From the NCBI RefSeq assembly GCF_000300455.3, contig NZ_CP007215.2, forward strand, positions 1,984,001 to 2,048,000: 64,000 nucleotides of DNA. The letters run 5' to 3'. The translations under genes and the position numbers were made by a program. The notes under the pieces are model-generated. The model was not told the DNA's origin. It was given only the letters and a program-made list of their open reading frames with translations, and did no database searches. Source of the DNA: Kosakonia sacchari SP1. Its GTDB lineage: Bacteria > Pseudomonadota > Gammaproteobacteria > Enterobacterales > Enterobacteriaceae. Numbering within the stretch: position 1 is the stretch's first letter; every line of letters begins with the position of its first letter. Of the stretch, positions 1 through 64,000 are shown in pieces.

Positions 1-1793
1 GCGCGCGAGAGCGGAGCGGCCTGAACGGTGAGACCGCTACCGTTCAGCTGTACTTTCGCGCCGCCTTCAGCCCAGAAAACGCTATTGCTGGTCAGTAAAT
101 TGCGGTATTCCGGTTTGATATGCAGCTCAATATCAAAAGCATTGGCACGTGGACGCACGGTAATCACTTCACCGACTTCAAACTTGCGGTACAGCACCAC
201 CGAACCGGCTTGCACGTCTGGCAGTGTGTCTGCCGTCAGCGTCAGCGTGGTGGTTGGCAGGTCGCTCAGGCTGTTTTCGAGAGCCTTATCCAGGTTGGCG
301 AACAGAGGGTAACTGTTTTTCATCTCGCCTTTGGCACCAGGTAGAATGCGGATGCCGCCACTGAGCCACTCGTTAGCGCTGGCGGCGAGGAACTCAACGC
401 CATCCAGCCCCACTTTGACATCAACACGACTGTTGACGACGAACTTGCTGTCGCCGTGCACTAAATCGCGATACTGCGGATCAATCGCGACGGCAAACGT
501 CACGCCCAGGTTCGTCAGCTTGCGTTCCAGCACCTGGCCGACCTGCACGCCATGCAGCACCAGCGGTTGTCCGGCGTCAATACCATAACTTTCCGGTGCG
601 GTGAGCGTCAGGGTTACAACGCCGGGTTCCTGCAACAGGTTTTTATCTGCCGGCAGGACAACAAACTGATTACGCGGCTGGCCTTCACCGGGCACCAGTT
701 CCAGCGTGCTACCGGTCAGCAGGGAGCTGAGATTGGTATTACTCAGTGAGATTTTTGGGTTGTGCATTTCGATGCGCGTGTTATCGCGCAACAGATTCAC
801 CACACTTGGATCAACCGTTAACTCGCCGCTGACGGCGCCGCCAGGGTTGAGATCGATTTTAGTCAGTTGGCCTACTTCCAGCCCCTGATACATCAGCGGT
901 GTGGAGCCGGCTTTTAATCCCTGACCACCAGGCAAATCAAGTTTCACCAGCACGCCGCGCTGGCTGTGCGCCAGATCTTCATATAAGCCATATTCGTCGT
1001 CCTGGGCGGCGGGTTGCGAGGCGTCAGGGGAGTCAAACGCGATGGCGCCGTTGACCAGAGCGGCCAGGCTTTCAAGTTCGACTTTGGCACCGCTCAAGCC
1101 GACATCGGCTTTCACACCGGAAACGTTCCAGAAGCGGCTGCCTTTTTTCACCAGGTTGGTAAAACGGCGCTCGATCAGCACATCAATGGTTACGCCCTGT
1201 TTATTGGCATTGATCGAATAGTCATAGACGCGACCGACCGGGATTTTACGGAAATAGACCAGCGAGCCGCTGTTTAGCGCACCTAAATCTGGAGCATGAA
1301 GGTGGATCATTAATTCGCCGTTGTTCAGGCGATATTTCGGTTGCGTATCCAGCGCGGTGAAGTGCTCCTGCGGTTCGCCTTTGCCTGGCATCATGCCAAT
1401 ATAGTTACCGCCCACCAGCGCATCGAGTCCTGAAACGCCCGCCAGCGACGCTTTCGGTGTAACCAGCCAGAACTGCGTTTCACTGCGCAGTGCATCTTTC
1501 ATATTGGATTTGATGCTGGCGCGGACTTCGATTTTTTTCAGATCTTCGCTCAGGCGGATGTCCTGCACCGTGCCGACTTCAACGCCCTGATAGCGAACAG
1601 GGGTGCGCCCTGCAACAATGCCATCGGCGGACATAAAATCAATCGTGATGGTGTTGCCACGATCTTCATAACTGCTCCAGATAAGCCAGCCCGCAATGAG
1701 CAGGGCGATGACCGGGAGCAACCAGAAAGGCGAAATGCGCCGTTTTGTTTTAATACGCGCTTCAGTCGGCGAAGCGGGGGTTTCCTGACTCAT
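1..1793 (-). CDS. letB: LetB (YebT), MCE-domain lipid transport tunnel protein, 3' end cut off by window
   Basis: About 597 codons are visible, from the ATG at 1793 to the window edge, so the C-terminal part lies outside. The protein begins [12 protein letters not shown], then has one membrane anchor (about residues 20-40, [17 protein letters not shown]), then repeated MCE modules. Each module shows the family pattern of a 'G.PV.Y.G..VG.V' strand, seen at [38 protein letters not shown] and [12 protein letters not shown]. In E. coli LetB is an 877-residue protein with seven stacked MCE rings that forms a hydrophobic tunnel across the periplasm for phospholipids. The start overlaps the 3' end of letA by 32 bases, so the two are translated as a coupled pair. 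Assignment is by strong similarity in sequence and context; the total length cannot be seen. Confidence 0.95.
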
Positions 1794-3045
1794 GTGCATC
1801 CCAAAGTAAGCGGCTGTCCAGCCATTCCACAGCAAGAATAGTCAAAATTACCGCCGCACCGAAATAAAACGCAGCGGGTCCCATAGTAAAAGCGAGGAGT
1901 TGGTCGCGGTTAATCAGTGACATCATTAGTGAAATGACAAACAGATCGAGCATCGACCAACGCCCAATCCAGGTCACAAAGCGCAAAAGTAAAATACGAG
2001 TGCGTAACCCCTGTTCAAATTTGAAATGGATGCTAAGCAGCAGTGTAAACAGCACGATCACTTTGGTAAACGGCACCAGAATACTGGCGATAAACACCAC
2101 ACCTGCCACGGCAACATTGCTGTGCGCCAGCGAAATAATCCCCGACATAATCGTGTCTTCTTGTCGTGTGCCGTTGACATAAATAACGGAGATCGGCAGC
2201 AGGTTCGCCGGGAACAGAAAGATCAACGATGCGATAAGTGACGCCCAACATTTCTGCAAACTCTGTTTACGGCGATGCGTTAACGGAATATGGCAGCGCG
2301 GGCAGCGGCCGCGAACGTCTGGAAAACCGGTAAAATGGCAGCCCAGACAAACCTGCAATTTGGGATCGGGGCGTTTTGCCGGGCGTTGCGGATAAAAGCG
2401 CTCCCACAGCTGTTCAACGTTCAAATGGATGAGCGTCATTACGCTTAAAATCACGAGCGCGCCAAATGCAAACAACCCGATACCAGGTTGCAGGTAGGCG
2501 TAGTCCTGCACTTTGATAGAGGCGACGCCAACGCCAACCAGATAGATATCCAGCATCACCCACTCTTTCAGTTTTTCCAGCATTAACAACACGGGGCGCA
2601 GATTCATGCCGAGGATGTTACCAAGCCATAAATAGGCGATAGCCGTAACCAGCACCAGCGGCGCGCCAACGGTGCAAAACAGCACCATCGCGCCGGTAAT
2701 GGGCGAGCCTTGCGCGGTCATTTGCCAGATACCCTGCAACACATTGGCGTCAATACGTACGCCGAGCAAATAGAGATGCAGTAGTGGCTCACCCCAGGCG
2801 AAGGGCATCAAGAGGATCATGGTCACCGCCATCGCACCGAGGCGCGTTAAAGACCAGTCTCGTCCATCACGGACTTTGGCATCACAACTGGGGCAAAATG
2901 CACTTTGGTGCGATTTCATAACCGGTAACGCAAAAAGCGTATCGCACTGGGGACAGCGCTGGTAATGTGCGCGTGGCAGCGCTTCGCCCACGCGATGAAC
3001 GGCGATTTTTTTCCCCGGCGTAATTTGTTGTATCTTTAGTGCCAT
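1762..3045 (-). CDS. letA: LetA (YebS), PqiA-like integral inner-membrane partner of LetB
   Basis: 427 residues. Two zinc-ribbon motifs are visible, CPQC...CPSC near residues 33-55 and CLGC...CRCPRC-like (CLGCHF, CPRCHI) near 233-253, each placed before a block of four hydrophobic segments; this duplicated layout is that of the PqiA/LetA family. LetA is thought to feed lipids into, or draw them from, the LetB tunnel in the periplasm. The gene ends 32 bases inside letB, the usual arrangement of the letAB operon. The start at 3045 ([11 protein letters not shown]) gives the usual family length. Family assignment is secure; direction of lipid flow is not something the sequence shows. Confidence 0.95.
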
Positions 3046-3177
3046 TACTGGTATCAGAAAATGTTTAGATGGATCTATCTTAACTCATGAATGGAACATC
3101 TTGAGCATCAACGCATTTAATGCTTATTTTAATAGGCTAAGCAGTTTTTCGAAGTAAGACACCAAAGTGATTGAACA

Positions 3178-3675
3178 ATGAACAAAACAGAATTTTACGC
3201 GGACTTAAACCGCGATTTTCAGGCGTTAATGGCAGGTGAAACCAGTTTTTTAGCGACGCTCGCGAATACCAGCGCGCTGCTATTTGAACGCCTTGATGGG
3301 GTGAACTGGGCGGGTTTTTATCTTCTGGAAGCGGATACGCTGGTATTAGGGCCGTTCCAGGGCAAAATTGCCTGTGTGCGTATTCCGGTTGGGCGCGGGG
3401 TTTGTGGCACTGCGGTTGCGCAAAACCGCGTACAGCGTGTAGAAGATGTGCATCAGTTCGATGGACATATCGCCTGCGATGCGGCAAGTAATTCTGAAAT
3501 CGTACTGCCGGTAACGGTAAATAATCAGATTATTGGCGTGCTGGATATCGACAGCGTCGTCTTTTCTCGCTTCACCGCCGAGGATGAACAGGGGCTGCGC
3601 GAGCTGGTTTCGCATCTTGAAAACGTTCTTGCGGCGACCGATTATCAAAAAATCTTTGCACCCGTCGCAGGATAA
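3178..3675 (+). CDS. msrC: Free methionine-(R)-sulfoxide reductase MsrC
   Basis: 165 residues, one GAF domain. MsrC reduces free L-methionine-(R)-sulfoxide to methionine in the cytoplasm using thioredoxin. The three cysteines used in catalysis and resolution in the E. coli enzyme are present at positions 66, 76 and 100 (IACVRIP, GVCGTAV, HIACDAAS). Start ATG at 3178; the upstream Shine-Dalgarno is weak, but an in-frame GTG alternative is not available because of a nearby stop. The gene is divergent from letA with about 130 bases between them, and is followed 96 bases later by proQ. Confidence 0.96.
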   Translation: MNKTEFYADLNRDFQALMAGETSFLATLANTSALLFERLDGVNWAGFYLLEADTLVLGPFQGKIACVRIPVGRGVCGTAVAQNRVQRVEDVHQFDGHIACDAASNSEIVLPVTVNNQIIGVLDIDSVVFSRFTAEDEQGLRELVSHLENVLAATDYQKIFAPVAG

Positions 3676-3771
3676 TCAACGGATAACGTAGCATTTACCG
3701 ATAGCGTCATTATAATGACGCCTGTTCATGCCTGCGCTTGTTGGCAACGTCCGTTGTAATCAGGAAATTTC

Positions 3772-4458
3772 ATGGAAAATCAACCTAAGTTGAATAGCAG
3801 TAAAGAAGTTATCGCTTTTTTGGCCGAACGTTTCCCTCACTGTTTCAGTGCTGAAGGCGAAGCACGCCCCCTGAAAATCGGTATTTTTCAGGATCTCGTC
3901 GAGCGTGTTGAGGGTGAGATGAATCTCAGCAAAACCCAACTTCGTTCCGCTTTACGTCTTTATACTTCAAGCTGGCGTTACCTGTACGGTATCAAAGCTG
4001 GCGCGGCGCGTGTGGATCTCGATGGCAACGCTTGTGGCGTGCTGGATGAGCAACACGTAGAACATGCCCGCAAACAGCTTGAAGAAGCCAAAGCACGCGT
4101 TCAGGCACAACGTGCTGAACAGCAAGCTAAAAAACGAGAAGCCGCTGCTGCCGCAGGTCAAGAAGAGGCGCCGCGCCGTGAGCGTAAAGCCCGCCCGGCT
4201 CCGCGTCGTAAAGAGGGTGCTGAACGCAAACCTCGTACTGACAAACCTGTTGCGAAAACCCAGCGTGCACCTCAGCAGGAAGAGCACCATACGCCAGTTT
4301 CAGATTTATCTGTACTGAGCGTTGGTCAAAACCTGAAGGTGAAAGCAGGGAACAATGCGATGGACGCCACGGTGCTGGAAATCACGAAAGATGGTGTTCG
4401 CGTACAGCTTAGCTCGGGTATGTCGATGATTGTACGCGCAGAACATTTAATGTTCTGA
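3772..4458 (+). CDS. proQ: RNA chaperone ProQ
   Basis: 228 residues, slightly shorter than the 232 of E. coli. The N-terminal FinO/ProQ RNA-binding domain covers about residues 1-120, a very basic, alanine- and arginine-rich linker runs from about 120 to 175, and a C-terminal Tudor-like domain follows ([22 protein letters not shown]). ProQ binds structured small RNAs and mRNA 3' ends and affects osmotic control of ProP. The gene is 19 bases upstream of prc, and the two form the conserved proQ-prc operon. The charged linker explains the long antisense reading frames here. Confidence 0.97.
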
Positions 4459-4477
4459 AACGGAGGCCTGGCCTGGC

Positions 4478-6526
4478 ATGAACACTTTGTTTAAGCGCAC
4501 AGCATTGGCTGGTCTGTTATTCGTAACAGGCCACGCTCTGGCTGTGGAAGATATTACCCGTGCCGATCAAATTCCGGTATTAAAGGAAGAGACCCAGCAC
4601 GCTACGGTGAGCGAGCGCGTAACCTCGCGTTTTACTCGCTCTCACTACCGTCAGTTTGATTTAGACGCCGCTTTTTCAGCGAAGATTTTCAATCGCTATC
4701 TCAACCTGCTCGACTACAGCCACAATGTGCTGTTGGCGAGCGATGTCGAACAGTTTTCCCAGAAAAAAGGCCTGATTGGCGATGAGCTACGCACTGGTAA
4801 ACTGGACGTATTTTACGACTTGTACAACCTTGCGCAGAAGCGTCGTTTTGAGCGCTACCAGTACGCGCTGAAAGTGCTTGAGCGCCCGATGGATTTTTCC
4901 GGTAATGACACCTTTAATCTTGACCGTAGCAAAGCGCCATGGCCGAAAGATGAAGCGGAACTGAACGCGCTCTGGGACAGCAAAGTTAAGTACGATGAAC
5001 TCAGCCTGAAGCTGACCGGGAAAGACGAGAAAGAGATCCGCGAAACGCTGACGCGTCGCTATAAGTTTGCGATTCGTCGTTTGGCGCAAACCAATAGCGA
5101 AGACGTGTTTTCGTTAGCCATGACCTCTTTTGCGCGCGAAATTGACCCGCACACTAACTACCTCTCTCCGCGTAATACCGAACAATTTAATACCGAGATG
5201 AGTCTGTCTCTTGAGGGGATTGGCGCGGTGTTGCAGGGAGATGACGATTATACCGTGATCAACTCTATGGTCGCGGGTGGCCCGGCGGCGAAAAGCAAAG
5301 CCATCAGCGTTGGCGATCGTATTGTTGGCGTTGGGCAAACCGGCCAGAACATGGTTGATGTTATCGGCTGGCGTCTTGACGATGTGGTTGCGCTGATTAA
5401 AGGACCAAAAGGCAGTAAAGTGCGCCTCGAAATCCTGCCGGCGGGTAAAGGCACCAAAACGCGCATTGTTACACTGACACGTGAACGGATTCGCCTCGAA
5501 GACCGCGCGGTGAAAATGTCAGTGAAGAGCGTCGGCAAAGAAAAAGTTGGCGTTCTCGACATCCCTGGCTTCTACGTTGGTCTGACTGACGATGTCAAAG
5601 TCCAGTTGCAAAAACTTGAAAAACAAAACGTTAGCAGCGTGGTTATCGACCTGCGTACTAACGGCGGCGGCGCGTTGACAGAAGCGGTATCGCTCTCCGG
5701 TCTGTTTATTCCGTCCGGCCCGGTGGTACAAGTGCGTGATAACAACGGTAAAGTGCGTGAAGACAGCGATACCGATGGCGTGGTCTATTATAAAGGCCCG
5801 CTGGTGGTGCTGGTTGACCGTTTTAGTGCCTCGGCATCAGAAATCTTTGCTGCAGCAATGCAGGACTATGGTCGTGCCCTGATCGTCGGCGAACCGACGT
5901 TCGGTAAAGGCACTGTTCAGCAATATCGCTCGCTCAACCGTATTTACGATCAGATGCTTCGTCCTGAGTGGCCGGCGCTGGGATCGGTGCAGTACACCAT
6001 CCAGAAATTCTATCGTGTAAACGGTGGGAGTACACAGCGCAAAGGCGTAACGCCGGACATTATTATGCCGACGGGAACGCAGGTTACTGAAACCGGCGAA
6101 AAATTTGAAGACAACGCATTGCCGTGGGATAGCATTAACGCGGCGACGTTCGTGAAGTCTGGCGATTTAAAACCGTTTGGCGCGGAGCTGCTCAAAGATC
6201 ATGAGGAACGGATCGCTAAAGATCCTGAGTTCCAGTACATCATGAAGGACATTGAGCGTTTCGATGCGTTGAAAGATAAACGTAACATCGTTTCTCTTAA
6301 CCTGGCGCAGCGCGAGAAAGAGAATGCAGAAGATGATGCCATTCGTCTCTCTCGTCTCAACGATCGCTTCAAACGCGAAGGCAAGCCGCTACTGAAAAAA
6401 CTGGACGATTTGCCAAAGGATTATCAGGAGCCCGATCCGTATCTCGATGAAACGGTTCATATTGCCCTGGATCTCGCGCATCTGGAAAAAGATCAACCAG
6501 CGGAACAGCCCGCTCCCGCGAAGTAA
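4478..6526 (+). CDS. prc: Tail-specific periplasmic protease Prc (Tsp)
   Basis: 682 residues, the same length as E. coli Prc. A signal peptide covers residues 1-22 (cleavage after HALA). A PDZ domain near 240-320 (GIGAVLQ...GGPAAKSKAISVGDRIVGVG) binds substrate C-termini. The S41 catalytic site has Ser in DRFSASASEIFAAA and Lys in GEPTFGKGTVQ. Prc trims the C-terminus of FtsI and, with the adaptor NlpI, degrades the hydrolase MepS, so it governs cell wall growth. It follows proQ closely and is ended by a strong terminator at 6529. Confidence 0.98.
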   Translation: MNTLFKRTALAGLLFVTGHALAVEDITRADQIPVLKEETQHATVSERVTSRFTRSHYRQFDLDAAFSAKIFNRYLNLLDYSHNVLLASDVEQFSQKKGLIGDELRTGKLDVFYDLYNLAQKRRFERYQYALKVLERPMDFSGNDTFNLDRSKAPWPKDEAELNALWDSKVKYDELSLKLTGKDEKEIRETLTRRYKFAIRRLAQTNSEDVFSLAMTSFAREIDPHTNYLSPRNTEQFNTEMSLSLEGIGAVLQGDDDYTVINSMVAGGPAAKSKAISVGDRIVGVGQTGQNMVDVIGWRLDDVVALIKGPKGSKVRLEILPAGKGTKTRIVTLTRERIRLEDRAVKMSVKSVGKEKVGVLDIPGFYVGLTDDVKVQLQKLEKQNVSSVVIDLRTNGGGALTEAVSLSGLFIPSGPVVQVRDNNGKVREDSDTDGVVYYKGPLVVLVDRFSASASEIFAAAMQDYGRALIVGEPTFGKGTVQQYRSLNRIYDQMLRPEWPALGSVQYTIQKFYRVNGGSTQRKGVTPDIIMPTGTQVTETGEKFEDNALPWDSINAATFVKSGDLKPFGAELLKDHEERIAKDPEFQYIMKDIERFDALKDKRNIVSLNLAQREKENAEDDAIRLSRLNDRFKREGKPLLKKLDDLPKDYQEPDPYLDETVHIALDLAHLEKDQPAEQPAPAK

Positions 6527-6528
6527 AA

Positions 6529-6562
6529 TAAAACAGGCACAAGAAATTGTGCCTGTTTTTTT
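6529..6562 (+). terminator. Rho-independent terminator of proQ-prc
   Basis: A perfect 10-base-pair stem (AAACAGGCAC / GTGCCTGTTT) with an 8-base loop, followed by a run of T, starts a few bases after the prc stop codon. Confidence 0.9.
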
Positions 6563-6640
6563 AACAACTCTTCTCTGGCGTAAGCAACGTACTACAAAAT
6601 GTAAAGTTGTGTTTTTCTCGTGACTTACGCCGCGCAGATG

Positions 6641-6666
6641 CTTGAAAATACCCGCCATGCCCATAC
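6641..6666 (+). promoter_or_regulatory. Probable sigma-32 (heat shock) promoter of htpX
   Basis: CTTGAAA at 6641-6647 matches the sigma-32 -35 element, and CCCATACG from 6660 resembles the -10 element CCCATnT, with 12 bases between them. It lies about 55 bases before the htpX start. HtpX is a known heat-shock protein in E. coli, so the match fits; the spacing is slightly short and no transcript start can be read from sequence. Confidence 0.55.
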
Positions 6667-6718
6667 GATGTGGGTAATCGCATAGTGCGTTTTGTTAAGT
6701 CGAGGTTAAAAGAAAATT

Positions 6719-7600
6719 ATGATGCGAATCGCGCTCTTCCTGTTGACTAACCTGGCCGTCATGTTGGTGTTCGGTCTGGTACTTAGCCTGACGGGCATTC
6801 AGTCGAGCAGCGTTCAGGGCTTGTTAATTATGGCGCTGCTGTTTGGTTTTGGCGGCTCGTTTATTTCGCTGTTGATGTCGAAATGGATGGCGCTGAAATC
6901 TGTTGGTGGTGAAGTGATTGAACAGCCCCGTAACGATATGGAGCGCTGGCTGATGGACACCGTTGCCCGGCAGTCTCGCCAGGCGGGTATCGCGATGCCG
7001 CAGGTGGCCATTTACCATGCGCCGGATATCAATGCTTTCGCAACCGGCGCGCGCCGTGATGCTTCGCTGGTTGCAGTCAGCACCGGTCTGCTGCAAAACA
7101 TGAGCCGTGATGAGGCCGAAGCTGTTATCGCTCATGAAATTAGCCACATTGCGAATGGCGACATGGTCACCATGACGCTGATTCAGGGTATCGTGAACAC
7201 CTTTGTTATCTTCATTTCACGCATCATTGCGCAGATTGCGTCAGGTTTCCTCAGTGGCAACCGCGATGATGGCGAAGAAACTAACGGCAACCCGCTGATC
7301 TACTTCGCTGTTGCAACTGTGCTGGAGCTGGTGTTTGGTATTCTGGCGAGCATTATCACCATGTGGTTCTCGCGTTATCGCGAATTCCATGCCGATGCCG
7401 GATCGGCAAAATTGGTGGGGCGTGAGAAGATGATTGCTGCGCTCCAGCGTTTGAAAACCAGCTATGAACCACAGGAAGCAAGCAGCATGATGGCTTTCTG
7501 TATCAATGGTAAGTCAAAATCGCTGAGTGAACTGTTCATGACTCACCCGCCGCTGGATAAACGTATTGAAGCATTGCGTTCTGGTGAATATCTGAAATAA
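6719..7600 (+). CDS. htpX: Membrane-bound zinc metalloprotease HtpX
   Basis: 293 residues with four predicted membrane segments (about 4-25, 35-55, 150-175, 190-210). The M48 zinc site HExxH is at 139-143 (AHEISH), and the third ligand lies in [10 protein letters not shown] near residue 222. HtpX works with FtsH in quality control of inner-membrane proteins. Two adjacent ATG codons open the frame (MMRIALF), as in E. coli. A hairpin terminator follows directly, so it is a single-gene unit, probably under heat-shock control. Confidence 0.98.
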
Positions 7601-7615
7601 CAGCTCATCTGGAAT

Positions 7616-7647
7616 CAAAAAACGCGTCGAATGACGCGTTTTTTATT
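7616..7647 (+). terminator. Rho-independent terminator of htpX
   Basis: Stem AAAAACGCGTC / GACGCGTTTTT around a GAAT loop with flanking A and T runs, 16 bases after the htpX stop. The remaining bases to 7788 hold no convincing gene. Confidence 0.9.
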
Positions 7648-7788
7648 GCCAATTGAAAACCACGTTCGGTGGACGCGGTAAGCAACAGGTTTTGGTGTTG
7701 CCTATTGCCTCGGGATTTAAAACTACAGAACGGGCAGGGCATTAATTTTTGCGACGGTATTTAATTACTTGCTAGACAAGCAATTTTT

Positions 7789-9162
7789 TTACTCACTGGC
7801 GCGCGGCTGTGTGATCCGTAAGCTGCTGATTACAGCGGCAACTGTGGCGAGCGTTCCCGCCAGTAGCAACGAGATATGCGTTCCATTCGTTTCGAAGAGA
7901 TTAAACATCAACGCTACCAGCGCAGCACCGGAGCTTTGTCCCAGCAGACGCGCGGTACCCAGCATGCCACTGGCACCGCCGCTGCGCTGGCGTGGTGCGG
8001 CGGTGATAATCGTGTGGTTGTTGGGTGACTGAAACAGGCCGAAACCCGCACCGCATAATGCCATTCGCCAGATGATATCGATATCTGCCGGTGCAGAGGG
8101 AAGCAGCGCTAGCGCAAATAACCCGCCCGCCATCATGACCATTCCCAACCCACCCAGAAGCCCGGCATGAACACGCTCAATCAGATAGCCTGCCAGCGGA
8201 GCCATTACCATTGTCGCCAGCGGCCAGGGCGTTAACAGCAAACCCGTTTCCACTTCACTGCGCCCAAGCACCGTCTGCAAAAAGAAGGGCAGGGAAACCA
8301 GTGCCAACATCTGCGCACAAAATGAACACACAGAGGTACCAATCGACAGAGAGAAAAGCGGGATCCGCAGTAAATCTACAGGTAATAAAGGCACGGGTAA
8401 TTTCAACTGCCGGTGAACAAAATGCGAGCCGATGAACAACAATGCGACCAATTCCACCAACACTAACGTTGTGGATTGCCCCTGAGCGAAGCTGCTAAGG
8501 GCCGTGATTAGCAGACCAAATGTCAGTGCATTCATCACCGCGCTGGGCAGGTCGAATTTGGGTTTTGCACTGCGTGTCGCATTGGGCGGCAAAAATTTTA
8601 TTGCCAACAGCAAGGCGAGAATACCCAGAGGCACATTGATCAGGAATAACCATTGCCACGAAGCAACAGAAAGAATGGCCGCTGCAATGGTCGGTCCTGC
8701 TGCGGACGAGACGGCGACAACAAATGAGTTAATGCCCATGCCGCGCCCCAGGCTTCGATGGGGATAAATCAGCCGAATGAGTGCAGTATTAACGCTCATC
8801 AGCGCTGCACCGCCAAAGCCCTGCGCGACACGCGCCAACGTTAAGGTCAATAACGAGTCGGAAAGCGCGCAAAGTAACGAGGTAAGTGTAAAAAGCACCA
8901 GGCCGTATTGATAAACCCGGCGATAACCAAACATATCGCCAAGGAATGAAAGGGTCAGTAGTGAAACGACGATTGCAATTTGATAGGCATTAACAATCCA
9001 GATTGAACTGGCAGCGGAAGCATCCAGATCCCTTGCTATGGTCGGTAGAGCAACGTTAGCAATTGCGCCGTCCAGCACGGCCATGGCGATGCCAATGATA
9101 ATTGTCAGAATTGCGCCGTAACGCTGCGGAATGGGCAGGCCATCAAGGGAAGATTTATCCAT
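7789..9162 (-). CDS. yebQ: Major facilitator drug-efflux transporter YebQ (DHA2 type)
   Basis: 457 residues rich in hydrophobic segments, consistent with 14 membrane spans. Family motifs include AVLDGAIANVALPTIARDL in the first span, the loop motif GDMFGYRRVYQYG, and a motif-C-like GINSFVVAVSSAAGPTIAAAI in span 5. It is the E. coli YebQ counterpart by sequence and position (between htpX and kdgR). Proton-driven export of small molecules is expected from the family; the natural substrate is not known. It is divergent from kdgR with 177 bases between, so KdgR control of the transporter is possible but not shown. Confidence 0.93.
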   Translation of the reverse strand: MDKSSLDGLPIPQRYGAILTIIIGIAMAVLDGAIANVALPTIARDLDASAASSIWIVNAYQIAIVVSLLTLSFLGDMFGYRRVYQYGLVLFTLTSLLCALSDSLLTLTLARVAQGFGGAALMSVNTALIRLIYPHRSLGRGMGINSFVVAVSSAAGPTIAAAILSVASWQWLFLINVPLGILALLLAIKFLPPNATRSAKPKFDLPSAVMNALTFGLLITALSSFAQGQSTTLVLVELVALLFIGSHFVHRQLKLPVPLLPVDLLRIPLFSLSIGTSVCSFCAQMLALVSLPFFLQTVLGRSEVETGLLLTPWPLATMVMAPLAGYLIERVHAGLLGGLGMVMMAGGLFALALLPSAPADIDIIWRMALCGAGFGLFQSPNNHTIITAAPRQRSGGASGMLGTARLLGQSSGAALVALMFNLFETNGTHISLLLAGTLATVAAVISSLRITQPRASE

Positions 9163-9264
9163 GGAAATTTCAGGGCTAATGTCACAAAGTTATTTGTATA
9201 ATGATTCTATCATTGGCATTCCGGTTTTATGTCGCAGATTTGTAACGAAGTTGACAAACGCGCA

Positions 9265-9293
9265 TTGCGGTGACCGGATGACGAATTTATAAT
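9265..9293 (+). promoter_or_regulatory. Candidate sigma-70 promoter of kdgR
   Basis: TTGCGG at 9265-9270 and a perfect TATAAT at 9288-9293, separated by 17 bases, about 45 bases before the kdgR start. A stronger TTGACA lies at 9251 but is too far from this -10. Confidence 0.5.
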
Positions 9294-9339
9294 AAAAACC
9301 GATTCTGAATTTTATAAAACACAGGCGATGAGGTGATTA

Positions 9340-10131
9340 ATGGCAATCGCAGATTTGGACAAGCAGCCAGATTCTGTCTCTTCTGTATTGAAGGTATTTG
9401 GCATTCTGCAGGCGCTCGGAGAAGAGCGTGAAATCGGCATCACCGAGCTTTCGCAGCGTGTGATGATGTCGAAAAGCACCGTTTATCGCTTTTTGCAAAC
9501 CATGAAATCACTAGGTTATGTCGCGCAGGAAGGGGAGTCTGAAAAATATTCCCTGACGCTGAAGCTTTTTGAGCTTGGCGCGCGTGCATTGCAAAACGTT
9601 GATTTGATCCGCAGCGCGGATATCCAAATGCGTGAGCTTTCTCGTCTGACGAAAGAGACCATCCACCTGGGTGCGCTGGATGAAGACAGTATTGTCTACA
9701 TCCATAAAATTGATTCCATGTACAATCTGCGCATGTATTCGCGTATTGGTCGCCGTAACCCGCTGTACAGTACCGCAATTGGTAAAGTCCTGTTGGCCTG
9801 GCGCGATCGTGAAGAAGTGAAGCAGATTCTTGAAGGTGTTGAGTATAAGCGCAGCACTGAGCGTACTATCACCAGTACCGAAGATCTGTTGCCGATGCTG
9901 GATATTGTGCGTCAGCAGGGTTATGGCGAAGACAACGAAGAGCAGGAAGAGGGCTTGCGCTGTATTGGCGTACCGGTGTTTGACCGTTTCGGTGTTGTGA
10001 TCGCAGGTTTAAGTATTTCGTTCCCGACATTGCGCTTTTCAGAAGAACGTCTGCATGAGTACGTTGAAATGTTGCACAATGCCGCGCGGAAAATTTCCGA
10101 ACAGATGGGTTATAACGACTATCCGTTCTGA
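9340..10131 (+). CDS. kdgR: IclR-family repressor KdgR
   Basis: 263 residues. An N-terminal winged helix-turn-helix (about 20-80, ITELSQRVMMSKSTVYRFLQ) is followed by the IclR effector-binding domain. KdgR represses genes for 2-keto-3-deoxygluconate and pectin/hexuronate breakdown; binding of the sugar acid releases it. The preceding 15 bases carry the ribosome site GATGAGGTGATTA. A terminator starts 7 bases after the stop, so this is a single-gene unit. Confidence 0.97.
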   Translation: MAIADLDKQPDSVSSVLKVFGILQALGEEREIGITELSQRVMMSKSTVYRFLQTMKSLGYVAQEGESEKYSLTLKLFELGARALQNVDLIRSADIQMRELSRLTKETIHLGALDEDSIVYIHKIDSMYNLRMYSRIGRRNPLYSTAIGKVLLAWRDREEVKQILEGVEYKRSTERTITSTEDLLPMLDIVRQQGYGEDNEEQEEGLRCIGVPVFDRFGVVIAGLSISFPTLRFSEERLHEYVEMLHNAARKISEQMGYNDYPF

Positions 10132-10137
10132 ATGAAG

Positions 10138-10171
10138 ACAAAAAAAGTCGCCTGAAAAGGCGGCTTTTTCT
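10138..10171 (+). terminator. Rho-independent terminator of kdgR
   Basis: Stem AAAAAGTCGCC / GGCGGCTTTTT with a TGAAAA loop. The A run before the stem gives a T run on the other strand too, so it may also end yobH transcripts, which arrive from the right. Confidence 0.88.
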
Positions 10172-10182
10172 TGTGCAAACGG

Positions 10183-10422
10183 TTAGCCATGATCGACTAC
10201 GGTATCGCTTTTACGCAACAGCGGGCAGTTTGCCAGACCAAAAAAACCATTACTGGAATGCACATATTGTGCGGTGCTGGTGCCTCGTGCAGTAGCATAT
10301 TTACATTTCAAACCCAGCCCAGCCGCGTTTTCCGTACTGTTAATCAGTACCCCGTAACCGCTCAGCAAGAGCCCAATCCACAGCAGCGCCAGAATGATAA
10401 CGCTTCGTATGAGTGTACGCAT
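10183..10422 (-). CDS. yobH: Conserved small exported or membrane protein YobH
   Basis: 79 residues, the E. coli YobH length, beginning MRTLIRSVIILALLWIGLL. The start at 10422 is chosen because AGGAG lies 7 bases upstream on the minus strand; an upstream in-frame extension has no such site. One N-terminal hydrophobic segment (about 5-27) may be a signal or anchor. Two later cysteines (LKCKYA, ANCPLL) could form a disulfide in the periplasm. Function is unknown in the family. It lies head to head with mgrB. Confidence 0.9.
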   Translation of the reverse strand: MRTLIRSVIILALLWIGLLLSGYGVLINSTENAAGLGLKCKYATARGTSTAQYVHSSNGFFGLANCPLLRKSDTVVDHG

Positions 10423-10517
10423 ATTTGCTCCTTGCACATCGGTAGACTGTATCATAAGGCTACGGTATTTACCTGGTGAAACAAGTCCAGCATTCCTAAA
10501 AATACCGAAAGGAGATA

Positions 10518-10534
10518 CAGTTAGTCGCGGTTTA
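10518..10534 (+). promoter_or_regulatory. Candidate PhoP box upstream of mgrB
   Basis: CAGTTA, 5 bases, GGTTTA: a direct repeat close to the PhoP consensus (G/T)GTTTA-N5-(G/T)GTTTA, with a -10-like GATAAC about 11 bases further on and mgrB starting 50 bases downstream. mgrB is a known PhoP target in E. coli. The first half-site is imperfect. Confidence 0.5.
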
Positions 10535-10583
10535 AGGAAGCCATGATAACCTGGTTACACCTTGCAACGTATCGGAGAGTGGA

Positions 10584-10727
10584 GTGAGAAAATATAGATG
10601 GCTGATTCTGGCTGCCGTATTGGTGGTCTGCCTGCTGCTCTGGACTCAAATGCTTAACGTAATGTGTGATCAAGATGTACAATTCTTCAGCGGCATCTGC
10701 GTCATCAATAAATTCATCCCCTGGTAA
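10584..10727 (+). CDS. mgrB: PhoQ inhibitor small membrane protein MgrB
   Basis: 47 residues from a GTG start at 10584, preceded by GGAGAGTGGA. One membrane segment (about 6-24) is followed by a short periplasmic part with the conserved [10 protein letters not shown] and FIPW ends. Cysteines 16, 28 and 39 are all present; 28 and 39 are needed for inhibition of PhoQ in E. coli. MgrB is made under PhoP control and feeds back on the PhoQ sensor; in Klebsiella and relatives its loss gives polymyxin resistance. The copy here is intact. Confidence 0.95.
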
Positions 10728-10801
10728 TGGCATTTTTTCAGTGAGAGATTTCCTTCCTTGACGTCAGTGGTAGAATGCCGCGTCTATATAGAGGTGGTGA
10801 A

Positions 10802-11089
10802 ATGAACGAAGTATTAAATTCAGGCGCGATCAACCTTGCGTCTATAGTCCTTTCTTTGGTGGTTCTGCTCGTCGGTCTGGTTTTGTGGTTCTTTATCAAT
10901 CGCGCCAGTTCACGCACGAATGAACAAATCGAGTTACTCGAAGCTCTGCTGGATCAGCAAAAACGACAAAATGCTTTGCTGCGTCGCTTGTGCGAGTCAA
11001 ATGAACCTGAAAAGGACGAAGCGGTTGAGCCAGTAAAAGTGAAAGAAAAAGGCGATGATGATTTCATTCGCCTGGTCGCCGAGCGCTAG
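10802..11089 (+). CDS. yebO: Small membrane protein YebO
   Basis: 95 residues from the ATG at 10802, with GAGGTG just upstream; an in-frame extension to 10775 has no ribosome site. A single membrane segment (about 12-35) is followed by a coiled-coil-like stretch (SSRTNEQIELLEALLDQQKR) and an acidic tail ending in FIRLVAER. It matches E. coli YebO in length and neighbourhood next to mgrB. Function unknown. The next gene begins 18 bases after the stop, so the two may share a transcript. Confidence 0.92.
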   Translation: MNEVLNSGAINLASIVLSLVVLLVGLVLWFFINRASSRTNEQIELLEALLDQQKRQNALLRRLCESNEPEKDEAVEPVKVKEKGDDDFIRLVAER

Positions 11090-11107
11090 TTTGCCTGGGA
11101 GTGCGAG

Positions 11108-12097
11108 ATGGTGTGGAAAAACCCCTGGTATGATTCTGCAATCTCGCACCACACGCCGGAAGGTTTTAACAACTCGGCATCTGCCGCCCATCAACTTGGA
11201 GATGTTAAGCGCTGGCGAAAAGAGCGCAAAGCCGCCGGGCTTCCCAGACCACCCTCCGGCGGTTACTCAGCATTTATCGAACAGTGGTGGCAAAAAGCCG
11301 ATATTGTTGGTGAGGACGATGGCCTCTGGTGGTTAGGCCATGCCTGTATGCTCTTGCGCCTGCAGGGCCAATATCTACTCACAGATCCCGTCTTTTCTCG
11401 TCGTGCTTCGCCTGTAAGTTTTGCTGGTCCACAACGTCGGACACCGCCAGCGCTCACGATTGCCGACATTTCGCAGCTTGACGCGATTCTTATTTCTCAC
11501 AACCACTACGATCACCTCGATGCATGGACGGTGCGTGCGCTGCTTCGTCGCTTTCCGAATGTGCATTTCTTTGCCCCCCTGGGGTTGGGCAATTGGCTTC
11601 GCCGCCGCGGTGCGCAGCATGTTACTGAGTTAGACTGGTGGCAAAGTTTTATCTTTCAGGGAATGACCTACACCGCGGTGCCTGCACAACATTGGAGCAT
11701 GCGCACATTATGGGATCGCAATCGCTCATTGTGGTGCGGCTGGGTTATTGAATCATCAACGCAGCGTTTTTGGTTTGCCGGTGATACAGGTTACACGCCA
11801 GAATTACTCACCATTCCTCAACGGTTAGGTCAACTGGATACTATCGCGTTGCCAATTGGCGCTTATGCGCCGCGCTGGTTTATGGCGATGAACCATATGG
11901 ATCCACAAAACGCTGTTACGCTATGGCAGCAACTGGGAGCACCACTTGCTGTTCCCATTCATTGGGGAGTTTTTGAGCTGGCGGATGAATCGCTTGATGA
12001 ACCCGTAAAAGAGCTACAGGGGGTGCTAAGCGAAACGGCTGCGGACAATGATAACTTTCGGATCTTAAAAATTGGCCAGTATTTACCCCTTTGTTAA
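11108..12097 (+). CDS. Metallo-beta-lactamase-fold hydrolase, NAPE-PLD-like
   Basis: 329 residues. Metal-binding motif HxHxDH is at 131-136 (SHNHYDHLD), with further ligands expected at H195 (AQHWSMR), D226 (FAGDTGY) and H285 (PIHWGVF). The HWS.R...DRNRSLWCGW and GDTGY blocks are typical of the COG2220 branch that includes mammalian NAPE-phospholipase D and bacterial proteins of unknown substrate. GGGAG lies 6 bases before the start. There is no signal peptide, so it is probably cytoplasmic. E. coli K-12 has no gene here between yebO and yobF-cspC, so it is an accessory insertion relative to that genome. The substrate cannot be inferred. Confidence 0.85.
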   Translation: MVWKNPWYDSAISHHTPEGFNNSASAAHQLGDVKRWRKERKAAGLPRPPSGGYSAFIEQWWQKADIVGEDDGLWWLGHACMLLRLQGQYLLTDPVFSRRASPVSFAGPQRRTPPALTIADISQLDAILISHNHYDHLDAWTVRALLRRFPNVHFFAPLGLGNWLRRRGAQHVTELDWWQSFIFQGMTYTAVPAQHWSMRTLWDRNRSLWCGWVIESSTQRFWFAGDTGYTPELLTIPQRLGQLDTIALPIGAYAPRWFMAMNHMDPQNAVTLWQQLGAPLAVPIHWGVFELADESLDEPVKELQGVLSETAADNDNFRILKIGQYLPLC

Positions 12098-12608
12098 TTC
12101 AGACTGCCCGCCAAAAAGATGAGTTCTTTTATAATCATGTTGTTTTATTTTTATCGAAACGTTTTCTTTGCCTTTTTATGAGGCAGTGTCATCATAATTT
12201 CATTATTTTGGTGCACAACTTTGCTTATTTGCACAAGAAATATCCATAGCGGTTTGAGGTAATAGTTTCTCTGGTGCGTATATTTGTTTAAGAATCTTCC
12301 TGGTCTATGAAAAAAGCATAAGTATGCGCAAAAAGTTCTTACGATATACGCTATATGCATAGCGCGGAGGGAACTGACATGGAGCAACGGAACTTATTGA
12401 GCTATAGTGATAAATTCGCTTCTTTGAGTATTGCTTTTAGTGTTCAGGGCGGCTGTTATAGCGTTCAACGTTATGCATAATCGTGCACAACAAGTCTTGA
12501 TGACTATAGAATTTGTGCGACGGATCCAGACATGTTTAAAAATGGCTTGCCATAATTTACGTATTATGTGATAACACGTTTTGGGTCAATCGAGGTACAG
12601 TTCTGTTT
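12098..12608. other. 511-base AT-rich intergenic region before yobF-cspC
   Basis: No long gene is present. The region holds one short frame with a strong ribosome site (12379-12480), described separately. An inverted GTGCAC...TGCAC element occurs near 12212-12236. The end of the region should carry the yobF-cspC promoter and leader. No convincing operator was identified. Confidence 0.5.
12379..12480 (+). CDS. Possible 33-residue small protein, unrecognised
   Basis: An ATG at 12379 is preceded by GGAGG with 8 bases between, an excellent ribosome site, and opens a frame of 33 codons (MEQRNLLSYSDKFAS...). The protein has no clear membrane segment and ends CYSVQRYA. The only support is the ribosome site and its place in a long gap upstream of cspC; it could be a chance frame within the leader of a regulatory region. 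Confidence 0.28.
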   Translation: MEQRNLLSYSDKFASLSIAFSVQGGCYSVQRYA

Positions 12609-12750
12609 ATGTGTGGCATTTTCAGTAAAGAAGTCCTGAGTAAACACGTTTCGTTGAATACAGCTTCTCTGCCGAACCTTATATTAGTGCCTCAAGCAGT
12701 AATGTCTCAGTTTTCTCAGTCAATGCCTGCGGGCGAAGTATATACATTAA
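12609..12750 (+). pseudogene. yobF: yobF with two frameshifts relative to E. coli
   Basis: The first 14 codons give MCGIFSKEVLSKHV, the YobF N-terminus. After that the matching residues (VEYSFSAEPYISASSSNVSVFS, as parts VEYSFSAEPY and ISASSSNVSV) are found only in another frame, and the final LRAK piece in a third. This implies one base lost near 12650 and another near 12720. Read straight from 12609, the frame makes a 55-residue unrelated tail and runs 14 bases into cspC. In E. coli, yobF is a 47-residue stress-induced small protein cotranscribed with cspC. Either the gene is broken here or the leader is kept for its RNA role; an assembly error is a third possibility. Confidence 0.7.
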
Positions 12751-12762
12751 GGAATTTTGCAA

Positions 12763-12972
12763 ATGGCAAAGATTAAAGGTCAAGTTAAGTGGTTCAACGA
12801 GTCTAAAGGTTTTGGTTTCATTACTCCGGCTGATGGCAGCAAAGATGTATTCGTACACTTCTCTGCAATCCAGGGTAACGGCTTCAAAACTCTGGCCGAA
12901 GGCCAGAACGTTGAGTTTGAAATTCAGGACGGCCAGAAAGGCCCGGCTGCAGTTAACGTAACTGCTATCTGA
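12763..12972 (+). CDS. cspC: Cold-shock-like protein CspC
   Basis: 69 residues, start ATG at 12763 with AAGGAA upstream. RNA-binding motifs RNP1 (KGFGFITP) and RNP2 (DVFVHFSA) are intact. CspC is a constitutive, not cold-induced, member that binds RNA and stabilises stress mRNAs such as rpoS. It lies directly after the damaged yobF, and a terminator follows at 13021. Confidence 0.97.
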
Positions 12973-13020
12973 TTTCGACACCCCTGAGCTTGAAGCGCAT
13001 GTAGCGCATCAATGTCAGAC

Positions 13021-13052
13021 ATAAAGCCTCGCCTTAGTGCGGGGCTTTTTAA
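13021..13052 (+). terminator. Rho-independent terminator of cspC
   Basis: Stem AAAGCCTCGC / GCGGGGCTTT with one G-T pair and a CTTAGT loop, then a T run. It is about 50 bases after the cspC stop. Confidence 0.85.
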
Positions 13053-13112
13053 TTTCCACGGCATAACAAATGGCGGTACACTTTCGCCCTTTAAGAACGC
13101 CCCGGAGTTTTT

Positions 13113-13928
13113 ATGGCCTTCAGTTGCCCGCTCTGCCACGAACCTTTGCACCGTCGAGATAAATCCTTCTTTTGCGCGCAGCGGCATCAGTTTGATGTTG
13201 CGAAAGAGGGTTATGTTAATCTTTTGCCCGTTCAGCATAAACGCTCAAAAGATCCTGGTGACAGTGCGGAGATGATGCAAGCGCGTCGCGCTTTTCTGGA
13301 TGCGGGGCATTACCAGCCATTACGTGATGCAATTGGTGACATTTTGTATGCGCGGCTAACGCCGTTGGCCGATGCGGTGCTGGATATTGGCTGTGGGGAA
13401 GGGTATTACACCCAGTCATTCGCCGCGATTGCACAGCAACATGGTGCACAAATGCTAGGGCTGGATGTTTCAAAAGCGGCTATCCGTGCGGCGGCGAAGC
13501 GCTATTCGGCGATCATGTTCTGTGTTGCATCCAGCCATCGCTTACCTTTTGAAGATGGCTGCATTGACGGTCTGGTGCGTATCTATGCACCCTGCAAAGC
13601 GCAAGAACTGGCGCGTGTAATGAAACCAGAAGGTATTGTCATCACCGCATCGCCAGGACCGCGACATCTAATGGAATTAAAGGGGCTTATTTATGATGAG
13701 GTGCATCTGCATGCGGAAAACAGCGGCGATATCGCAGGGTTCAGACTGCTGGAACAGCATTCACTCTCTTATGAGATGACATTGACGGGCCAGCAAGCCG
13801 TTGCGTTATTGCAAATGACGCCTTTTGCCTGGCGGGCAAAACCAGAAGTGTGGGAAAAGTTAGCGGCAATGGAGCAATTCCATTGCCAGACTGATTTTAC
13901 AATTCACTGCTTACAGCGGGAAAGCTAA
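13113..13928 (+). CDS. rlmA: 23S rRNA (guanine-745 N1)-methyltransferase RlmA
   Basis: 271 residues. The N-terminal zinc finger uses C5, C8, C21 and H25 (CPLC, CAQRH). The SAM-binding motif I is [12 protein letters not shown] near residue 90. RlmA methylates G745 in helix 35 of 23S rRNA in Gram-negative bacteria. The stop codon overlaps that of the convergent mntP by 3 bases (13926-13927 shared), so neither has a terminator between them. Confidence 0.96.
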
Positions 13929-14491
13929 GCGGCAAAGTGGCTCCACAAGATCTGCGCGCCAATGCCAATCAGTACGATCCCACCGAGGATTTCGGCGCGC
14001 TTTCCAAGCATGGGGCCAATAAAGCGGCCAATCATGATTCCTACCGTGGACATAATAAAAGTGGTGCAGCCAATCGCCAGTGCGGTCGCCACAATATTCA
14101 CTTGTAGAAAAGCGAGGCCAACACCCACGGCCATCGCGTCGAGGCTGGTAGCAATTGCGGTGGTCACCAGCAACCAGAACCCATGGCGATGCGGTGTTTC
14201 CGCTTCACCGTCGTCATCGCCGCGTATTCCCTCAAGCACCATTCGGCCACCGAGAAACACCAGCAGCACAAACGCTATCCAGTGATTCCATTCCAGGACA
14301 AATTTCGTGGCCAGCAACCCCAGCCCCCAGCCAATCAGCGGCGTCAGGGTTTCAATCACGCCAAAGATAAGACCGGTGCGCAATGCTTCAGAAAATTTTG
14401 GTTTATGTAAGGTGGCGCCCTTACCGATAGAAGCAGCAAAAGCATCCATCGACATGCCAAAAGCGAGGAGAAGAGTGGCAGATAAATTCAT
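13925..14491 (-). CDS. mntP: Manganese exporter MntP
   Basis: 188 residues with six predicted membrane segments in two related halves. Each half has an acidic motif, [14 protein letters not shown] near residue 10 and [14 protein letters not shown] near 115, as in MntP/YebN. It pumps Mn2+ out of the cell. The start at 14491 fits the family length; longer frames reach into the riboswitch and are not likely. Expression is expected to depend on the manganese-sensing leader just upstream. Confidence 0.96.
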
Positions 14492-14539
14492 GTGAGCGTC
14501 CTGACCGGGAGTTCCATATAACACATCTCTGCCCCCAGT

Positions 14540-14675
14540 AAACAGCAGTTGATGTGCCAATGGTCTCGCCCGACTGATGGCTTCAGTCCGTACGTGCCAC
14601 GTTTTGCAACGAGTATGTTGACACGTACATTTCCAAGTGGTGGAAATCGGCTACTCCCCAACGACGGACGCACAT
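14540..14675 (-). ncRNA. yybP-ykoY manganese riboswitch in the mntP leader
   Basis: Read on the minus strand, the leader has GGGGAGTAGCC at 14659-14649 near its 5' end and CGGGCGAGACC at 14572-14562 near its 3' end, with a GTCAACATACTC segment between. These are the conserved blocks of the yybP-ykoY aptamer, which binds Mn2+ and in E. coli turns on mntP translation. About 50-70 bases of expression platform remain before the mntP start. Boundaries are approximate. Confidence 0.85.
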
Positions 14676-14867
14676 TAACATATTTTGAGAATATAAAACA
14701 ACAACAGCAATATATAATGTCGTTTACTTATCGATAACGATTAACATTTAGATTTATTGGTGAAAATTACGTTAATAAATATAAGTGCATCAGCCCACCA
14801 ATATAGCAAAGGCTATAAGTCTGATGATTATTTACGCAGAGCAATTTCCGCGTTTTAAAATCCTAAC

Positions 14868-15326
14868 TTACTGACTTTTAAGTAAAACTGCAGATATCTT
14901 CTCCAGGTCGTCGATATTTCGTACGCGAATAAGCAAACGTCGTTGTTCTAATTGCATTACTAACACACCATCTTCCGATAAATTCATCTCTTTTATACGG
15001 CTATATTCAATCCACGCATTAGCAAAGAAAAAACCACGCATTTTAAAGATGATTTTGGGGGCGCGGATCCAGAATAGATAAATGCCCAGCAAAGCCAGTG
15101 CAAATAATAACCACATGGTTAATGATGAACCGCCATTGGCGGTGTTGTTATAGATGAGGATCACCAGTAAGCCGACAAAAATAGCCCCATCGGTACGGCT
15201 TCTGCGTAACAGGGGAACCGCCAGCAGCGTAGTACCCATGCGGCGCGGCATGATGAACTCATCATAGATGGCGAAAGCTAGCAGGGCGGCGATAAACAGT
15301 ACCAATACGATATCCGTAATCGTCAT
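14868..15326 (-). CDS. yobD: DUF986 membrane protein YobD
   Basis: 152 residues, the YobD length. Hydrophobic segments at about 4-22, 50-65 and 68-86, followed by a cytoplasmic C-terminal part ([19 protein letters not shown]) resembling a small PH-like domain. It lies 55 bases after manZ on the same strand; TAAGGAGAAACAATG gives a clear ribosome site. A strong terminator separates it from manZ, so it may be read by leak-through or from its own promoter. Function unknown. Confidence 0.92.
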
Positions 15327-15341
15327 TGTTTCTCCTTACAT

Positions 15342-15370
15342 AAAAAAACCGGGGGCAAGCCCCCGGTTAT
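15342..15370 (-). terminator. Terminator of the manXYZ operon
   Basis: On the minus strand, a perfect 10-base-pair stem AACCGGGGGC / GCCCCCGGTT with a 2-base centre is followed by seven T residues, between manZ and yobD. Confidence 0.9.
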
Positions 15371-15381
15371 CACATCACATA

Positions 15382-16233
15382 TTAAAGACCCAGAAGACCA
15401 ATGGCGTAACCTACAATCCCGATAACGAAGAAGCCAACGATGATCCACAGCGGGTTAACTTTCTTACGCAGCAACCACATGCAGGCGAAAGTCAGCAGCA
15501 GCGGCACCAGGCCCGGCATTAACTGATCGAGAATGGTTTGCACGGTCGTGACGTTAGTTTTACCGGTCTGATCGGTAATTTCTGATACCACGAGTGGAAT
15601 GTTCACGTGCGTCCATTTGTTAACCAGCGCACCCATCACAAACAGGCCGAGAATTGACGCCCCCTCGGTCAGTTTTTGCAGGAAACCACCGCCCATATCT
15701 TTAACAATATCAATACCTTTACGGTAGCCGTACGCGACGCCGTAATAACGTGTCACCAGGCGGACGATATTGAATAAGAAGAAGAACAGCAATGGCCCGA
15801 GCAGGCTACCGCTCATGGCAATACCCGCCCCTAGCGCTGCAAATACCGGGCGCACCGTACCCCAGAAAATCGGGTCGCCAACGCCCGCCAGCGGTCCCAT
15901 CAGACCAACTTTGATACCGTTAATCGCACCATCATCAATCTCTGCGCCGTTTGCACGCTGCTCTTCCATCGCCAGCGTAACGCCCAGTACCGGCGCTGCG
16001 ACGTATGGATGGGTGTTAAAGAACTCCAGATGACGTTTAATGGCCTGACGACGCGCTTCGTTGTTTTCCGGATACAGGCGTTTGATCGCCGGCACCATCG
16101 AGAAGCAGAAGCCCAATGCTTGCATACGTTCGAAGTTCCATGATCCCTGGAACAGGTTAGAACGCAGGAACACGCCACGAATGTCACTCTGGGTGAGTTT
16201 TTTCTCAGTCGGAGTTTTTGTCATATCAACCAT
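15382..16233 (-). CDS. manZ: Mannose PTS component IID, ManZ
   Basis: 283 residues from the ATG at 16233 (MVDMTKTPTEKK), preceded by CAGGTG at a good distance; a GTG three codons earlier overlaps that site and is less likely. The protein matches the EIID family, including GDPIFWGTVRPVFAALGAGIA. With ManY it forms the inner-membrane channel that takes up mannose, glucose, glucosamine and related sugars, and serves as receptor for lambda DNA entry and several bacteriocins in E. coli. It is 12 bases after manY. Confidence 0.97.
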   Translation of the reverse strand: MVDMTKTPTEKKLTQSDIRGVFLRSNLFQGSWNFERMQALGFCFSMVPAIKRLYPENNEARRQAIKRHLEFFNTHPYVAAPVLGVTLAMEEQRANGAEIDDGAINGIKVGLMGPLAGVGDPIFWGTVRPVFAALGAGIAMSGSLLGPLLFFFLFNIVRLVTRYYGVAYGYRKGIDIVKDMGGGFLQKLTEGASILGLFVMGALVNKWTHVNIPLVVSEITDQTGKTNVTTVQTILDQLMPGLVPLLLTFACMWLLRKKVNPLWIIVGFFVIGIVGYAIGLLGL

Positions 16234-16245
16234 GTCGTTCACCTG

Positions 16246-17046
16246 TTAATCCAGTTCGTTATCAAGATCGTTAGAACCCGCAGCCGGAGCAGCGCCGCCT
16301 GCTGAACGGTTATATTTCGGGCTGAGCTGAATGTAGAGAATCGCCATAACTGCACCGATAACACCCAGCGAGACGAGGTTGAAATTGGTGAATGCCGCCG
16401 TCACGAAGCCGAGGTAGAAGAACGGCATCAGGTAGCCTGCGCGCATCATATTGATGACCATTGCATAACCTACCACCACGATCATACCACCGGCGATATT
16501 CAGACCGCTGGTCACTACTTCAGGAATGGCGTTCAGCATGCTCTGAACTTCACTGGTACCGACGGAGATAGCGACAATGACCGCCGGGATAGCGATACGC
16601 ATAGCTTGCAGGAACAGGGAAGAGACGTGGATCCAGGAAAGTGCCGTCAGGTTGCCGGTTTCGGCTGCCTTATCCGCGGCATGCTGGAAGCCGACGGTAA
16701 TGGTACGAACAATAATGGTCAGAACCTGGCCGGCCGCCGCCAGAGGAATGGCCAGTGCAATACCGGCACCGATGCTCTGATGACCGCCAATGACCAGAAT
16801 GGTCGAGATAATCGACGCCAGCGCCGCATCGGGTGCGACCGCCGCACCGATGTTCATCCAGCCCAGAGCAATCATTTCCAGCGTACCGCCGATAATGATA
16901 CCGGTTTTCATATCACCCAGAACGATGCCCACTAGCGTACATGCCACCAACGGACGGTGGAACTGGAATTCATCGAGTATCGACTCCATACCGGCAATAC
17001 ATGCGACGACGAACACCAGCACAATCTGAAGAGTGGTAATCTCCAT
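16246..17046 (-). CDS. manY: Mannose PTS component IIC, ManY
   Basis: 266 residues, highly hydrophobic, with family blocks GMESILDEFQFHRPLVACTLVG-type (GMESILDEFQ, HRPLVACTLV) and GGTLEMIALGWMNIGAA (GGTLEMIALG). It binds and moves the sugar while the IIB domain of ManX phosphorylates it. Start ATG at 17046 follows AGGAGAAGTACA. Middle gene of manXYZ. Confidence 0.97.
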   Translation of the reverse strand: MEITTLQIVLVFVVACIAGMESILDEFQFHRPLVACTLVGIVLGDMKTGIIIGGTLEMIALGWMNIGAAVAPDAALASIISTILVIGGHQSIGAGIALAIPLAAAGQVLTIIVRTITVGFQHAADKAAETGNLTALSWIHVSSLFLQAMRIAIPAVIVAISVGTSEVQSMLNAIPEVVTSGLNIAGGMIVVVGYAMVINMMRAGYLMPFFYLGFVTAAFTNFNLVSLGVIGAVMAILYIQLSPKYNRSAGGAAPAAGSNDLDNELD

Positions 17047-17109
17047 TGTACTTCTCCTATAGCTAAATCAGACGTAAGTGTGAAAACTGAGTCAATCAGG
17101 CCGCCGCGG

Positions 17110-18072
17110 TTATTTCGCCACTTTGCTGATTAAATCCATCATTTTCAGTTTCGGATCGTTTGAAACTTTGCGGACTTCCAGCTCAATATTGCGTTCGTTC
17201 AATTTCTTGAATGCGGCAATATCTTTCTCGTCCACCGAAACCGCGTTATTCACCTGGGTTTTACCCTGACGATAAGCCATGCCGCCAATGTTGACGGTGG
17301 TGATTTTTACCCCCTCTTCAACGACGCGCAGTACATCCGTCGGGTTGGTGAACAACAGCATCACGCGCTCGCCCGCGTATTTAGGGTTGTTATACACACG
17401 CACCATTTTGGCGACGTCAACGACATGTGCCGTCACACCTGGCGGTGCAACCTGAGTCAGCAGGGTTTTACGGACATTATCTGCTGCCACTTCGTCGCTC
17501 ACGACGATAATACGCGTAACGTTAGTCTCTTTTGTCCAGCGGGTAGCAACCTGGCCATGGATCAGACGGTCATCGATACGGGCAAGCCCGATAACCATAT
17601 AATCATTGGGTCCCATGGGTTTGGCCGGTGCTGCCGCTTTCGATGCCACAGGAGCAGGTGTGGGTTTTGCCACCGGTTGTGCTTTTAGCGCTTTCACGCC
17701 TTCACGTCCGGTCTCCACCGCCAGTGCCACGAGTTCGTCAAACGTCGGGTTGTCATCCCGGGCCATCAGTGTTTCCACCAGCATCGGAATATTAACGCCA
17801 GCAATGACTTCATAATGCTCTTTATCGACGACAATGCGGCTGGCAGCGTTAAACGGGCTGCCGCCCCATGTATCGACGAGAAACAGCACACCTTTGCCGG
17901 TATCCAGCTTTGCCAACTGAGCGTTGTACTTTTCGATCAATGTTTCCGCATTTTCACCGGGAACAAAATCAATCCAACCGACGTTCTCCTGCTCGCCCAG
18001 CAGCATCTCGGCGGTTTTGAGCAACTGTTCCGCAGCCCAACCATGTGTGCCTATAACAATAGCAATGGTCAC
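17110..18072 (-). CDS. manX: Mannose PTS components IIA-IIB, ManX
   Basis: 320 residues. The IIA domain (1-130) has the phosphorylated His10 (IGTHGW). An alanine/proline-rich linker (about 132-155, PVAKPTPAPVASKAAAPAKP) joins it to IIB, whose His172 (DDRLIHGQV) passes phosphate to the sugar. The cytoplasmic protein docks on ManYZ. In E. coli the mRNA start is a target of the sugar-stress RNA SgrS. The leader region carries candidate Mlc operators. Confidence 0.97.
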   Translation of the reverse strand: MTIAIVIGTHGWAAEQLLKTAEMLLGEQENVGWIDFVPGENAETLIEKYNAQLAKLDTGKGVLFLVDTWGGSPFNAASRIVVDKEHYEVIAGVNIPMLVETLMARDDNPTFDELVALAVETGREGVKALKAQPVAKPTPAPVASKAAAPAKPMGPNDYMVIGLARIDDRLIHGQVATRWTKETNVTRIIVVSDEVAADNVRKTLLTQVAPPGVTAHVVDVAKMVRVYNNPKYAGERVMLLFTNPTDVLRVVEEGVKITTVNIGGMAYRQGKTQVNNAVSVDEKDIAAFKKLNERNIELEVRKVSNDPKLKMMDLISKVAK

Positions 18073-18195
18073 TTGCTACCTCCTTCTTCTTGTCGTTAAC
18101 ACACCATTAATTGATGTATTGTGAATCTGTCCCGGTAACGGTAAACCGAATCGATTCAGATAAGGGTTAAAGAGAACACCTATGACTTTCGGGAT

Positions 18196-18219
18196 TTATT
18201 TTAGATAGCGAAAAAATAA
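18196..18219. promoter_or_regulatory. Candidate Mlc operator upstream of manX
   Basis: TTATTTT, 6 bases, GCGAAAAAATAA forms the A/T-flanked inverted pattern of Mlc (and NagC) operators. manXYZ is repressed by Mlc in E. coli, and the site lies about 125 bases upstream of the coding region. Confidence 0.5.
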
Positions 18220-18260
18220 TTTATGTGATGAAGATCCGTAATTTAGGTTTCCTCTTCGTG

Positions 18261-18280
18261 AAATTTCGAAGCGCAAAATA
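18261..18280. promoter_or_regulatory. Second candidate Mlc operator upstream of manX
   Basis: AAATTTCGAAGCGCAAAATA has the TTTCG...CG..AAA pattern of Mlc sites. It lies 190 bases from manX; E. coli manX also has two sites. Weaker support than the first. Confidence 0.4.
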
Positions 18281-18529
18281 TCCACACAAATTGCAAATTC
18301 CGGTAAATCTTTGCAAATTCCAAAGTCTCTCTGATATGTTTATCCTCCGTTTAATTAGTCAGGAGTATAGGGCAGCAGCCCACCGTATGGATCGTCACCG
18401 ACGTCAGTTCACTTTTTGGCCTTCTCGTGCCACGCAGCCCGGCGTTTTCCGCCATTTCCCAACGACGTTCAATGTCATATTTGTGCGTTTGCGCACACTG
18501 AATAACGCATCTCTTCTCAGGAGCCTGTC

Positions 18530-20089
18530 ATGGAATTCTTAATGGATCCCTCGATTTGGGCGGGATTACTGACGCTGGTTGTTCTGGAAATTGTTCTCGG
18601 TATCGACAACCTGGTGTTTATTGCCATCCTTGCCGACAAACTGCCGCCGAAACAGCGTGATAAAGCGCGTCTTATTGGCCTGTCGCTTGCGCTGGTGATG
18701 CGACTGGGGCTGTTGTCGCTGATCTCGTGGATGGTCACGCTGACACAACCACTTTTTTCCGTCTGGGATTTCACCTTCTCCGGACGCGATCTGATTATGC
18801 TATTCGGCGGTGTGTTCCTGTTATTCAAGGCGACGACGGAACTGCATGAACGGCTGGAAAACCGCGAACATGACAGCGGGCACGGCAAAGGCTATGCCAG
18901 CTTCTGGGTGGTCGTCGTGCAGATCGTAATTCTTGACGCGGTGTTCTCACTTGATGCGGTCATCACCGCGGTGGGCATGGTCAATCACCTGCCGGTGATG
19001 ATGGCAGCTGTCGTTATTGCTATGGCAGTGATGCTGCTGGCGTCAAAACCACTGACGCGTTTTGTGAACCAACATCCCACAGTGGTCGTGCTCTGTCTGA
19101 GCTTCCTGCTGATGATCGGTTTGAGCCTGGTGGCTGAAGGTTTTGGCTTCCATATTCCGAAAGGTTACCTGTACGCGGCAATTGGTTTCTCTATCATTAT
19201 TGAGTTCTTTAACCAGATTGCGCGGCGGAACTTTATTCGCCATCAGTCACATCTGCCGCTGCGCGCCCGTACGGCTGATGCCATCCTGCGTTTGATGGGC
19301 GGCCGCCGTCAGTCGAACCCGCAAATCGAAGCGGATAGCCAGGCCTCTGTACCGGTGCCGGAAGGCGCGTTTGCGGAAGAAGAGCGTTATATGATTAACG
19401 GCGTATTAACGCTGGCCTCACGCTCGCTTCGTAGCATCATGACGCCGCGCGGTGATATCAGTTGGGTGGATGCCAATCTCGGCGTTGAACAGATCCGCCA
19501 ACAGCTGTTGTCCTCGCCGCACAGCCTGTTCCCGGTTTGCCGTGGCGAGCTGGATGAAGTCATCGGCATTGTGCGTGCGAAAGAGATACTGGTCGCGCTG
19601 GAAGAGGGCGTAGATGTCGCCGCCATCGCTTCGTCAACGCCAGCGATTGTCGTGCCGGAAACCCTGGATCCGATTAAGCTGCTGGCCGTATTGCGCCGGG
19701 CACGCGGGAGTTTCGTTATCGTTACCAATGAGTTCGGTGTCGTGCAGGGCCTGGTCACGCCGCTGGACGTGCTGGAGGCAATCGCTGGCGAATTCCCGGA
19801 TGCGGATGAAACGCCAGAAATTATTGCCGATGGTGACGGCTGGCTGGTCAAAGGCACCACAGATTTACATGCGCTGCAACACACGCTGGGCCTTGACAAC
19901 TTCATTGATGAAGACGAAGACATTGCCACCGTGGCCGGTCTGGTGATTGCCGCGCGAGGGCAAATCCCACCAGTGGGCGAAACCTTCGAAATGGCACCGT
20001 TGCATATCACCGTGATTGAAGCCAACGATTACCGTGTTGATCTGGTCCGTATTGTTAAAGAGCAAGCCGCTCTCGACGAAGAAGAGTAA
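18530..20089 (+). CDS. yoaE: TerC-family membrane protein with CBS and CorC domains, YoaE
   Basis: 519 residues. An N-terminal TerC domain with about seven membrane spans (1-235; acidic motif [13 protein letters not shown] and second motif [17 protein letters not shown]) is followed by a pair of CBS domains (about 300-425, [28 protein letters not shown]) and a CorC/HlyC domain at the end. TerC proteins such as Alx export manganese; the CBS/CorC tail suggests regulation by nucleotides. Substrate for YoaE itself is not known. It is convergent with pdeD, 3 bases apart. Confidence 0.95.
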
Positions 20090-20092
20090 TCG

Positions 20093-21691
20093 TTATCCCG
20101 GCATTAACGGCGTGACATGGCCGTTATGCCGCTCCGGCGGCGGGGAGATATTCCCCGCTAGCCAGGCCGGAAAATCCTTCACCGGCATCGGTGCTGCAAA
20201 AAGAAACCCCTGCAACATATGCACACCCTGTTGACGTAAATACAGCGCTTGTTGCGTTGTCTCCACACCTTCCGCGACAAGCTCGATATTCAGCCGTTGG
20301 CCGAGCGCGATAATCATATCCGTCACCGTCGAGTTCACCGCATCTGTACCGATAGCCGCGGTATAAGACTTATCAATTTTCAGGATGTCCGGATGTAATT
20401 TCTCGAGCCACGAAAGTGAGCTATTACCCGTACCGAAATCATCAATGGCTATTTTCGCGCCATGGCGATGAAGTTCGCGCAGCATACGGGATTCGACATC
20501 CAGCAACGCATCACGCTCGGTGAGTTCAATGGTTAACTGCTGGGCGGGATTTTTGTTAAACCAGAGCTGGACGAGATCTTTTAGCAATTCACCGTGGCGC
20601 AAGTGGCTTGGCGCGGCGTTGATGCCGATATGAAAGTCAGGATCAGCAGGAAAGAGCGCCAGTTGACGCTGGGTCTCAGCCAGCACATAACGTGTCAGCG
20701 GGGCAATCAGATGCTGCTCTTCGGCAATCGGGATAAATATCTCCGGCGAAATCCATCCCTGGCGTGGGTTGTGCCAGCGCAACAAAATTTCGACGCCCGC
20801 ACACTGCATGTTGTGTGCATTGAGCAATGGCTGGCAAAACAGCTCAAACTCATGCCCGGCAAGCCCGAGGTTTATCTCACGGGAAAAGCTCATGCGGCTG
20901 GCGGTGGCAAACCAGGCAATAAAACCGGTCAATAAACTCATCATCAGCGCCAGAGGCAACTGCGAAGGCAAATGCCACAGCGCCAGTCGCGTAGAACCCG
21001 GCCCGGTAACGCTAATGGTAAAAGGAAAATGGGCAGAAGCCCGTTGGTAGCGCTTTTCGTTTTCCAGCGGCGGTAAATTATCCAGCACACCTTTGCCTTC
21101 GACCAGATGTTTGCCGCCTACGCTGAGGCTGACGCTGGTAATTAATGGCGCTTGCGGCTCCAGCATTAAATTACTCAGCAGCTCAATATTTACCGCCTCC
21201 ATCACGCCACTTTGCCCGTCTTCACTGGTGGGATACCACATGATCAAAATAGGGCGATCTTTTAACAGTGACTGGTCAGTGGTGAGCACCAGTTTTTGCG
21301 AACGTGAAGGCAGAGAGGGTTGAAGCTGATGAATGGCAACATCACGCTGGCCAAAAATACTCGAACAGTAGAGCGTTCCGTTTTGAATCAGACCGATAGA
21401 TCGCACGGTTTGCAGGCTTGCGGCCAGCTTGCGAAGCTGCAGGTGAATATCGCTGCAGGGGATGCCAACCAGCGGCACCAGCACACTGCGACCCGCTTCC
21501 AGCGGCAGCATCAATCGTTCAAGGGTTTTGACCGCGTGGTTGGTAAAGGCGTAAACACGCTGATGATTTAAATTACGCTCCGAAATAAAGCGAAACGTGA
21601 GGGTTAAAAATAGTGCGACAGCGCCAACCAGCACGCAAACAATGGCGCGCCGTCGTCGGTAACTTTTAATGATCCGTTGAGCCGTCTGCAT
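20093..21691 (-). CDS. pdeD: Cyclic-di-GMP phosphodiesterase PdeD (YoaD), CSS-EAL type
   Basis: 532 residues from the ATG at 21691 (MQTAQRIIKSYRRRR), which matches E. coli; an in-frame extension to 21739 lacks support. Two membrane segments (about 17-37 and 235-255) enclose a periplasmic CSS domain with the Cys-Ser-Ser motif (TLYCSSIFG). The EAL domain has VEILLRW in place of the EAL signature, then ELTERDALL, DDFGTGNSSLSWL, LKIDKSYT and LVAEGVETT, so metal-binding and catalytic residues are kept. In related proteins DsbA/DsbB redox state controls stability through the CSS cysteines. Confidence 0.94.
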   Translation of the reverse strand: MQTAQRIIKSYRRRRAIVCVLVGAVALFLTLTFRFISERNLNHQRVYAFTNHAVKTLERLMLPLEAGRSVLVPLVGIPCSDIHLQLRKLAASLQTVRSIGLIQNGTLYCSSIFGQRDVAIHQLQPSLPSRSQKLVLTTDQSLLKDRPILIMWYPTSEDGQSGVMEAVNIELLSNLMLEPQAPLITSVSLSVGGKHLVEGKGVLDNLPPLENEKRYQRASAHFPFTISVTGPGSTRLALWHLPSQLPLALMMSLLTGFIAWFATASRMSFSREINLGLAGHEFELFCQPLLNAHNMQCAGVEILLRWHNPRQGWISPEIFIPIAEEQHLIAPLTRYVLAETQRQLALFPADPDFHIGINAAPSHLRHGELLKDLVQLWFNKNPAQQLTIELTERDALLDVESRMLRELHRHGAKIAIDDFGTGNSSLSWLEKLHPDILKIDKSYTAAIGTDAVNSTVTDMIIALGQRLNIELVAEGVETTQQALYLRQQGVHMLQGFLFAAPMPVKDFPAWLAGNISPPPERHNGHVTPLMPG

Positions 21692-21807
21692 GCCGCTGCC
21701 GCCTGTAAAATCCCTGGCCTGATTTCCATGCCAGAACACTCAAAGTGTAGTGGGGAATTACCGAAGCGACGATAAATCGGTGAAAGATCACTCAACTGCA
21801 GTAAAGG

Positions 21808-21841
21808 TTAAAAAAAACGCCGTTCGGCTGAACGGCGTTGA
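21808..21841 (-). terminator. Rho-independent terminator of sdaA
   Basis: On the minus strand, stem AACGCCGTTC / GAACGGCGTT with an AGCC loop, followed by a T run, starting about 10 bases after the sdaA stop. Confidence 0.9.
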
Positions 21842-21851
21842 TAAGCAAGAA

Positions 21852-23216
21852 TTAATCACACTGTACTTTGATGGCAAGCCCACCACGCGATGTTTCGCGG
21901 TATTTGGCGTTCATATCTTTGCCGGTCTCATACATTGTTTCGATCACTTTATCGAGCGAGACGCGCGGCGCACTGGTACGGCGCATGGCCATGCGCGAGG
22001 CGTTAATCGCTTTTACCGAAGCAATGGCGTTACGCTCAATGCACGGTACTTGCACTTGTCCGGCCACCGGGTCGCAGGTCAGACCCAGGTTGTGTTCCAT
22101 GCCAATTTCCGCCGCCACGCAGACCTGTTCCGGGCTGGCCCCCAGCAGTTCTGCCAGGCCCGCCGCCGCCATCGAACAGGCAACGCCCACTTCGCCCTGG
22201 CAGCCAACTTCGGCACCAGAAATGGAGGCGTTCATTTTGTACAATGCGCCGATGGCGCCAGCAGCGAGGAAATAGCGGATATAAATATCCGGGCTGACGG
22301 ACTCAATAAAGTGGTCGTAATAGGCCAGTACAGCCGGAACGATGCCGCAGGCACCGTTAGTTGGCGCAGTTACCACGCGACCACCGGCGGCGTTTTCTTC
22401 GTTAACCGCCAGCGCAAACATATTCACCCAGTCGATAACGTTCATCGGATCGCTGGAGAGCTTATCACTGGAAACCAGCATACGACGCAGTGCGGAAGCG
22501 CGGCGCGGAACGCGCAGTGGCCCCGGCAGCACGCCTTCTGTATTCATGCCGCGATCGATACAGGCGCGCATGGTTGACCAGACATTACCGAAATACTCTT
22601 CAATCTCTTTTTTCGAGTGCAATGCCAGTTCGTTCTGCATCACCATGCCAGAAAGCGACAAACCGGTTTCTTTGCAATACTCCAGCATCTGGGTCGCGGA
22701 ATTGAACGGATAAGGGACATTGACCGAGCTGGTGGTCTCTTTACCAAAATGCTCTTCATCGACGATAAACCCCCCGCCGATGGAATAGTAGGTTTTGCTG
22801 TAGATAGCGTTTTCGCCATTCAGCGCGGTGATGCGCATGCCGTTTTCATGCAGCGACAGGTTATCGCTGTGAAAACGCATTCCGTCATCTTTCGGGAAAT
22901 CGACTTCATGACGCCCCTGCGCCAGCAGCAGACGACCGCGGTTTTCCACATCACGGATAAAACCCGGGATTGCATCGATATCGACGGTGGCTGGCTCATT
23001 GCCCGCCAGCCCCATAATAATGGCGATATCGGTATGGTGGCCTTTCCCGGTAAGGGAGAGCGAGCCGTACACATCAACCACCACGCGGGTGACGTTATCC
23101 AGCAATCCTTTTTCGACCAGGTCATCGACGAACTGCTTACCGGCCTTCATCGGGCCTACAGTGTGGGAAGATGAGGGACCAATCCCCACCTTAAACATGT
23201 CGAATAGACTAATCAC
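21852..23216 (-). CDS. sdaA: L-serine dehydratase (deaminase) SdaA
   Basis: 454 residues from a GTG start at 23216 with CAGGAG 8 bases upstream, as in E. coli. It has the beta domain (SLFDMFKVGIGPSSSHTVGP) and alpha domain with cysteines for the 4Fe-4S cluster (TNGACGIVP, VGCQGEVGVACS, GLTCDPVAG) in one chain. It deaminates L-serine to pyruvate and ammonia in the cytoplasm. In E. coli it is activated by glycine and leucine via Lrp; no Lrp site could be assigned here. Single-gene unit. Confidence 0.98.
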   Translation of the reverse strand: MISLFDMFKVGIGPSSSHTVGPMKAGKQFVDDLVEKGLLDNVTRVVVDVYGSLSLTGKGHHTDIAIIMGLAGNEPATVDIDAIPGFIRDVENRGRLLLAQGRHEVDFPKDDGMRFHSDNLSLHENGMRITALNGENAIYSKTYYSIGGGFIVDEEHFGKETTSSVNVPYPFNSATQMLEYCKETGLSLSGMVMQNELALHSKKEIEEYFGNVWSTMRACIDRGMNTEGVLPGPLRVPRRASALRRMLVSSDKLSSDPMNVIDWVNMFALAVNEENAAGGRVVTAPTNGACGIVPAVLAYYDHFIESVSPDIYIRYFLAAGAIGALYKMNASISGAEVGCQGEVGVACSMAAAGLAELLGASPEQVCVAAEIGMEHNLGLTCDPVAGQVQVPCIERNAIASVKAINASRMAMRRTSAPRVSLDKVIETMYETGKDMNAKYRETSRGGLAIKVQCD

Positions 23217-23390
23217 ATTAACGCTCCTGACAGGGTTACCGGCGTTTCCAGTAACGATGTAATAACTGCGCATAGTGTAAGAGGGAAGGCCATCATCAGC
23301 TCAACTATTCACATGAATTAAACTAATGGCTAACCCTGATTTTACTAATAGCGCGTACGCTGTCACAAAAGTGCTATGTGTAAAGTATAG

Positions 23391-23969
23391 TCAAGGTCTG
23401 CGCCCAATTTGCAGCGCCAGCGAGCGAATAATTCCCGCCGTCATGCCCCAGACAAAATAATGCTGATACCAGGACAACCACACCCGATGCGCATTGCCGT
23501 GGCGGTGGATATCCAGAGGATGATAGCGACCAAGACGCAGTGCTTCGGCGAGCGGCATTTCAAACACCGCGGCCACTTCATCTTCACTGGCGTGATAGGG
23601 TAAATCCGGCGGGATAATGCCCACTATCGGCGTAACCTGAAAACCGGTCACGCTATCAACTGGCGGCAAAACGCCAATCACTTCAACGGCCTCGGGCGGA
23701 ATGGCGACTTCTTCCTGCGCCTCACGCAGCGCCGCAGCGATTAGCGACGCATCCGTGCTGTCAACCGCGCCACCGGGGAACGCCACCTGACCAGCGTGCT
23801 TGCGAAGCAGCGGCGAGCGTTGCGTCAGTAATAAGCCGGGCTGCTCACGGCGCACCACCGGCACCAGCACCGCCGCCTGACGTGTATTCGCCACCGCCGG
23901 GTTGAGTTGCGGGCGTAAAAGCTGAAAGCGCGATAAAAAATCATCCAGAGTTAAAGCCGGTTGCTCCAC
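23391..23969 (-). CDS. nudL: Nudix hydrolase NudL (YeaB), probable CoA pyrophosphatase
   Basis: 192 residues. The Nudix box is complete ([25 protein letters not shown], as parts [10 protein letters not shown] and REAQEEV) and is preceded by the [21 protein letters not shown] block seen in CoA-hydrolysing Nudix enzymes. Likely splits coenzyme A to phosphopantetheine and 3',5'-ADP. It starts 3 bases after the pabB stop and is surely cotranscribed with it. Confidence 0.93.
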
Positions 23970-23972
23970 GAA

Positions 23973-25325
23973 TCATCTCTCCAGTTGCCGCAGGATACGG
24001 TTAACTTTATCAAAAGTTTCCTGATATTCCGCCTCTTCCTGGCTGTCGGCCACAATGCCGCCGCCTGCGGAACAGTAAATTTTCCCCGCACAGGCACTGA
24101 GGGTGCGAATTGTGATGCTGGTATCCATGTTCCCGCAGAAACTGAGATAGCCAATCGAGCCGCACCAGGCGTTACGCCGCTGCGGTTCAAGTTCATCGAT
24201 AATTTCCATCGCCCGCACTTTCGGTGCGCCGGTGATCGAGCCGCCCGGAAACGCGGCGCGCAGCAGATCGCTGGCATGGCGCCCGGCGGGCAATTTTGCC
24301 GTTACGGTGCTGACCAGATGGTGGACGGCAGGAAAAGGTTCAACCACGAAAAGTTCCGGCACGCGCACCGAACCCGGTGTCGCCACGCGACCGATATCGT
24401 TACGCATCAAATCAACAATCATCAGGTTTTCGGCCTGGTCTTTCGCAGAGGTGGCGAGTTTCTGTGCTTGCTGCGCATCTGCCTGCGGGTCGGCAAGTCT
24501 TGGCAATGTGCCTTTAATCGGGCGCGTTTCGATATTGTCGCGTTCAAGGCGAATAAAACGCTCCGGCGACAGGCTCAGGATCGCGCCGTGTTCAAGGCGC
24601 AAAAAAGCGCTGAACGGCGCGCGGTTTTCACGGTTAAGTTGGGTAAACGCCAGCCACTCATCCCCGCAATAATTCGCTGCAAAACGTTGCGCCAGATTGA
24701 CCTGGTAGCAGTCGCCGCTGTGTAACCACGCCTGAACCTGACGGAATTTTTCGCCATATTCGCGACGCGTCATATTGGCCTGCCAGGCGGATGTCAGCCG
24801 AAACGCCTGGCGCTGCGGTTCACGTTGCGCCTGTAACCATGCCAGCCTTGTGTTAACATCGCGATGGCTGAGCAACGTCACACGTTGCAACTGATGGTCG
24901 ACAACCAGCGCCCAGTCATAAATCCCGACTGCCATATCCGCAATGCTAATGTCCTGTTCGGCAATCGCGGGCAGTTCTTCGAAGCGGCGGCCTAAATCAT
25001 AGCCAAACAGCCCCAGCGCACCGCCCTGAAACGGCAGATCGGCATGAGGTTCACATCGAAAGGGGTAGGCATCCAGACGCTGTTGTAGCAGGTGTAGCGG
25101 ATCTTCCAACGATATCTCGCTACCATTAAGGGTCGTTGCCTCGCCGCGCGTCGTCAGCGTCTCCAGCGGATCGGCCACCACAATATCAAAACGATTGTGC
25201 GGATGTTTAGCATGGCCAGAATGCAACAGCATAGCCCAGGGCTGGTGGCTAAGTGGGGCAAAGTAGTGTTCGGCGGCGTCCTGGCGCCACGGCAGCGAAA
25301 TAACGGCGGGGGATAACGTCTTCAT
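23973..25325 (-). CDS. pabB: Aminodeoxychorismate synthase component I, PabB
   Basis: 450 residues. It belongs to the chorismate-using family, with C-terminal motifs RPIKGTLPR, LMIVDLMRNDIGRV and FPGGSITGAPKVRAMEIIDELE. The PIKGT lysine is the family's nucleophile in PabB-type enzymes. With PabA it makes 4-amino-4-deoxychorismate, the precursor of p-aminobenzoate and folate. Cotranscribed with nudL. A long antisense frame covers its C-terminal half and is not a gene. Confidence 0.97.
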   Translation of the reverse strand: MKTLSPAVISLPWRQDAAEHYFAPLSHQPWAMLLHSGHAKHPHNRFDIVVADPLETLTTRGEATTLNGSEISLEDPLHLLQQRLDAYPFRCEPHADLPFQGGALGLFGYDLGRRFEELPAIAEQDISIADMAVGIYDWALVVDHQLQRVTLLSHRDVNTRLAWLQAQREPQRQAFRLTSAWQANMTRREYGEKFRQVQAWLHSGDCYQVNLAQRFAANYCGDEWLAFTQLNRENRAPFSAFLRLEHGAILSLSPERFIRLERDNIETRPIKGTLPRLADPQADAQQAQKLATSAKDQAENLMIVDLMRNDIGRVATPGSVRVPELFVVEPFPAVHHLVSTVTAKLPAGRHASDLLRAAFPGGSITGAPKVRAMEIIDELEPQRRNAWCGSIGYLSFCGNMDTSITIRTLSACAGKIYCSAGGGIVADSQEEAEYQETFDKVNRILRQLER

Positions 25326-25409
25326 TGATCCTGACTCATGTGCGTCTGCGCTGGTGAAGCGCGCCGACGCATGGAATAATTAGCGCCAACAATTTAGCAG
25401 GAGTTGACA

Positions 25410-25592
25410 ATGTTTGCAGGTTTACCTTCCCTCAGCCACGAGCAACAGCAAAAAGCGGTAGAGCGTATTCAGGAATTAATGTCCGGTGGCATGAGCAGCG
25501 GGCAGGCGATTGCGCAGGTTGCTGAAGAGTTACGCGCCAGCCATACCGGCGAACGGATTGTGGCGCGCTTTGAAGATGACGATGACGAGTAA
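25410..25592 (+). CDS. yoaH: UPF0181 small protein YoaH
   Basis: 60 residues from the ATG at 25410, with GCAGGAGTTGACA upstream; an in-frame TTG two codons earlier sits inside the ribosome site. The charged, soluble protein ([28 protein letters not shown]...FEDDDDE) matches YoaH. Function unknown. Its stop (TAA) directly touches the stop of the convergent yoaB with no base between. Confidence 0.93.
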
Positions 25593-25937
25593 TTAGACTG
25601 CGGCGATGATTTTGATTTCCACTTTATAACGCGGGTTCATCAGTTTTGCCTGCACGGTGCAGCGCACCGGTGCATGGCCCGCCACAACCCAGGCATCCCA
25701 CGCTTTATTCATGGCGGCGAAGTCGCCGTCATCGGCCAGAAAAATGGTGGCATCAAGAATCTGCGTTTTATCGCTGCCTTGCTTGTGCAGAACCGCATCT
25801 ATTTGCGCCAGCGTATTGGCCGTCTGTTCAAACGCATCGGCATCGAGGTTTTCCGGCACGCCAGTGTAGTAAAGCGTCTGGTTGTGAATAACCACATCAG
25901 ACCAGCGGGTTTCCGCATCAATACGCTTAATTGTCAT
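25593..25937 (-). CDS. yoaB: RidA/YjgF-family protein YoaB
   Basis: 114 residues from the ATG at 25937, preceded by AAGGAACAGATA. The long in-frame extension upstream lies in the yoaA promoter area and is not used in E. coli. It has the RidA fold markers VIHNQTLYYTGVPE, ILDATIFLADDGDFAAMN and the arginine in APVRCTVQA that binds carboxylates in RidA enamine deaminases. Likely removes reactive enamines or imines, but the substrate of YoaB itself is not known. Confidence 0.93.
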   Translation of the reverse strand: MTIKRIDAETRWSDVVIHNQTLYYTGVPENLDADAFEQTANTLAQIDAVLHKQGSDKTQILDATIFLADDGDFAAMNKAWDAWVVAGHAPVRCTVQAKLMNPRYKVEIKIIAAV

Positions 25938-26050
25938 TATCTGTTCCTTCTTATTTGCCATGAATTCGCGGGCAAGAGTGCCATAAAAACCTGGCTGGCG
26001 TAAATCCGCTCGCCCTGACATAATCACTGGCGATTTAACCTGGGGGTAGT

Positions 26051-27961
26051 GTGACGGACGATTTTGCAACAGACGGCCAGTTAGCCAAAGCCATTGCGGG
26101 ATTCAAACCGCGTGAACCGCAGCGCCAGATGGCGCAAGCCGTCACACAGGCGATTGAGAATACGCAGCCGCTGGTGGTGGAAGCGGGCACCGGTACTGGT
26201 AAAACCTACGCCTACCTTGCCCCTGCGCTGCGCGCCGGGAAAAAAGTGATTATCTCCACCGGTTCGAAAGCCTTGCAGGATCAGCTTTACAGCCGCGATT
26301 TACCTACCGTCGCCAAAGCGCTTGAGTTCACCGGACGCACGGCGTTGCTGAAAGGGCGCTCCAACTACCTCTGTATTGAACGTCTCGAACAGCAAGCGCT
26401 GGCAGGCGGCGATCTTCCTGTACAAACCCTCAGCGATGTAATTTTGCTACGCTCCTGGTCGAATCAAACCACCGATGGTGACATCAGTACCTGCGTCAGT
26501 GTGGCGGAAGATTCTCAGGCGTGGCCGCTGGTGACCAGCACCAACGACAACTGTCTGGGCAGCGACTGCCCGATGTACAAAGACTGTTTCGTGGTCAAAG
26601 CGCGCAAAAAAGCGATGGATGCCGATGTGGTGGTGGTCAACCACCATCTGTTTCTTGCCGATATGGTGGTGAAAGAGAGTGGTTTCGGTGAGCTGATCCC
26701 GGAAGCCGAAGTGATGATCTTTGACGAAGCGCACCAGCTTCCTGATATCGCCAGCCAGTATTTTGGTCAGTCACTCTCCAGCCGCCAGCTTCTCGATCTC
26801 GCAAAAGATTTCACCATCGCCTATCGCACCGAACTGAAAGATACCGCACAGTTACAGAAGTGCGCCGACCGTCTGGCGCAAAGCACACAAGATTTTCGCC
26901 TGCAGTTAGGTGAGCCGGGTTATCGCGGTAACCTGCGCGAGCTGCTGGCGGATGCGCATATTCAACGTGCGCTGTTGCTGCTCGATGATGCGCTGGAACT
27001 CTGTTACGACGTGGCGAAGCTGTCGCTGGGCCGCTCTGCACTGCTGGATGCCGCGTTCGAACGCGCGACGACATATCGTGCGAGGCTGAAACGACTCAAA
27101 GAGATCAACCAGCCAGGTTACAGCTACTGGTATGAATGCACGTCACGTAACTTCACGCTGGCGTTAACGCCGCTGACCGTAGCGGATAAGTTTACCGAGG
27201 TGATGGCGCAGAAAAAGGGTAGCTGGATTTTCACTTCTGCAACGCTTTCGGTGAATGACGATCTGCACCATTTTACCGCGCGGCTTGGCATTGAAGGGGC
27301 GCAATCGCTGTTGCTGCCAAGCCCCTTTGACTATGAACGCCAGGCCTTGCTGTGTGTACCGCGCAATCTTCCGCAGACCAATCAGCCAGGCGCTGCACGT
27401 CAGCTGGCGGCGATGCTCAGGCCGATGATCGAAGCCAACAATGGCCGCTGTTTTATGCTGTGTACTTCGCACGCCATGATGCGCGATCTCGCCGAGCAAT
27501 TTCGCGCCACCATGACCCTGCCCGTATTGCTGCAGGGAGAAACCAGCAAAGGGCAACTGTTGCAGCAATTTGTGAATGCCGGTAATGCGTTACTGGTGGC
27601 AACCAGCAGCTTCTGGGAAGGGGTAGACGTGCGTGGCGATACGTTATCGCTGGTCATTATTGATAAGCTGCCGTTTACATCCCCGGAAGATCCGTTGTTA
27701 AAAGCGCGGATGGAAGATTGCCGCCTGCGCGGGGGCGATCCCTTTGATGAAGTTCAATTGCCGGATGCGGTTATTACCCTGAAACAGGGCGTCGGGCGCT
27801 TGATACGTGATATTGACGATCGCGGCGTGCTGGTCATTTGCGATAATCGTCTGGTGATGCGTCCGTACGGCGCGGTGTTTCTTGCCAGCCTGCCGCCTGC
27901 GCCGCGAACCCGTGATATTCGCCGCGCGGTTGAATTCCTTGCCTCGCCCCCGGCGGAGTAA
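26051..27961 (+). CDS. yoaA: DinG-like iron-sulfur DNA helicase YoaA
   Basis: 636 residues, the E. coli length, from a GTG at 26051 after GGGGGTAGT. Motifs in order: Q-like block [14 protein letters not shown], Walker A AGTGTGKT near 47-53, iron-sulfur cysteines ([20 protein letters not shown]), DEAH box ([10 protein letters not shown]), and C-terminal [13 protein letters not shown] and QGVGRLIRD. YoaA is an XPD/Rad3-type 5'-3' helicase that works with the HolC subunit of polymerase III in repair of stalled forks. Confidence 0.97.
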
Positions 27962-28019
27962 TTTTCTGCGGACTGTGGTAAGATGCGCGCCATTTTGTTT
28001 TTCATGGACCGCTATACCC

Positions 28020-28715
28020 ATGCGCATTCTGGCTATTGATACTGCCACAGAAGCTTGTTCTGTCGCCTTATGGAACGATGGAACGACCTTCGCACACTTC
28101 GAACTTTGCCCACGTGAACACACGCAACGCATTCTGCCGCTGGTCAGGGATGTGCTTGGCGATGCTGAACTTAAACTGACGCAGCTGGACGCACTGGCTT
28201 TTGGTCGTGGCCCGGGAAGTTTTACCGGCGTGCGCATTGGCATTGGCATTGCGCAGGGGCTGGCGCTCGGCGCTGAACTGCCGATGATTGGCGTGTCAAC
28301 GCTGGCGACGATGGCGCAAGGCGCGTGGCGCAAAACGGGCGCGACCCGCGTACTGGCAGCGATTGACGCACGAATGGGCGAAGTCTATTGGGCAGAGTAT
28401 CAGCGCGATGAAAATGGCGTCTGGCACGGCGAAGAGACGGAAGCAGTAGTAAAACCGCAAGCCGTAACCGAACGTCTGCAACACCTGGATGGCGAGTGGG
28501 CGATGGTCGGTACTGGCTGGCCCGCATGGCCTGAGATGAGCAACAACAGTAGGGCAACCCTGCGCGACGGCGAGATTTTATTGCCCGCCGCGGAAGATAT
28601 GCTGCCCATCGCTCGACAACTACTGGCTGCGCAGAAAACCGTCGCTGTTGAACATGCCGAGCCGGTTTATTTGCGTAACGAAGTGGCATGGAAGAAACTT
28701 CCTGGCCGGGAATGA
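28020..28715 (+). CDS. tsaB: tRNA threonylcarbamoyladenosine complex protein TsaB
   Basis: 231 residues from the ATG at 28020 ([17 protein letters not shown]). It has the ASKHA ATPase-like fold with the inactive active site typical of TsaB, plus the conserved [22 protein letters not shown] block ([13 protein letters not shown]). TsaB is the scaffold for TsaD and TsaE in making t6A37 in tRNAs that read ANN codons; essential in E. coli. It is 58 bases after yoaA and 36 before yeaY. Confidence 0.97.
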
Positions 28716-28751
28716 ATCTCAGTAGTATCCACTGGGGTAAGGAGTCGCATC

Positions 28752-29345
28752 ATGGCGGGTCAAAAAAAGGTTGTGCGCGGATTGCTGGCTGGGCTGGCGA
28801 TCGCGGTATTAAGCGGTTGTGTTTCTGTGCCTGACGCGATTAAAGGAACCAGTCCCACGCCGCAGGATGATTTAGTGCGGGTGATGAGTGCGCCGTCGCT
28901 GTATGTCGGCCAGGAAGCCCGTTTCGGCGGTAAAGTCGTTGATATCCAGAATCAGCAGGGGAAAACCCGGCTTGAGATTGCTGCCGTACCGCTCGACAGC
29001 GGTGCGCGTCCGATTTTAGGCGAACCCTCCGTCGGGCGTATCTTTGCCGACGTGAACGGTTTTCTCGATCCTGTCGATTTCCGCAATCAACTGGTGACCG
29101 TGGTTGGCCCGATAACCGGCACGGCCGACGGCAAAATTGGCAATGCACCGTATAAATTTATGGTCATGCAGGCGGAAGGTTACAAACGCTGGCGGTTAAC
29201 CCAGCAGGTGATGTTGCCGCCGCAGCCTATCGACCCGTGGTACTGGGGGCCGGGGCCGCACCCACGCGCGTGGCACGGTGGGTACGGCGGATGGGGCTGG
29301 TTCCCACCCGAACCTGCGCGAGTCGAGACGGTCGTAACAGAGTAA
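28752..29345 (+). CDS. yeaY: Slp-family outer membrane lipoprotein YeaY
   Basis: 197 residues. A lipoprotein signal with lipobox LSGC puts the lipidated cysteine at residue 22 or 23; the next residue is Val, so outer membrane sorting is likely. The body matches Slp/YeaY ([28 protein letters not shown]), and the tail is rich in Gly, Trp and Pro. Slp relatives are induced by stress and starvation. In E. coli yeaY is a sigma-E-type envelope-stress gene; no such promoter was assigned here. Terminator follows. Confidence 0.94.
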
Positions 29346-29365
29346 TTTCTTGTTTTATCAGGAAA

Positions 29366-29396
29366 ACGAAACAGCGGCTAAGCCGCTGTTTTTTAT
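29366..29396 (+). terminator. Rho-independent terminator after yeaY
   Basis: Stem AAACAGCGGC / GCCGCTGTTT with a 3-base loop and a following T run, 25 bases after the yeaY stop. Confidence 0.9.
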
Positions 29397-29462
29397 ATTG
29401 GGCTTTGTATAAGAAAAATAATTAGTGACGCGCTTCGCAACCTTCAATCCGCTTAATTAATA

Positions 29463-29479
29463 AACTGGTACGCTGAGTT
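29463..29479 (+). promoter_or_regulatory. FadR operator of fadD
   Basis: AACTGGTACGCTGAGTT matches the FadR pattern (A.CTGGT...GA..AGTT) and the position of the main FadR site of E. coli fadD. FadR bound here represses fadD until acyl-CoA is present. The stretch after it (AATATTATGTTAACG) is also conserved with E. coli. Confidence 0.8.
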
Positions 29480-29551
29480 AATATTATGTTAACGACTTGT
29501 TTATTAACTGGGGTTGTGATGACCAAGAATACTCATTTTAGAGGTGATGCA

Positions 29552-31237
29552 TTGAAGAAGGTTTGGCTAAACCGGTATCCCGCCGATGTTCCGGCGGAGA
29601 TCAATCCTGACCGTTATCAATCCCTGGTTGAATTATTTGAACACTCCACGGCGCGTTATGCCGATCAGCCTGCGTTTATCAACATGGGCGAGGTAATGAC
29701 GTTCCGTAAACTTGAAGAGCGCAGCCGGGCGTTTGCGGCTTACTTACAGCAGGGGCTGGGGCTGCAAAAAGGCGATCGCGTTGCGCTGATGATGCCGAAC
29801 CTGTTGCAATACCCGGTGGCGCTGTTTGGTATCTTGCGCGCCGGGATGATCGTGGTGAACGTCAACCCGCTTTATACGCCGCGTGAACTGGAACACCAGC
29901 TTAATGACAGCGGGGCTGCCGCAATTGTTATTGTGTCGAATTTCGCCCATACGCTGGAAAAGATCGTTGATAAAACGCAGGTGCGGCATGTCATTTTAAC
30001 GCGCATGGGCGACCAGCTTTCCCCGGCGAAAGGGACGCTGGTGAACTTCGTTGTGAAATACGTAAAACGGCTGGTGCCTAAGTATCATCTGCCGGATGCG
30101 ATCTCCTTTCGCCGGGCGCTGCAAACCGGCTATCGCATGCAGTACATCAAACCGGAAGTGGTCGCCGACGATCTCGCCTTCCTGCAATACACCGGTGGCA
30201 CAACTGGCGTTGCAAAAGGGGCCATGCTGACGCACCGGAATATGCTGGCAAACCTTGAACAGGTGAACGCGACTTACGGGCCGCTACTGCATCGCGGGAA
30301 AGAGCTGGTGGTGACCGCGTTGCCGCTGTACCACATTTTCGCCCTGACCATGAACTGCCTGCTGTTTATTGAGCTCGGCGGGCAAAACTTGTTGATCACC
30401 AACCCGCGCGATATTCCGGGGCTGGTGAAAGAGCTTGGTAAATATCCGTTTACGGCCATGACCGGCGTGAACACGCTGTTCAACGCGTTGCTGAATAATG
30501 AAGATTTCCGCAAACTTGACTTCTCCTCGCTGCACCTTTCCGCAGGCGGCGGGATGCCTGTTCAGCAGGCGGTTGCCGAAAGGTGGGTGAAATTAACCGG
30601 GCAGTATCTGCTGGAAGGTTACGGTCTGACCGAATGTGCGCCGCTGGTCAGTGTGAATCCGCACGATATTGACTACCACAGCGGCAGCATCGGCCTGCCG
30701 GTTCCCTCAACGGAAGCCAAACTGGTCGATGACGACAACAATGAAGTCTCGCCGGGCGAACCGGGCGAGTTGTGCGTGAAAGGGCCGCAGGTTATGCTGG
30801 GATACTGGCAGCGCCCGGACGCCACGGATGAGATCCTGCGCGACGGCTGGCTGCATACTGGCGATATTGCGGTAATGGATGACGAAGGCTTCCTGCGCAT
30901 CGTCGATCGCAAAAAAGATATGATTCTGGTTTCCGGCTTTAATGTCTATCCGAATGAAATCGAAGATGTGGTGATGCAACATGCCGGCGTGCAGGAAGTG
31001 GCGGCTGTTGGCGTACCGTCAGAAAACAGCGGCGAAGCGGTGAAGATTTTCGTGGTGAAAAAGGACGCCTCGCTGAGCGAAGAGGCGCTGATCGCTTTCT
31101 GTCGCCGTCAACTGACCGGATATAAAGTGCCGAAGCTGGTTGAATTTCGCAATGAACTGCCAAAATCGAACGTTGGCAAGATTTTAAGGCGAGAATTGCG
31201 TGACGAAGCGCGTGGCAAAGTGGACAATAACGCCTGA
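29552..31237 (+). CDS. fadD: Long-chain fatty acid CoA ligase FadD
   Basis: 561 residues from a TTG start at 29552, preceded by AGAGGTGATGCA, as in E. coli. An in-frame ATG at 29486 would add 22 residues but lies next to the operator and is unlikely. The ATP/AMP motif [18 protein letters not shown] is near residue 213, and the fatty-acid motif covers [19 protein letters not shown] and [17 protein letters not shown] near 430-460. FadD activates fatty acids as they enter the cell for beta-oxidation and lipid synthesis. Regulated by FadR, whose gene is also in this window. Confidence 0.98.
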
Positions 31238-31255
31238 GCTATGCGTGAGTCCCCC

Positions 31256-31284
31256 CTAACGCCGGTTAAGCCGGCGTTTTTTAT
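31256..31284 (+). terminator. Rho-independent terminator of fadD
   Basis: Stem AACGCCGG / CCGGCGTT with a TTAAG centre, followed by T residues, in the 71-base gap between fadD and rnd. Confidence 0.85.
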
Positions 31285-31308
31285 GGGCGCAACTAAAGAG
31301 AAGATGAC

Positions 31309-32436
31309 GTGAATTACCAGATGATAACGACGAACGATGCGCTGGCAGCGTTATGTGAAGCTGCCCGTGCATTTCCAGCGATTGCCCTGGACACCGAATT
31401 TGTCCGCACCCGCACCTATTATCCGCAACTGGGGTTGATCCAGCTGTATGACGGTGAACATGTGGCGCTGATTGATCCGCTGGCCATCACCGACTGGACG
31501 CCGTTTCGCGATTTGCTCATCAACACCGCCGTGACCAAATATTTGCATGCGGGAAGTGAAGATCTGGAAGTGTTCCTTAATGCGTTTGGCGTACAGCCAC
31601 AGCCGATGATTGACACGCAGATCCTCGCCGCGTTCTGCGGCCGCCCGCTGTCGTGGGGTTTTGCTGCGATGGTGGAAGAGTTTACCGGGCTGGTGATTGA
31701 TAAGAGCGAATCCCGCACTGACTGGCTGGCGCGTCCGCTGACCGAGCGCCAGTGCGATTACGCCGCCGCCGATGTGTGGTATCTGCTGCCTATCGCCGGA
31801 AAATTGCTGGCGGAAACCGATCTGGCAGGAAGGCTGGATGCCGCGCTGGATGAGTGTCGCCTGATGATGCAACGCCGGCAGGAAGTGTTAGCCCCGGAAG
31901 AGGCGTGGCGCGAAATTACCAACGCGTGGCAATTGCGTACGCGTCAGCTGGCCTGCCTGCGTTTGCTTGCCGACTGGCGCCTGCGCAAAGCGCGTGAGCG
32001 CGATTTAGCCGTCAACTTTGTGGTGCGTGAAGAGAATCTGTGGGCAGTGGCGCGTTACATGCCTGGCAGCATGGGCGAACTGGACAGTATTGGTCTTTCC
32101 GGGAGCGAAATCCGCTTCCATGGCAAAACGCTGCTGGCGCTGGTTGCGCAGGCGCAGGCCTTGCCGGAAGAGGCTCTGCCAGAGCCGCTGCTTAACCTGA
32201 TGGATATGCCGGGTTATCGTAAAGCGTTTAAAGCTATCAAAGCGCTGGTGCAGACCATCAGCGAAAGCCAGAACATTAGCGCTGAGCTGCTGGCATCACG
32301 GCGGCAGATTAATCAACTACTCAACTGGCACTGGAAATTGAAACCGCAAAATTCGTCACCGGAATTAATTAGCGGCTGGCGCGGGGAATTGATGGCCGAT
32401 CAGCTGAAAATATTACTTGCGGAATACCCGCGTTAA
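31309..32436 (+). CDS. rnd: Ribonuclease D
   Basis: 375 residues from a GTG at 31309. DEDD 3'-5' exonuclease residues lie in ALDTEFVRTRTYY (D28, E30), HAGSEDLEVF and CDYAAADVWYLLP; an HRDC domain follows (about 215-290), then a second HRDC-like domain. It trims the 3' ends of tRNA precursors and other small RNAs. The start is non-ATG in E. coli also (TTG), which keeps expression low. It is convergent with minE and shares its terminator. Confidence 0.97.
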   Translation: MNYQMITTNDALAALCEAARAFPAIALDTEFVRTRTYYPQLGLIQLYDGEHVALIDPLAITDWTPFRDLLINTAVTKYLHAGSEDLEVFLNAFGVQPQPMIDTQILAAFCGRPLSWGFAAMVEEFTGLVIDKSESRTDWLARPLTERQCDYAAADVWYLLPIAGKLLAETDLAGRLDAALDECRLMMQRRQEVLAPEEAWREITNAWQLRTRQLACLRLLADWRLRKARERDLAVNFVVREENLWAVARYMPGSMGELDSIGLSGSEIRFHGKTLLALVAQAQALPEEALPEPLLNLMDMPGYRKAFKAIKALVQTISESQNISAELLASRRQINQLLNWHWKLKPQNSSPELISGWRGELMADQLKILLAEYPR

Positions 32437-32471
32437 ATACTGTAAATAAATACAGCTTATTTGCGGAAATA

Positions 32472-32508
32472 AAATAAAAAAGGCAGAAAATATTCTGCCT
32501 TTTTTTAT
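32472..32508. terminator. Bidirectional terminator between rnd and minE
   Basis: AAAAAAGGCAGAA / TTCTGCCTTTTTT with an AATA loop: A and T runs on both sides let it work in both directions, ending rnd from the left and minCDE from the right. Confidence 0.9.
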
Positions 32509-32526
32509 CCCTGCATGGGAGGGAAT

Positions 32527-32793
32527 CTATTTTGTCTCTTCGGTTTCCGGTAGGGTGACGTTGAGTTCCAGAATGGAAATATCATCCCCTTTTTGCTCCA
32601 GTTGCACCGACACCATTTCCGGATCGATTTGCACATATTTGCAGATCACTTCCAGAATGTCCCGCTTCAGTTGCGGTAAATAATGCGGTTCAGCATCGCT
32701 GCGGCGGCGTTCTGCAACAATAATCTGCAGACGCTCTTTCGCAATGCTAGCGGTGTTCTTTTTTCTGGAGAGAAAAAAGTCGAGTAATGCCAT
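32527..32793 (-). CDS. minE: Cell division topological specificity factor MinE
   Basis: 88 residues. The N-terminal membrane-targeting sequence ([12 protein letters not shown]) is followed by the MinD-contacting segment ([16 protein letters not shown]) and the dimer domain ([19 protein letters not shown]). MinE stimulates the ATPase of MinD and drives its pole-to-pole oscillation. It starts 3 bases after minD. Confidence 0.98.
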
Positions 32794-32796
32794 AAC

Positions 32797-33609
32797 TTAT
32801 CCTCCGAACAGGCGTTTGAGGAAACCTTTCTTCTCTTCTTCAATGAAGCGGAAAGGGCGATCTTCTCCCAGCAGACGCTCCACGGCATCGGCATAAGCTT
32901 TGCCGGCGTCAGCATTGGTATCCAAAATAACCGGCTCACCCTGGTTTGACGCACGTAACACCGATTGATCTTCCGGAATCACGCCAATCAGTTTGATACG
33001 CAGGATTTCCAGCACATCTTCCATGCTGAGCATGTCTCCACGGTTTACGCGGCCCGGGTTATAACGGGTGAGCAGCAGATGCTCTTTAATCGGCTCTTCG
33101 CCATTTTCCGCGCGGCGAGATTTCGACGCCAGAATACCGAGAATTCGGTCAGAGTCGCGCACGGAAGAGACTTCCGGGTTGGTGGTAATAATCGCTTCAT
33201 CAGCGAAGTAGAGCGCCATCAATGCGCCTGTCTCGATGCCTGCCGGGGAGTCGCAGACGATAAAATCGAAGTCCATTTTCTTGAGGTCTTCCAGCACCTT
33301 ATCGACGCCTTCGCGGGTCAGCGCGTCTTTATCACGCGTTTGCGATGCCGGGAGAATGTAGAGATTCTCAGTGCGTTTATCTTTGATTAACGCCTGGTTG
33401 AGTGTGGCATCGCCCTGAATAACGTTAACGAAATCATAAACCACGCGGCGCTCGCAGCCCATAATCAGGTCGAGATTACGCAGGCCGATATCGAAATCGA
33501 TAACGACGGTCTTTTTGCCCTTCTGGGCTAAACCAGTAGCGATGGCCGCGCTGGAGGTGGTCTTGCCAACGCCCCCTTTACCCGAAGTAACAACAATAAT
33601 GCGTGCCAT
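32797..33609 (-). CDS. minD: Septum site-determining ATPase MinD
   Basis: 270 residues. The deviant Walker A KGGVGKTTS has the signature lysines K11 and K16; the C-terminal amphipathic helix (EEKKGFLKRLFGG) binds the membrane when ATP is bound. MinD recruits MinC to block polar FtsZ rings. It lies 22 bases downstream of minC and directly before minE. Confidence 0.98.
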   Translation of the reverse strand: MARIIVVTSGKGGVGKTTSSAAIATGLAQKGKKTVVIDFDIGLRNLDLIMGCERRVVYDFVNVIQGDATLNQALIKDKRTENLYILPASQTRDKDALTREGVDKVLEDLKKMDFDFIVCDSPAGIETGALMALYFADEAIITTNPEVSSVRDSDRILGILASKSRRAENGEEPIKEHLLLTRYNPGRVNRGDMLSMEDVLEILRIKLIGVIPEDQSVLRASNQGEPVILDTNADAGKAYADAVERLLGEDRPFRFIEEEKKGFLKRLFGG

Positions 33610-33631
33610 AGGAGTTCCTTGTTAAAAGGGC

Positions 33632-34324
33632 TTAATTTAAGGGTTGAATTGTCAAAGCGTCGTTGGCCAACTGCAAACGCGCCGCTTTGCCATAAAATTC
33701 GGCCGGGATTTGATCGCTCAGCCAGTATTCCCCCGCAATGGAGACCAGCTCCGGCGTGAGATGAGAACAGAATATTTGGGCGTCTTTATCGCCACTGGCA
33801 CCAGCCAGCGCCCGACCACGCATCATGCCATAGACATGAATGTTGCCATCGGCGATAAGCTCCGCGCCTGCGCTAACATGGCTGGTGACAATCAAATCAC
33901 AATTTGGCGCATAAATGCGCTGGCCGGAACGCACCGGCGCGTCAATTAAGCGTGTTTTTGTGACCGGCGCCGCAACCGGCGTCGGTTCAGGCGCGCGCTC
34001 TTTACGCGGTGCTTTCTCTTTCCCTTCCGTCAGTAACGGAAGACCCGCGCGTTCAACTTCAGCCTTCAGTTCTGGATCTTTGCAACCGCTGATGCCAACC
34101 ACATGTAAATCTGTTGTGGTGATAGCCTGCAACAGCGCGGGCCAGTTAACAGCGCCTTCCAGCGCGGAAACATTGACAACGATAGGAGCGTGCAGCAAAA
34201 AAGCGGGAGCCTGAGCGATTTTGTCTTCTAACGCCTGACGAATAACCTCGGGTTTTGCATCATGCAAATGAACCACTGATAAGGTAAAACTACTGCCTTT
34301 TAGCTCGATGGGCGTATTTGACAT
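33632..34324 (-). CDS. minC: Septum inhibitor MinC
   Basis: 230 residues from the ATG at 34324 ([13 protein letters not shown]), preceded by AAGGTCAGG. An in-frame extension reaching 34570 overlaps ycgL and is rejected. The N-terminal domain (1-105) blocks FtsZ polymers. A linker rich in Lys, Pro and Ala ([15 protein letters not shown]) joins it to the beta-helical C-terminal domain ([25 protein letters not shown]-type, seen as [16 protein letters not shown]), which dimerises and binds MinD. Confidence 0.97.
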
Positions 34325-34446
34325 CCTGACCTTACTCATTTTGCTATTATCACCCGCATCTTGAGTGATATTACGAAGACTATCAGGCATGTTATAGTCA
34401 CTATTATTTTCAGGCAAGTAACCTCCCGATAATTCCGAGTAAAAGT

Positions 34447-34722
34447 ATGTTTTGTGTGATCTACCGAAGTGCCCGACGCGATCAGACTTATCTGTACGTC
34501 GAAAAAAGAGACGATTTTTCCCGCGTGCCGGAAGCATTAATGCAAAGTTTCGGTCAGCCAGAGCTTGCAATGATTTTGCCGCTTGATGGACGTAAAAAAT
34601 TAGTCGGTGCAGATTTAGAAAAAGTAAAAGAGGCGTTAATTTCGCAGGGCTATTATTTGCAACTTCCTCCGCCGCAAGAAAATTTATTGAAGCAGCATCT
34701 CGCCGACCAGGGTAAAGAATAA
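34447..34722 (+). CDS. ycgL: YcgL domain protein
   Basis: 91 residues from the ATG at 34447 ([20 protein letters not shown]). The whole protein is the single YcgL domain, a small alpha/beta fold of unknown function found beside min genes or rnd in gammaproteobacteria. E. coli annotation adds a short N-terminal extension that is not needed here. It is divergent from minC. Confidence 0.93.
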
Positions 34723-34736
34723 TCCTGCGGCAATAA

Positions 34737-34761
34737 CGGCGGAACGCTCCGCCTTTTCTTA
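34737..34761 (+). terminator. Rho-independent terminator of ycgL
   Basis: Stem GGCGGA / TCCGCC around ACGC, then TTTTCTT, 15 bases after the ycgL stop. Confidence 0.75.
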
Positions 34762-34868
34762 TTTATGGCTTTTGTATCGCCGTAACATATTGGCATTTGA
34801 CAAACCGCCGGGTGGCGCGGATAGTCATTTTTCGCTCATGTTCAATGTGTTACCGGAGGTCGTACACC

Positions 34869-35528
34869 ATGTATCAACATCATAACTGGCAGGGCGCTCT
34901 GCTGGATTTCCCGGTGAGTAAAGTGGTTTGCGTTGGCAGCAACTATGCGAAACATATTAAAGAGATGGGGAGCGCTACCCCGGAAGAGCCGGTACTGTTT
35001 ATCAAACCCGAAACTGCGCTGTGCGATATTCGCCAGCCGCTGGCGCTGCCGCAGGATTTTGGTTCGGTTCACCATGAAATTGAACTGGCGGTGCTGATTG
35101 ACGCAACGCTGCGTCAGGCGACGGAAGAGCATGTGAAAAAAGCCATTGCCGGCTATGGTGTCGCGCTCGATCTGACGCTGCGCGATCTGCAAGGCAAAAT
35201 GAAAAAAGCCGGGCAGCCATGGGAAAAAGCGAAAGGATTTGATAATTCCTGTCCGATCTCGGGGTTTATCCCGGCAGCGGAATTCCAGAGCGATCCGCAA
35301 AACACCACGCTTGGGCTGAAAATCAACGGTGAAATGCGCCAGCAGGGCACCACGGCGGATATGATCCATAAAATTATTCCGCTGATTGCTTATATGAGCC
35401 GCTTCTTCACCTTAAAAGCTGGCGATGTCATTCTGACCGGCACGCCAGAAGGGGTAGGGCCGTTGAACAGTGGTGATGAGCTGGAAGTCAGTTTTGACGG
35501 GCTTTCATTAACGACCCGCGTACTTTAA
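34869..35528 (+). CDS. ycgM: Fumarylacetoacetate hydrolase-family protein YcgM
   Basis: 219 residues from the ATG at 34869, preceded by CCGGAGGTCG; upstream in-frame codons lack a ribosome site. FAH-fold markers: VGSNYAKHIKEMG, the metal-binding HHEIELAVLI (Glu/Glu/Asp set), and GDVILTGTPEGVGPL near the end. Related proteins hydrolyse or decarboxylate acylpyruvates and oxaloacetate; the E. coli protein has no settled role. A GC-rich hairpin without a T run follows at 35533-35556. Confidence 0.94.
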   Translation: MYQHHNWQGALLDFPVSKVVCVGSNYAKHIKEMGSATPEEPVLFIKPETALCDIRQPLALPQDFGSVHHEIELAVLIDATLRQATEEHVKKAIAGYGVALDLTLRDLQGKMKKAGQPWEKAKGFDNSCPISGFIPAAEFQSDPQNTTLGLKINGEMRQQGTTADMIHKIIPLIAYMSRFFTLKAGDVILTGTPEGVGPLNSGDELEVSFDGLSLTTRVL

Positions 35529-35620
35529 AGCAATTTGCCGCCTTTCCTGGCGGCAAAACTTGCATCCGCATGCCAGACTGGTTATAAGGTGCACCCTGGA
35601 TTTCAACGGCGGATTTCATC

Positions 35621-36067
35621 ATGAGCGACACTCCTTTCTGGCAAAGCAAAACCCTCGACCAAATGACGGACGCGGAGTGGGAGTCGCTGTGTGACGGCTG
35701 TGGACAGTGCTGCCTGCATAAGTTGATGGATGAAGACACTGATGAAATCTATTTCACCAACGTCGCCTGTCGTCAGTTAAACATTAAAACCTGCCAGTGC
35801 CGCAACTATGAACGCCGCTTCGAGTATGAGCCGGACTGCATCAAGCTGACACGTGAAAATCTCCCCACTTTCGAATGGCTGCCGCCAAGCTGTGCTTATC
35901 GCCTGCTGGCGGAAGGAAAGGCGTTGCCGCTGTGGCACCCGCTACGCACAGGCTCAAAAGCCGCCATGCACGCGGAGCGTATTTCGGTGCGCCACATTGC
36001 GGTGAAAGAATCAGAAGTTCGCGACTGGCAGGAGCATATTCTTAATAAGCCGGAGTGGGCTGACTAA
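35621..36067 (+). CDS. ycgN: UPF0260 cysteine-cluster protein YcgN
   Basis: 148 residues. Conserved cysteines occur as [11 protein letters not shown] near residue 25 and [18 protein letters not shown] near 50-60, the pattern of a zinc or iron-sulfur site in the YkgJ/UPF0260 family. Start ATG at 35621 ([16 protein letters not shown]). Function unknown. Its last 26 bases overlap the 3' end of the membrane protein gene on the other strand. Confidence 0.94.
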
Positions 36068-36341
36068 CAAAAACGTCATAAATAACCGAGACAATCAGTA
36101 ACCAGCAGGGCAGGGAAAAGTGAAGAACAGCTTTCTTGTCGCGGGGGCGCTTTAGGGGCAGCAAGATGACGAAAGTGCTGAGCAGACAGGCGAGCAACAG
36201 CCCGGTAAGAAGCGCACTTGCGGCAGCAATATGCAGGGCCATGTAGAGAATAAAAGCAGAGACAAAGGCGAACAGCCTAATCTTCTGCGTAAAAAAGACC
36301 GTCCCTGATGCGAAGTAAACGAGTGCAATAACGCCAGCCAT
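36042..36341 (-). CDS. Unrecognised small integral membrane protein
   Basis: 99 residues, mostly hydrophobic, with about four predicted membrane segments (about 2-18, 22-40, 42-62 and 75-92). AAAGGGACGATTCGG precedes the ATG at 36341, a fair ribosome site. The gene lies downstream of dsbB but after its terminator, and its 3' end overlaps that of ycgN. I do not recognise a family and E. coli K-12 carries other genes in this interval. Composition (hydrophobic frame, good start) makes it more likely real than not. Confidence 0.55.
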
Positions 36342-36399
36342 CCGAATCGTCCCTTTCCCTGCCGGTATTCAACTTTACGAATGTTGCCTTTACCCGGAT

Positions 36400-36432
36400 T
36401 CAGCCAAAAAAAACGCTCCCGAAGGAGCGCTC
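36400..36432 (-). terminator. Rho-independent terminator of dsbB
   Basis: On the minus strand, stem AGCGCTCC / GGAGCGTT with a TTCG tetraloop and eight T residues, directly after the dsbB stop codon. Confidence 0.92.
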
Positions 36433-36434
36433 TG

Positions 36435-36965
36435 TTAGCGACCAAACAGGTCGCGTTTTTTCGGTTTGAACGGCTGGGCAATCAGCACCAGCAGCGCAAC
36501 AACCAGATACGCGACAAAAATACCCAGTAACCATTGCGGCATTTCCAGCGTCAGGAATGACCACTGGCGCTCGGCACAGTCGCCAGAAGCAACAAACACC
36601 TGCGGCAGCCACTTATCCAGCGGCAGCCAGCTGGGAAAACGAGCGGCAAAATCGCAGGTCATAAACGGCGAAGGATGTAACTGGATCATGGTATGTTCCC
36701 AGGCCAGCTGGATGCCGCGCCACGCGCTGTAGATCCAGATAGCCAGAGCGACATAACGTAATGGTGTTTTCGGCGCAATGGCCCCGACAATACCCGCGCC
36801 CATTACGCCAAAAAGCGCACTACGTTCATAAATACACAGGACGCAAGGTTTAAGCAGCATGACATGCTGGAACCACAATGCGACCATTTCCAGCGCAAAC
36901 GCTGTTAGCGCCATCAAAATCCAGGCGCCGCGCCCATGTGAACACCCGTTTAAATATCGCAACAT
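36435..36965 (-). CDS. dsbB: Disulfide bond oxidoreductase DsbB
   Basis: 176 residues from the ATG at 36965; an ATG two codons earlier touches the ribosome site AGGGAA and is less likely. Four membrane spans. The redox cysteines C41-x-x-C44 ([10 protein letters not shown]) and the second periplasmic pair ([16 protein letters not shown]) are all present. DsbB reoxidises DsbA and passes electrons to quinones. In E. coli the neighbouring gene is nhaB, which is missing here. Confidence 0.97.
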
Positions 36966-37297
36966 AATCATTTCCCTGGGAGATGCGTAGACAACGCAGT
37001 GTAAACGAAATCATTGCGCAGGCCACTAGCGGGCAAAAAAATAATGCGTAATCGAATGTTTATCATGCGGAAAGTCAAACCCGGCAACAAAATGCTGCTA
37101 TTTCCACAACAAAATATCCTGCGCGCTGCGGCGCAAAAATTTCAGATGAAAGCCCTGCTGCTTTTACGGATAAGCGTTGTTAAATCACCAAAATGGATCC
37201 TCGATCCCCTTTTTTCTTCATGAGGTACGCTACCTGCACCGGGTGCGGTCTGGTATGATGAGTGTCCTTTGCTTAGCTGTGTAATGGAAATCTCTCT
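36966..37297. other. 332-base gap between dsbB and fadR, nhaB absent
   Basis: Only a 69-codon frame without a ribosome site is present (37014-37223), with no recognisable product. The right end holds the fadR promoter with a FadR-like site. In E. coli K-12 the large nhaB gene lies at this point. Confidence 0.6.
37249..37264 (+). promoter_or_regulatory. FadR-box-like sequence in the fadR promoter
   Basis: TCTGGTATGATGAGTG lies 33 bases before the fadR start and is nearly the same as the known FadR site of E. coli fadD (GCTGGTATGATGAGTT). TATGAT within it also fits a -10 element, so the likeness could come from the promoter. FadR autoregulation would follow if the protein binds. Confidence 0.45.
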
Positions 37298-38017
37298 ATG
37301 GTCATTAAGGCGCAGAGCCCGGCGGGTTTCGCGGAAGAGTACATCATTGAAAGTATCTGGAATAGTCGCTTCCCTCCGGGGTCGATTCTTCCGGCTGAAC
37401 GCGAACTCTCTGAACTGATTGGCGTCACTCGTACCACATTGCGTGAAGTTTTACAGCGCCTCGCCCGTGATGGCTGGCTGACAATTCAGCACGGCAAACC
37501 GACAAAAGTGAACAACTTCTGGGAAACCTCCGGGCTGAATATTCTGGAAACGCTGGCGCGTCTGGATCACGAGAGTGTTCCGCAACTGATTGATAACCTG
37601 CTTTCGGTGCGTACCAACATTTCCACGATTTTTATTCGCACTGCGTTTCGTCAGCATCCGGAAGACGCGCTGAAAGTACTGGCCAGCGCGCGTGAAGTTG
37701 AAGATCATGCCGATGCCTTCGCTGACCTGGATTACAACATTTTCCGCGGTCTGGCCTTTGCATCCGGTAACCCAATTTATGGTTTGATCCTTAATGGTAT
37801 GAAAGGGTTATATACACGAATTGGTCGCCACTATTTCTCAAGCCCGGAAGCCCGCAGCCTGGCGCTTGGCTTCTACCACCAGCTGGCGCAGGTGTGTGAA
37901 GAGGCGCAGCATGACAAAGTCTACGAAGTCGTGCGCCGCTATGGTCATGATAGTGGTGAGATCTGGCATCGGATGCAGAAAACAATGCCGGGCGATTTAG
38001 CCTTACAAAGCCGATAA
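37298..38017 (+). CDS. fadR: Fatty acid metabolism regulator FadR
   Basis: 239 residues. An N-terminal GntR-type winged helix ([31 protein letters not shown] region, near 30-65) reads the operator; the all-helical C-terminal domain binds long-chain acyl-CoA. It represses fad genes and activates fabA and fabB. Start ATG at 37298. A terminator shared with ycgB follows the stop. Confidence 0.98.
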
Positions 38018-38021
38018 GCAA

Positions 38022-38049
38022 AGAAAACCCCTCTGTCGAGGGGTTTTTC
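38022..38049. terminator. Terminator between fadR and ycgB
   Basis: Stem AAAACCCCTC / GAGGGGTTTT with a TGTC loop. The A and T runs allow use from either side, and the ycgB stop lies 4 bases to the right. Confidence 0.88.
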
Positions 38050-38050
38050 A

Positions 38051-39583
38051 TTACAGGGTGTTGGGACGTGACGGACAGCGTTCCAGTAACTCGACACTGC
38101 CATCTTCGTTTTGCTGCTCCAGCAACACATCGAAACCCCACAAACGGTGCACATGTTTCAGCACCTCGCGGCGACCCTTATCAAGCGGCGCGCGGTTGTG
38201 TGGAATATAGCGCAGCGTCAGCGAACGGTCGCCGCGCAGATCCACATTCCACACCTGGATGTTGGGCTCAAGATTACTGAGATTATATTGTGACGACAGT
38301 TTCGAGCGGATCTCCCGGTAACCCTCTTCATTATGGATAGCGGCGATCTCAAGATAATTGTTACGGTCATCATCCAGCACGGTAAAGAAGCGGAAATCAC
38401 GCATGATCTTCGGCGACATAAACTGGCTGATAAAGCTTTCATCTTTGAAATCGCGCATCGCGAAGTGCAGCGTTTCCAGCCAGTCCGAACCGGCAATGTC
38501 CGGGAACCAGTAGCGATCTTCATCCGTTGGCGACTGGCAAATACGCTTAATATCCTGGAACATCGCAAAGCCCAGCGCATACGGGTTAATGCCGCTGTAC
38601 CAGGGGCTGTTATAAGGCGGCTGGAACACCACATTGGTATGGCTGTGCAAAAATTCCAGCATAAAGCGGTCGGTCACTTTACCTTCGTCATACAGATGGT
38701 TAAGGATGGTGTAGTGCCAGAATGTCGCCCAGCCTTCGTTCATCACCTGCGTCTGTTTTTGCGGGTAGAAATACTGGCTCACTTTACGCACAATGCGCAG
38801 GATCTCGCGTTGCCACGACTCCAGTAACGGCGCGTTTTTTTCCATAAAGTAGAGCAAGTTTTCCTGCGGCTCCGCCGGGTAGCGACGCGCCTGCGCGATG
38901 GTTATTTCTTCTTCGCGTTTTGGCAGCGTGCGCCACAGCATATTCACCTGGCTTTGCAGATACTCTTCACGACTTTTCTGCCGTGCTTTCTCCTCCTGCA
39001 ACGAGATTTTCTGCGGTCGTTTATAACGATCCACGCCGTAGTTCATCAGCGCATGGCATGAGTCGAGTAACTTTTCCACTTCGTCCACACCGTAGCGCTC
39101 TTCACAATCGGTGATGTATTTACGCGCGAAAATCAGGTAGTCGACAATCGAACTGGCATCGGTCCAGCTGCGGAATAAATAGTTGTTTTTAAAGAAAGAA
39201 TTATGACCATAACAGGCGTGCGCCATCACCAGCGCCTGCATGGTAATGGTATTCTCTTCCATCAGATAAGCGATGCAGGGATTAGAGTTGATGACTATCT
39301 CGTAGGCCAGCCCCTGTTGCCCATGCTTATAAAGCCGCTCGGTTTCGATAAATTTCTTCCCGAACGACCAGTGAGGGTAATTGATCGGCATACCGACGCT
39401 GGAGTAAGCGTCCATCATCTGTTCTGAGGTGATCACTTCGATTTGGTGCGGATAGGTATCCAGCCGATAAAGTTTCGCCACCCGGTCAATCTCCGCCAGG
39501 TAATCATCCAGCAGTTCGAAAGTCCAGTCGGGTCCATCGCTCAGACGAATAGAATCCTTATTCATTGAGTCAATCGTAGCCAT
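38051..39583 (-). CDS. ycgB: SpoVR-family protein YcgB
   Basis: 510 residues. The SpoVR family block is seen throughout, with conserved MNEGWATFWHYTILNHLYDEG (MNEGWATFWHY), HTNVVFQPPYNSPWYSGINPYALG (PPYNSPWYSG) and WFPDIAGSDWLETL. YcgB belongs to the sigma-S stress regulon in E. coli and is usually linked to yeaG/yeaH; its biochemical role is unknown. In Bacillus the relative SpoVR affects spore cortex. Confidence 0.95.
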   Translation of the reverse strand: MATIDSMNKDSIRLSDGPDWTFELLDDYLAEIDRVAKLYRLDTYPHQIEVITSEQMMDAYSSVGMPINYPHWSFGKKFIETERLYKHGQQGLAYEIVINSNPCIAYLMEENTITMQALVMAHACYGHNSFFKNNYLFRSWTDASSIVDYLIFARKYITDCEERYGVDEVEKLLDSCHALMNYGVDRYKRPQKISLQEEKARQKSREEYLQSQVNMLWRTLPKREEEITIAQARRYPAEPQENLLYFMEKNAPLLESWQREILRIVRKVSQYFYPQKQTQVMNEGWATFWHYTILNHLYDEGKVTDRFMLEFLHSHTNVVFQPPYNSPWYSGINPYALGFAMFQDIKRICQSPTDEDRYWFPDIAGSDWLETLHFAMRDFKDESFISQFMSPKIMRDFRFFTVLDDDRNNYLEIAAIHNEEGYREIRSKLSSQYNLSNLEPNIQVWNVDLRGDRSLTLRYIPHNRAPLDKGRREVLKHVHRLWGFDVLLEQQNEDGSVELLERCPSRPNTL

Positions 39584-39902
39584 TAGCGCGCCCTCGTTGT
39601 TAACGACACTCTCTGTATGGAGCGTCTCATTTCAAGCATAGAACACGCAATTAAATCTGTACTTAAGCCATAAATTTTTCTTCGCGATTTTTCATCATAT
39701 CAACGGCGTAAATAACAATTGTTTCGAAATATTATGCTGCGGCGAAAAGTCGCGCAGCAGGAGATGCTAAATAACAGAAACCCTTGTCATACGGCGAAGC
39801 TGTGAGGAAGCTCACCATAAAAAAGCCATATGTTGAATAATATTTTCATCTGGGTTATCAATTTGTAATCAGATGATCGTGCTTTACTCACAGGAGAGGG
39901 AT
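39584..39902. other. 319-base divergent region between ycgB and dadA
   Basis: No gene seen. Holds the CRP site for dadAX (listed) and AT-rich sequence to its right. Lrp, which controls dadAX in E. coli, probably binds here, but its sites are too loose to call by eye. Confidence 0.6.
39801..39816 (+). promoter_or_regulatory. CRP-cAMP site upstream of dadAX
   Basis: TGTGA, 6 bases, TCACC: nine of ten key bases of the CRP consensus, about 90 bases before dadA. dadAX is under CRP and Lrp control in E. coli. Confidence 0.7.
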
Positions 39903-41201
39903 ATGCGAGTTGTTGTATTAGGAAGTGGCGTGGTGGGTGTCACCAGTGCCTGGTACTTACGCCAGGCCGGGCATGACGTCACGGTGATTGATCGCCAGCC
40001 AGGCCCTGCGCAGGAAACCAGTGCCGGTAACGCCGGGCAGATCTCACCAGGTTACGCCGCGCCCTGGGCGGCTCCTGGTGTGCCGTTAAAAGCCATTAAA
40101 TGGATGTTCCAGCGCCACGCGCCGCTTGCAATCAGCCTGGATGGCACCTCATCACAACTTAAATGGATGTGGCAGATGCTGCGCAACTGCGACACGCGCC
40201 ACTATATGGAAAATAAAGGCCGCATGGTGCGTCTGGCGGAATACAGCCGTGATTGCCTGAAACTGCTGCGCGAAACTACCGGCATTCAGTATGAAGGGCG
40301 ACAAGGCGGCACATTGCAGCTCTTTCGCACTGCGGAGCAGTATGAAAACGCCACGCGCGATATTGCCGTATTACAGGATGCCGGCGTGCCTTATCAGCTG
40401 CTGGAGTCTGCGCGGCTGGCGGAAGTCGAACCCGCGCTGGCTGAAGTCGCACACAAACTGACCGGCGGTTTGCGTCTGCCAAATGATGAAACCGGCGACT
40501 GCCAGCTGTTCACCCAGCAACTGGCGCAGATGGCGGCGCAGGCGGGCGTGGAGTTTCGTTTTAACACGCCGGTGGATCGCCTGCTGTACGAAGGCGAAAA
40601 CATCTACGGTGTGAAGTGCGGTGAAGAGGTGGTCAAAGCCGACGCGTATGTGATGGCGTTTGGCTCCTGGTCTACCGGCTTACTGAAAAATATCGTCGAC
40701 ATCCCGGTGTATCCGCTGAAAGGTTATTCATTAACGATCCCGATTGCCGAAGAAGACGGCGCGCCGGTTTCAACGATCCTTGATGAAACCTACAAAATTG
40801 CCATTACCCGCTTTGATCAGCGTATCCGCGTCGGCGGCATGGCGGAAATCGTCGGTTTTAATACTGAACTGCTGAAACCACGCCGCGAAACGCTGGAGAT
40901 GGTGGTACGCGATCTCTTCCCGCGTGGCGGATTTGTCGAGCAAGCAACCTTCTGGACTGGTCTGCGCCCCATGACGCCAGACGGCACGCCAGTTGTCGGA
41001 CGCACACCGTATAAAAACCTGTGGCTGAATACCGGGCACGGCACCCTTGGCTGGACGATGGCTTGCGGTTCCGGTCAGTTGTTAAGCGACCTGATGTCCG
41101 GCAGCACCCCGGCGATTGCTGCCGATGATTTGAGCGTGGCGCGCTATATGCCTGGCTTTACCCCCATGCGTGCGCAGCATTTACACGGTGCTCATAACTG
41201 A
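39903..41201 (+). CDS. dadA: D-amino acid dehydrogenase DadA
   Basis: 432 residues from the ATG at 39903, preceded by AGGAGAGGGAT; the frame also opens at 39873 but without a ribosome site. The FAD-binding motif [17 protein letters not shown] is at the N-terminus. It oxidises D-alanine to pyruvate and ammonia at the inner face of the membrane. It lies 18 bases before dadX, so the operon converts L-alanine to D-alanine to pyruvate. Confidence 0.98.
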
Positions 41202-41219
41202 TTCGAAGAAGGAATAGGA

Positions 41220-42290
41220 ATGTCTCGTCCGGTTCTCGCCACGCTTGATTTAACGGCGCTGAGCAATAATTTACAGGTTGTGCGCCGCGCGGCACCTGCC
41301 GCAAAAGTCTGGTCAGTTGTGAAGGCGAACGCCTATGGTCACGGACTGGATCGTATCTGGCGCGCGCTCAATAGCACGGATGGCTTCGCGATGCTCAATC
41401 TTGAAGAGGCCATTTTGCTACGCGAACGCGGCTGGAAAGGGCCGATTCTGATGCTGGAAGGTTTTTTCCATGCCGATGAACTACCGCTGTTTGATAAATA
41501 CCGCCTGACGACCAGTCTGCACAGCAACTGGCAAATTAAGGCCTTGCAGGACGCGCGCCTGCAAGCGCCGCTCGACGTTTACCTGAAGATCAACAGTGGC
41601 ATGAACCGTCTCGGCTTTCTGCCTGAACGTGTTCATACCGTGTACCAGCAACTCATTGCCCTAACCAACGTGGCGACCGTGACGCTGATGTCCCATTTTG
41701 CTGAAGCGGAGCGGGCAGACGGTATCACCACGCCGCTGGCGCGCATTGAGCAGGCTGCGGAGGGCATTGACGCGCCACGCTCGCTGGCTAACTCTGCCGC
41801 CACGTTATGGCATCCCGAAACACATTATGACTGGGTGCGCCCCGGCGTGGTGCTGTATGGCGCTTCGCCATCGGGCGCGTGGCAGGATGTCGCCAACAGC
41901 GGGATCCGCCCGGTAATGACGCTGAGCAGCGAGATTATTGCTGTGCAGACGCTGAAAGCCGGTGAAACGGTGGGCTACGGTTGTCGTTACCGCGCGCAGG
42001 CCGAGCAGCGGATTGGTGTTGTCGCCTGCGGTTATGCCGACGGCTACCCGCGCATCGCGCCTTCCGGCACGCCAGTGCTGGTGGATGGCATTCGTACCGG
42101 CATTGTTGGCGCGATCTCAATGGATATGCTGACGGTGGATTTAACCCCGTGCCCGCAGGCCGGCATCGGTACGCCGGTTGAGCTATGGGGTAATGAGATA
42201 AAAATCGATGAAGTGGCGGCGGCGGCCGGAACGGTAGGGTATGAATTGATGTGCGCCCTGGCGCTGCGCGTGCCTGTTGTGACGGTGTAA
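41220..42290 (+). CDS. dadX: Catabolic alanine racemase DadX
   Basis: 356 residues. The PLP lysine is K35 (VVKANAYGHG), and the catalytic tyrosine lies in VGYGCRYRAQ, both intact. It interconverts L- and D-alanine to feed DadA. GAAGGAATAGGA precedes the start. Confidence 0.98.
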   Translation: MSRPVLATLDLTALSNNLQVVRRAAPAAKVWSVVKANAYGHGLDRIWRALNSTDGFAMLNLEEAILLRERGWKGPILMLEGFFHADELPLFDKYRLTTSLHSNWQIKALQDARLQAPLDVYLKINSGMNRLGFLPERVHTVYQQLIALTNVATVTLMSHFAEAERADGITTPLARIEQAAEGIDAPRSLANSAATLWHPETHYDWVRPGVVLYGASPSGAWQDVANSGIRPVMTLSSEIIAVQTLKAGETVGYGCRYRAQAEQRIGVVACGYADGYPRIAPSGTPVLVDGIRTGIVGAISMDMLTVDLTPCPQAGIGTPVELWGNEIKIDEVAAAAGTVGYELMCALALRVPVVTV

Positions 42291-42297
42291 CTTAACG

Positions 42298-42318
42298 CGA
42301 GGCGGTTATTCCGCCTCG
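42298..42318. terminator. Hairpin at the dadX-cvrA convergence
   Basis: GAGGCGG / CCGCCTC with a TTATT loop spans the cvrA stop codon. The T run is poor on the plus strand, so its strength as a terminator for dadAX is uncertain. Confidence 0.4.
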
Positions 42319-44039
42319 TCTTCTGCCACGCGAACACCGACTTTCAGTACCGCATTATCGGCTTTTTCCGCCACCGTCCAGATCATCCCGGCGAACTCGA
42401 CCTGATCGCCCACGACCGGCGCGGCACCCAGCAGTTGTTGCACAATATCGCCCAGCGTTTGCTGGCTTTCACGATACTCCAGCCCATCTTCCAGGCCGTA
42501 AATCAGCGCCACATCAGCAAATTTAGCGTCGGCTTCAAGGATAAAATCACCGAAGAATCGCTGATCCAGCGCCACCGGCGGAGACTGGCTAAACAGTTTC
42601 CCGAGCGCGGGTAGATCGCTTTCGCGGCCAATTACGCATAACACATCGCCTTCACGCAGCCGGGTGCTGCCGGTGGGGTGCAGAAGGCTATTGTCACGAA
42701 ACAGCGCGGCAATGCGCGTATCCGCAGGCATATGTAAATCACGCAGCGCAGCACCCACGCACCATTTGTCCGCACTGAGTTGATAAACAAACTGCTCAAA
42801 CGGATTGTCCGGGTGAATATCCAGACCAACGCGGGAGACCGGCCAGCCAACTGGTGGCACGACAACTTTGGCTTTTTTTGCCGCCCACGAGAGTGACGTT
42901 CCCTGAAAAAGCAGCGAGATTAACACCACGAAGAAGGCGACATTAAAGAACAGGCGTGCGTGATCAAGCCCGGCCATCATCGGGAAGGTGGCAAGAATAA
43001 TCGGCACCGCGCCGCGCAAGCCCACCCAACTGATAAAAATGCGTTCGCGCAGGTTAAAACCGCGAAACGGTAACAGGCTGGCAAACACGGACAGAGGACG
43101 AGCAACAAAAATCATCCACGCCGAGAGGATGAGTGCGGAAACCGCAATCGGCAATAAATCGGATGGCGTAACCAACAGCCCCAGCACCAGGAACATGGCG
43201 ATTTGCGCCAGCCAGGCCAGACCATCAAAGTTTTGCAGGATACCGTAACGGTTGCGGATAGGGCGATTGCCCAGCACAAAACCACACAGGTAAACCGCCA
43301 GAATGCCGCTACCGTGCAGGGCCGTGGTTAAGGCGAAAACCAGAATCCCGCCGCTCAGTGCCAGCAGCGGGTAAAGACCCGGCGGCAGAGAGATGCGGTT
43401 AATCATCTGCTGCAACAGATAGCCGCCCAAACCGCCCAGCAGAATACCGAGACCAAACTCCCGTACAATATGCACGAGGAACATGATATCGAGGTCAGCG
43501 TTGTGCTTCTGGATCATCTCAATCAGCGTGATGGTGAGGAACACCGCCATCGGATCGTTGCTGCCGGATTCGATTTCAAGCGTTGAGCCGACGCGTTCGT
43601 TCAGCCCTTTACCGCCGAGCAGCGAGAACACCGCGGCGGCATCGGTGGAGCCAACAATCGCGCCGATCAAAAAGCCTTCCATAATGTTGAGCTTGAACAG
43701 CCAGGCCGCCATCATCCCGGTTAAACTGGAAGTGACCAGCACGCCAATGGTCGCCAGGGAAAGCGCGGGGCCAAGCGCGACGCGAAACGAGCTGGCGCGC
43801 GTACGCATGCCGCCATCAAGTAAAATGATCGCCAGTGCGAGGTTACTGACCATGTAGGCAAACGGGTAGTTATCGAACGGAATACCGCCGATACCGTCAA
43901 CACCGGCCAACATACCAATTGCCAGAAAGATAACGAGAATGGGAATACCAAGGCGGGAAGAGAAAGAACTTAATAAAATACTGCAGGTTACAAGAACTGA
44001 ACCCAAAATAAACAGACTGATTATCGCCTCAGCGTCCAA
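42306..44039 (-). CDS. cvrA: K+/H+ antiporter CvrA (NhaP2)
   Basis: 577 residues. The N-terminal CPA1 exchanger domain has about 13 spans (1-390; [30 protein letters not shown] with the transport Asp pair, [16 protein letters not shown]). A TrkA-C domain (about 400-480) and a CorC/HlyC domain (about 490-570) follow. It protects cells at low osmolarity or high K+. Stop overlaps the hairpin after dadX. Confidence 0.95.
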
Positions 44040-44162
44040 TGGTGTGCTTCTCCTTATTCCTCACCGTGGGGGATCCCGGGCGGCGTTAACCGGCCGAGTT
44101 TATTAGTGCGCCATATAATAACGGCAGAAACAACGTTTTAATAAGCGCATAAAGGGCTTTTT

Positions 44163-45074
44163 TTACATCAAGATCGTGGGATGACCCGTTAAGGTCAGTT
44201 GCGTCTTTTCAGCATGTTGCAACCGGGCATGTGCGCCGAGCGGCAGTGTGACGGTCTGCGGTTCATGACCAAACGCCAGCCCGCTGACCACCGGGATCGT
44301 CAATTGCGCGCGCAGATAGTCGATCATCTTATTAAGATTGTAGCCCGCATCGTAGTCGTTGGGTTGCGCCAGCGAGAAACTGCCGAGGATCAGCGCCCGC
44401 TGCTGTGCCAGAATGCCGGCGTGCAACAACTGCAACAGCATGCGTTCCACGCGGTAGGGATGCTCATTAATGTCCTCAACCACCAGCATGCCGCCGGGCA
44501 TTGAAGGCAGCCACGGCGTACCAATCAACGAGGTTAACATCGCCAGATTTCCCCCCCACAGGGTGCCTGCCACGTCGCACTGCGGTCCTTCACCATCCCA
44601 CTCAATGGTAAAGGTTTCATTGCTGATAGCGCGCCAGAAGTGCTCTGCGGTAAAGGTATCCAGCGTTTCTGCACCGAAATTTCCCGCCAGCATTGGCCCG
44701 CTAAAGGTGATGACCTTCCCGTGTGCCAGCAACCCAAGTTGAATGGCGGTGAAATCGCTATGGCCGCAAATCAGCAGCGGTTGATGCTGCTGACGCGCCA
44801 CCAGCGCCTGCCAGTCGATATCAGCGAGTAGGCGGCTGGCACCGTATCCGCCGCGTACCGGCATCACGATAATATTTTCGCCCGGCAATTGCGCCAGCGC
44901 GTTGATATCCGCGAGGCGCTCTTCGTCACGCCCGGCGAAACGCTCATCACGACGGGTAATGACGTGTTGGTTGTTAACCTGATGTCCCTGCGAAGTAAGA
45001 CGTTCGACGCCAAGCGCCGCTGCGTGCTGGTTAATGCAATAGCCGGAAGGGGCAATCAGGTGGAAGGTGGACAT
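44163..45074 (-). CDS. ldcA: Murein tetrapeptide L,D-carboxypeptidase LdcA
   Basis: 303 residues, S66 peptidase family. The nucleophile Ser lies in ICGHSDFTAIQ, with the Glu and His of the triad expected in VVEDINEHPYR and LAFGHEPQT. It cuts D-Ala from tetrapeptides in the cytoplasm so that tripeptides can be recycled. Divergent from emtA, another wall recycling gene, 100 bases away. Confidence 0.97.
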   Translation of the reverse strand: MSTFHLIAPSGYCINQHAAALGVERLTSQGHQVNNQHVITRRDERFAGRDEERLADINALAQLPGENIIVMPVRGGYGASRLLADIDWQALVARQQHQPLLICGHSDFTAIQLGLLAHGKVITFSGPMLAGNFGAETLDTFTAEHFWRAISNETFTIEWDGEGPQCDVAGTLWGGNLAMLTSLIGTPWLPSMPGGMLVVEDINEHPYRVERMLLQLLHAGILAQQRALILGSFSLAQPNDYDAGYNLNKMIDYLRAQLTIPVVSGLAFGHEPQTVTLPLGAHARLQHAEKTQLTLTGHPTILM

Positions 45075-45174
45075 GGCAATTCCTTGCTGACATCTATGGG
45101 GAAACAGTTATCATGCCGCTAACCTGTGTCGTTGTCATCCGTCGCCGATGACACTTATAGAAGGATTAGCTTGC

Positions 45175-45786
45175 GTGAAATTGAGATGGTTTGCTTTTTT
45201 AGTGGTACTGCTCGCCGGATGTAGTTCAAAACAGGATTATCGTAACCCGGACTGGAACCCGGAAGTTCCGGTAAAACGCGCAATGCAGTGGATGCCCATC
45301 ACCGAAAAAGCCGGTGCGGCCTGGGGCGTCAGCCCGCAATTGATCACCGCGATGATTGCCGTGGAATCCGGCGGTAACCCGAATCTGGTCAGCAAATCAA
45401 ACGCTGTTGGTCTGATGCAGCTTAAAGCCTCCACCGCCGGGCGCGAAGTTTACCGTCATATGGGCTGGAGTGGGCAACCGTCCACCAGCGAACTCAAAAA
45501 CCCGGAACGCAACATCTCCATGGGGGCGGCTTATTTGAGTATTCTTGAGCACGGGGCGCTGGCAGGCATTCGCGATCCGAAAGTGATGCAATACGCTCTG
45601 GTGGTCTCGTATGTGAATGGCGCAGGCGCGCTGCTGCGGACTTTCTCGTCCGACAGAAGCGAAGCCATAGAAGAGATAAATGATTTAAGCGCAGACGCGT
45701 TTATGAAGCATGTGGCGGAAAACCACCCCGCGCCGCAGGCGCCGCGCTATATCTGGAAAGTGCAAAAAGCGATGGATGCGATGTAA
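45175..45786 (+). CDS. emtA: Membrane-bound endolytic murein transglycosylase EmtA (MltE)
   Basis: 203 residues from a GTG at 45175, preceded by AAGGATTAGCTTGC, as in E. coli. The lipobox LLAGC gives lipid-bearing C16. The SLT fold has catalytic E64 in AVESGGNPN, plus [11 protein letters not shown] and [13 protein letters not shown]. It cuts glycan strands internally at the outer membrane. Its stop touches the ycgR stop with no base between. Confidence 0.96.
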
Positions 45787-46545
45787 TTAGCGCACCCGGT
45801 TGGCGCGTTCGCGCGCCTCGCGCTCCAGGGCAAAAATAATGCGCTGGAGCTCGCGCTCCACGCCCGGGCTGACATTCAAAAAGCGAAAACTCAGGCGCGG
45901 CGTAACAATGGTTTCATTCTTACCATCAACGACTTTACGCTCGCCAATCGCAATCAACTGCGCGTCAAAATAGAACTGCCCCCACGACGCCATATCCAGT
46001 TCCACTTTGGAAAAGCGCATACCCGGTTGCAACGCGGTGGGCGCTTCGCCATCCAGCAGTGCGCCCATGCCGCCTAATGACAGGTCGAACAGACGAAAGC
46101 GGATCTCGCTTTTATCCGGCATCAATGCCTTACAAAAATAGGCCGGATGGAGCGGGGCGCTGATGCGGAAATATTCACGGCGCTGAATAAACCACAGCGT
46201 TTCCGGAAGCGGAGTAATAAAAGCAGGTAACGCCTGAAAATCGCCGGCAGAAAGCTTTGTCAGCGTGAATTCGACTTTGGCGCCATGTGTTTCAGCAGTC
46301 ACGGTCACCTTTCCGGCTCGCTGTACTGCGTTGTTCTCGTACTCCTGACTACCAAAATCCATGATCAGCTCTTCTGGATTCACTTCCAGTATCTTGCTGA
46401 TGAACTGACCGCTGCCCCAGGTGATGCAAACGGGCACCTGGTTTTTTTGCAGGTCGCGTAACACGCCCAGCACGGCCAGAGGATTTTGTTTCAAGAACTG
46501 CTCACTGTAATTGCTCACGCCGAATGGCTCCTTGATGGCTGACAC
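45787..46545 (-). CDS. ycgR: Cyclic-di-GMP-binding flagellar brake YcgR
   Basis: 252 residues, a few more than the 244 of E. coli, the extra ones at the N-terminus (MSAIKEPFGVSNYSEQF). The N-terminal YcgR domain is followed by a PilZ domain with RxxxR (REYFR) and DxSxxG (DLSLGG), the c-di-GMP contacts. The bound form slows the flagellar motor. In E. coli it is a class III flagellar gene; no FliA promoter was identified. Confidence 0.94.
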   Translation of the reverse strand: MSAIKEPFGVSNYSEQFLKQNPLAVLGVLRDLQKNQVPVCITWGSGQFISKILEVNPEELIMDFGSQEYENNAVQRAGKVTVTAETHGAKVEFTLTKLSAGDFQALPAFITPLPETLWFIQRREYFRISAPLHPAYFCKALMPDKSEIRFRLFDLSLGGMGALLDGEAPTALQPGMRFSKVELDMASWGQFYFDAQLIAIGERKVVDGKNETIVTPRLSFRFLNVSPGVERELQRIIFALEREARERANRVR

Positions 46546-46728
46546 ACCTTCGTTGCGTTATCGGCATTTTCAGCAAGAACTTAATACAAATAACTTAATT
46601 ATTTTCGTAATCCGTTTGAATTAAGTCTGTGAGATGAAAATGTTTTATGACCGACAACTATACTGTAGCTAACGCGTCGCCGAAGTGGTATGTGCGCGTC
46701 AACAAGACTAACAGAAGGAGAGAGAAAC

Positions 46729-46983
46729 ATGGGCATTCTCGCGTGGATCGTTTTTGGCCTGATTGCTGGCGTTATTGCTAAGTTGATTATGCCGGGACGG
46801 GATGGAGGCGGTTTCATTCTGACTTGTATACTTGGGATCGTCGGGGCCGTTGTCGGCGGCTGGCTCGCGACACAATTTGGTTATGGCGGAGATATTACTG
46901 GCTTCAACTGGCACAGTTTCCTCATCGCGGTGCTGGGTGCGATTGTCGTGCTGGCCGTATTCCGGTTGTTCAGACGAGGTTAA
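46729..46983 (+). CDS. ymgE: GlsB/YeaQ/YmgE-family small membrane protein YmgE
   Basis: 84 residues from the ATG at 46729 with AGAAGGAGAGAG upstream. Three hydrophobic segments and the conserved PGRDGGGFI and LGIVGAVVGGWLA blocks. Family members are stress-induced and sometimes called transglycosylase-associated, but their function is not established. Confidence 0.93.
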   Translation: MGILAWIVFGLIAGVIAKLIMPGRDGGGFILTCILGIVGAVVGGWLATQFGYGGDITGFNWHSFLIAVLGAIVVLAVFRLFRRG

Positions 46984-47005
46984 CCGCCAGTTCATCCGTT
47001 TTGAG

Positions 47006-47041
47006 ACAAAAAAGCCGCAACAATCATGTTGCGGCTTTTTA
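47006..47041. terminator. Bidirectional terminator between ymgE and treA
   Basis: AAAAAGCCGCAACA / TGTTGCGGCTTTTT with an ATCA loop. T runs on both strands let it end ymgE and treA. Confidence 0.92.
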
Positions 47042-47052
47042 CTGCGCGGTTG

Positions 47053-48774
47053 TTATTGTGCGACGGCTTGCTGCTGTTTTGAGGGTTGACTCGTCGGTTC
47101 AACCTTCGCGGCAGGCTGCTGTGCCGGCTGCGTTTGCGGTACGCTGTCGCACGGTTTCTCTTTCGGGCAGATCTGGTCGAGCATTTTCAGCGTCACACCG
47201 TTGGTCCAGCCGAAACCATCCTGCAGCGGATATTCACCACCGCCACCACCGGTGCCGGTGGTGCTGACATCATATTTCTCGACCAGCTTTTTCTCACGAT
47301 CATAGGTGTGCTGCACATTGGTCAGAAAACGCCAGCTCACTTCCATCGCCAGTTTCTGCTGATCGTAATTTTGCAGGCCCGCTGTTGCCACCCATTGCAG
47401 CGGTGCCCAGCCGTTCGGCGCATCCCATTGCTGGCCGCTGTTGACTGTGGTGGTCGCGATCCCCCCCGGTTTCAGCAACCGTTCTTTTGCCGCGCTGGCC
47501 ACTTTATCAGCGCGATCTTTGGCGGCGGCATTGACAAACAACGGGTAAAGCGCCGCGGCTGTAAGCTGATTACGCACCTTCTTCGTCTTCAGATCGTAAT
47601 CCGCGTACCAGCCCTCTTTTTCATTCCACAGATTGGCTTCAATACCTTTCTGACGTGCGTTTGCCAGCGCATCGTACTGGCTCGCTTTTGCGCTATCTCC
47701 GGCTGCCTGATAACCGCGGGCGAGCATTTTTTCCATCTTGAACATCAGCGCGTTCAGATCGACCGGCACAATGCTGGTGGTCCGAATGGTGCCAAGCTGA
47801 TTAGGATCGTCCATCCAGCGGGAGCTAAAATCCCAGCCCGACGCGGCGGCAGAACGCAAATCACGGTAAATCTCGGTTGCCGGGCGATTAGGGTTGTTTT
47901 TGGCCGTTGTCACATCATCCAGCCACGACTCCGGGCGCGGCGTATCGCGATCGTCCCAGTAGCGGTTCAGAACGCTGCCATCGCTGAGCTTAACCACACG
48001 CTTATTGGCCTGGCCTGGTTGCAGTGTATCCGCACCTTCCATCCAGTATTGGTACTCTTTTTCCATTTGCGGCAGCCAGGTTTTCAGCGCTTCGTCACCG
48101 TCGTGCGTCGCCAGCAATTCCACCATCAACGAGAAGAATGGCGGTTGTGAGCGGCTCAGGTAATAGCTGCGGTTACCGTTAGGAATATGGCCCCAGGTAT
48201 CGATTTCATGGGCAAAGTTGGTGACCATGTCTTCAATCTTGTCCCAGTGACCGCTCTCGGCAAGGCCGAGCATCGTGAAATAGCTATCCCAGTAATAGAC
48301 TTCGCGAAAACGACCACCCGGCACCACATAGGGTTTTGGCAGCGGCAGCAGCGAATCCCATTTCCCGGCGCTGTCGGTGGTGCGTGTTAACACCGGCCAC
48401 AGCCCATCGATATGTTCACGCAGGTTTTGCCCTTCAGGCGGAACATACTTTTCACCCTCTTTGGGCAGCGTAAAGTTCACATCCACAAAGTGGCGTAAAT
48501 CGAAACTGGTTTGCATGCGTTGCATGCGGTAATCCGCGAGGATCATCAGCGGGTCGCCTTTCGGCACAGCATCGGCAAAGGTTTTTTGATCGGGAAACAG
48601 CTTAGCGGTTTGCACATCGCTAAAGAGCGGACCAAGCAGGATATCTGGTGGCTGCGGCGTATTTTGCGCCTCGGCGGCGAAAGCGTGAGGCGCAGAGGCA
48701 AGTAACGCGCCGCCTAGTGCGATTTGCATGACCAGCAGCAGCGCGCGCGGCCGGTGTAGAACAGGTCTTGTCAT
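47053..48774 (-). CDS. treA: Periplasmic trehalase TreA
   Basis: 573 residues, GH37. Signal peptide 1-33 (cleavage near SAPHAFA). Signature blocks [15 protein letters not shown] and [13 protein letters not shown] are present, with the catalytic Asp and Glu expected in [10 protein letters not shown] and [14 protein letters not shown]. The C-terminal tail is rich in Pro and Gln. It splits trehalose to two glucoses at high osmolarity. A 354-codon antisense frame is not a gene. treA is the last gene shared with the E. coli order before the secretion cluster. Confidence 0.97.
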
Positions 48775-49754
48775 CGATTATTCTCCTTAGCGGGTGCACA
48801 GCGGTGCTACCGCAATCAACCTTGCACAAAACCATAGTCGAATCTGAAACAAATCGTGTGTCGCGTTTGGCATTTTGTACGATTCCAGACAATTTCCCCG
48901 TCTGGCTGGCAGAGCAGGGGCGGATTTTTATGCAATCCACGCAAGAAAAGTGACCGCCGCCTACAGACTTGTTCGCCAGGGTGTTTTTTATTTAGTTACT
49001 AAAAGCCCGCAGCGGGTAAATAGTGCGCTGTATCAATTTTGCTGAAAGGTTTCATTTATTGCACGTTCACGAGAATTAAGTAGGACTACATAATTTAAGG
49101 CAGGGAAAAATTTCATATGAAAGTAAAGAATGTTTCCACCAGGGACTATTACACCCTTGACTATCTTGCTATGGAAATAATCTTTATTTGTTCGATATAT
49201 TTTGCCTATCGACATGTAAATAACATATTTGCTTACCTTTCGAGTTAATCCGCACTTTTATTCAGGAAATTTCACTACTAAATATTGTAGGGTTTATCGC
49301 ATTAAAATGGTTTTTAGGATTCATCCTATCTCGTAATTTAAAATATATGCTATTACGTTCCTCGCAAGAATAACTATTAATTATCAGTGATTTATGCAAA
49401 TTTTGTGCACCACTATAAAAGTGGTGGTTGGCATCTTTACGGATTTTAATCTAAAGTGAAATTCTTTCTTGAGAATTGTCCTAATTTGCAAAAAAATTAA
49501 ATAATAGTATTTCAACAGGTCGGAGATCATATTGAATTGAATAATCTGATCTGTAAAATTGTGTCACGATAGTCAATGAAAAGTAATATTATTGCAGCCT
49601 GTCCCTGCGACAGACTCGTGCGGTAGCTATGCCTTTTATTCATTATCTGAGCGTTTAACTGGACATGGATTTGCGTCATTTAGAGCGATTTAAATACCCT
49701 TTCCAAAACGCTCCAGGTCAACACAGTAATATATTTGCAATGGAAAAAAACGTT
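48775..49754. other. 980-base AT-rich junction between treA and the type VI secretion genes
   Basis: After the treA promoter (to about 48950) the sequence turns strongly AT-rich to about 49640. It carries one small frame (49117-49248), a short hairpin at 49405-49425 (ACCACT / AGTGGT), and no repeat, tRNA or integrase. It should hold the promoter of the T6SS operon; AT richness suggests H-NS control. Confidence 0.6.
49117..49248 (+). CDS. Possible 43-residue membrane peptide, unrecognised
   Basis: Frame MKVKNVSTRDYYTLDYLAM..., with one hydrophobic segment (about 19-32, AMEIIFICSIYFAY) and a polar end. AGGGA lies about 10 bases before the ATG. It looks like a short single-span protein, but in AT-rich DNA such frames also arise by chance. 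No family recognised. Confidence 0.3.
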   Translation: MKVKNVSTRDYYTLDYLAMEIIFICSIYFAYRHVNNIFAYLSS

Positions 49755-50246
49755 ATGAACATGCGAATGGTATTGGCTCTTCTTTTTGTCTTTGGCGTTT
49801 CGGCTTGTAAAGCGCCACCTAAACCCGCCCCAACCGATGACACTATCGTCACCAGCGAAGTGAACGGTGTCACGCTGACACACCGCTACGCGGTTATTCC
49901 GCCGAAGGAATTCCAGCCTATCAAACAAGACTATCGTGCGCTTTACCCGGCGTCGGTGATGAGCACCCCGGATTACGGCGGCAAAGTGATTCGCCAGCTG
50001 CAAGCCGGTAAAACCTACGTGGTTCTGGGCCAGGTTGAGCACTTCTGGATGGCGCTGGCCGATGAAGGTCAGGAAGAGCTGATTGGTTATGTGCCGATGC
50101 GTGCCGTCGTGAAAAGCGAGCTGTACGAAAAAACCCTGCGCGATGATAAACGCCGCGTAGTGCGTAAAAAACAGACCTGCGTGACTGTCGATGGCAGCGG
50201 TAAGGCTTGCAAAAACGCCAACTCCGGAACGTGGATCATCAATTAA
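49755..50246 (+). CDS. SH3-like lipoprotein at the head of the T6SS operon
   Basis: 163 residues from the ATG at 49755; earlier in-frame ATGs at 49665 and 49740 lack ribosome sites and would displace the signal. Lipobox VSAC gives lipidated C18, followed by a Pro-rich stretch (KAPPKPAPTDD). The middle (MSTPDYGGKVIRQLQAGKTY, VVLGQVEHFWMALAD, GYVPMRAV) reads as a bacterial SH3 domain, which often binds peptidoglycan. Two cysteines near the end (QTCVTVDGSGKACKN) could form a disulfide. It is 23 bases from tssJ, itself a lipoprotein. Likely an accessory envelope component of the apparatus; no established name was recognised. Confidence 0.75.
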   Translation: MNMRMVLALLFVFGVSACKAPPKPAPTDDTIVTSEVNGVTLTHRYAVIPPKEFQPIKQDYRALYPASVMSTPDYGGKVIRQLQAGKTYVVLGQVEHFWMALADEGQEELIGYVPMRAVVKSELYEKTLRDDKRRVVRKKQTCVTVDGSGKACKNANSGTWIIN

Positions 50247-50269
50247 TCCAGCCGTGACGAGTACCTGGT

Positions 50270-50776
50270 ATGAATAATAATTCGGTTGTACGCCAGATTA
50301 GCCTGGTGTTTTTCTTTGTGCTGGCCACCCTGGCCAGCGGTTGTGGCTCCTCTTCACACAGCGTACCTACCAGCTATAACCTTCAGTTCAGGGCTCATCC
50401 GCAGATCAATGAGTCCGCTCCCCTTAAAGTCAGGGTGTTGCTGTTGAAATCGGACGCGACATTTATGTCCGCCGATTTCTGGTCGCTGCAAAACAACGCA
50501 GATAGCGTACTTGGCGCCAACCTGCTGAACAGTGATGAATTTTTCCTGATGCCCGGCCAGTTGTCGAAAACGCTGAGCGGTAAAAGTGCGCCCGACGCGC
50601 GTTACATCGGCGTGATGGCGGAGTATCAGGCGCTGGATGGCAAAAAATGGCGGATGTCCTTACCGCTCCCGGTACAGGGAGAGACGCACTTCTACGAATT
50701 CTGGAAATCGTCGTCAGACGAACTGGAAGCCAACATCTTTCTCGACGTCAATGGCATCCGTGTGATTTCCAAATAG
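50270..50776 (+). CDS. tssJ: T6SS outer membrane lipoprotein TssJ
   Basis: 168 residues. The signal peptide ends in lipobox LASGC (lipidated Cys at about 25). The body shows the TssJ pattern of a two-layer beta sandwich: LKVRVLLLKSDATFMSADFWSLQ, then LGANLLNSDEFFLMPGQ and IGVMAEYQALDGKKWR. TssJ sits in the outer membrane and binds the periplasmic end of TssM to form the TssJLM complex. It is 24 bases before tssK. Confidence 0.9.
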   Translation: MNNNSVVRQISLVFFFVLATLASGCGSSSHSVPTSYNLQFRAHPQINESAPLKVRVLLLKSDATFMSADFWSLQNNADSVLGANLLNSDEFFLMPGQLSKTLSGKSAPDARYIGVMAEYQALDGKKWRMSLPLPVQGETHFYEFWKSSSDELEANIFLDVNGIRVISK

Positions 50777-50800
50777 CGCCAGTCTTAACAGGAAAACCGT

Positions 50801-52144
50801 ATGAACAAAGCAGAAAAGGTCGTGTGGACCGAAGGTATGTTTCTGCGCCCTCATCACTTTCAGCGTGCGGAAAGCTATCTGCAGCACCATATTCGCGAGT
50901 GGGGGACACTGCAGCGCCCGTATCTTTGGGGCTACCTTGATATCGAACTCGACGACGCCATGCTGCGCCAGGGCTGTATTGCCCTGAGTTATGCCAGCGG
51001 TTTACTGCCGGATGGCACCTTCTTCTCATTCCACGATGCTCGCCAGGCGCCCACACCGCTGGCTATCCCGGACAACATCAACAATGAGCGCGTGGTGCTG
51101 GCGCTGCCCGCCCGTCGCGGCGGGCGTGATGAGGTGATCTTCAGCGAGGAGAAAGATTCGCTGGCGCGTTATGTCACCTGGGAAAGCGAAGTCGATGACG
51201 ATAACGCCATGTCAGTAGGGCCGGCGGCGGTGCAGTTTGGACGCCTGCGTTTGAAACTGATGCTGGAAAAAGATCTCTCGGCAGAGTGGACGGCGATCGG
51301 TGTCGCGCATGTCATAGAAAAACGTAACGATAACCACGTTCGAATTGATAGCCGTTATATTCCGCCGATGCTGAATGCGGTTAACAACCCGGCGATTTAC
51401 GCCATTATCAACGATCTGCAAAGTTTGCTGATGCAGCGTAGCCAGCAGATTGGCCAGCGTCTGCGCCAGCCGGGGCGTTTTAATACCTCTGAAATGGTGG
51501 AATTCACGCTGCTGGCGTTGATTAACCACCATGTCGGCCAGGTTTCGCATCTGAAAACGCTGCCGATGATCCACCCGGAAGAGTTGTGGCGCAGCTGGCT
51601 GGCGTTTGCCACCGAGCTGACCACCTGGACCGCGTCGCGCTCGCCGGAAGAGACGCTGCCGGTTTATGACCACGACGATCTGGCCGGGTGTTTTGGCAAG
51701 TTACAACTGATGCTGCGCAGCGGGTTGTCGCTGGTGATGGAAGAACACGCCATCCAGTTGCCACTCACCGAACGTACACACGGGTTGAATATCGCCACCT
51801 TGCCGACCACCACCATGGCGCGCGAGTTTGGTTTCGTGCTGGCAGTGAAAGCCAGCGTCCCAGGCGAGATCCTGCAAACTCATTTCCCGGCCCAGATGAA
51901 AGTCGCGCCGGTGACCAAAATCCGCGACCTGGTGCAGTTGCAACTGCCGGGTATGAAGCTGCGCACCATGCCGGTCGCGCCGCCGCAAATTCCGTGGCAT
52001 GCCGGTTACAACTATTTCGAACTGGAAAAGGGCGGCGAGCTGTGGAACGAAATGGAGAAATCGGGGGCTTTCGCACTGCATCTGGCAGGTGAATTCCCGG
52101 GTCTTGATATGGAGTTTTGGGCCATCCGTAGCCCGACTGAATAA
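50801..52144 (+). CDS. tssK: T6SS baseplate protein TssK
   Basis: 447 residues, the normal TssK length. The N-terminal signature VVWTEGMFLRPHHFQRAE is plain, followed by the LWGYLDIELD and GLLPDGTFF blocks. TssK trimers link the baseplate (TssEFG) to the cytoplasmic parts of TssL and TssM. GGAAAACCGT precedes the ATG at 50801. Third gene of the cluster and cotranscribed. Confidence 0.95.
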   Translation: MNKAEKVVWTEGMFLRPHHFQRAESYLQHHIREWGTLQRPYLWGYLDIELDDAMLRQGCIALSYASGLLPDGTFFSFHDARQAPTPLAIPDNINNERVVLALPARRGGRDEVIFSEEKDSLARYVTWESEVDDDNAMSVGPAAVQFGRLRLKLMLEKDLSAEWTAIGVAHVIEKRNDNHVRIDSRYIPPMLNAVNNPAIYAIINDLQSLLMQRSQQIGQRLRQPGRFNTSEMVEFTLLALINHHVGQVSHLKTLPMIHPEELWRSWLAFATELTTWTASRSPEETLPVYDHDDLAGCFGKLQLMLRSGLSLVMEEHAIQLPLTERTHGLNIATLPTTTMAREFGFVLAVKASVPGEILQTHFPAQMKVAPVTKIRDLVQLQLPGMKLRTMPVAPPQIPWHAGYNYFELEKGGELWNEMEKSGAFALHLAGEFPGLDMEFWAIRSPTE

Positions 52145-52161
52145 TACAGCGAGCGCACAAT

Positions 52162-53400
52162 ATGCAGGAACAACAAGCCTCCGGCAGCGATGCCGCTCTG
52201 GCAGGAGCAAGTGGCAACAATCCTTTGGTCGCGGCCGCCAACCCGCTACTTAACGCGATACCGCAGATCCGCTATTCCGTTTCTCATGATGATCAAAGTG
52301 GTCTGCGCCAGCACCTGATTGATGAGATTCGCCGTTTTGAAGTGCGCTGCCAGCAATCCGGGCTGGCCTATGAAGTGATCGTCGGCGCCCGTTACTGTTT
52401 ATGCACCGCGCTGGATGAAGCGGCGGCGCTCACGCCGTGGGGCAGCCGTGGCGTCTGGTCCGGTAGCGGCCTGCTGGTGACGTTTCACAACGAAACCTGG
52501 GGCGGGGAGAAATTCTTCCAGCTTCTGGCGCGCTTGTCGCAAAACCCCCGCGAGCATATCGCGCTACTGGAGCTGATCAACTTCTGCCTGTTACTCGGTT
52601 TCGAAGGCCGTTACCGGGTGATGGACAATGGCCGCACGCAACTGGAAACCATCAAACAGCGCTTGTGGCAGATGATTCGCGGTGTGCGCGGCAACTATCC
52701 GCCGCCGCTGTCGCCGCATCCGGAAGATCAACCGGTGATGCGCAAATTGTGGCGTCCGGTTATTCCGCTGTGGGCCTGTGTCGGGCTGGCGGGTTTTCTC
52801 GCCTGTCTGTTCTATATCGTGCTCAACTGGCGTCTGGGTGACAGCACTAACCCGGTGCTGGCGAAAATCTACCAGACCCAGTTGCCGGAAGCCGCCATTG
52901 AGCAGCCGGTACAAAACGTGCAGCCGGTGCTTAACCTGCGCGCGTTTCTGCGCCCGGAAATTGAGGCAGGGCTGGTGGCGGTGCGCGATGAGGCCGATCG
53001 TAGCGTGGTAACACTCAAAGGCGATGGCCTGTTTGCCTCAGGATCGACAGTGGCACGCGAAAGCTATGAACCGGTTATCGACCGCGTGGCGCAGGCGATG
53101 AATAACGTCAGCGGCAAAATTCTGGTGGTGGGTTTCAGTGACAACGTGCCGATCCGCAGTGCGCGCTTCGCCTCGAACTACGAGTTGTCGCTTGAGCGTG
53201 CGCGTTCTGTGCAGTCGCTGCTGCAAAAACACCTGTCGCAACCGGCACGTGTGAAAGCGGAAGGGCGAGGGGAGATGAACCCGATAGCACCGAACAACTC
53301 GGCTGAAAACCGCGCCCGTAACCGCCGCGTAGAGATTACTTTGCTGGTGTCGCCGGGAAATACGGCCGCCGAGCTGAACGGATTGCCGCAAGGAAACTAA
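52162..53400 (+). CDS. tssL: T6SS membrane complex protein TssL with C-terminal OmpA-like domain
   Basis: 412 residues. A DotU/IcmH cytoplasmic domain (about 40-190, YEVIVGARYCLCTALDEAAALTPWG) is followed by one membrane span near 198-220 and a periplasmic OmpA/MotB domain (about 270-400; GHxD-like DNVPIRS, NYELSLERARSVQSLL, GRGEMNPIAPNN, NRRVEITL). This is the long TssL type that anchors itself to peptidoglycan; short ones need a separate TagL. It is 3 bases before tssM. Confidence 0.95.
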   Translation: MQEQQASGSDAALAGASGNNPLVAAANPLLNAIPQIRYSVSHDDQSGLRQHLIDEIRRFEVRCQQSGLAYEVIVGARYCLCTALDEAAALTPWGSRGVWSGSGLLVTFHNETWGGEKFFQLLARLSQNPREHIALLELINFCLLLGFEGRYRVMDNGRTQLETIKQRLWQMIRGVRGNYPPPLSPHPEDQPVMRKLWRPVIPLWACVGLAGFLACLFYIVLNWRLGDSTNPVLAKIYQTQLPEAAIEQPVQNVQPVLNLRAFLRPEIEAGLVAVRDEADRSVVTLKGDGLFASGSTVARESYEPVIDRVAQAMNNVSGKILVVGFSDNVPIRSARFASNYELSLERARSVQSLLQKHLSQPARVKAEGRGEMNPIAPNNSAENRARNRRVEITLLVSPGNTAAELNGLPQGN

Positions 53401-53403
53401 AGG

Positions 53404-56400
53404 ATGAATATGTTGCTTTCATTGCTGACCAACCGCATTTTGTGGGGTTTCCTTGGCGTGACGGGGCTGGCCGCAGTTATCTGGATGATTGGCCCGCTGC
53501 TCTCCGTCGTGGACTCCCGCCCGCTTGAGTCTGAGCAAAACCGCATGATAACCATTGCGGTGATGTACCTGATTTGGGTTCACAGCCACATTGTGCCGCG
53601 TCTCTACAACGCCTGGCTCAACCGTAAGCTGATGGACAACCTGAAAAGCGAAGAAGCGAAAGATCCAGTTGAGCGCAAACGCCTCAATAACGAAGATCAG
53701 GTGCTGAACGAGCGTTTCGAAGAAGCCGCGCAGATGTTGAAAAAAGCGCACTTCAACCAGCCCGGTCAACGCGGGCAGTGGGCGCAGCGCTTCAGTACCC
53801 AGTATCTGTATCAACTGCCGTGGTATGTGATTATCGGCGCGCCGGGTTCCGGTAAAACCACTGCGCTGGTGAACTCCGGCCTGCAATTCCCGCTGGCCGA
53901 TCGCTTCGGTAAAACCGCGCTGCGCGGTATTGGCGGTACGCGTAACTGTGACTGGTGGTTTACTAACGAGGCTGTACTGCTCGATACCGCCGGGCGTTAC
54001 ACCACGCAGGAGAGCGAGCAGGTTCAGGATGCGAGCGAATGGCTGAAATTTCTTGGCCTGCTGCAAAAGTATCGCCGTCGCCAGCCGATCAACGGCGTGA
54101 TTGTGACGGTCAGCATTGCCGATCTGCTCACCCAGTCAGCCGAGGCATCGCGCGAACAGGCGCTCAACCTGCGCCAGCGTTTGACCGAGTTACATGAACA
54201 ACTGGGGATCCGTTTCCCGGTGTATGTGCTGGTCACCAAAGCGGACTTGTTGAAAGGTTTTCGCGCGTACTTTGCCGGGTTTGATAAAGCGCAGCGCGAT
54301 CAAATCTGGGGTTTCACCTTCCCGTGGGAAAAAGCCAAACTGGCGGATTTTGACCTGCAGGGCAGTTTTATTCAGGAATTCGCGCTGCTGCAACAGCGCC
54401 TGGACGCGGCTCTGCCGGATACACTGCTGCGTGAAAGCGATGCGCAAGCTCGTGCGGAATGTTTTCTGTTCCCGCAGGAGTTCGCCGCGCTGCGCCCGTT
54501 GCTGGCAGACTATCTGAACACCATTTTTGCACGCTCCAACTTTGAAACCGAGTTCTCGCCGCGCGGCATCTATTTTGCCAGCGGTACGCAAGAAGGCCTG
54601 CCGTTTGACCGCGTGATGGGCGAGCTTAACCGCGCGCTGTCGCTGCCGCAGGGCAAATCTGGTGACAACTGGGATTCGGTCAGCAAAGAGGCACCGGTGC
54701 CGGGCGGGAAAGGGCAGAGCTTCTTTATCAAGCATCTGCTGCAAAACGTTATCTTCCAGGAAGCCGGTATCGCCGGGCAAAATCGCTGGTGGGAACTGCG
54801 CAGCCGGGCGGTGATCTGGTCCGGTTATGCGGCGCTGCTGGCGCTGCTGATTATTATCAGCGCTTTGTGGTTTACCAGCTACGGCAACAACCGTGATTAT
54901 CTGGATGAAGTACAGGCCAAAGTACCGGCGCTTGACCAGCAAATCAAAGCGCTGCGTAACCGCCAACAGGGCGATCTCTTTGCCTTGCTGCCGCTGCTTA
55001 ATGGCCTTTCTGCGCTGCCGGAAAGCGAGAAGTTTGACGTCAATAACCCGCCGATCACCCGCCGCATGGGGCTGTATCGCGGTAACGATGTGGCGGATGC
55101 CTCGCAAACCCTGTACCAGAAAGCGCTGCAGCAGATGCTGCTGCCGGAAGTGGCGATGCGCATCACCACCTGGTTGCGTAACGACAATGGCAGCGATGTG
55201 GAATACAGCTATGAGGCGCTGAAAGCCTATCAAATGCTGTATCAGCCGAAGCATTACGACGGTAAGTTCCTGCACTCGTGGGTGATGCTCAATCTGCAAC
55301 GTAACCTGCCGCAGAACGTCACCAAAGCGCAGTTAAGCCAGCTTGAGTGGCACCTGACGCAACTGCTGGAGCCGCAAATTCAGTCCTCACCGTATGCGAA
55401 AGACGAGGCGCTGATTAGCCGCGAACAGGCATTAATCAACCAGCAACCGCTCTCCACCCGCGTTTACGGGCGGCTGAAACGCCTGCTGGAGCGCGATGAA
55501 AATCTGAAGCAGGTCTCACTGGCGTCGCTTGGCGGACCGCAGAGTGAACTGGTTTTTTCCCGCAAAAGCGGCAAGCCGGTCGGTGAAGGGCTGCCGGGGT
55601 TGTATACCCCGGATGGTTACTGGAACAGTTTCAATGCGCAAATCGCGCCGGTCACCGCCTCGCTGCATGAAGATGATGTCTGGGTGCTCGGTTCCACCAC
55701 GCAAGCGGAAGACAAACAGCAAACCGATAACGCGGTACGCCAGCTGTATGCGCGTGATTTTATCGCCATCTGGGATAACTTCTTAAGCGACATTCAGTTG
55801 AATAACAGCGCGGATCTGAACCAGCGCATCAACACCGCGCGTCTGCTTTCCGGGAATAACTCGCCGCTGCGCCGCCTGGTTATCAGCCTCAGCCAGCAGT
55901 TGAAACTCAGCCGCGATGAAGTGGGCGATAGCAAAGAGAAAGCGCCGGAGAGCAGTAACCGTGGCACGCAGATGCTCGAAACGCTGTTCAGCAACCATGA
56001 CGGCGCGTCAGCCACGGCAAACGCTGCCGCCAGCCAGACGCCGGAACAGCGTGTCACCGAGCATTTCGCGCCAATCATTGAACTGGCGCAGCCGCTGGAA
56101 AAGGGCGGCAAGACCATTGTGTTTGATGACTTTCTTAAACAGGTTGATGAGCTTTATCGTTACCTGACCGCCGTGCAGGATGCCGCCAACAGCGGAATGC
56201 CACCGCCGGGTGGTGAAGCGATTAGCCGTTTGCAGGCCAGCGCCGGACGTTTACCCGGCGGGCTGCAAACCATGTTCAGCAACATGGCGGTTGGCGCGAG
56301 CAGTGATACTCAGCGCCGGGATATGGAAAACGTGCGCAAGCGCATCAGCGTGGAAGTGGGCAGCTTTTGCCGCCAGGCGATTGCCGGACGTTACCCGTTA

Positions 56401-57015
56401 GTGCGTTCTGCCAGCAGCGAAGTTACGCCGGACGATCTGGCGCGCATGTTTGCCCCTGGTACCGGCCTGATGGATGTCTTTTTTCGCGACAACCTGACCA
56501 ACAAAGTCGATACCACCCAGGCGACATGGCGTTTTATGCCGGGCATCGATGGCAAAACGTTGCCAGGCAGCGAAGGCGTGCTGGTGCCGTTTCAGCAGGC
56601 GCAATCGATTCGTGACGCGTTCTTTGCCAACGGCAGCGCAACACCGTCGTTTCGCACCACGGTGCGTACGGTGCGCATGGATAACACCATCCTGAATATG
56701 ACGCTGGATGTGGACGGGCAAATCCTTCGCTACAGCCACGGCCCACAGGCGGTGCAAATCGTTAGCTGGCCGGGTTCCGGCGGCACCAACCAGGTGCGGA
56801 TGCAATTAGGGCTGGCCAACGGCACAACCGCTACGCTTGTGACCAATGGCGCCTGGGCGCTGAACCGCTTTTTCGATAAAGCGCGCGTCAGCCCCGGCAG
56901 CAGCAGCCTGAGCCGCCAGGCGACATTCACGGTTGACGGACATCAGGTGACGCTGGAATTCGCGCCCAACAGCATCCGCAACCCGTTCCAGCTTCCACGT
57001 TTCGCATGTCCTTGA
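53404..57015 (+). CDS. tssM: T6SS membrane complex protein TssM (IcmF family)
   Basis: 1203 residues. Membrane segments near 10-30, 48-66 and about 463-487. An intact Walker A motif GAPGSGKT at 145-152 in the cytoplasmic NTPase-like domain, with LLDTAGRYTTQ as the Walker B/G3 region. A long periplasmic part (490-1203) ends in the TssJ-binding beta domain (TFTVDGHQVTLEFAPNSIRNPF). TssM spans the envelope and opens for the needle. A long antisense frame (54190-55299) is a shadow of its codon bias. Confidence 0.97.
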   Translation: MNMLLSLLTNRILWGFLGVTGLAAVIWMIGPLLSVVDSRPLESEQNRMITIAVMYLIWVHSHIVPRLYNAWLNRKLMDNLKSEEAKDPVERKRLNNEDQVLNERFEEAAQMLKKAHFNQPGQRGQWAQRFSTQYLYQLPWYVIIGAPGSGKTTALVNSGLQFPLADRFGKTALRGIGGTRNCDWWFTNEAVLLDTAGRYTTQESEQVQDASEWLKFLGLLQKYRRRQPINGVIVTVSIADLLTQSAEASREQALNLRQRLTELHEQLGIRFPVYVLVTKADLLKGFRAYFAGFDKAQRDQIWGFTFPWEKAKLADFDLQGSFIQEFALLQQRLDAALPDTLLRESDAQARAECFLFPQEFAALRPLLADYLNTIFARSNFETEFSPRGIYFASGTQEGLPFDRVMGELNRALSLPQGKSGDNWDSVSKEAPVPGGKGQSFFIKHLLQNVIFQEAGIAGQNRWWELRSRAVIWSGYAALLALLIIISALWFTSYGNNRDYLDEVQAKVPALDQQIKALRNRQQGDLFALLPLLNGLSALPESEKFDVNNPPITRRMGLYRGNDVADASQTLYQKALQQMLLPEVAMRITTWLRNDNGSDVEYSYEALKAYQMLYQPKHYDGKFLHSWVMLNLQRNLPQNVTKAQLSQLEWHLTQLLEPQIQSSPYAKDEALISREQALINQQPLSTRVYGRLKRLLERDENLKQVSLASLGGPQSELVFSRKSGKPVGEGLPGLYTPDGYWNSFNAQIAPVTASLHEDDVWVLGSTTQAEDKQQTDNAVRQLYARDFIAIWDNFLSDIQLNNSADLNQRINTARLLSGNNSPLRRLVISLSQQLKLSRDEVGDSKEKAPESSNRGTQMLETLFSNHDGASATANAAASQTPEQRVTEHFAPIIELAQPLEKGGKTIVFDDFLKQVDELYRYLTAVQDAANSGMPPPGGEAISRLQASAGRLPGGLQTMFSNMAVGASSDTQRRDMENVRKRISVEVGSFCRQAIAGRYPLVRSASSEVTPDDLARMFAPGTGLMDVFFRDNLTNKVDTTQATWRFMPGIDGKTLPGSEGVLVPFQQAQSIRDAFFANGSATPSFRTTVRTVRMDNTILNMTLDVDGQILRYSHGPQAVQIVSWPGSGGTNQVRMQLGLANGTTATLVTNGAWALNRFFDKARVSPGSSSLSRQATFTVDGHQVTLEFAPNSIRNPFQLPRFACP

Positions 57016-57033
57016 ACTGCAAAGGAACGCCTA

Positions 57034-57744
57034 ATGACTACGACTTCTGCAATTAGCTGGTATGGCAAACTGCCCAGTGCGGGCGATTTTTTACAACGCC
57101 GCTTTCCTGATGCGCTTCAGCGCCAGTGGTCCCACTGGTTTCAGGTGGGGTTGATGAACTGGCAGAAAGAAGAACAGCGTACAAGTGACCGGCAGTTCAG
57201 CAATGCGCCGATCTGGAATTTCGTTGTGCCGCCAATGCTCGGCGGGCAACAAGTGCAAATGGGCTGTCTGCTGCCAGGGCGCGACAGCGTTGGTCGTCAG
57301 TATCCGCTGTGTGCGTTGATGGCGATTAACCCGCTGGAATGGTCGCCACGCCATTTAGCGAAAGCGGGCGACTGGTATGAACAACTCGGGCGCACCATGC
57401 TGCATGCCGTGCGCAATGGGTTTTCACCCGAACAGCTCGACCAGGCGCTGCTCTCCATTCCACCCGTGCAACTGGTGGAGCCGGAAACGCGCTCGGAAAT
57501 TCTGGATGTGATTGGTTATGACGGCGACGGCGAATCCACCATCGGCTGGCGACAGGCCGCCGAATGTTTTGATCCGCTGCGCCAGATAAGTTTCTGGTGG
57601 ACCAACCGCAGCGATGGCTACCCGCTTTACACCCATGTGCACAGCGGCAATTTTACCGGCCAGTTATTCACGCTGTTGTTTGAGCCGGCGGGTGGCGCAA
57701 GACCTGGTCGCCACGGCCTCTACCCACCGATGTTTGAAGAATAA
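57034..57744 (+). CDS. tagF: T6SS-associated regulator TagF
   Basis: 236 residues. The N-terminal signature AISWYGKLPSAGDFLQRRFP and later WNFVVPPMLGGQQVQMGCLLPGRDSVGRQYPL define the TagF family (DUF2094). In Pseudomonas, TagF represses the H1-T6SS after translation, acting through Fha1 and independently of the PpkA kinase pathway. No kinase, phosphatase or Fha gene is in the window, though they could lie downstream. It is 18 bases after tssM. Confidence 0.92.
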   Translation: MTTTSAISWYGKLPSAGDFLQRRFPDALQRQWSHWFQVGLMNWQKEEQRTSDRQFSNAPIWNFVVPPMLGGQQVQMGCLLPGRDSVGRQYPLCALMAINPLEWSPRHLAKAGDWYEQLGRTMLHAVRNGFSPEQLDQALLSIPPVQLVEPETRSEILDVIGYDGDGESTIGWRQAAECFDPLRQISFWWTNRSDGYPLYTHVHSGNFTGQLFTLLFEPAGGARPGRHGLYPPMFEE

Positions 57745-57755
57745 GCAGGTTGCGG

Positions 57756-58769
57756 ATGACTATAGAATCGTTACTCGCTCCGGTCAGCCCGGAGCAACCG
57801 TGCGGTGAGAATCTGGAGTATGACGCCGATTTCCAGGCGATGGAGCAGGCGAGCCTCGGCAAGGCCGAGCAGCAGTTTGGCAGCACCATTATTCCCGCCG
57901 AACCGGCAGACTGGACGCGGGTGGAAAAATTGGCCACCGGGCTGCTGGCGCGTACCAAAGATATCCGCGTGATGATGGCGTTAACCCATGCGTGGACTCG
58001 ACGTCGCGGGCTGGAAGGCTATGCTGATGGTTTAATGCTGTTAGGTCAGGCGCTGGCGCTCTACTGGGATCAACTCTGGCCTTCGCTGACCGACGGTGGT
58101 GAATTCGACCCGTTTTACCGCATTAATGCGCTGGCGGGGTTAAGCGATAAATCTTCGCTGACCACCACGCTGCGCCAGGCGACGCTGCTGCGCAGCAACG
58201 GCGATGAGCTAAACGTGCGCGACGCGCAGGCGTTGCTTGACGGCAGCAAAACGGAATGTGCAGGCTACCCTGGCGGCCGGGTGCGTCTGATTGATGAACT
58301 CACGCGCGGCGGACAGCCTGGCATTGAGGCTATCTGCCAAATCGAAGGGCGTCTGCAAACGATCCGTACATGGTTGCTCGAACAACTGGGCGAAAGCGGG
58401 GTGCCGGAAATGGAACAGTTACTCAAAACGGTCGGGTTAATTGCTGGTGTCAGCCGCGCTAACCGCACGGAAGAGCAACAGGCGACAGAACAAACGGCAC
58501 CTGCGGATAGCGCGCCGCAACCAGTCGTCGCAGCGCCGCTGGCGGCGCATACCGACTGGCGAACCGCGCAGGTTACCACGCGCGCCGATGCGCAACTGAT
58601 GCTGGAAAAAGTGAAGCAATACTTCACCCAGCACGAGCCGAGCCACCCCGCGCCGTTGATGATTGACCGCGTGCAGCGGCTAATCGAACTGGACTTTATG
58701 GAGATTATTCGCGATCTGGCGCCCGATGGCGTGAATCAACTGCAAAACATCTTTGGGCGTCAGGACTGA
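57756..58769 (+). CDS. tssA: T6SS sheath-capping protein TssA
   Basis: 337 residues from the ATG at 57756; an in-frame TTG at 57750 precedes it and is unlikely. An ImpA-type N-terminal domain (PVSPEQPCGENLEYDADFQ, MALTHAWTRRRGLEGYADGLML) is followed by a linker rich in Ala, Gln and Pro (about 235-260) and a C-terminal helical domain (VQRLIELDFMEIIRDLAPDGVNQL). The short type of TssA primes tail tube and sheath growth. A 74-base gap follows before tssB. Confidence 0.93.
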   Translation: MTIESLLAPVSPEQPCGENLEYDADFQAMEQASLGKAEQQFGSTIIPAEPADWTRVEKLATGLLARTKDIRVMMALTHAWTRRRGLEGYADGLMLLGQALALYWDQLWPSLTDGGEFDPFYRINALAGLSDKSSLTTTLRQATLLRSNGDELNVRDAQALLDGSKTECAGYPGGRVRLIDELTRGGQPGIEAICQIEGRLQTIRTWLLEQLGESGVPEMEQLLKTVGLIAGVSRANRTEEQQATEQTAPADSAPQPVVAAPLAAHTDWRTAQVTTRADAQLMLEKVKQYFTQHEPSHPAPLMIDRVQRLIELDFMEIIRDLAPDGVNQLQNIFGRQD

Positions 58770-58843
58770 CGCGTACCGAGTTATGACGGCAGGCGCGTTG
58801 CCGGTCGTCAAACCTTCACCGCGCATATTCGATGGAGAACATC

Positions 58844-59368
58844 ATGGCAATAAGTAACAGTGGTCAGAAATTTATCGCCCGCAACCGTGCCCCCCGCGTA
58901 CAGATTGAGTACGACGTGGAAGTGTACGGCGCGGAGCGCAAAATCCAGCTTCCGTTTGTGATGGGCGTAATGGCGGATCTGGTAGGGAAACCGGTGGAGA
59001 ACTTACCCTCTATTGAGGATCGTAAATTCCTCGAAATCGACGTCGACAACTTCGACGAACGCATGAAAGCGCTGAAACCGCGCGTGGCGTTCAACGTCGA
59101 CAACACGCTGACCGGCGAAGGCCGTCTGAACGTCGATTTAACTTTCGACAGCATGGATGACTTCCTGCCAGACGCGGTGGCACGCAAAGTTGAGCCGCTG
59201 AACAAACTGCTGGAAGCGCGCACGCAGCTTTCCAACCTGCTGACCTATATGGACGGTAAAAACGGTGCGGAAGAGCTGATTGCCAAAGTGTTGCAGGATC
59301 CAACCCTGCTGAAATCGCTCAGCCAGTTACCGAACAGTGAAGACAGTGCGCAAGGTAAAGAGGAGTAA
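58844..59368 (+). CDS. tssB: T6SS contractile sheath small subunit TssB
   Basis: 174 residues from the ATG at 58844 (MAISNSGQKFIARNR); an ATG four codons earlier overlaps the ribosome site GGAGAAC. Family blocks: RAPRVQIEYDVEVYGAERK, LPFVMGVMADLVGKP, and a C-terminal helix (EPLNKLLEARTQLSNLLTYM) that locks with TssC. 3 bases separate it from tssC. Confidence 0.96.
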   Translation: MAISNSGQKFIARNRAPRVQIEYDVEVYGAERKIQLPFVMGVMADLVGKPVENLPSIEDRKFLEIDVDNFDERMKALKPRVAFNVDNTLTGEGRLNVDLTFDSMDDFLPDAVARKVEPLNKLLEARTQLSNLLTYMDGKNGAEELIAKVLQDPTLLKSLSQLPNSEDSAQGKEE

Positions 59369-59371
59369 ACC

Positions 59372-60874
59372 ATGAGCAACCCTTCTCAACAGCAAGAACT
59401 GCAGCAGGGCGCACAGGCCTTCAGCCAGGATGAGTTCAGCGCGCTGCTCAGCAAAGAGTTCCGTCCGAAAACGGACCAGGCGCGTTCAGCGGTAGAAAGT
59501 GCGGTGAAAACGCTGGCGCAACAGGCTCTGGAAAACACCGTCACGTTCTCCAGCGATACCTACCGCACCATTCAGAACCTGATTGCCGGAATTGATGAAA
59601 AGCTGTCGCAGCAGATTAACCAGATAATCCACCACGAAGATTTCCAGAAACTGGAAAGTGCGTGGCGCGGTTTGAGCCATCTGGTGAACAACACCGAAAC
59701 CGACGAGATGCTGAAAATCCGCTTTATGAGCATCTCCAAGCAGGAACTGGGCCGCAACCTGAAACGCTTTAAAGGCGTGGGCTGGGACCAGAGCCCGCTG
59801 TTCAAAAAAATCTATGAAGAAGAGTATGGCCAGTTTGGTGGCGAACCGTTTGGCTGCCTGGTTGGCGATTACTACTTCGACCACAGCCCGCAGGATGTCG
59901 AACTGCTGGGCGAAATGGCGCGCATCGGCGCGGCGGCGCACTGCCCGTTCATTACCGGTACTGCGCCAAGCGTGATGCAGATGGAGTCCTGGCAGGAGCT
60001 GGCGAACCCGCGCGATCTGACGAAAATCTTCCAGAACACGGAATACGCCGCCTGGCGTTCACTGCGTGAATCTGAAGATGCCCGTTACCTTGGCCTGGTG
60101 ATGCCGCGCTTCCTGTCGCGTCTACCGTACGGTATTCGCACCAACCCGGTTGACAGCTTCGATTTCGAAGAAGAGACCGATGGCGCGAACCACAACAACT
60201 ACTCGTGGGCGAACGCCGCGTACGCGATGGCAACGAACATCAACCGTTCGTTCAAAGAGTACGGCTGGTGTACGTCGATTCGCGGTGTGGAATCCGGCGG
60301 TGCGGTAGAAAACCTGCCCTGCCATACCTTCCCGAGCGATGACGGCGGCGTGGACATGAAGTGCCCGACCGAGATCGCCATCAGCGACCGTCGTGAAGCA
60401 GAACTGGCGAAAAACGGCTTTATGCCGCTTATCCACCGTAAAAACTCCGACTTCGCCGCGTTTATTGGCGCGCAGTCGCTGCAAAAACCGATGGAGTACC
60501 ACGACGCCGACGCGACCGCTAACGCCCGTCTGGCTTCGCGTCTGCCGTATCTGTTCGCCTGCTGCCGTTTTGCGCATTACCTGAAGTGCATTGTGCGCGA
60601 CAAAATCGGCTCCTTCCGCGAGCGTGACGAAATGGAACGCTGGCTGAACGATTGGGTGATGAACTACGTCGACGGTGACCCGGCGAACTCCTCGCAGGAA
60701 ACCAAAGCGCGTAAACCGCTGGCTGCGGCAGAAGTGCAGGTGCAGGAAATCGAAGATAACCCTGGCTACTACGCGGCGAAATTCTTCCTGCGTCCGCACT
60801 ACCAGCTGGAAGGTCTGACGGTTTCTCTGCGTCTGGTATCCAAACTGCCGTCGCTGAAAACCAAAGAAGCGTAA
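59372..60874 (+). CDS. tssC: T6SS contractile sheath large subunit TssC
   Basis: 500 residues. Well-conserved family sequence: FQKLESAWRGLSHLVNNTET, FGCLVGDYYFDHSPQDVELL, GAAAHCPFITGTAP and PRFLSRLPYG near the middle. TssB and TssC build the sheath that contracts to drive the Hcp tube out. Start ATG at 59372 with AAGAGGAG upstream. A 259-codon antisense frame is not a gene. Confidence 0.97.
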   Translation: MSNPSQQQELQQGAQAFSQDEFSALLSKEFRPKTDQARSAVESAVKTLAQQALENTVTFSSDTYRTIQNLIAGIDEKLSQQINQIIHHEDFQKLESAWRGLSHLVNNTETDEMLKIRFMSISKQELGRNLKRFKGVGWDQSPLFKKIYEEEYGQFGGEPFGCLVGDYYFDHSPQDVELLGEMARIGAAAHCPFITGTAPSVMQMESWQELANPRDLTKIFQNTEYAAWRSLRESEDARYLGLVMPRFLSRLPYGIRTNPVDSFDFEEETDGANHNNYSWANAAYAMATNINRSFKEYGWCTSIRGVESGGAVENLPCHTFPSDDGGVDMKCPTEIAISDRREAELAKNGFMPLIHRKNSDFAAFIGAQSLQKPMEYHDADATANARLASRLPYLFACCRFAHYLKCIVRDKIGSFRERDEMERWLNDWVMNYVDGDPANSSQETKARKPLAAAEVQVQEIEDNPGYYAAKFFLRPHYQLEGLTVSLRLVSKLPSLKTKEA

Positions 60875-60913
60875 GCCAGACAGGCCGGCTTCATTAACCA
60901 CAAGGATGTGACG

Positions 60914-61351
60914 ATGCGACAGTGCATTATGTTAGCCGGTCTGTTGTTCTGTTCAGCGTTGAGCTGGGCAGAACAGGATTACACACCGCGTGCACAGGCG
61001 TTGCCGCAGGACGATACGGCTAATTTTTTGCGCGACCCGGCGTTGCTCACCAGCCAGGATGTGAATATGTCCGGCGAGCGCTTTTTCAACGCGTGGACAT
61101 CTAAAAGCAACGAGCGCGAGCGCATTAAAGCCGATCTCTATTTATTAGGCGTGCTGGATACCACGGAAGGGACAGTCTGGTGCAGTTACCGGCGGTTCAA
61201 ATCCATCACGCTGCATGAAATTGTGTATAGCTACTTTCGCAGCTTGCCGCCTGAGAGGCTGAAACAGGCGCGCGCGTCGAGCTTAATTATCGACGCGATG
61301 ACGCAGCATCATGGTGGCTGTGAAAAAAGCACACCATCGCGCAATAAATAA
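60914..61351 (+). CDS. Exported Rap1a/Tai-like protein, candidate T6SS immunity protein
   Basis: 145 residues from the ATG at 60914, with AAGGA 8 bases upstream; a GTG two codons earlier is too close. Signal peptide 1-20 (cleavage after SWA). The mature part has FFNAWTSKSNERERIKADLYLLGVLDTTEGTVWC..., then a helix and GGCEKS at the end; the layout (helix, GVLD, a W/C pair, PPERLKQARASSLI, closing Cys) resembles the Rap1a/Tai family, periplasmic inhibitors of T6SS amidase toxins. No Tae4-type amidase is adjacent in the window. It may be an orphan immunity gene or an apparatus accessory. Confidence 0.65.
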   Translation: MRQCIMLAGLLFCSALSWAEQDYTPRAQALPQDDTANFLRDPALLTSQDVNMSGERFFNAWTSKSNERERIKADLYLLGVLDTTEGTVWCSYRRFKSITLHEIVYSYFRSLPPERLKQARASSLIIDAMTQHHGGCEKSTPSRNK

Positions 61352-61600
61352 CGCGAGCGAATTATCTGAACGTTGATAGTGCTATTTCCGTAACGCCACG
61401 TCGTTATATTGGCGTCAGAATGTCATGAATTCTTTCTCTCAATCGAGGGAATGAGTGTTTCTGAACAGATGCATAATCTTTTCAGAATCAAACGAGGCAG
61501 AGGTAAAATATGGACGGTTTTATTCGGCCCCATGCTTACCCGTTTGCCATATAAGCGCTTTTTCGAAAGCAATATTTATCATTAACGAAGAGTAAATATT
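61352..61600. other. 249-base leader region of hcp
   Basis: Two inverted repeats: ACGCCA at 61393-61398 with TGGCGT at 61410-61415, and TTCTCTC / GAGGGAA around AATC at 61434-61451. A 14-codon frame (61510-61554, MDGFIRPHAYPFAI) with AGAGG before it lies just upstream of hcp. This spacing suggests hcp has its own promoter and perhaps leader control. Confidence 0.5.
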
Positions 61601-62083
61601 ATGGCTATTGATATGTTTCTGAAGGTCGATGGAGTTACGGGTGAATCTAAAGACTCTAACCACACCGGCTGGACTGATATCACATCTTTTTCCTGGGGTG
61701 CTTCACAACCTGGAAACATGAGCGTTGGCGGTGGCGGCGGTGCCGGTAAAGTCAATTTTAATGACCTGCATGTTAACGCACTCATTGATAAATCCACGAC
61801 GGCTATCCTGAAACATTGCGCCAGCGGCAAACACTTGACCAAAGTTGAGCTGTCTGTCTGCAAAGCAGGCGGCCAGCAGGTTGAGTATGCACGCATCACC
61901 CTGGAAGATGTGCTGGTAACTTCCGTTCAGTACACCGGTGCTGACAACGGCGACACCGTAGGTGTGACCTATGCATTCCAGGCTGCGAAAGTGAAACAGC
62001 AGTACTGGGAGCAGTCCTCTTCTGGTGGTAAAGGTGCTGAAACCAGCGCTGGCTGGAACATCAAAGAAAACAAAGAAGCGTAA
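61601..62083 (+). CDS. hcp: T6SS inner tube protein Hcp
   Basis: 160 residues, the normal Hcp length. Clear Hcp family sequence: AIDMFLKVDGVTGESKDSNHTGWTDITSFSWG at the start (seen as MFLKVDGVTGESKD and TDITSFSWGASQPG), and the end EYARITLEDVLVTSVQYTG. It forms hexameric rings that stack into the tube and can carry effectors in the lumen. AACGAAGAGTAAATATT precedes the ATG. A strong terminator follows, giving a separate, likely abundant transcript. Confidence 0.97.
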   Translation: MAIDMFLKVDGVTGESKDSNHTGWTDITSFSWGASQPGNMSVGGGGGAGKVNFNDLHVNALIDKSTTAILKHCASGKHLTKVELSVCKAGGQQVEYARITLEDVLVTSVQYTGADNGDTVGVTYAFQAAKVKQQYWEQSSSGGKGAETSAGWNIKENKEA

Positions 62084-62089
62084 TCGCTG

Positions 62090-62125
62090 TGGTGAGCCCG
62101 CAAGGGCTCACCTTGTTGTTTTCGG
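62090..62125 (+). terminator. Rho-independent terminator of hcp
   Basis: A perfect 9-base-pair stem GGTGAGCCC / GGGCTCACC closed by a GCAA tetraloop, followed by TTGTTGTTTT. Confidence 0.88.
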
Positions 62126-62285
62126 CCTAATCCTTATTTTATTTTTTAATGGCTGTCTCTTTTTCATATTGAGTGAGTGACGTTGTCCCCAACAGAATAA
62201 TTAGCTACTCAAACGCAGCCGCTTTTATGAAAGCTGTTTCTTTTGAGTGCGTATAAATATTAAAGAATATTTTGAGGATGAACGA

Positions 62286-63119
62286 ATGAGTGTTATGCGC
62301 AAGGGTGATCGTGGTACGAATGTTAAAGAGTTACAGCAACTGCTGAATAAATCGGGAGCGAAAGTCGGTGAAGATGGTATTTTCGGCTTAAAAACCGAAA
62401 TTGCCGTCAAACAATTCCAGGCGAAACAGAATTTACATGTTGATGGAATTGTCGGGCGACGCACCCTTGCTGCATTAGGTAAACCGGTCACTACCCGCGC
62501 GCCACAGCCGCCTATTTCAGGCAGCGCCGGGCGACAGGCTGTCGGAGCGATGGATATTTCCGCCAGTGGCATGACCTTTATTTTTCATCGCGAAGCCTGG
62601 GCAAACAAAAGTTGTTACCTGCACTGGCCAGGTGGCGCGAGCGGCGTGACGCTCGGGCCGGGCTACGATATGAAAGAGCGCTCTGAGCAATCTATCAAAG
62701 CGAAAATGATTGAAATCGGCATTGATGCGATAACCGCGGAAAAAATCAGTAAAGCCGCCAAATTGCACGACGACCAGGCAAGTCAGTTTGTCGCCGATAA
62801 CGCGAAACTGGTGCGTCTTACCGCCGATCAGGAGACAAATTTACTGCGTGCCACCGTTCCGCCATACGTTAACGCGGTGAGAAATGGTATTTTTGTGCCG
62901 CTCAAGCAGTATGAATTCGACGCGCTGGTCTCCTTTGCGTATAACCCCGGTGGACGGCTGAACAACGTGTTTGGTTTTATCAACCGTGGGCAGATCTCTG
63001 ACGCGATGACAGAAATTAAACGCGCGAACACCAGTAAACACAAAGTTATGAAGGGTTTGATTAATCGTCGTAATTTTGAAGTGAATCTTTTCTTAAACGG
63101 CGACTACGGGACTAATTGA
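62286..63119 (+). CDS. Peptidoglycan-binding muramidase, candidate T6SS effector
   Basis: 277 residues from the ATG at 62286 with GAGGA 8 bases upstream. No signal peptide. An N-terminal peptidoglycan-binding domain type 1 (about 3-65; GDRGTNVKELQQLLNKSG, DGIFGLKTEIAVKQFQ, VDGIVGRRTLAAL) is joined by a Pro-rich linker to a lysozyme-like domain (about 90-277). Its likely catalytic set is E103 (HREAW), T122 and D128 (SGVTLGPGYD); the T-x5-D spacing is that of pesticin and the VgrG3 lysozyme domain. Lack of a signal, plus position right after hcp, fits a toxin loaded into the T6SS and released in the target periplasm. It is 3 bases before the DUF1311 gene. Confidence 0.85.
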   Translation: MSVMRKGDRGTNVKELQQLLNKSGAKVGEDGIFGLKTEIAVKQFQAKQNLHVDGIVGRRTLAALGKPVTTRAPQPPISGSAGRQAVGAMDISASGMTFIFHREAWANKSCYLHWPGGASGVTLGPGYDMKERSEQSIKAKMIEIGIDAITAEKISKAAKLHDDQASQFVADNAKLVRLTADQETNLLRATVPPYVNAVRNGIFVPLKQYEFDALVSFAYNPGGRLNNVFGFINRGQISDAMTEIKRANTSKHKVMKGLINRRNFEVNLFLNGDYGTN

Positions 63120-63122
63120 TCA

Positions 63123-63917
63123 ATGACGACTCACACTAAACAGATCGTAGCGGCAACGCTCACTTGCCTGGCGCTACTCTCTTCGGCGGCGCAGGCTGGC
63201 AATTCACCGGTACAGGGCGAGTGGCTGGTTGAGAAAGCGTTTATTAATACCGAAACAGAACGCACCCTGAACTATCAGTTCAACGATGATCGCCTTGTCG
63301 GGCGCTTTCTGAGCGTGACGCCGCAAGGCATCAGCACTTCGCTTCCGGGCGGCTCGAATTGCCAGTCACCCGCGATGAAAGAAAGCAGCAGTACGCTGGA
63401 TGCCTGGGTCGCTGCCACGCAGTCCATCCCGGAGAAAGACGCGGCGAAAACCTATGAGCTGGGATTAGACGGGAGCGCGAAAACGCTGGTCGAAAACATT
63501 ACCTGCGCATCGGGTCACTTTGCTAACGGTGATGCGGGTAGCGGCGCCAGCCTGGCATTCGTCAATCAGCGCTTACTGCTGAACTGGACGGATGGCACCA
63601 TCCTGTTGCTCACGCCGGTGGATAAAAACAGCAAACCACAGGCATCGTTTGATTGTGCAAAAGCCGCTTCCGCACCGGAAAAAGCAATCTGCGGCGATCG
63701 CGAACTGGCGTCGCTGGATAACAGCGTTGCCCGTTCTTACCGTTCGTTCCGCAAAGAAGCGGTAAGCCTGGGTAATAAAGATCTGGAAAACAAACTGCAA
63801 TCGCAACAGAAAGCCTGGTTAAGCCAGCGCAATAGCTGCAATAGCGATGTGCAATGCCTGAAAAAATCGATGAACGATCGTCTGGAAAAGCTGGCGCACA
63901 GCCTGGATGGGGTCTGA
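63123..63917 (+). CDS. Exported DUF1311 (LprI-like) protein, candidate immunity protein
   Basis: 264 residues. Signal peptide 1-25 (cleavage after AQA). About 150 residues of unrecognised sequence with cysteines (SNCQSPAM, ITCASGHF) lead to a C-terminal DUF1311/LprI-like domain (about 175-260; FDCAKAASAPEKAICGDREL, LSQRNSCNSDVQCLKKSM) with four conserved cysteines. LprI of Mycobacterium tuberculosis, which has this domain, inhibits lysozyme. The gene begins 3 bases after the muramidase stop with no clear ribosome site of its own, suggesting coupled translation. A periplasmic inhibitor that protects against the neighbouring muramidase is the simplest reading. Confidence 0.75.
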   Translation: MTTHTKQIVAATLTCLALLSSAAQAGNSPVQGEWLVEKAFINTETERTLNYQFNDDRLVGRFLSVTPQGISTSLPGGSNCQSPAMKESSSTLDAWVAATQSIPEKDAAKTYELGLDGSAKTLVENITCASGHFANGDAGSGASLAFVNQRLLLNWTDGTILLLTPVDKNSKPQASFDCAKAASAPEKAICGDRELASLDNSVARSYRSFRKEAVSLGNKDLENKLQSQQKAWLSQRNSCNSDVQCLKKSMNDRLEKLAHSLDGV

Positions 63918-64000
63918 GTCGTAGCTGGTAATAAGGGGATGGCGGGTTGCCATCCCTGCTAAGCAGTAAGACCTTGTACGTATTGCATGTGCGCCACTGG
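63918..64000. other. Right-hand edge after the DUF1311 gene
   Basis: A hairpin GGGGATGGC / GCCATCCCT (about 63936-63958) without a T run lies soon after the stop. No gene start is visible before the window ends. Confidence 0.4.

What the first reader, a model, noticed from the sequence alone, without database searches (positions are those of the whole stretch)
62286..63917. Muramidase and DUF1311 gene pair downstream of hcp looks like a T6SS effector-immunity module
Seen: a signal-less protein with a peptidoglycan-binding domain and a lysozyme-like domain keeping E103, T122 and D128, followed 3 bases later by a secreted DUF1311 protein. Known: pesticin and the Vibrio VgrG3 domain use the same Glu/Thr/Asp set on glycan strands; the DUF1311 protein LprI inhibits lysozyme. 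Inferred: the first is delivered by the T6SS as a wall-degrading toxin, the second protects the producer's periplasm. The free-standing format, with its own wall-binding domain in place of a VgrG fusion, is notable.
Basis: partly seen in the sequence, partly recalled or inferred. Interest (0 to 1): 0.78.

Follow-up and report, generated by a model that had tools for sequence, protein, structure and literature searches.

The report
Cell-wall-cutting T6SS toxin with immunity gene
Inside a bacterial harpoon (type VI secretion) gene cluster of a Kosakonia genome sits a gene for a wall-cutting enzyme followed at once by a gene for its likely antidote: a new example of a known kind of bacterial weapon, with an unusual record of antidote genes being collected and recombined.

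Summary
Window 62286-63119 encodes a signal-less 277-aa protein (PG_binding_1 plus a pesticin/GH24-like lysozyme domain); three bases later comes a secreted 264-aa LprI/DUF1311 protein. The pair lies inside a Kosakonia T6SS core cluster, between hcp and an FHA gene. That interval is a swappable cargo slot: 15 of 15 Kosakonia genomes have this T6SS, 7 carry the muramidase there, and 7 of 7 have an LprI-type gene directly behind it. The pair recurs in Noviherbaspirillum, Nevskia, Gilliamella, Burkholderia and another enterobacterial genus; 16 of 16 carrier genomes tested have a T6SS (base rate 88 of 398). E103, T122 and D128 are conserved. Best explanation: a T6SS-delivered muramidase and its periplasmic immunity protein. 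The free-standing format is not new: the same slot and domain pair was reported in Pantoea ananatis in 2014. New details: the immunity protein has two predicted domains (beta-barrel plus DUF1311), and a second copy just beyond the window is a recombinant whose middle matches the immunity gene of a divergent effector allele. Delivery, toxicity and inhibition are inferred; no co-fold was run.

The parts
62286..63119 (+). free-standing muramidase effector, here called MUR (277 aa, 30.2 kDa)
62310..62477 (+). PG_binding_1 domain (residues 9-64)
   Evidence: fold matches
62553..63116 (+). pesticin/GH24-like catalytic domain (about residues 90-277)
62592..62594 (+). codon of E103
   Evidence: invariant in 12 of 12 rows
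62649..62651 (+). codon of T122
   Evidence: invariant in 12 of 12 rows
62667..62669 (+). codon of D128
   Evidence: invariant in 12 of 12 rows
63123..63917 (+). putative periplasmic immunity protein, here called LprI_1 (264 aa)
63198..63632 (+). predicted beta-barrel domain of the immunity protein (about residues 26-170), not covered by the Pfam match
63633..63914 (+). helical LprI/DUF1311 domain (about residues 171-264)
61601..62083 (+). hcp (PF05638), left border of the variable slot and probable carrier of MUR
60908..61351 (+). Rap1a-type immunity gene without a Tae4 partner in this genome
53404..60874 (+). upstream T6SS core genes; TssC (59372-60874) tested by Pfam VipB, the names TssM, TagF, TssA, TssB are recalled from sequence and gene order

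Best explanation
MUR is an antibacterial cargo effector of this Kosakonia T6SS. It has no signal peptide and is loaded with Hcp (inferred from its place next to hcp), fired into a rival's periplasm, holds the wall with its PG_binding_1 domain and cuts glycan strands with a pesticin-type E103/T122/D128 centre (fold and residues shown; activity inferred). The next gene exports a two-domain protein (predicted beta-barrel plus LprI/DUF1311) into the producer's own periplasm, where it binds and blocks MUR coming from sister cells (inferred from constant pairing and matched divergence). The pair is a cassette in a swappable slot between hcp and the FHA gene. Sister strains hold another allele (MUR-B with its own LprI), and strains also keep extra LprI genes that most likely protect against alleles they do not carry.
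Against: Pfam LprI score is marginal (22.5 vs 22 bits). Two MUR relatives are followed by small secreted proteins that are not recognised as LprI: G739 and the prophage-like contig L150. L150 has the MUR domain beside phage tail genes. The Noviherbaspirillum and Nevskia pairs have no recognised T6SS neighbour in 20-kb loci (only 11 Kosakonia proteins used as probes, VgrG not among them). The 16 carrier genomes are not independent (7 Kosakonia, 3 Gilliamella, 2 Noviherbaspirillum), and the distance correlation is partly species history. No co-fold of the two proteins was run. Secretion, toxicity and inhibition are untested.
Confidence: 0.88

Rival explanations
1. Prophage endolysin and an unrelated neighbour. 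MUR would be a phage lysis enzyme stranded in the chromosome.
For: GH24 fold and phage endolysin profile matches; one viral contig, L150, has a MUR domain beside phage tail genes.
Confidence: 0.03
2. Housekeeping wall enzyme of the T6SS: MUR opens the producer's own wall for machine assembly and LprI restrains it.
For: Lies in the T6SS operon; wall-binding domain; no signal peptide excludes simple Sec export.
Against: 8 of 15 Kosakonia genomes have the same T6SS without MUR and other genes in the slot; paired allele replacement between near-identical machines.
Confidence: 0.04
3. The LprI proteins are general inhibitors of host or phage lysozymes and sit by MUR by chance.
For: LprI of M. tuberculosis inhibits lysozyme (recalled; cited in PMC8867033 and PMC12135965 passages); two-domain LprI genes occur without MUR in 11 of 15 genomes.
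Against: Directly behind MUR in 7 of 7 Kosakonia and 8 of 8 other loci; 14 of 15 genomes with the two-domain form have it at a T6SS locus, 13 of them at the hcp/FHA-gene interval; matched divergence.
Confidence: 0.05
4. VgrG or PAAR rather than Hcp carries MUR.
For: The relative in Burkholderia is a 945-aa fusion with a PAAR gene behind it and a WHxxxH motif, as in WHIX effectors; Gilliamella relatives are also fused to a long N-terminus.
Against: MUR itself is free-standing, lacks WHxxxH and lies directly behind hcp; in G099 a second hcp precedes it.
Confidence: 0.2

Closest known systems
Pantoea ananatis T6SS-1 hcp-island PG_binding/pesticin-like protein (PMC3942780, passages seen)
   Same: Free-standing protein with a PG_binding domain and pesticin similarity, in the variable region between hcp and tagH, proposed as bactericidal effector.
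   Different: Prediction only; the passages name no LprI partner. Whether it is of the MUR or the diverged pesticin-like type was not tested here.
VgrG3cp/TsiV3cp of Vibrio cholerae E1 (PMC9927483, passages seen)
   Same: PG-binding domain plus pesticin-like muramidase domain, downstream immunity gene; muramidase activity shown.
   Different: Fused to VgrG; the paper says pesticin's T and D are conserved, not the E; relation of TsiV3cp to LprI was not tested here.
SED_RS06235/SED_RS06230 of Salmonella Dublin (PMC8867033, passages seen)
   Same: Wall hydrolase followed by a signal-bearing LprI (PF07007) protein; the module affects competition between bacteria.
   Different: LysM/transglycosylase effector, not pesticin-like; 146-aa single-domain LprI.
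WHIX effectors (PMC12135965, passages seen)
   Same: Pesticin- or lysozyme-like C-terminal domains, neighbours with DUF1311/LprI domains.
   Different: MUR has no WHxxxH motif and is free-standing.
Pesticin (PDB 4epf, 4aqn)
   Different: Pesticin is a bacteriocin with import domains (recalled); MUR has PG_binding_1 instead.

Membership tests
T6SS effector-immunity pair | encoded in or linked to a T6SS cluster | tested here: met
   hcp-FHA interval in 7 of 7 Kosakonia carriers
T6SS effector-immunity pair | immunity gene directly behind the effector gene | tested here: met
   7 of 7 Kosakonia plus G099, 8 of 8 further loci; not LprI in G739 and L150
T6SS effector-immunity pair | T6SS-dependent secretion and toxicity relieved by the immunity protein | not testable with these tools
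   needs experiments
Hcp-carried effector | binding to the Hcp lumen | not testable with these tools
   position next to hcp only
GH24 / Phage_lysozyme (PF00959) | profile score over the curated cut-off | tested here: met
   55.4 bits vs 22.3, residues 177-265 only
GH24 / Phage_lysozyme (PF00959) | lysozyme fold | tested here: met
Pesticin (PF16754) | profile score over the curated cut-off | tested here: not met
   16.5 bits vs 25.8
Pesticin (PF16754) | E, T, D catalytic set with T-x5-D spacing | tested here: met
   E103, T122, D128 invariant in 12 of 12 rows; pesticin residues taken from PMC9927483
LprI/DUF1311 (PF07007) | profile score over the curated cut-off | tested here: met
   22.5 vs 22 bits; second copy 28.1 bits
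LprI/DUF1311 (PF07007) | lysozyme inhibition | not testable with these tools
   needs an assay
WHIX effector | WHxxxH motif | tested here: not met
   absent from MUR; present in the Burkholderia relative
phage endolysin | full-length relatives in phage genomes | tested here: not met
   0 of 837 matching phage records cover 80% of MUR; one viral contig carries the catalytic motif

The most novel reading that the evidence does not exclude
The two-domain (barrel plus DUF1311) LprI proteins are a family of allele-specific T6SS immunity proteins that strains stockpile at the hcp-FHA slot and reshape by recombination. The second copy beside this window would be a working three-part mosaic whose middle, from the immunity gene of the divergent effector MUR-B, gives protection against rival strains carrying MUR-B; the barrel, rather than the DUF1311 helices, would carry much of the specificity.
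Probability: 0.45. Interest if true: 0.6.

Novelty: new member of a known kind. Interest (0 to 1): 0.42.

Why it matters
It adds a tractable, compact wall-cutting effector with its immunity protein in plant-associated Kosakonia, and a natural set of two effector alleles with matched, extra and recombinant immunity genes on almost identical T6SS machines. That makes a direct test possible of how effector-immunity specificity changes and how strains defend against alleles they do not make.

Full report
What is there. The finding's two genes are real and correctly placed. The first (MUR, 62286-63119) has PG_binding_1 at residues 9-64 and Phage_lysozyme at 177-265, with a sub-threshold Pesticin match at 117-173. 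The second (LprI_1, 63123-63917) has a signal-like N-terminus and LprI/DUF1311 at 178-241, barely over the cut-off. The genome is a Kosakonia: the nearest MUR genes, 99% and 90% identical, are in K. quasisacchari and K. cowanii. MUR lies 203 bases behind hcp. Beyond the window edge come a second LprI-like gene (64019-64855) and an FHA gene (named by recall), then further T6SS genes.

The slot. I read the stretch from TssC to the FHA gene in 15 of 15 Kosakonia genomes. All have this T6SS. MUR is in the hcp-FHA interval in 7 (G000, G001, G003, G007, G008, G011, G012), each time with an LprI-type gene directly behind. Five have MUR-A (87-100% identical to the window) with LprI_1; two (G001, G007) have MUR-B (55-56%) with a different LprI. 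The 8 others have other genes or none. G000 and G007 have Hcp 95% and FHA 98% identical while MUR is 56% and the next gene 25% identical. Across TssC-hcp the same happens with Tae4: 10 of 15 genomes have Tae4, 8 of these in that interval, and the window genome has none although it keeps a Rap1a-type immunity gene there.

Wider distribution. In 392 genomes of the family, 17 match MUR at E <= 1e-12, but only 4 at 67% identity or more over the full length (G000, G003, G012, G099). G099, another genus, has a second hcp followed by MUR and LprI. A scan of 84,980 species' genomes gave 18 loci, of which 11 (besides L012, i.e. L013-L023) hold the catalytic domain; L017-L023 outside Kosakonia and the plasmid-borne Burkholderia locus L004 all have LprI behind it (8 of 8). 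In Noviherbaspirillum, Nevskia and the gammaproteobacterial MAG the format is free-standing with PG_binding; in Gilliamella and Burkholderia it is fused to longer proteins. In 398 genomes of the phylum, 3 match the catalytic profile at E <= 1e-20: G000, G739 over the whole domain, and G045 over residues 86-180 only, an ordinary-looking lysozyme. T6SS was tested in 16 carrier genomes and found in 16, against 88 of 398. These carriers are not independent.

Diverged cousins. Six to nine of the weaker family hits that I read out are PG_binding proteins with a pesticin-like end (Pesticin 21.0-25.6 bits in three of them, just under the cut-off). In G265 and G318 they stand in the same hcp-FHA slot, each followed by two single-domain LprI genes. 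Others lie outside recognised T6SS clusters, several with an LprI-like gene directly behind (L151, L152, L154, L156, L161).

Phages. 0 of 837 matching phage records cover 80% of MUR. The catalytic signature as an exact pattern found one contig, L150, with a MUR domain without PG_binding, a 143-aa secreted neighbour of no known family, and phage tail genes. This is evidence against a T6SS-only family, not against the Kosakonia reading.

Evolution of the immunity genes. MUR and first-LprI distances over 14 pairs correlate at 0.963 (0 of 5000 permutations), partly from species history. Both genes are under purifying selection. The second LprI next to the window (LprI_2) is 66% identical to the immunity gene directly behind MUR-B and 67% to the second gene of G011. 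Along its length it is a mosaic: its start is closest to the second gene of G011 (84-88% in the first two 90-base windows), its middle to the gene behind MUR-B (72-88% to G007_1, against 52-72% to G007_2), and its end to the second-position genes (91-96% to G007_2 and G011_2). Of 278 informative sites, 144 to 59 favour the MUR-B gene on the left of the best break and 4 to 71 on the right; 0 of 2000 shuffles reach that score. In Kosakonia 5 of 7 MUR carriers have an intact second LprI, G008 has a 69-codon remnant and G003 none; 3 of 8 genomes without MUR keep an LprI_2-like gene in the slot. In the wider family 15 of 392 genomes have the two-domain form (E <= 1e-59); 13 have it beside hcp and/or the FHA gene, one beside VgrG and one (G056) with no T6SS gene seen; 11 of the 15 have no MUR hit. 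In G042 the copy is split between two frames. The stockpiling of orphan immunity genes is a known theme (PMC7400221, passages).

Reading. Shown here: the genes, domains, motif, slot, pairing, T6SS association, mosaic. From published analogues: PG-binding plus pesticin-like T6SS muramidase with immunity protein (PMC9927483), LprI-type immunity (PMC8867033), the slot and domain pair in Pantoea (PMC3942780); I saw passages of these, not whole texts. Inferred: carriage by Hcp, wall cleavage, inhibition by LprI_1, and protection by LprI_2 against MUR-B.

Noticed in passing
window 64019-64855 (L003:8019-8855), just past the window: Second two-domain LprI gene, a three-part mosaic of sister-strain immunity genes.
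   Followed up: yes
window 60908-61351: Rap1a-type immunity gene with no Tae4 effector in the genome.
   Followed up: partly
L054:7528-8984 rc frame, L057, L196, L197: Recurring pair in the slot of other genomes (about 340-350 aa plus 137 aa), unidentified; possibly a pore-forming effector as suggested for Pantoea.
   Followed up: no
L048:4494-5624, L061:8193-9420: DUF5675 protein (Pfam, L048 copy) with a 223/234-aa secreted partner in the hcp-FHA slot: candidate effector-immunity pair.
   Followed up: partly
L150:799-1862: MUR domain with a 143-aa secreted neighbour beside phage tail genes in a viral contig.
   Followed up: partly
L194:813-9244: Genes that look like Microviridae replication and pilot proteins (recalled) in an enterobacterial chromosome next to an orphan two-domain LprI gene.
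   Followed up: no
L160:1-819: In G739 the MUR gene is followed by two similar small secreted proteins instead of LprI: another possible immunity type.
   Followed up: no
G000:C1:738463-743938: A second TssC and a second Hcp elsewhere in the genome, so probably a second T6SS.
   Followed up: no
L062:11247-12551: A 434-aa protein in G099 with two successive LprI_2-like stretches, as if two barrels were fused before one DUF1311.
   Followed up: no
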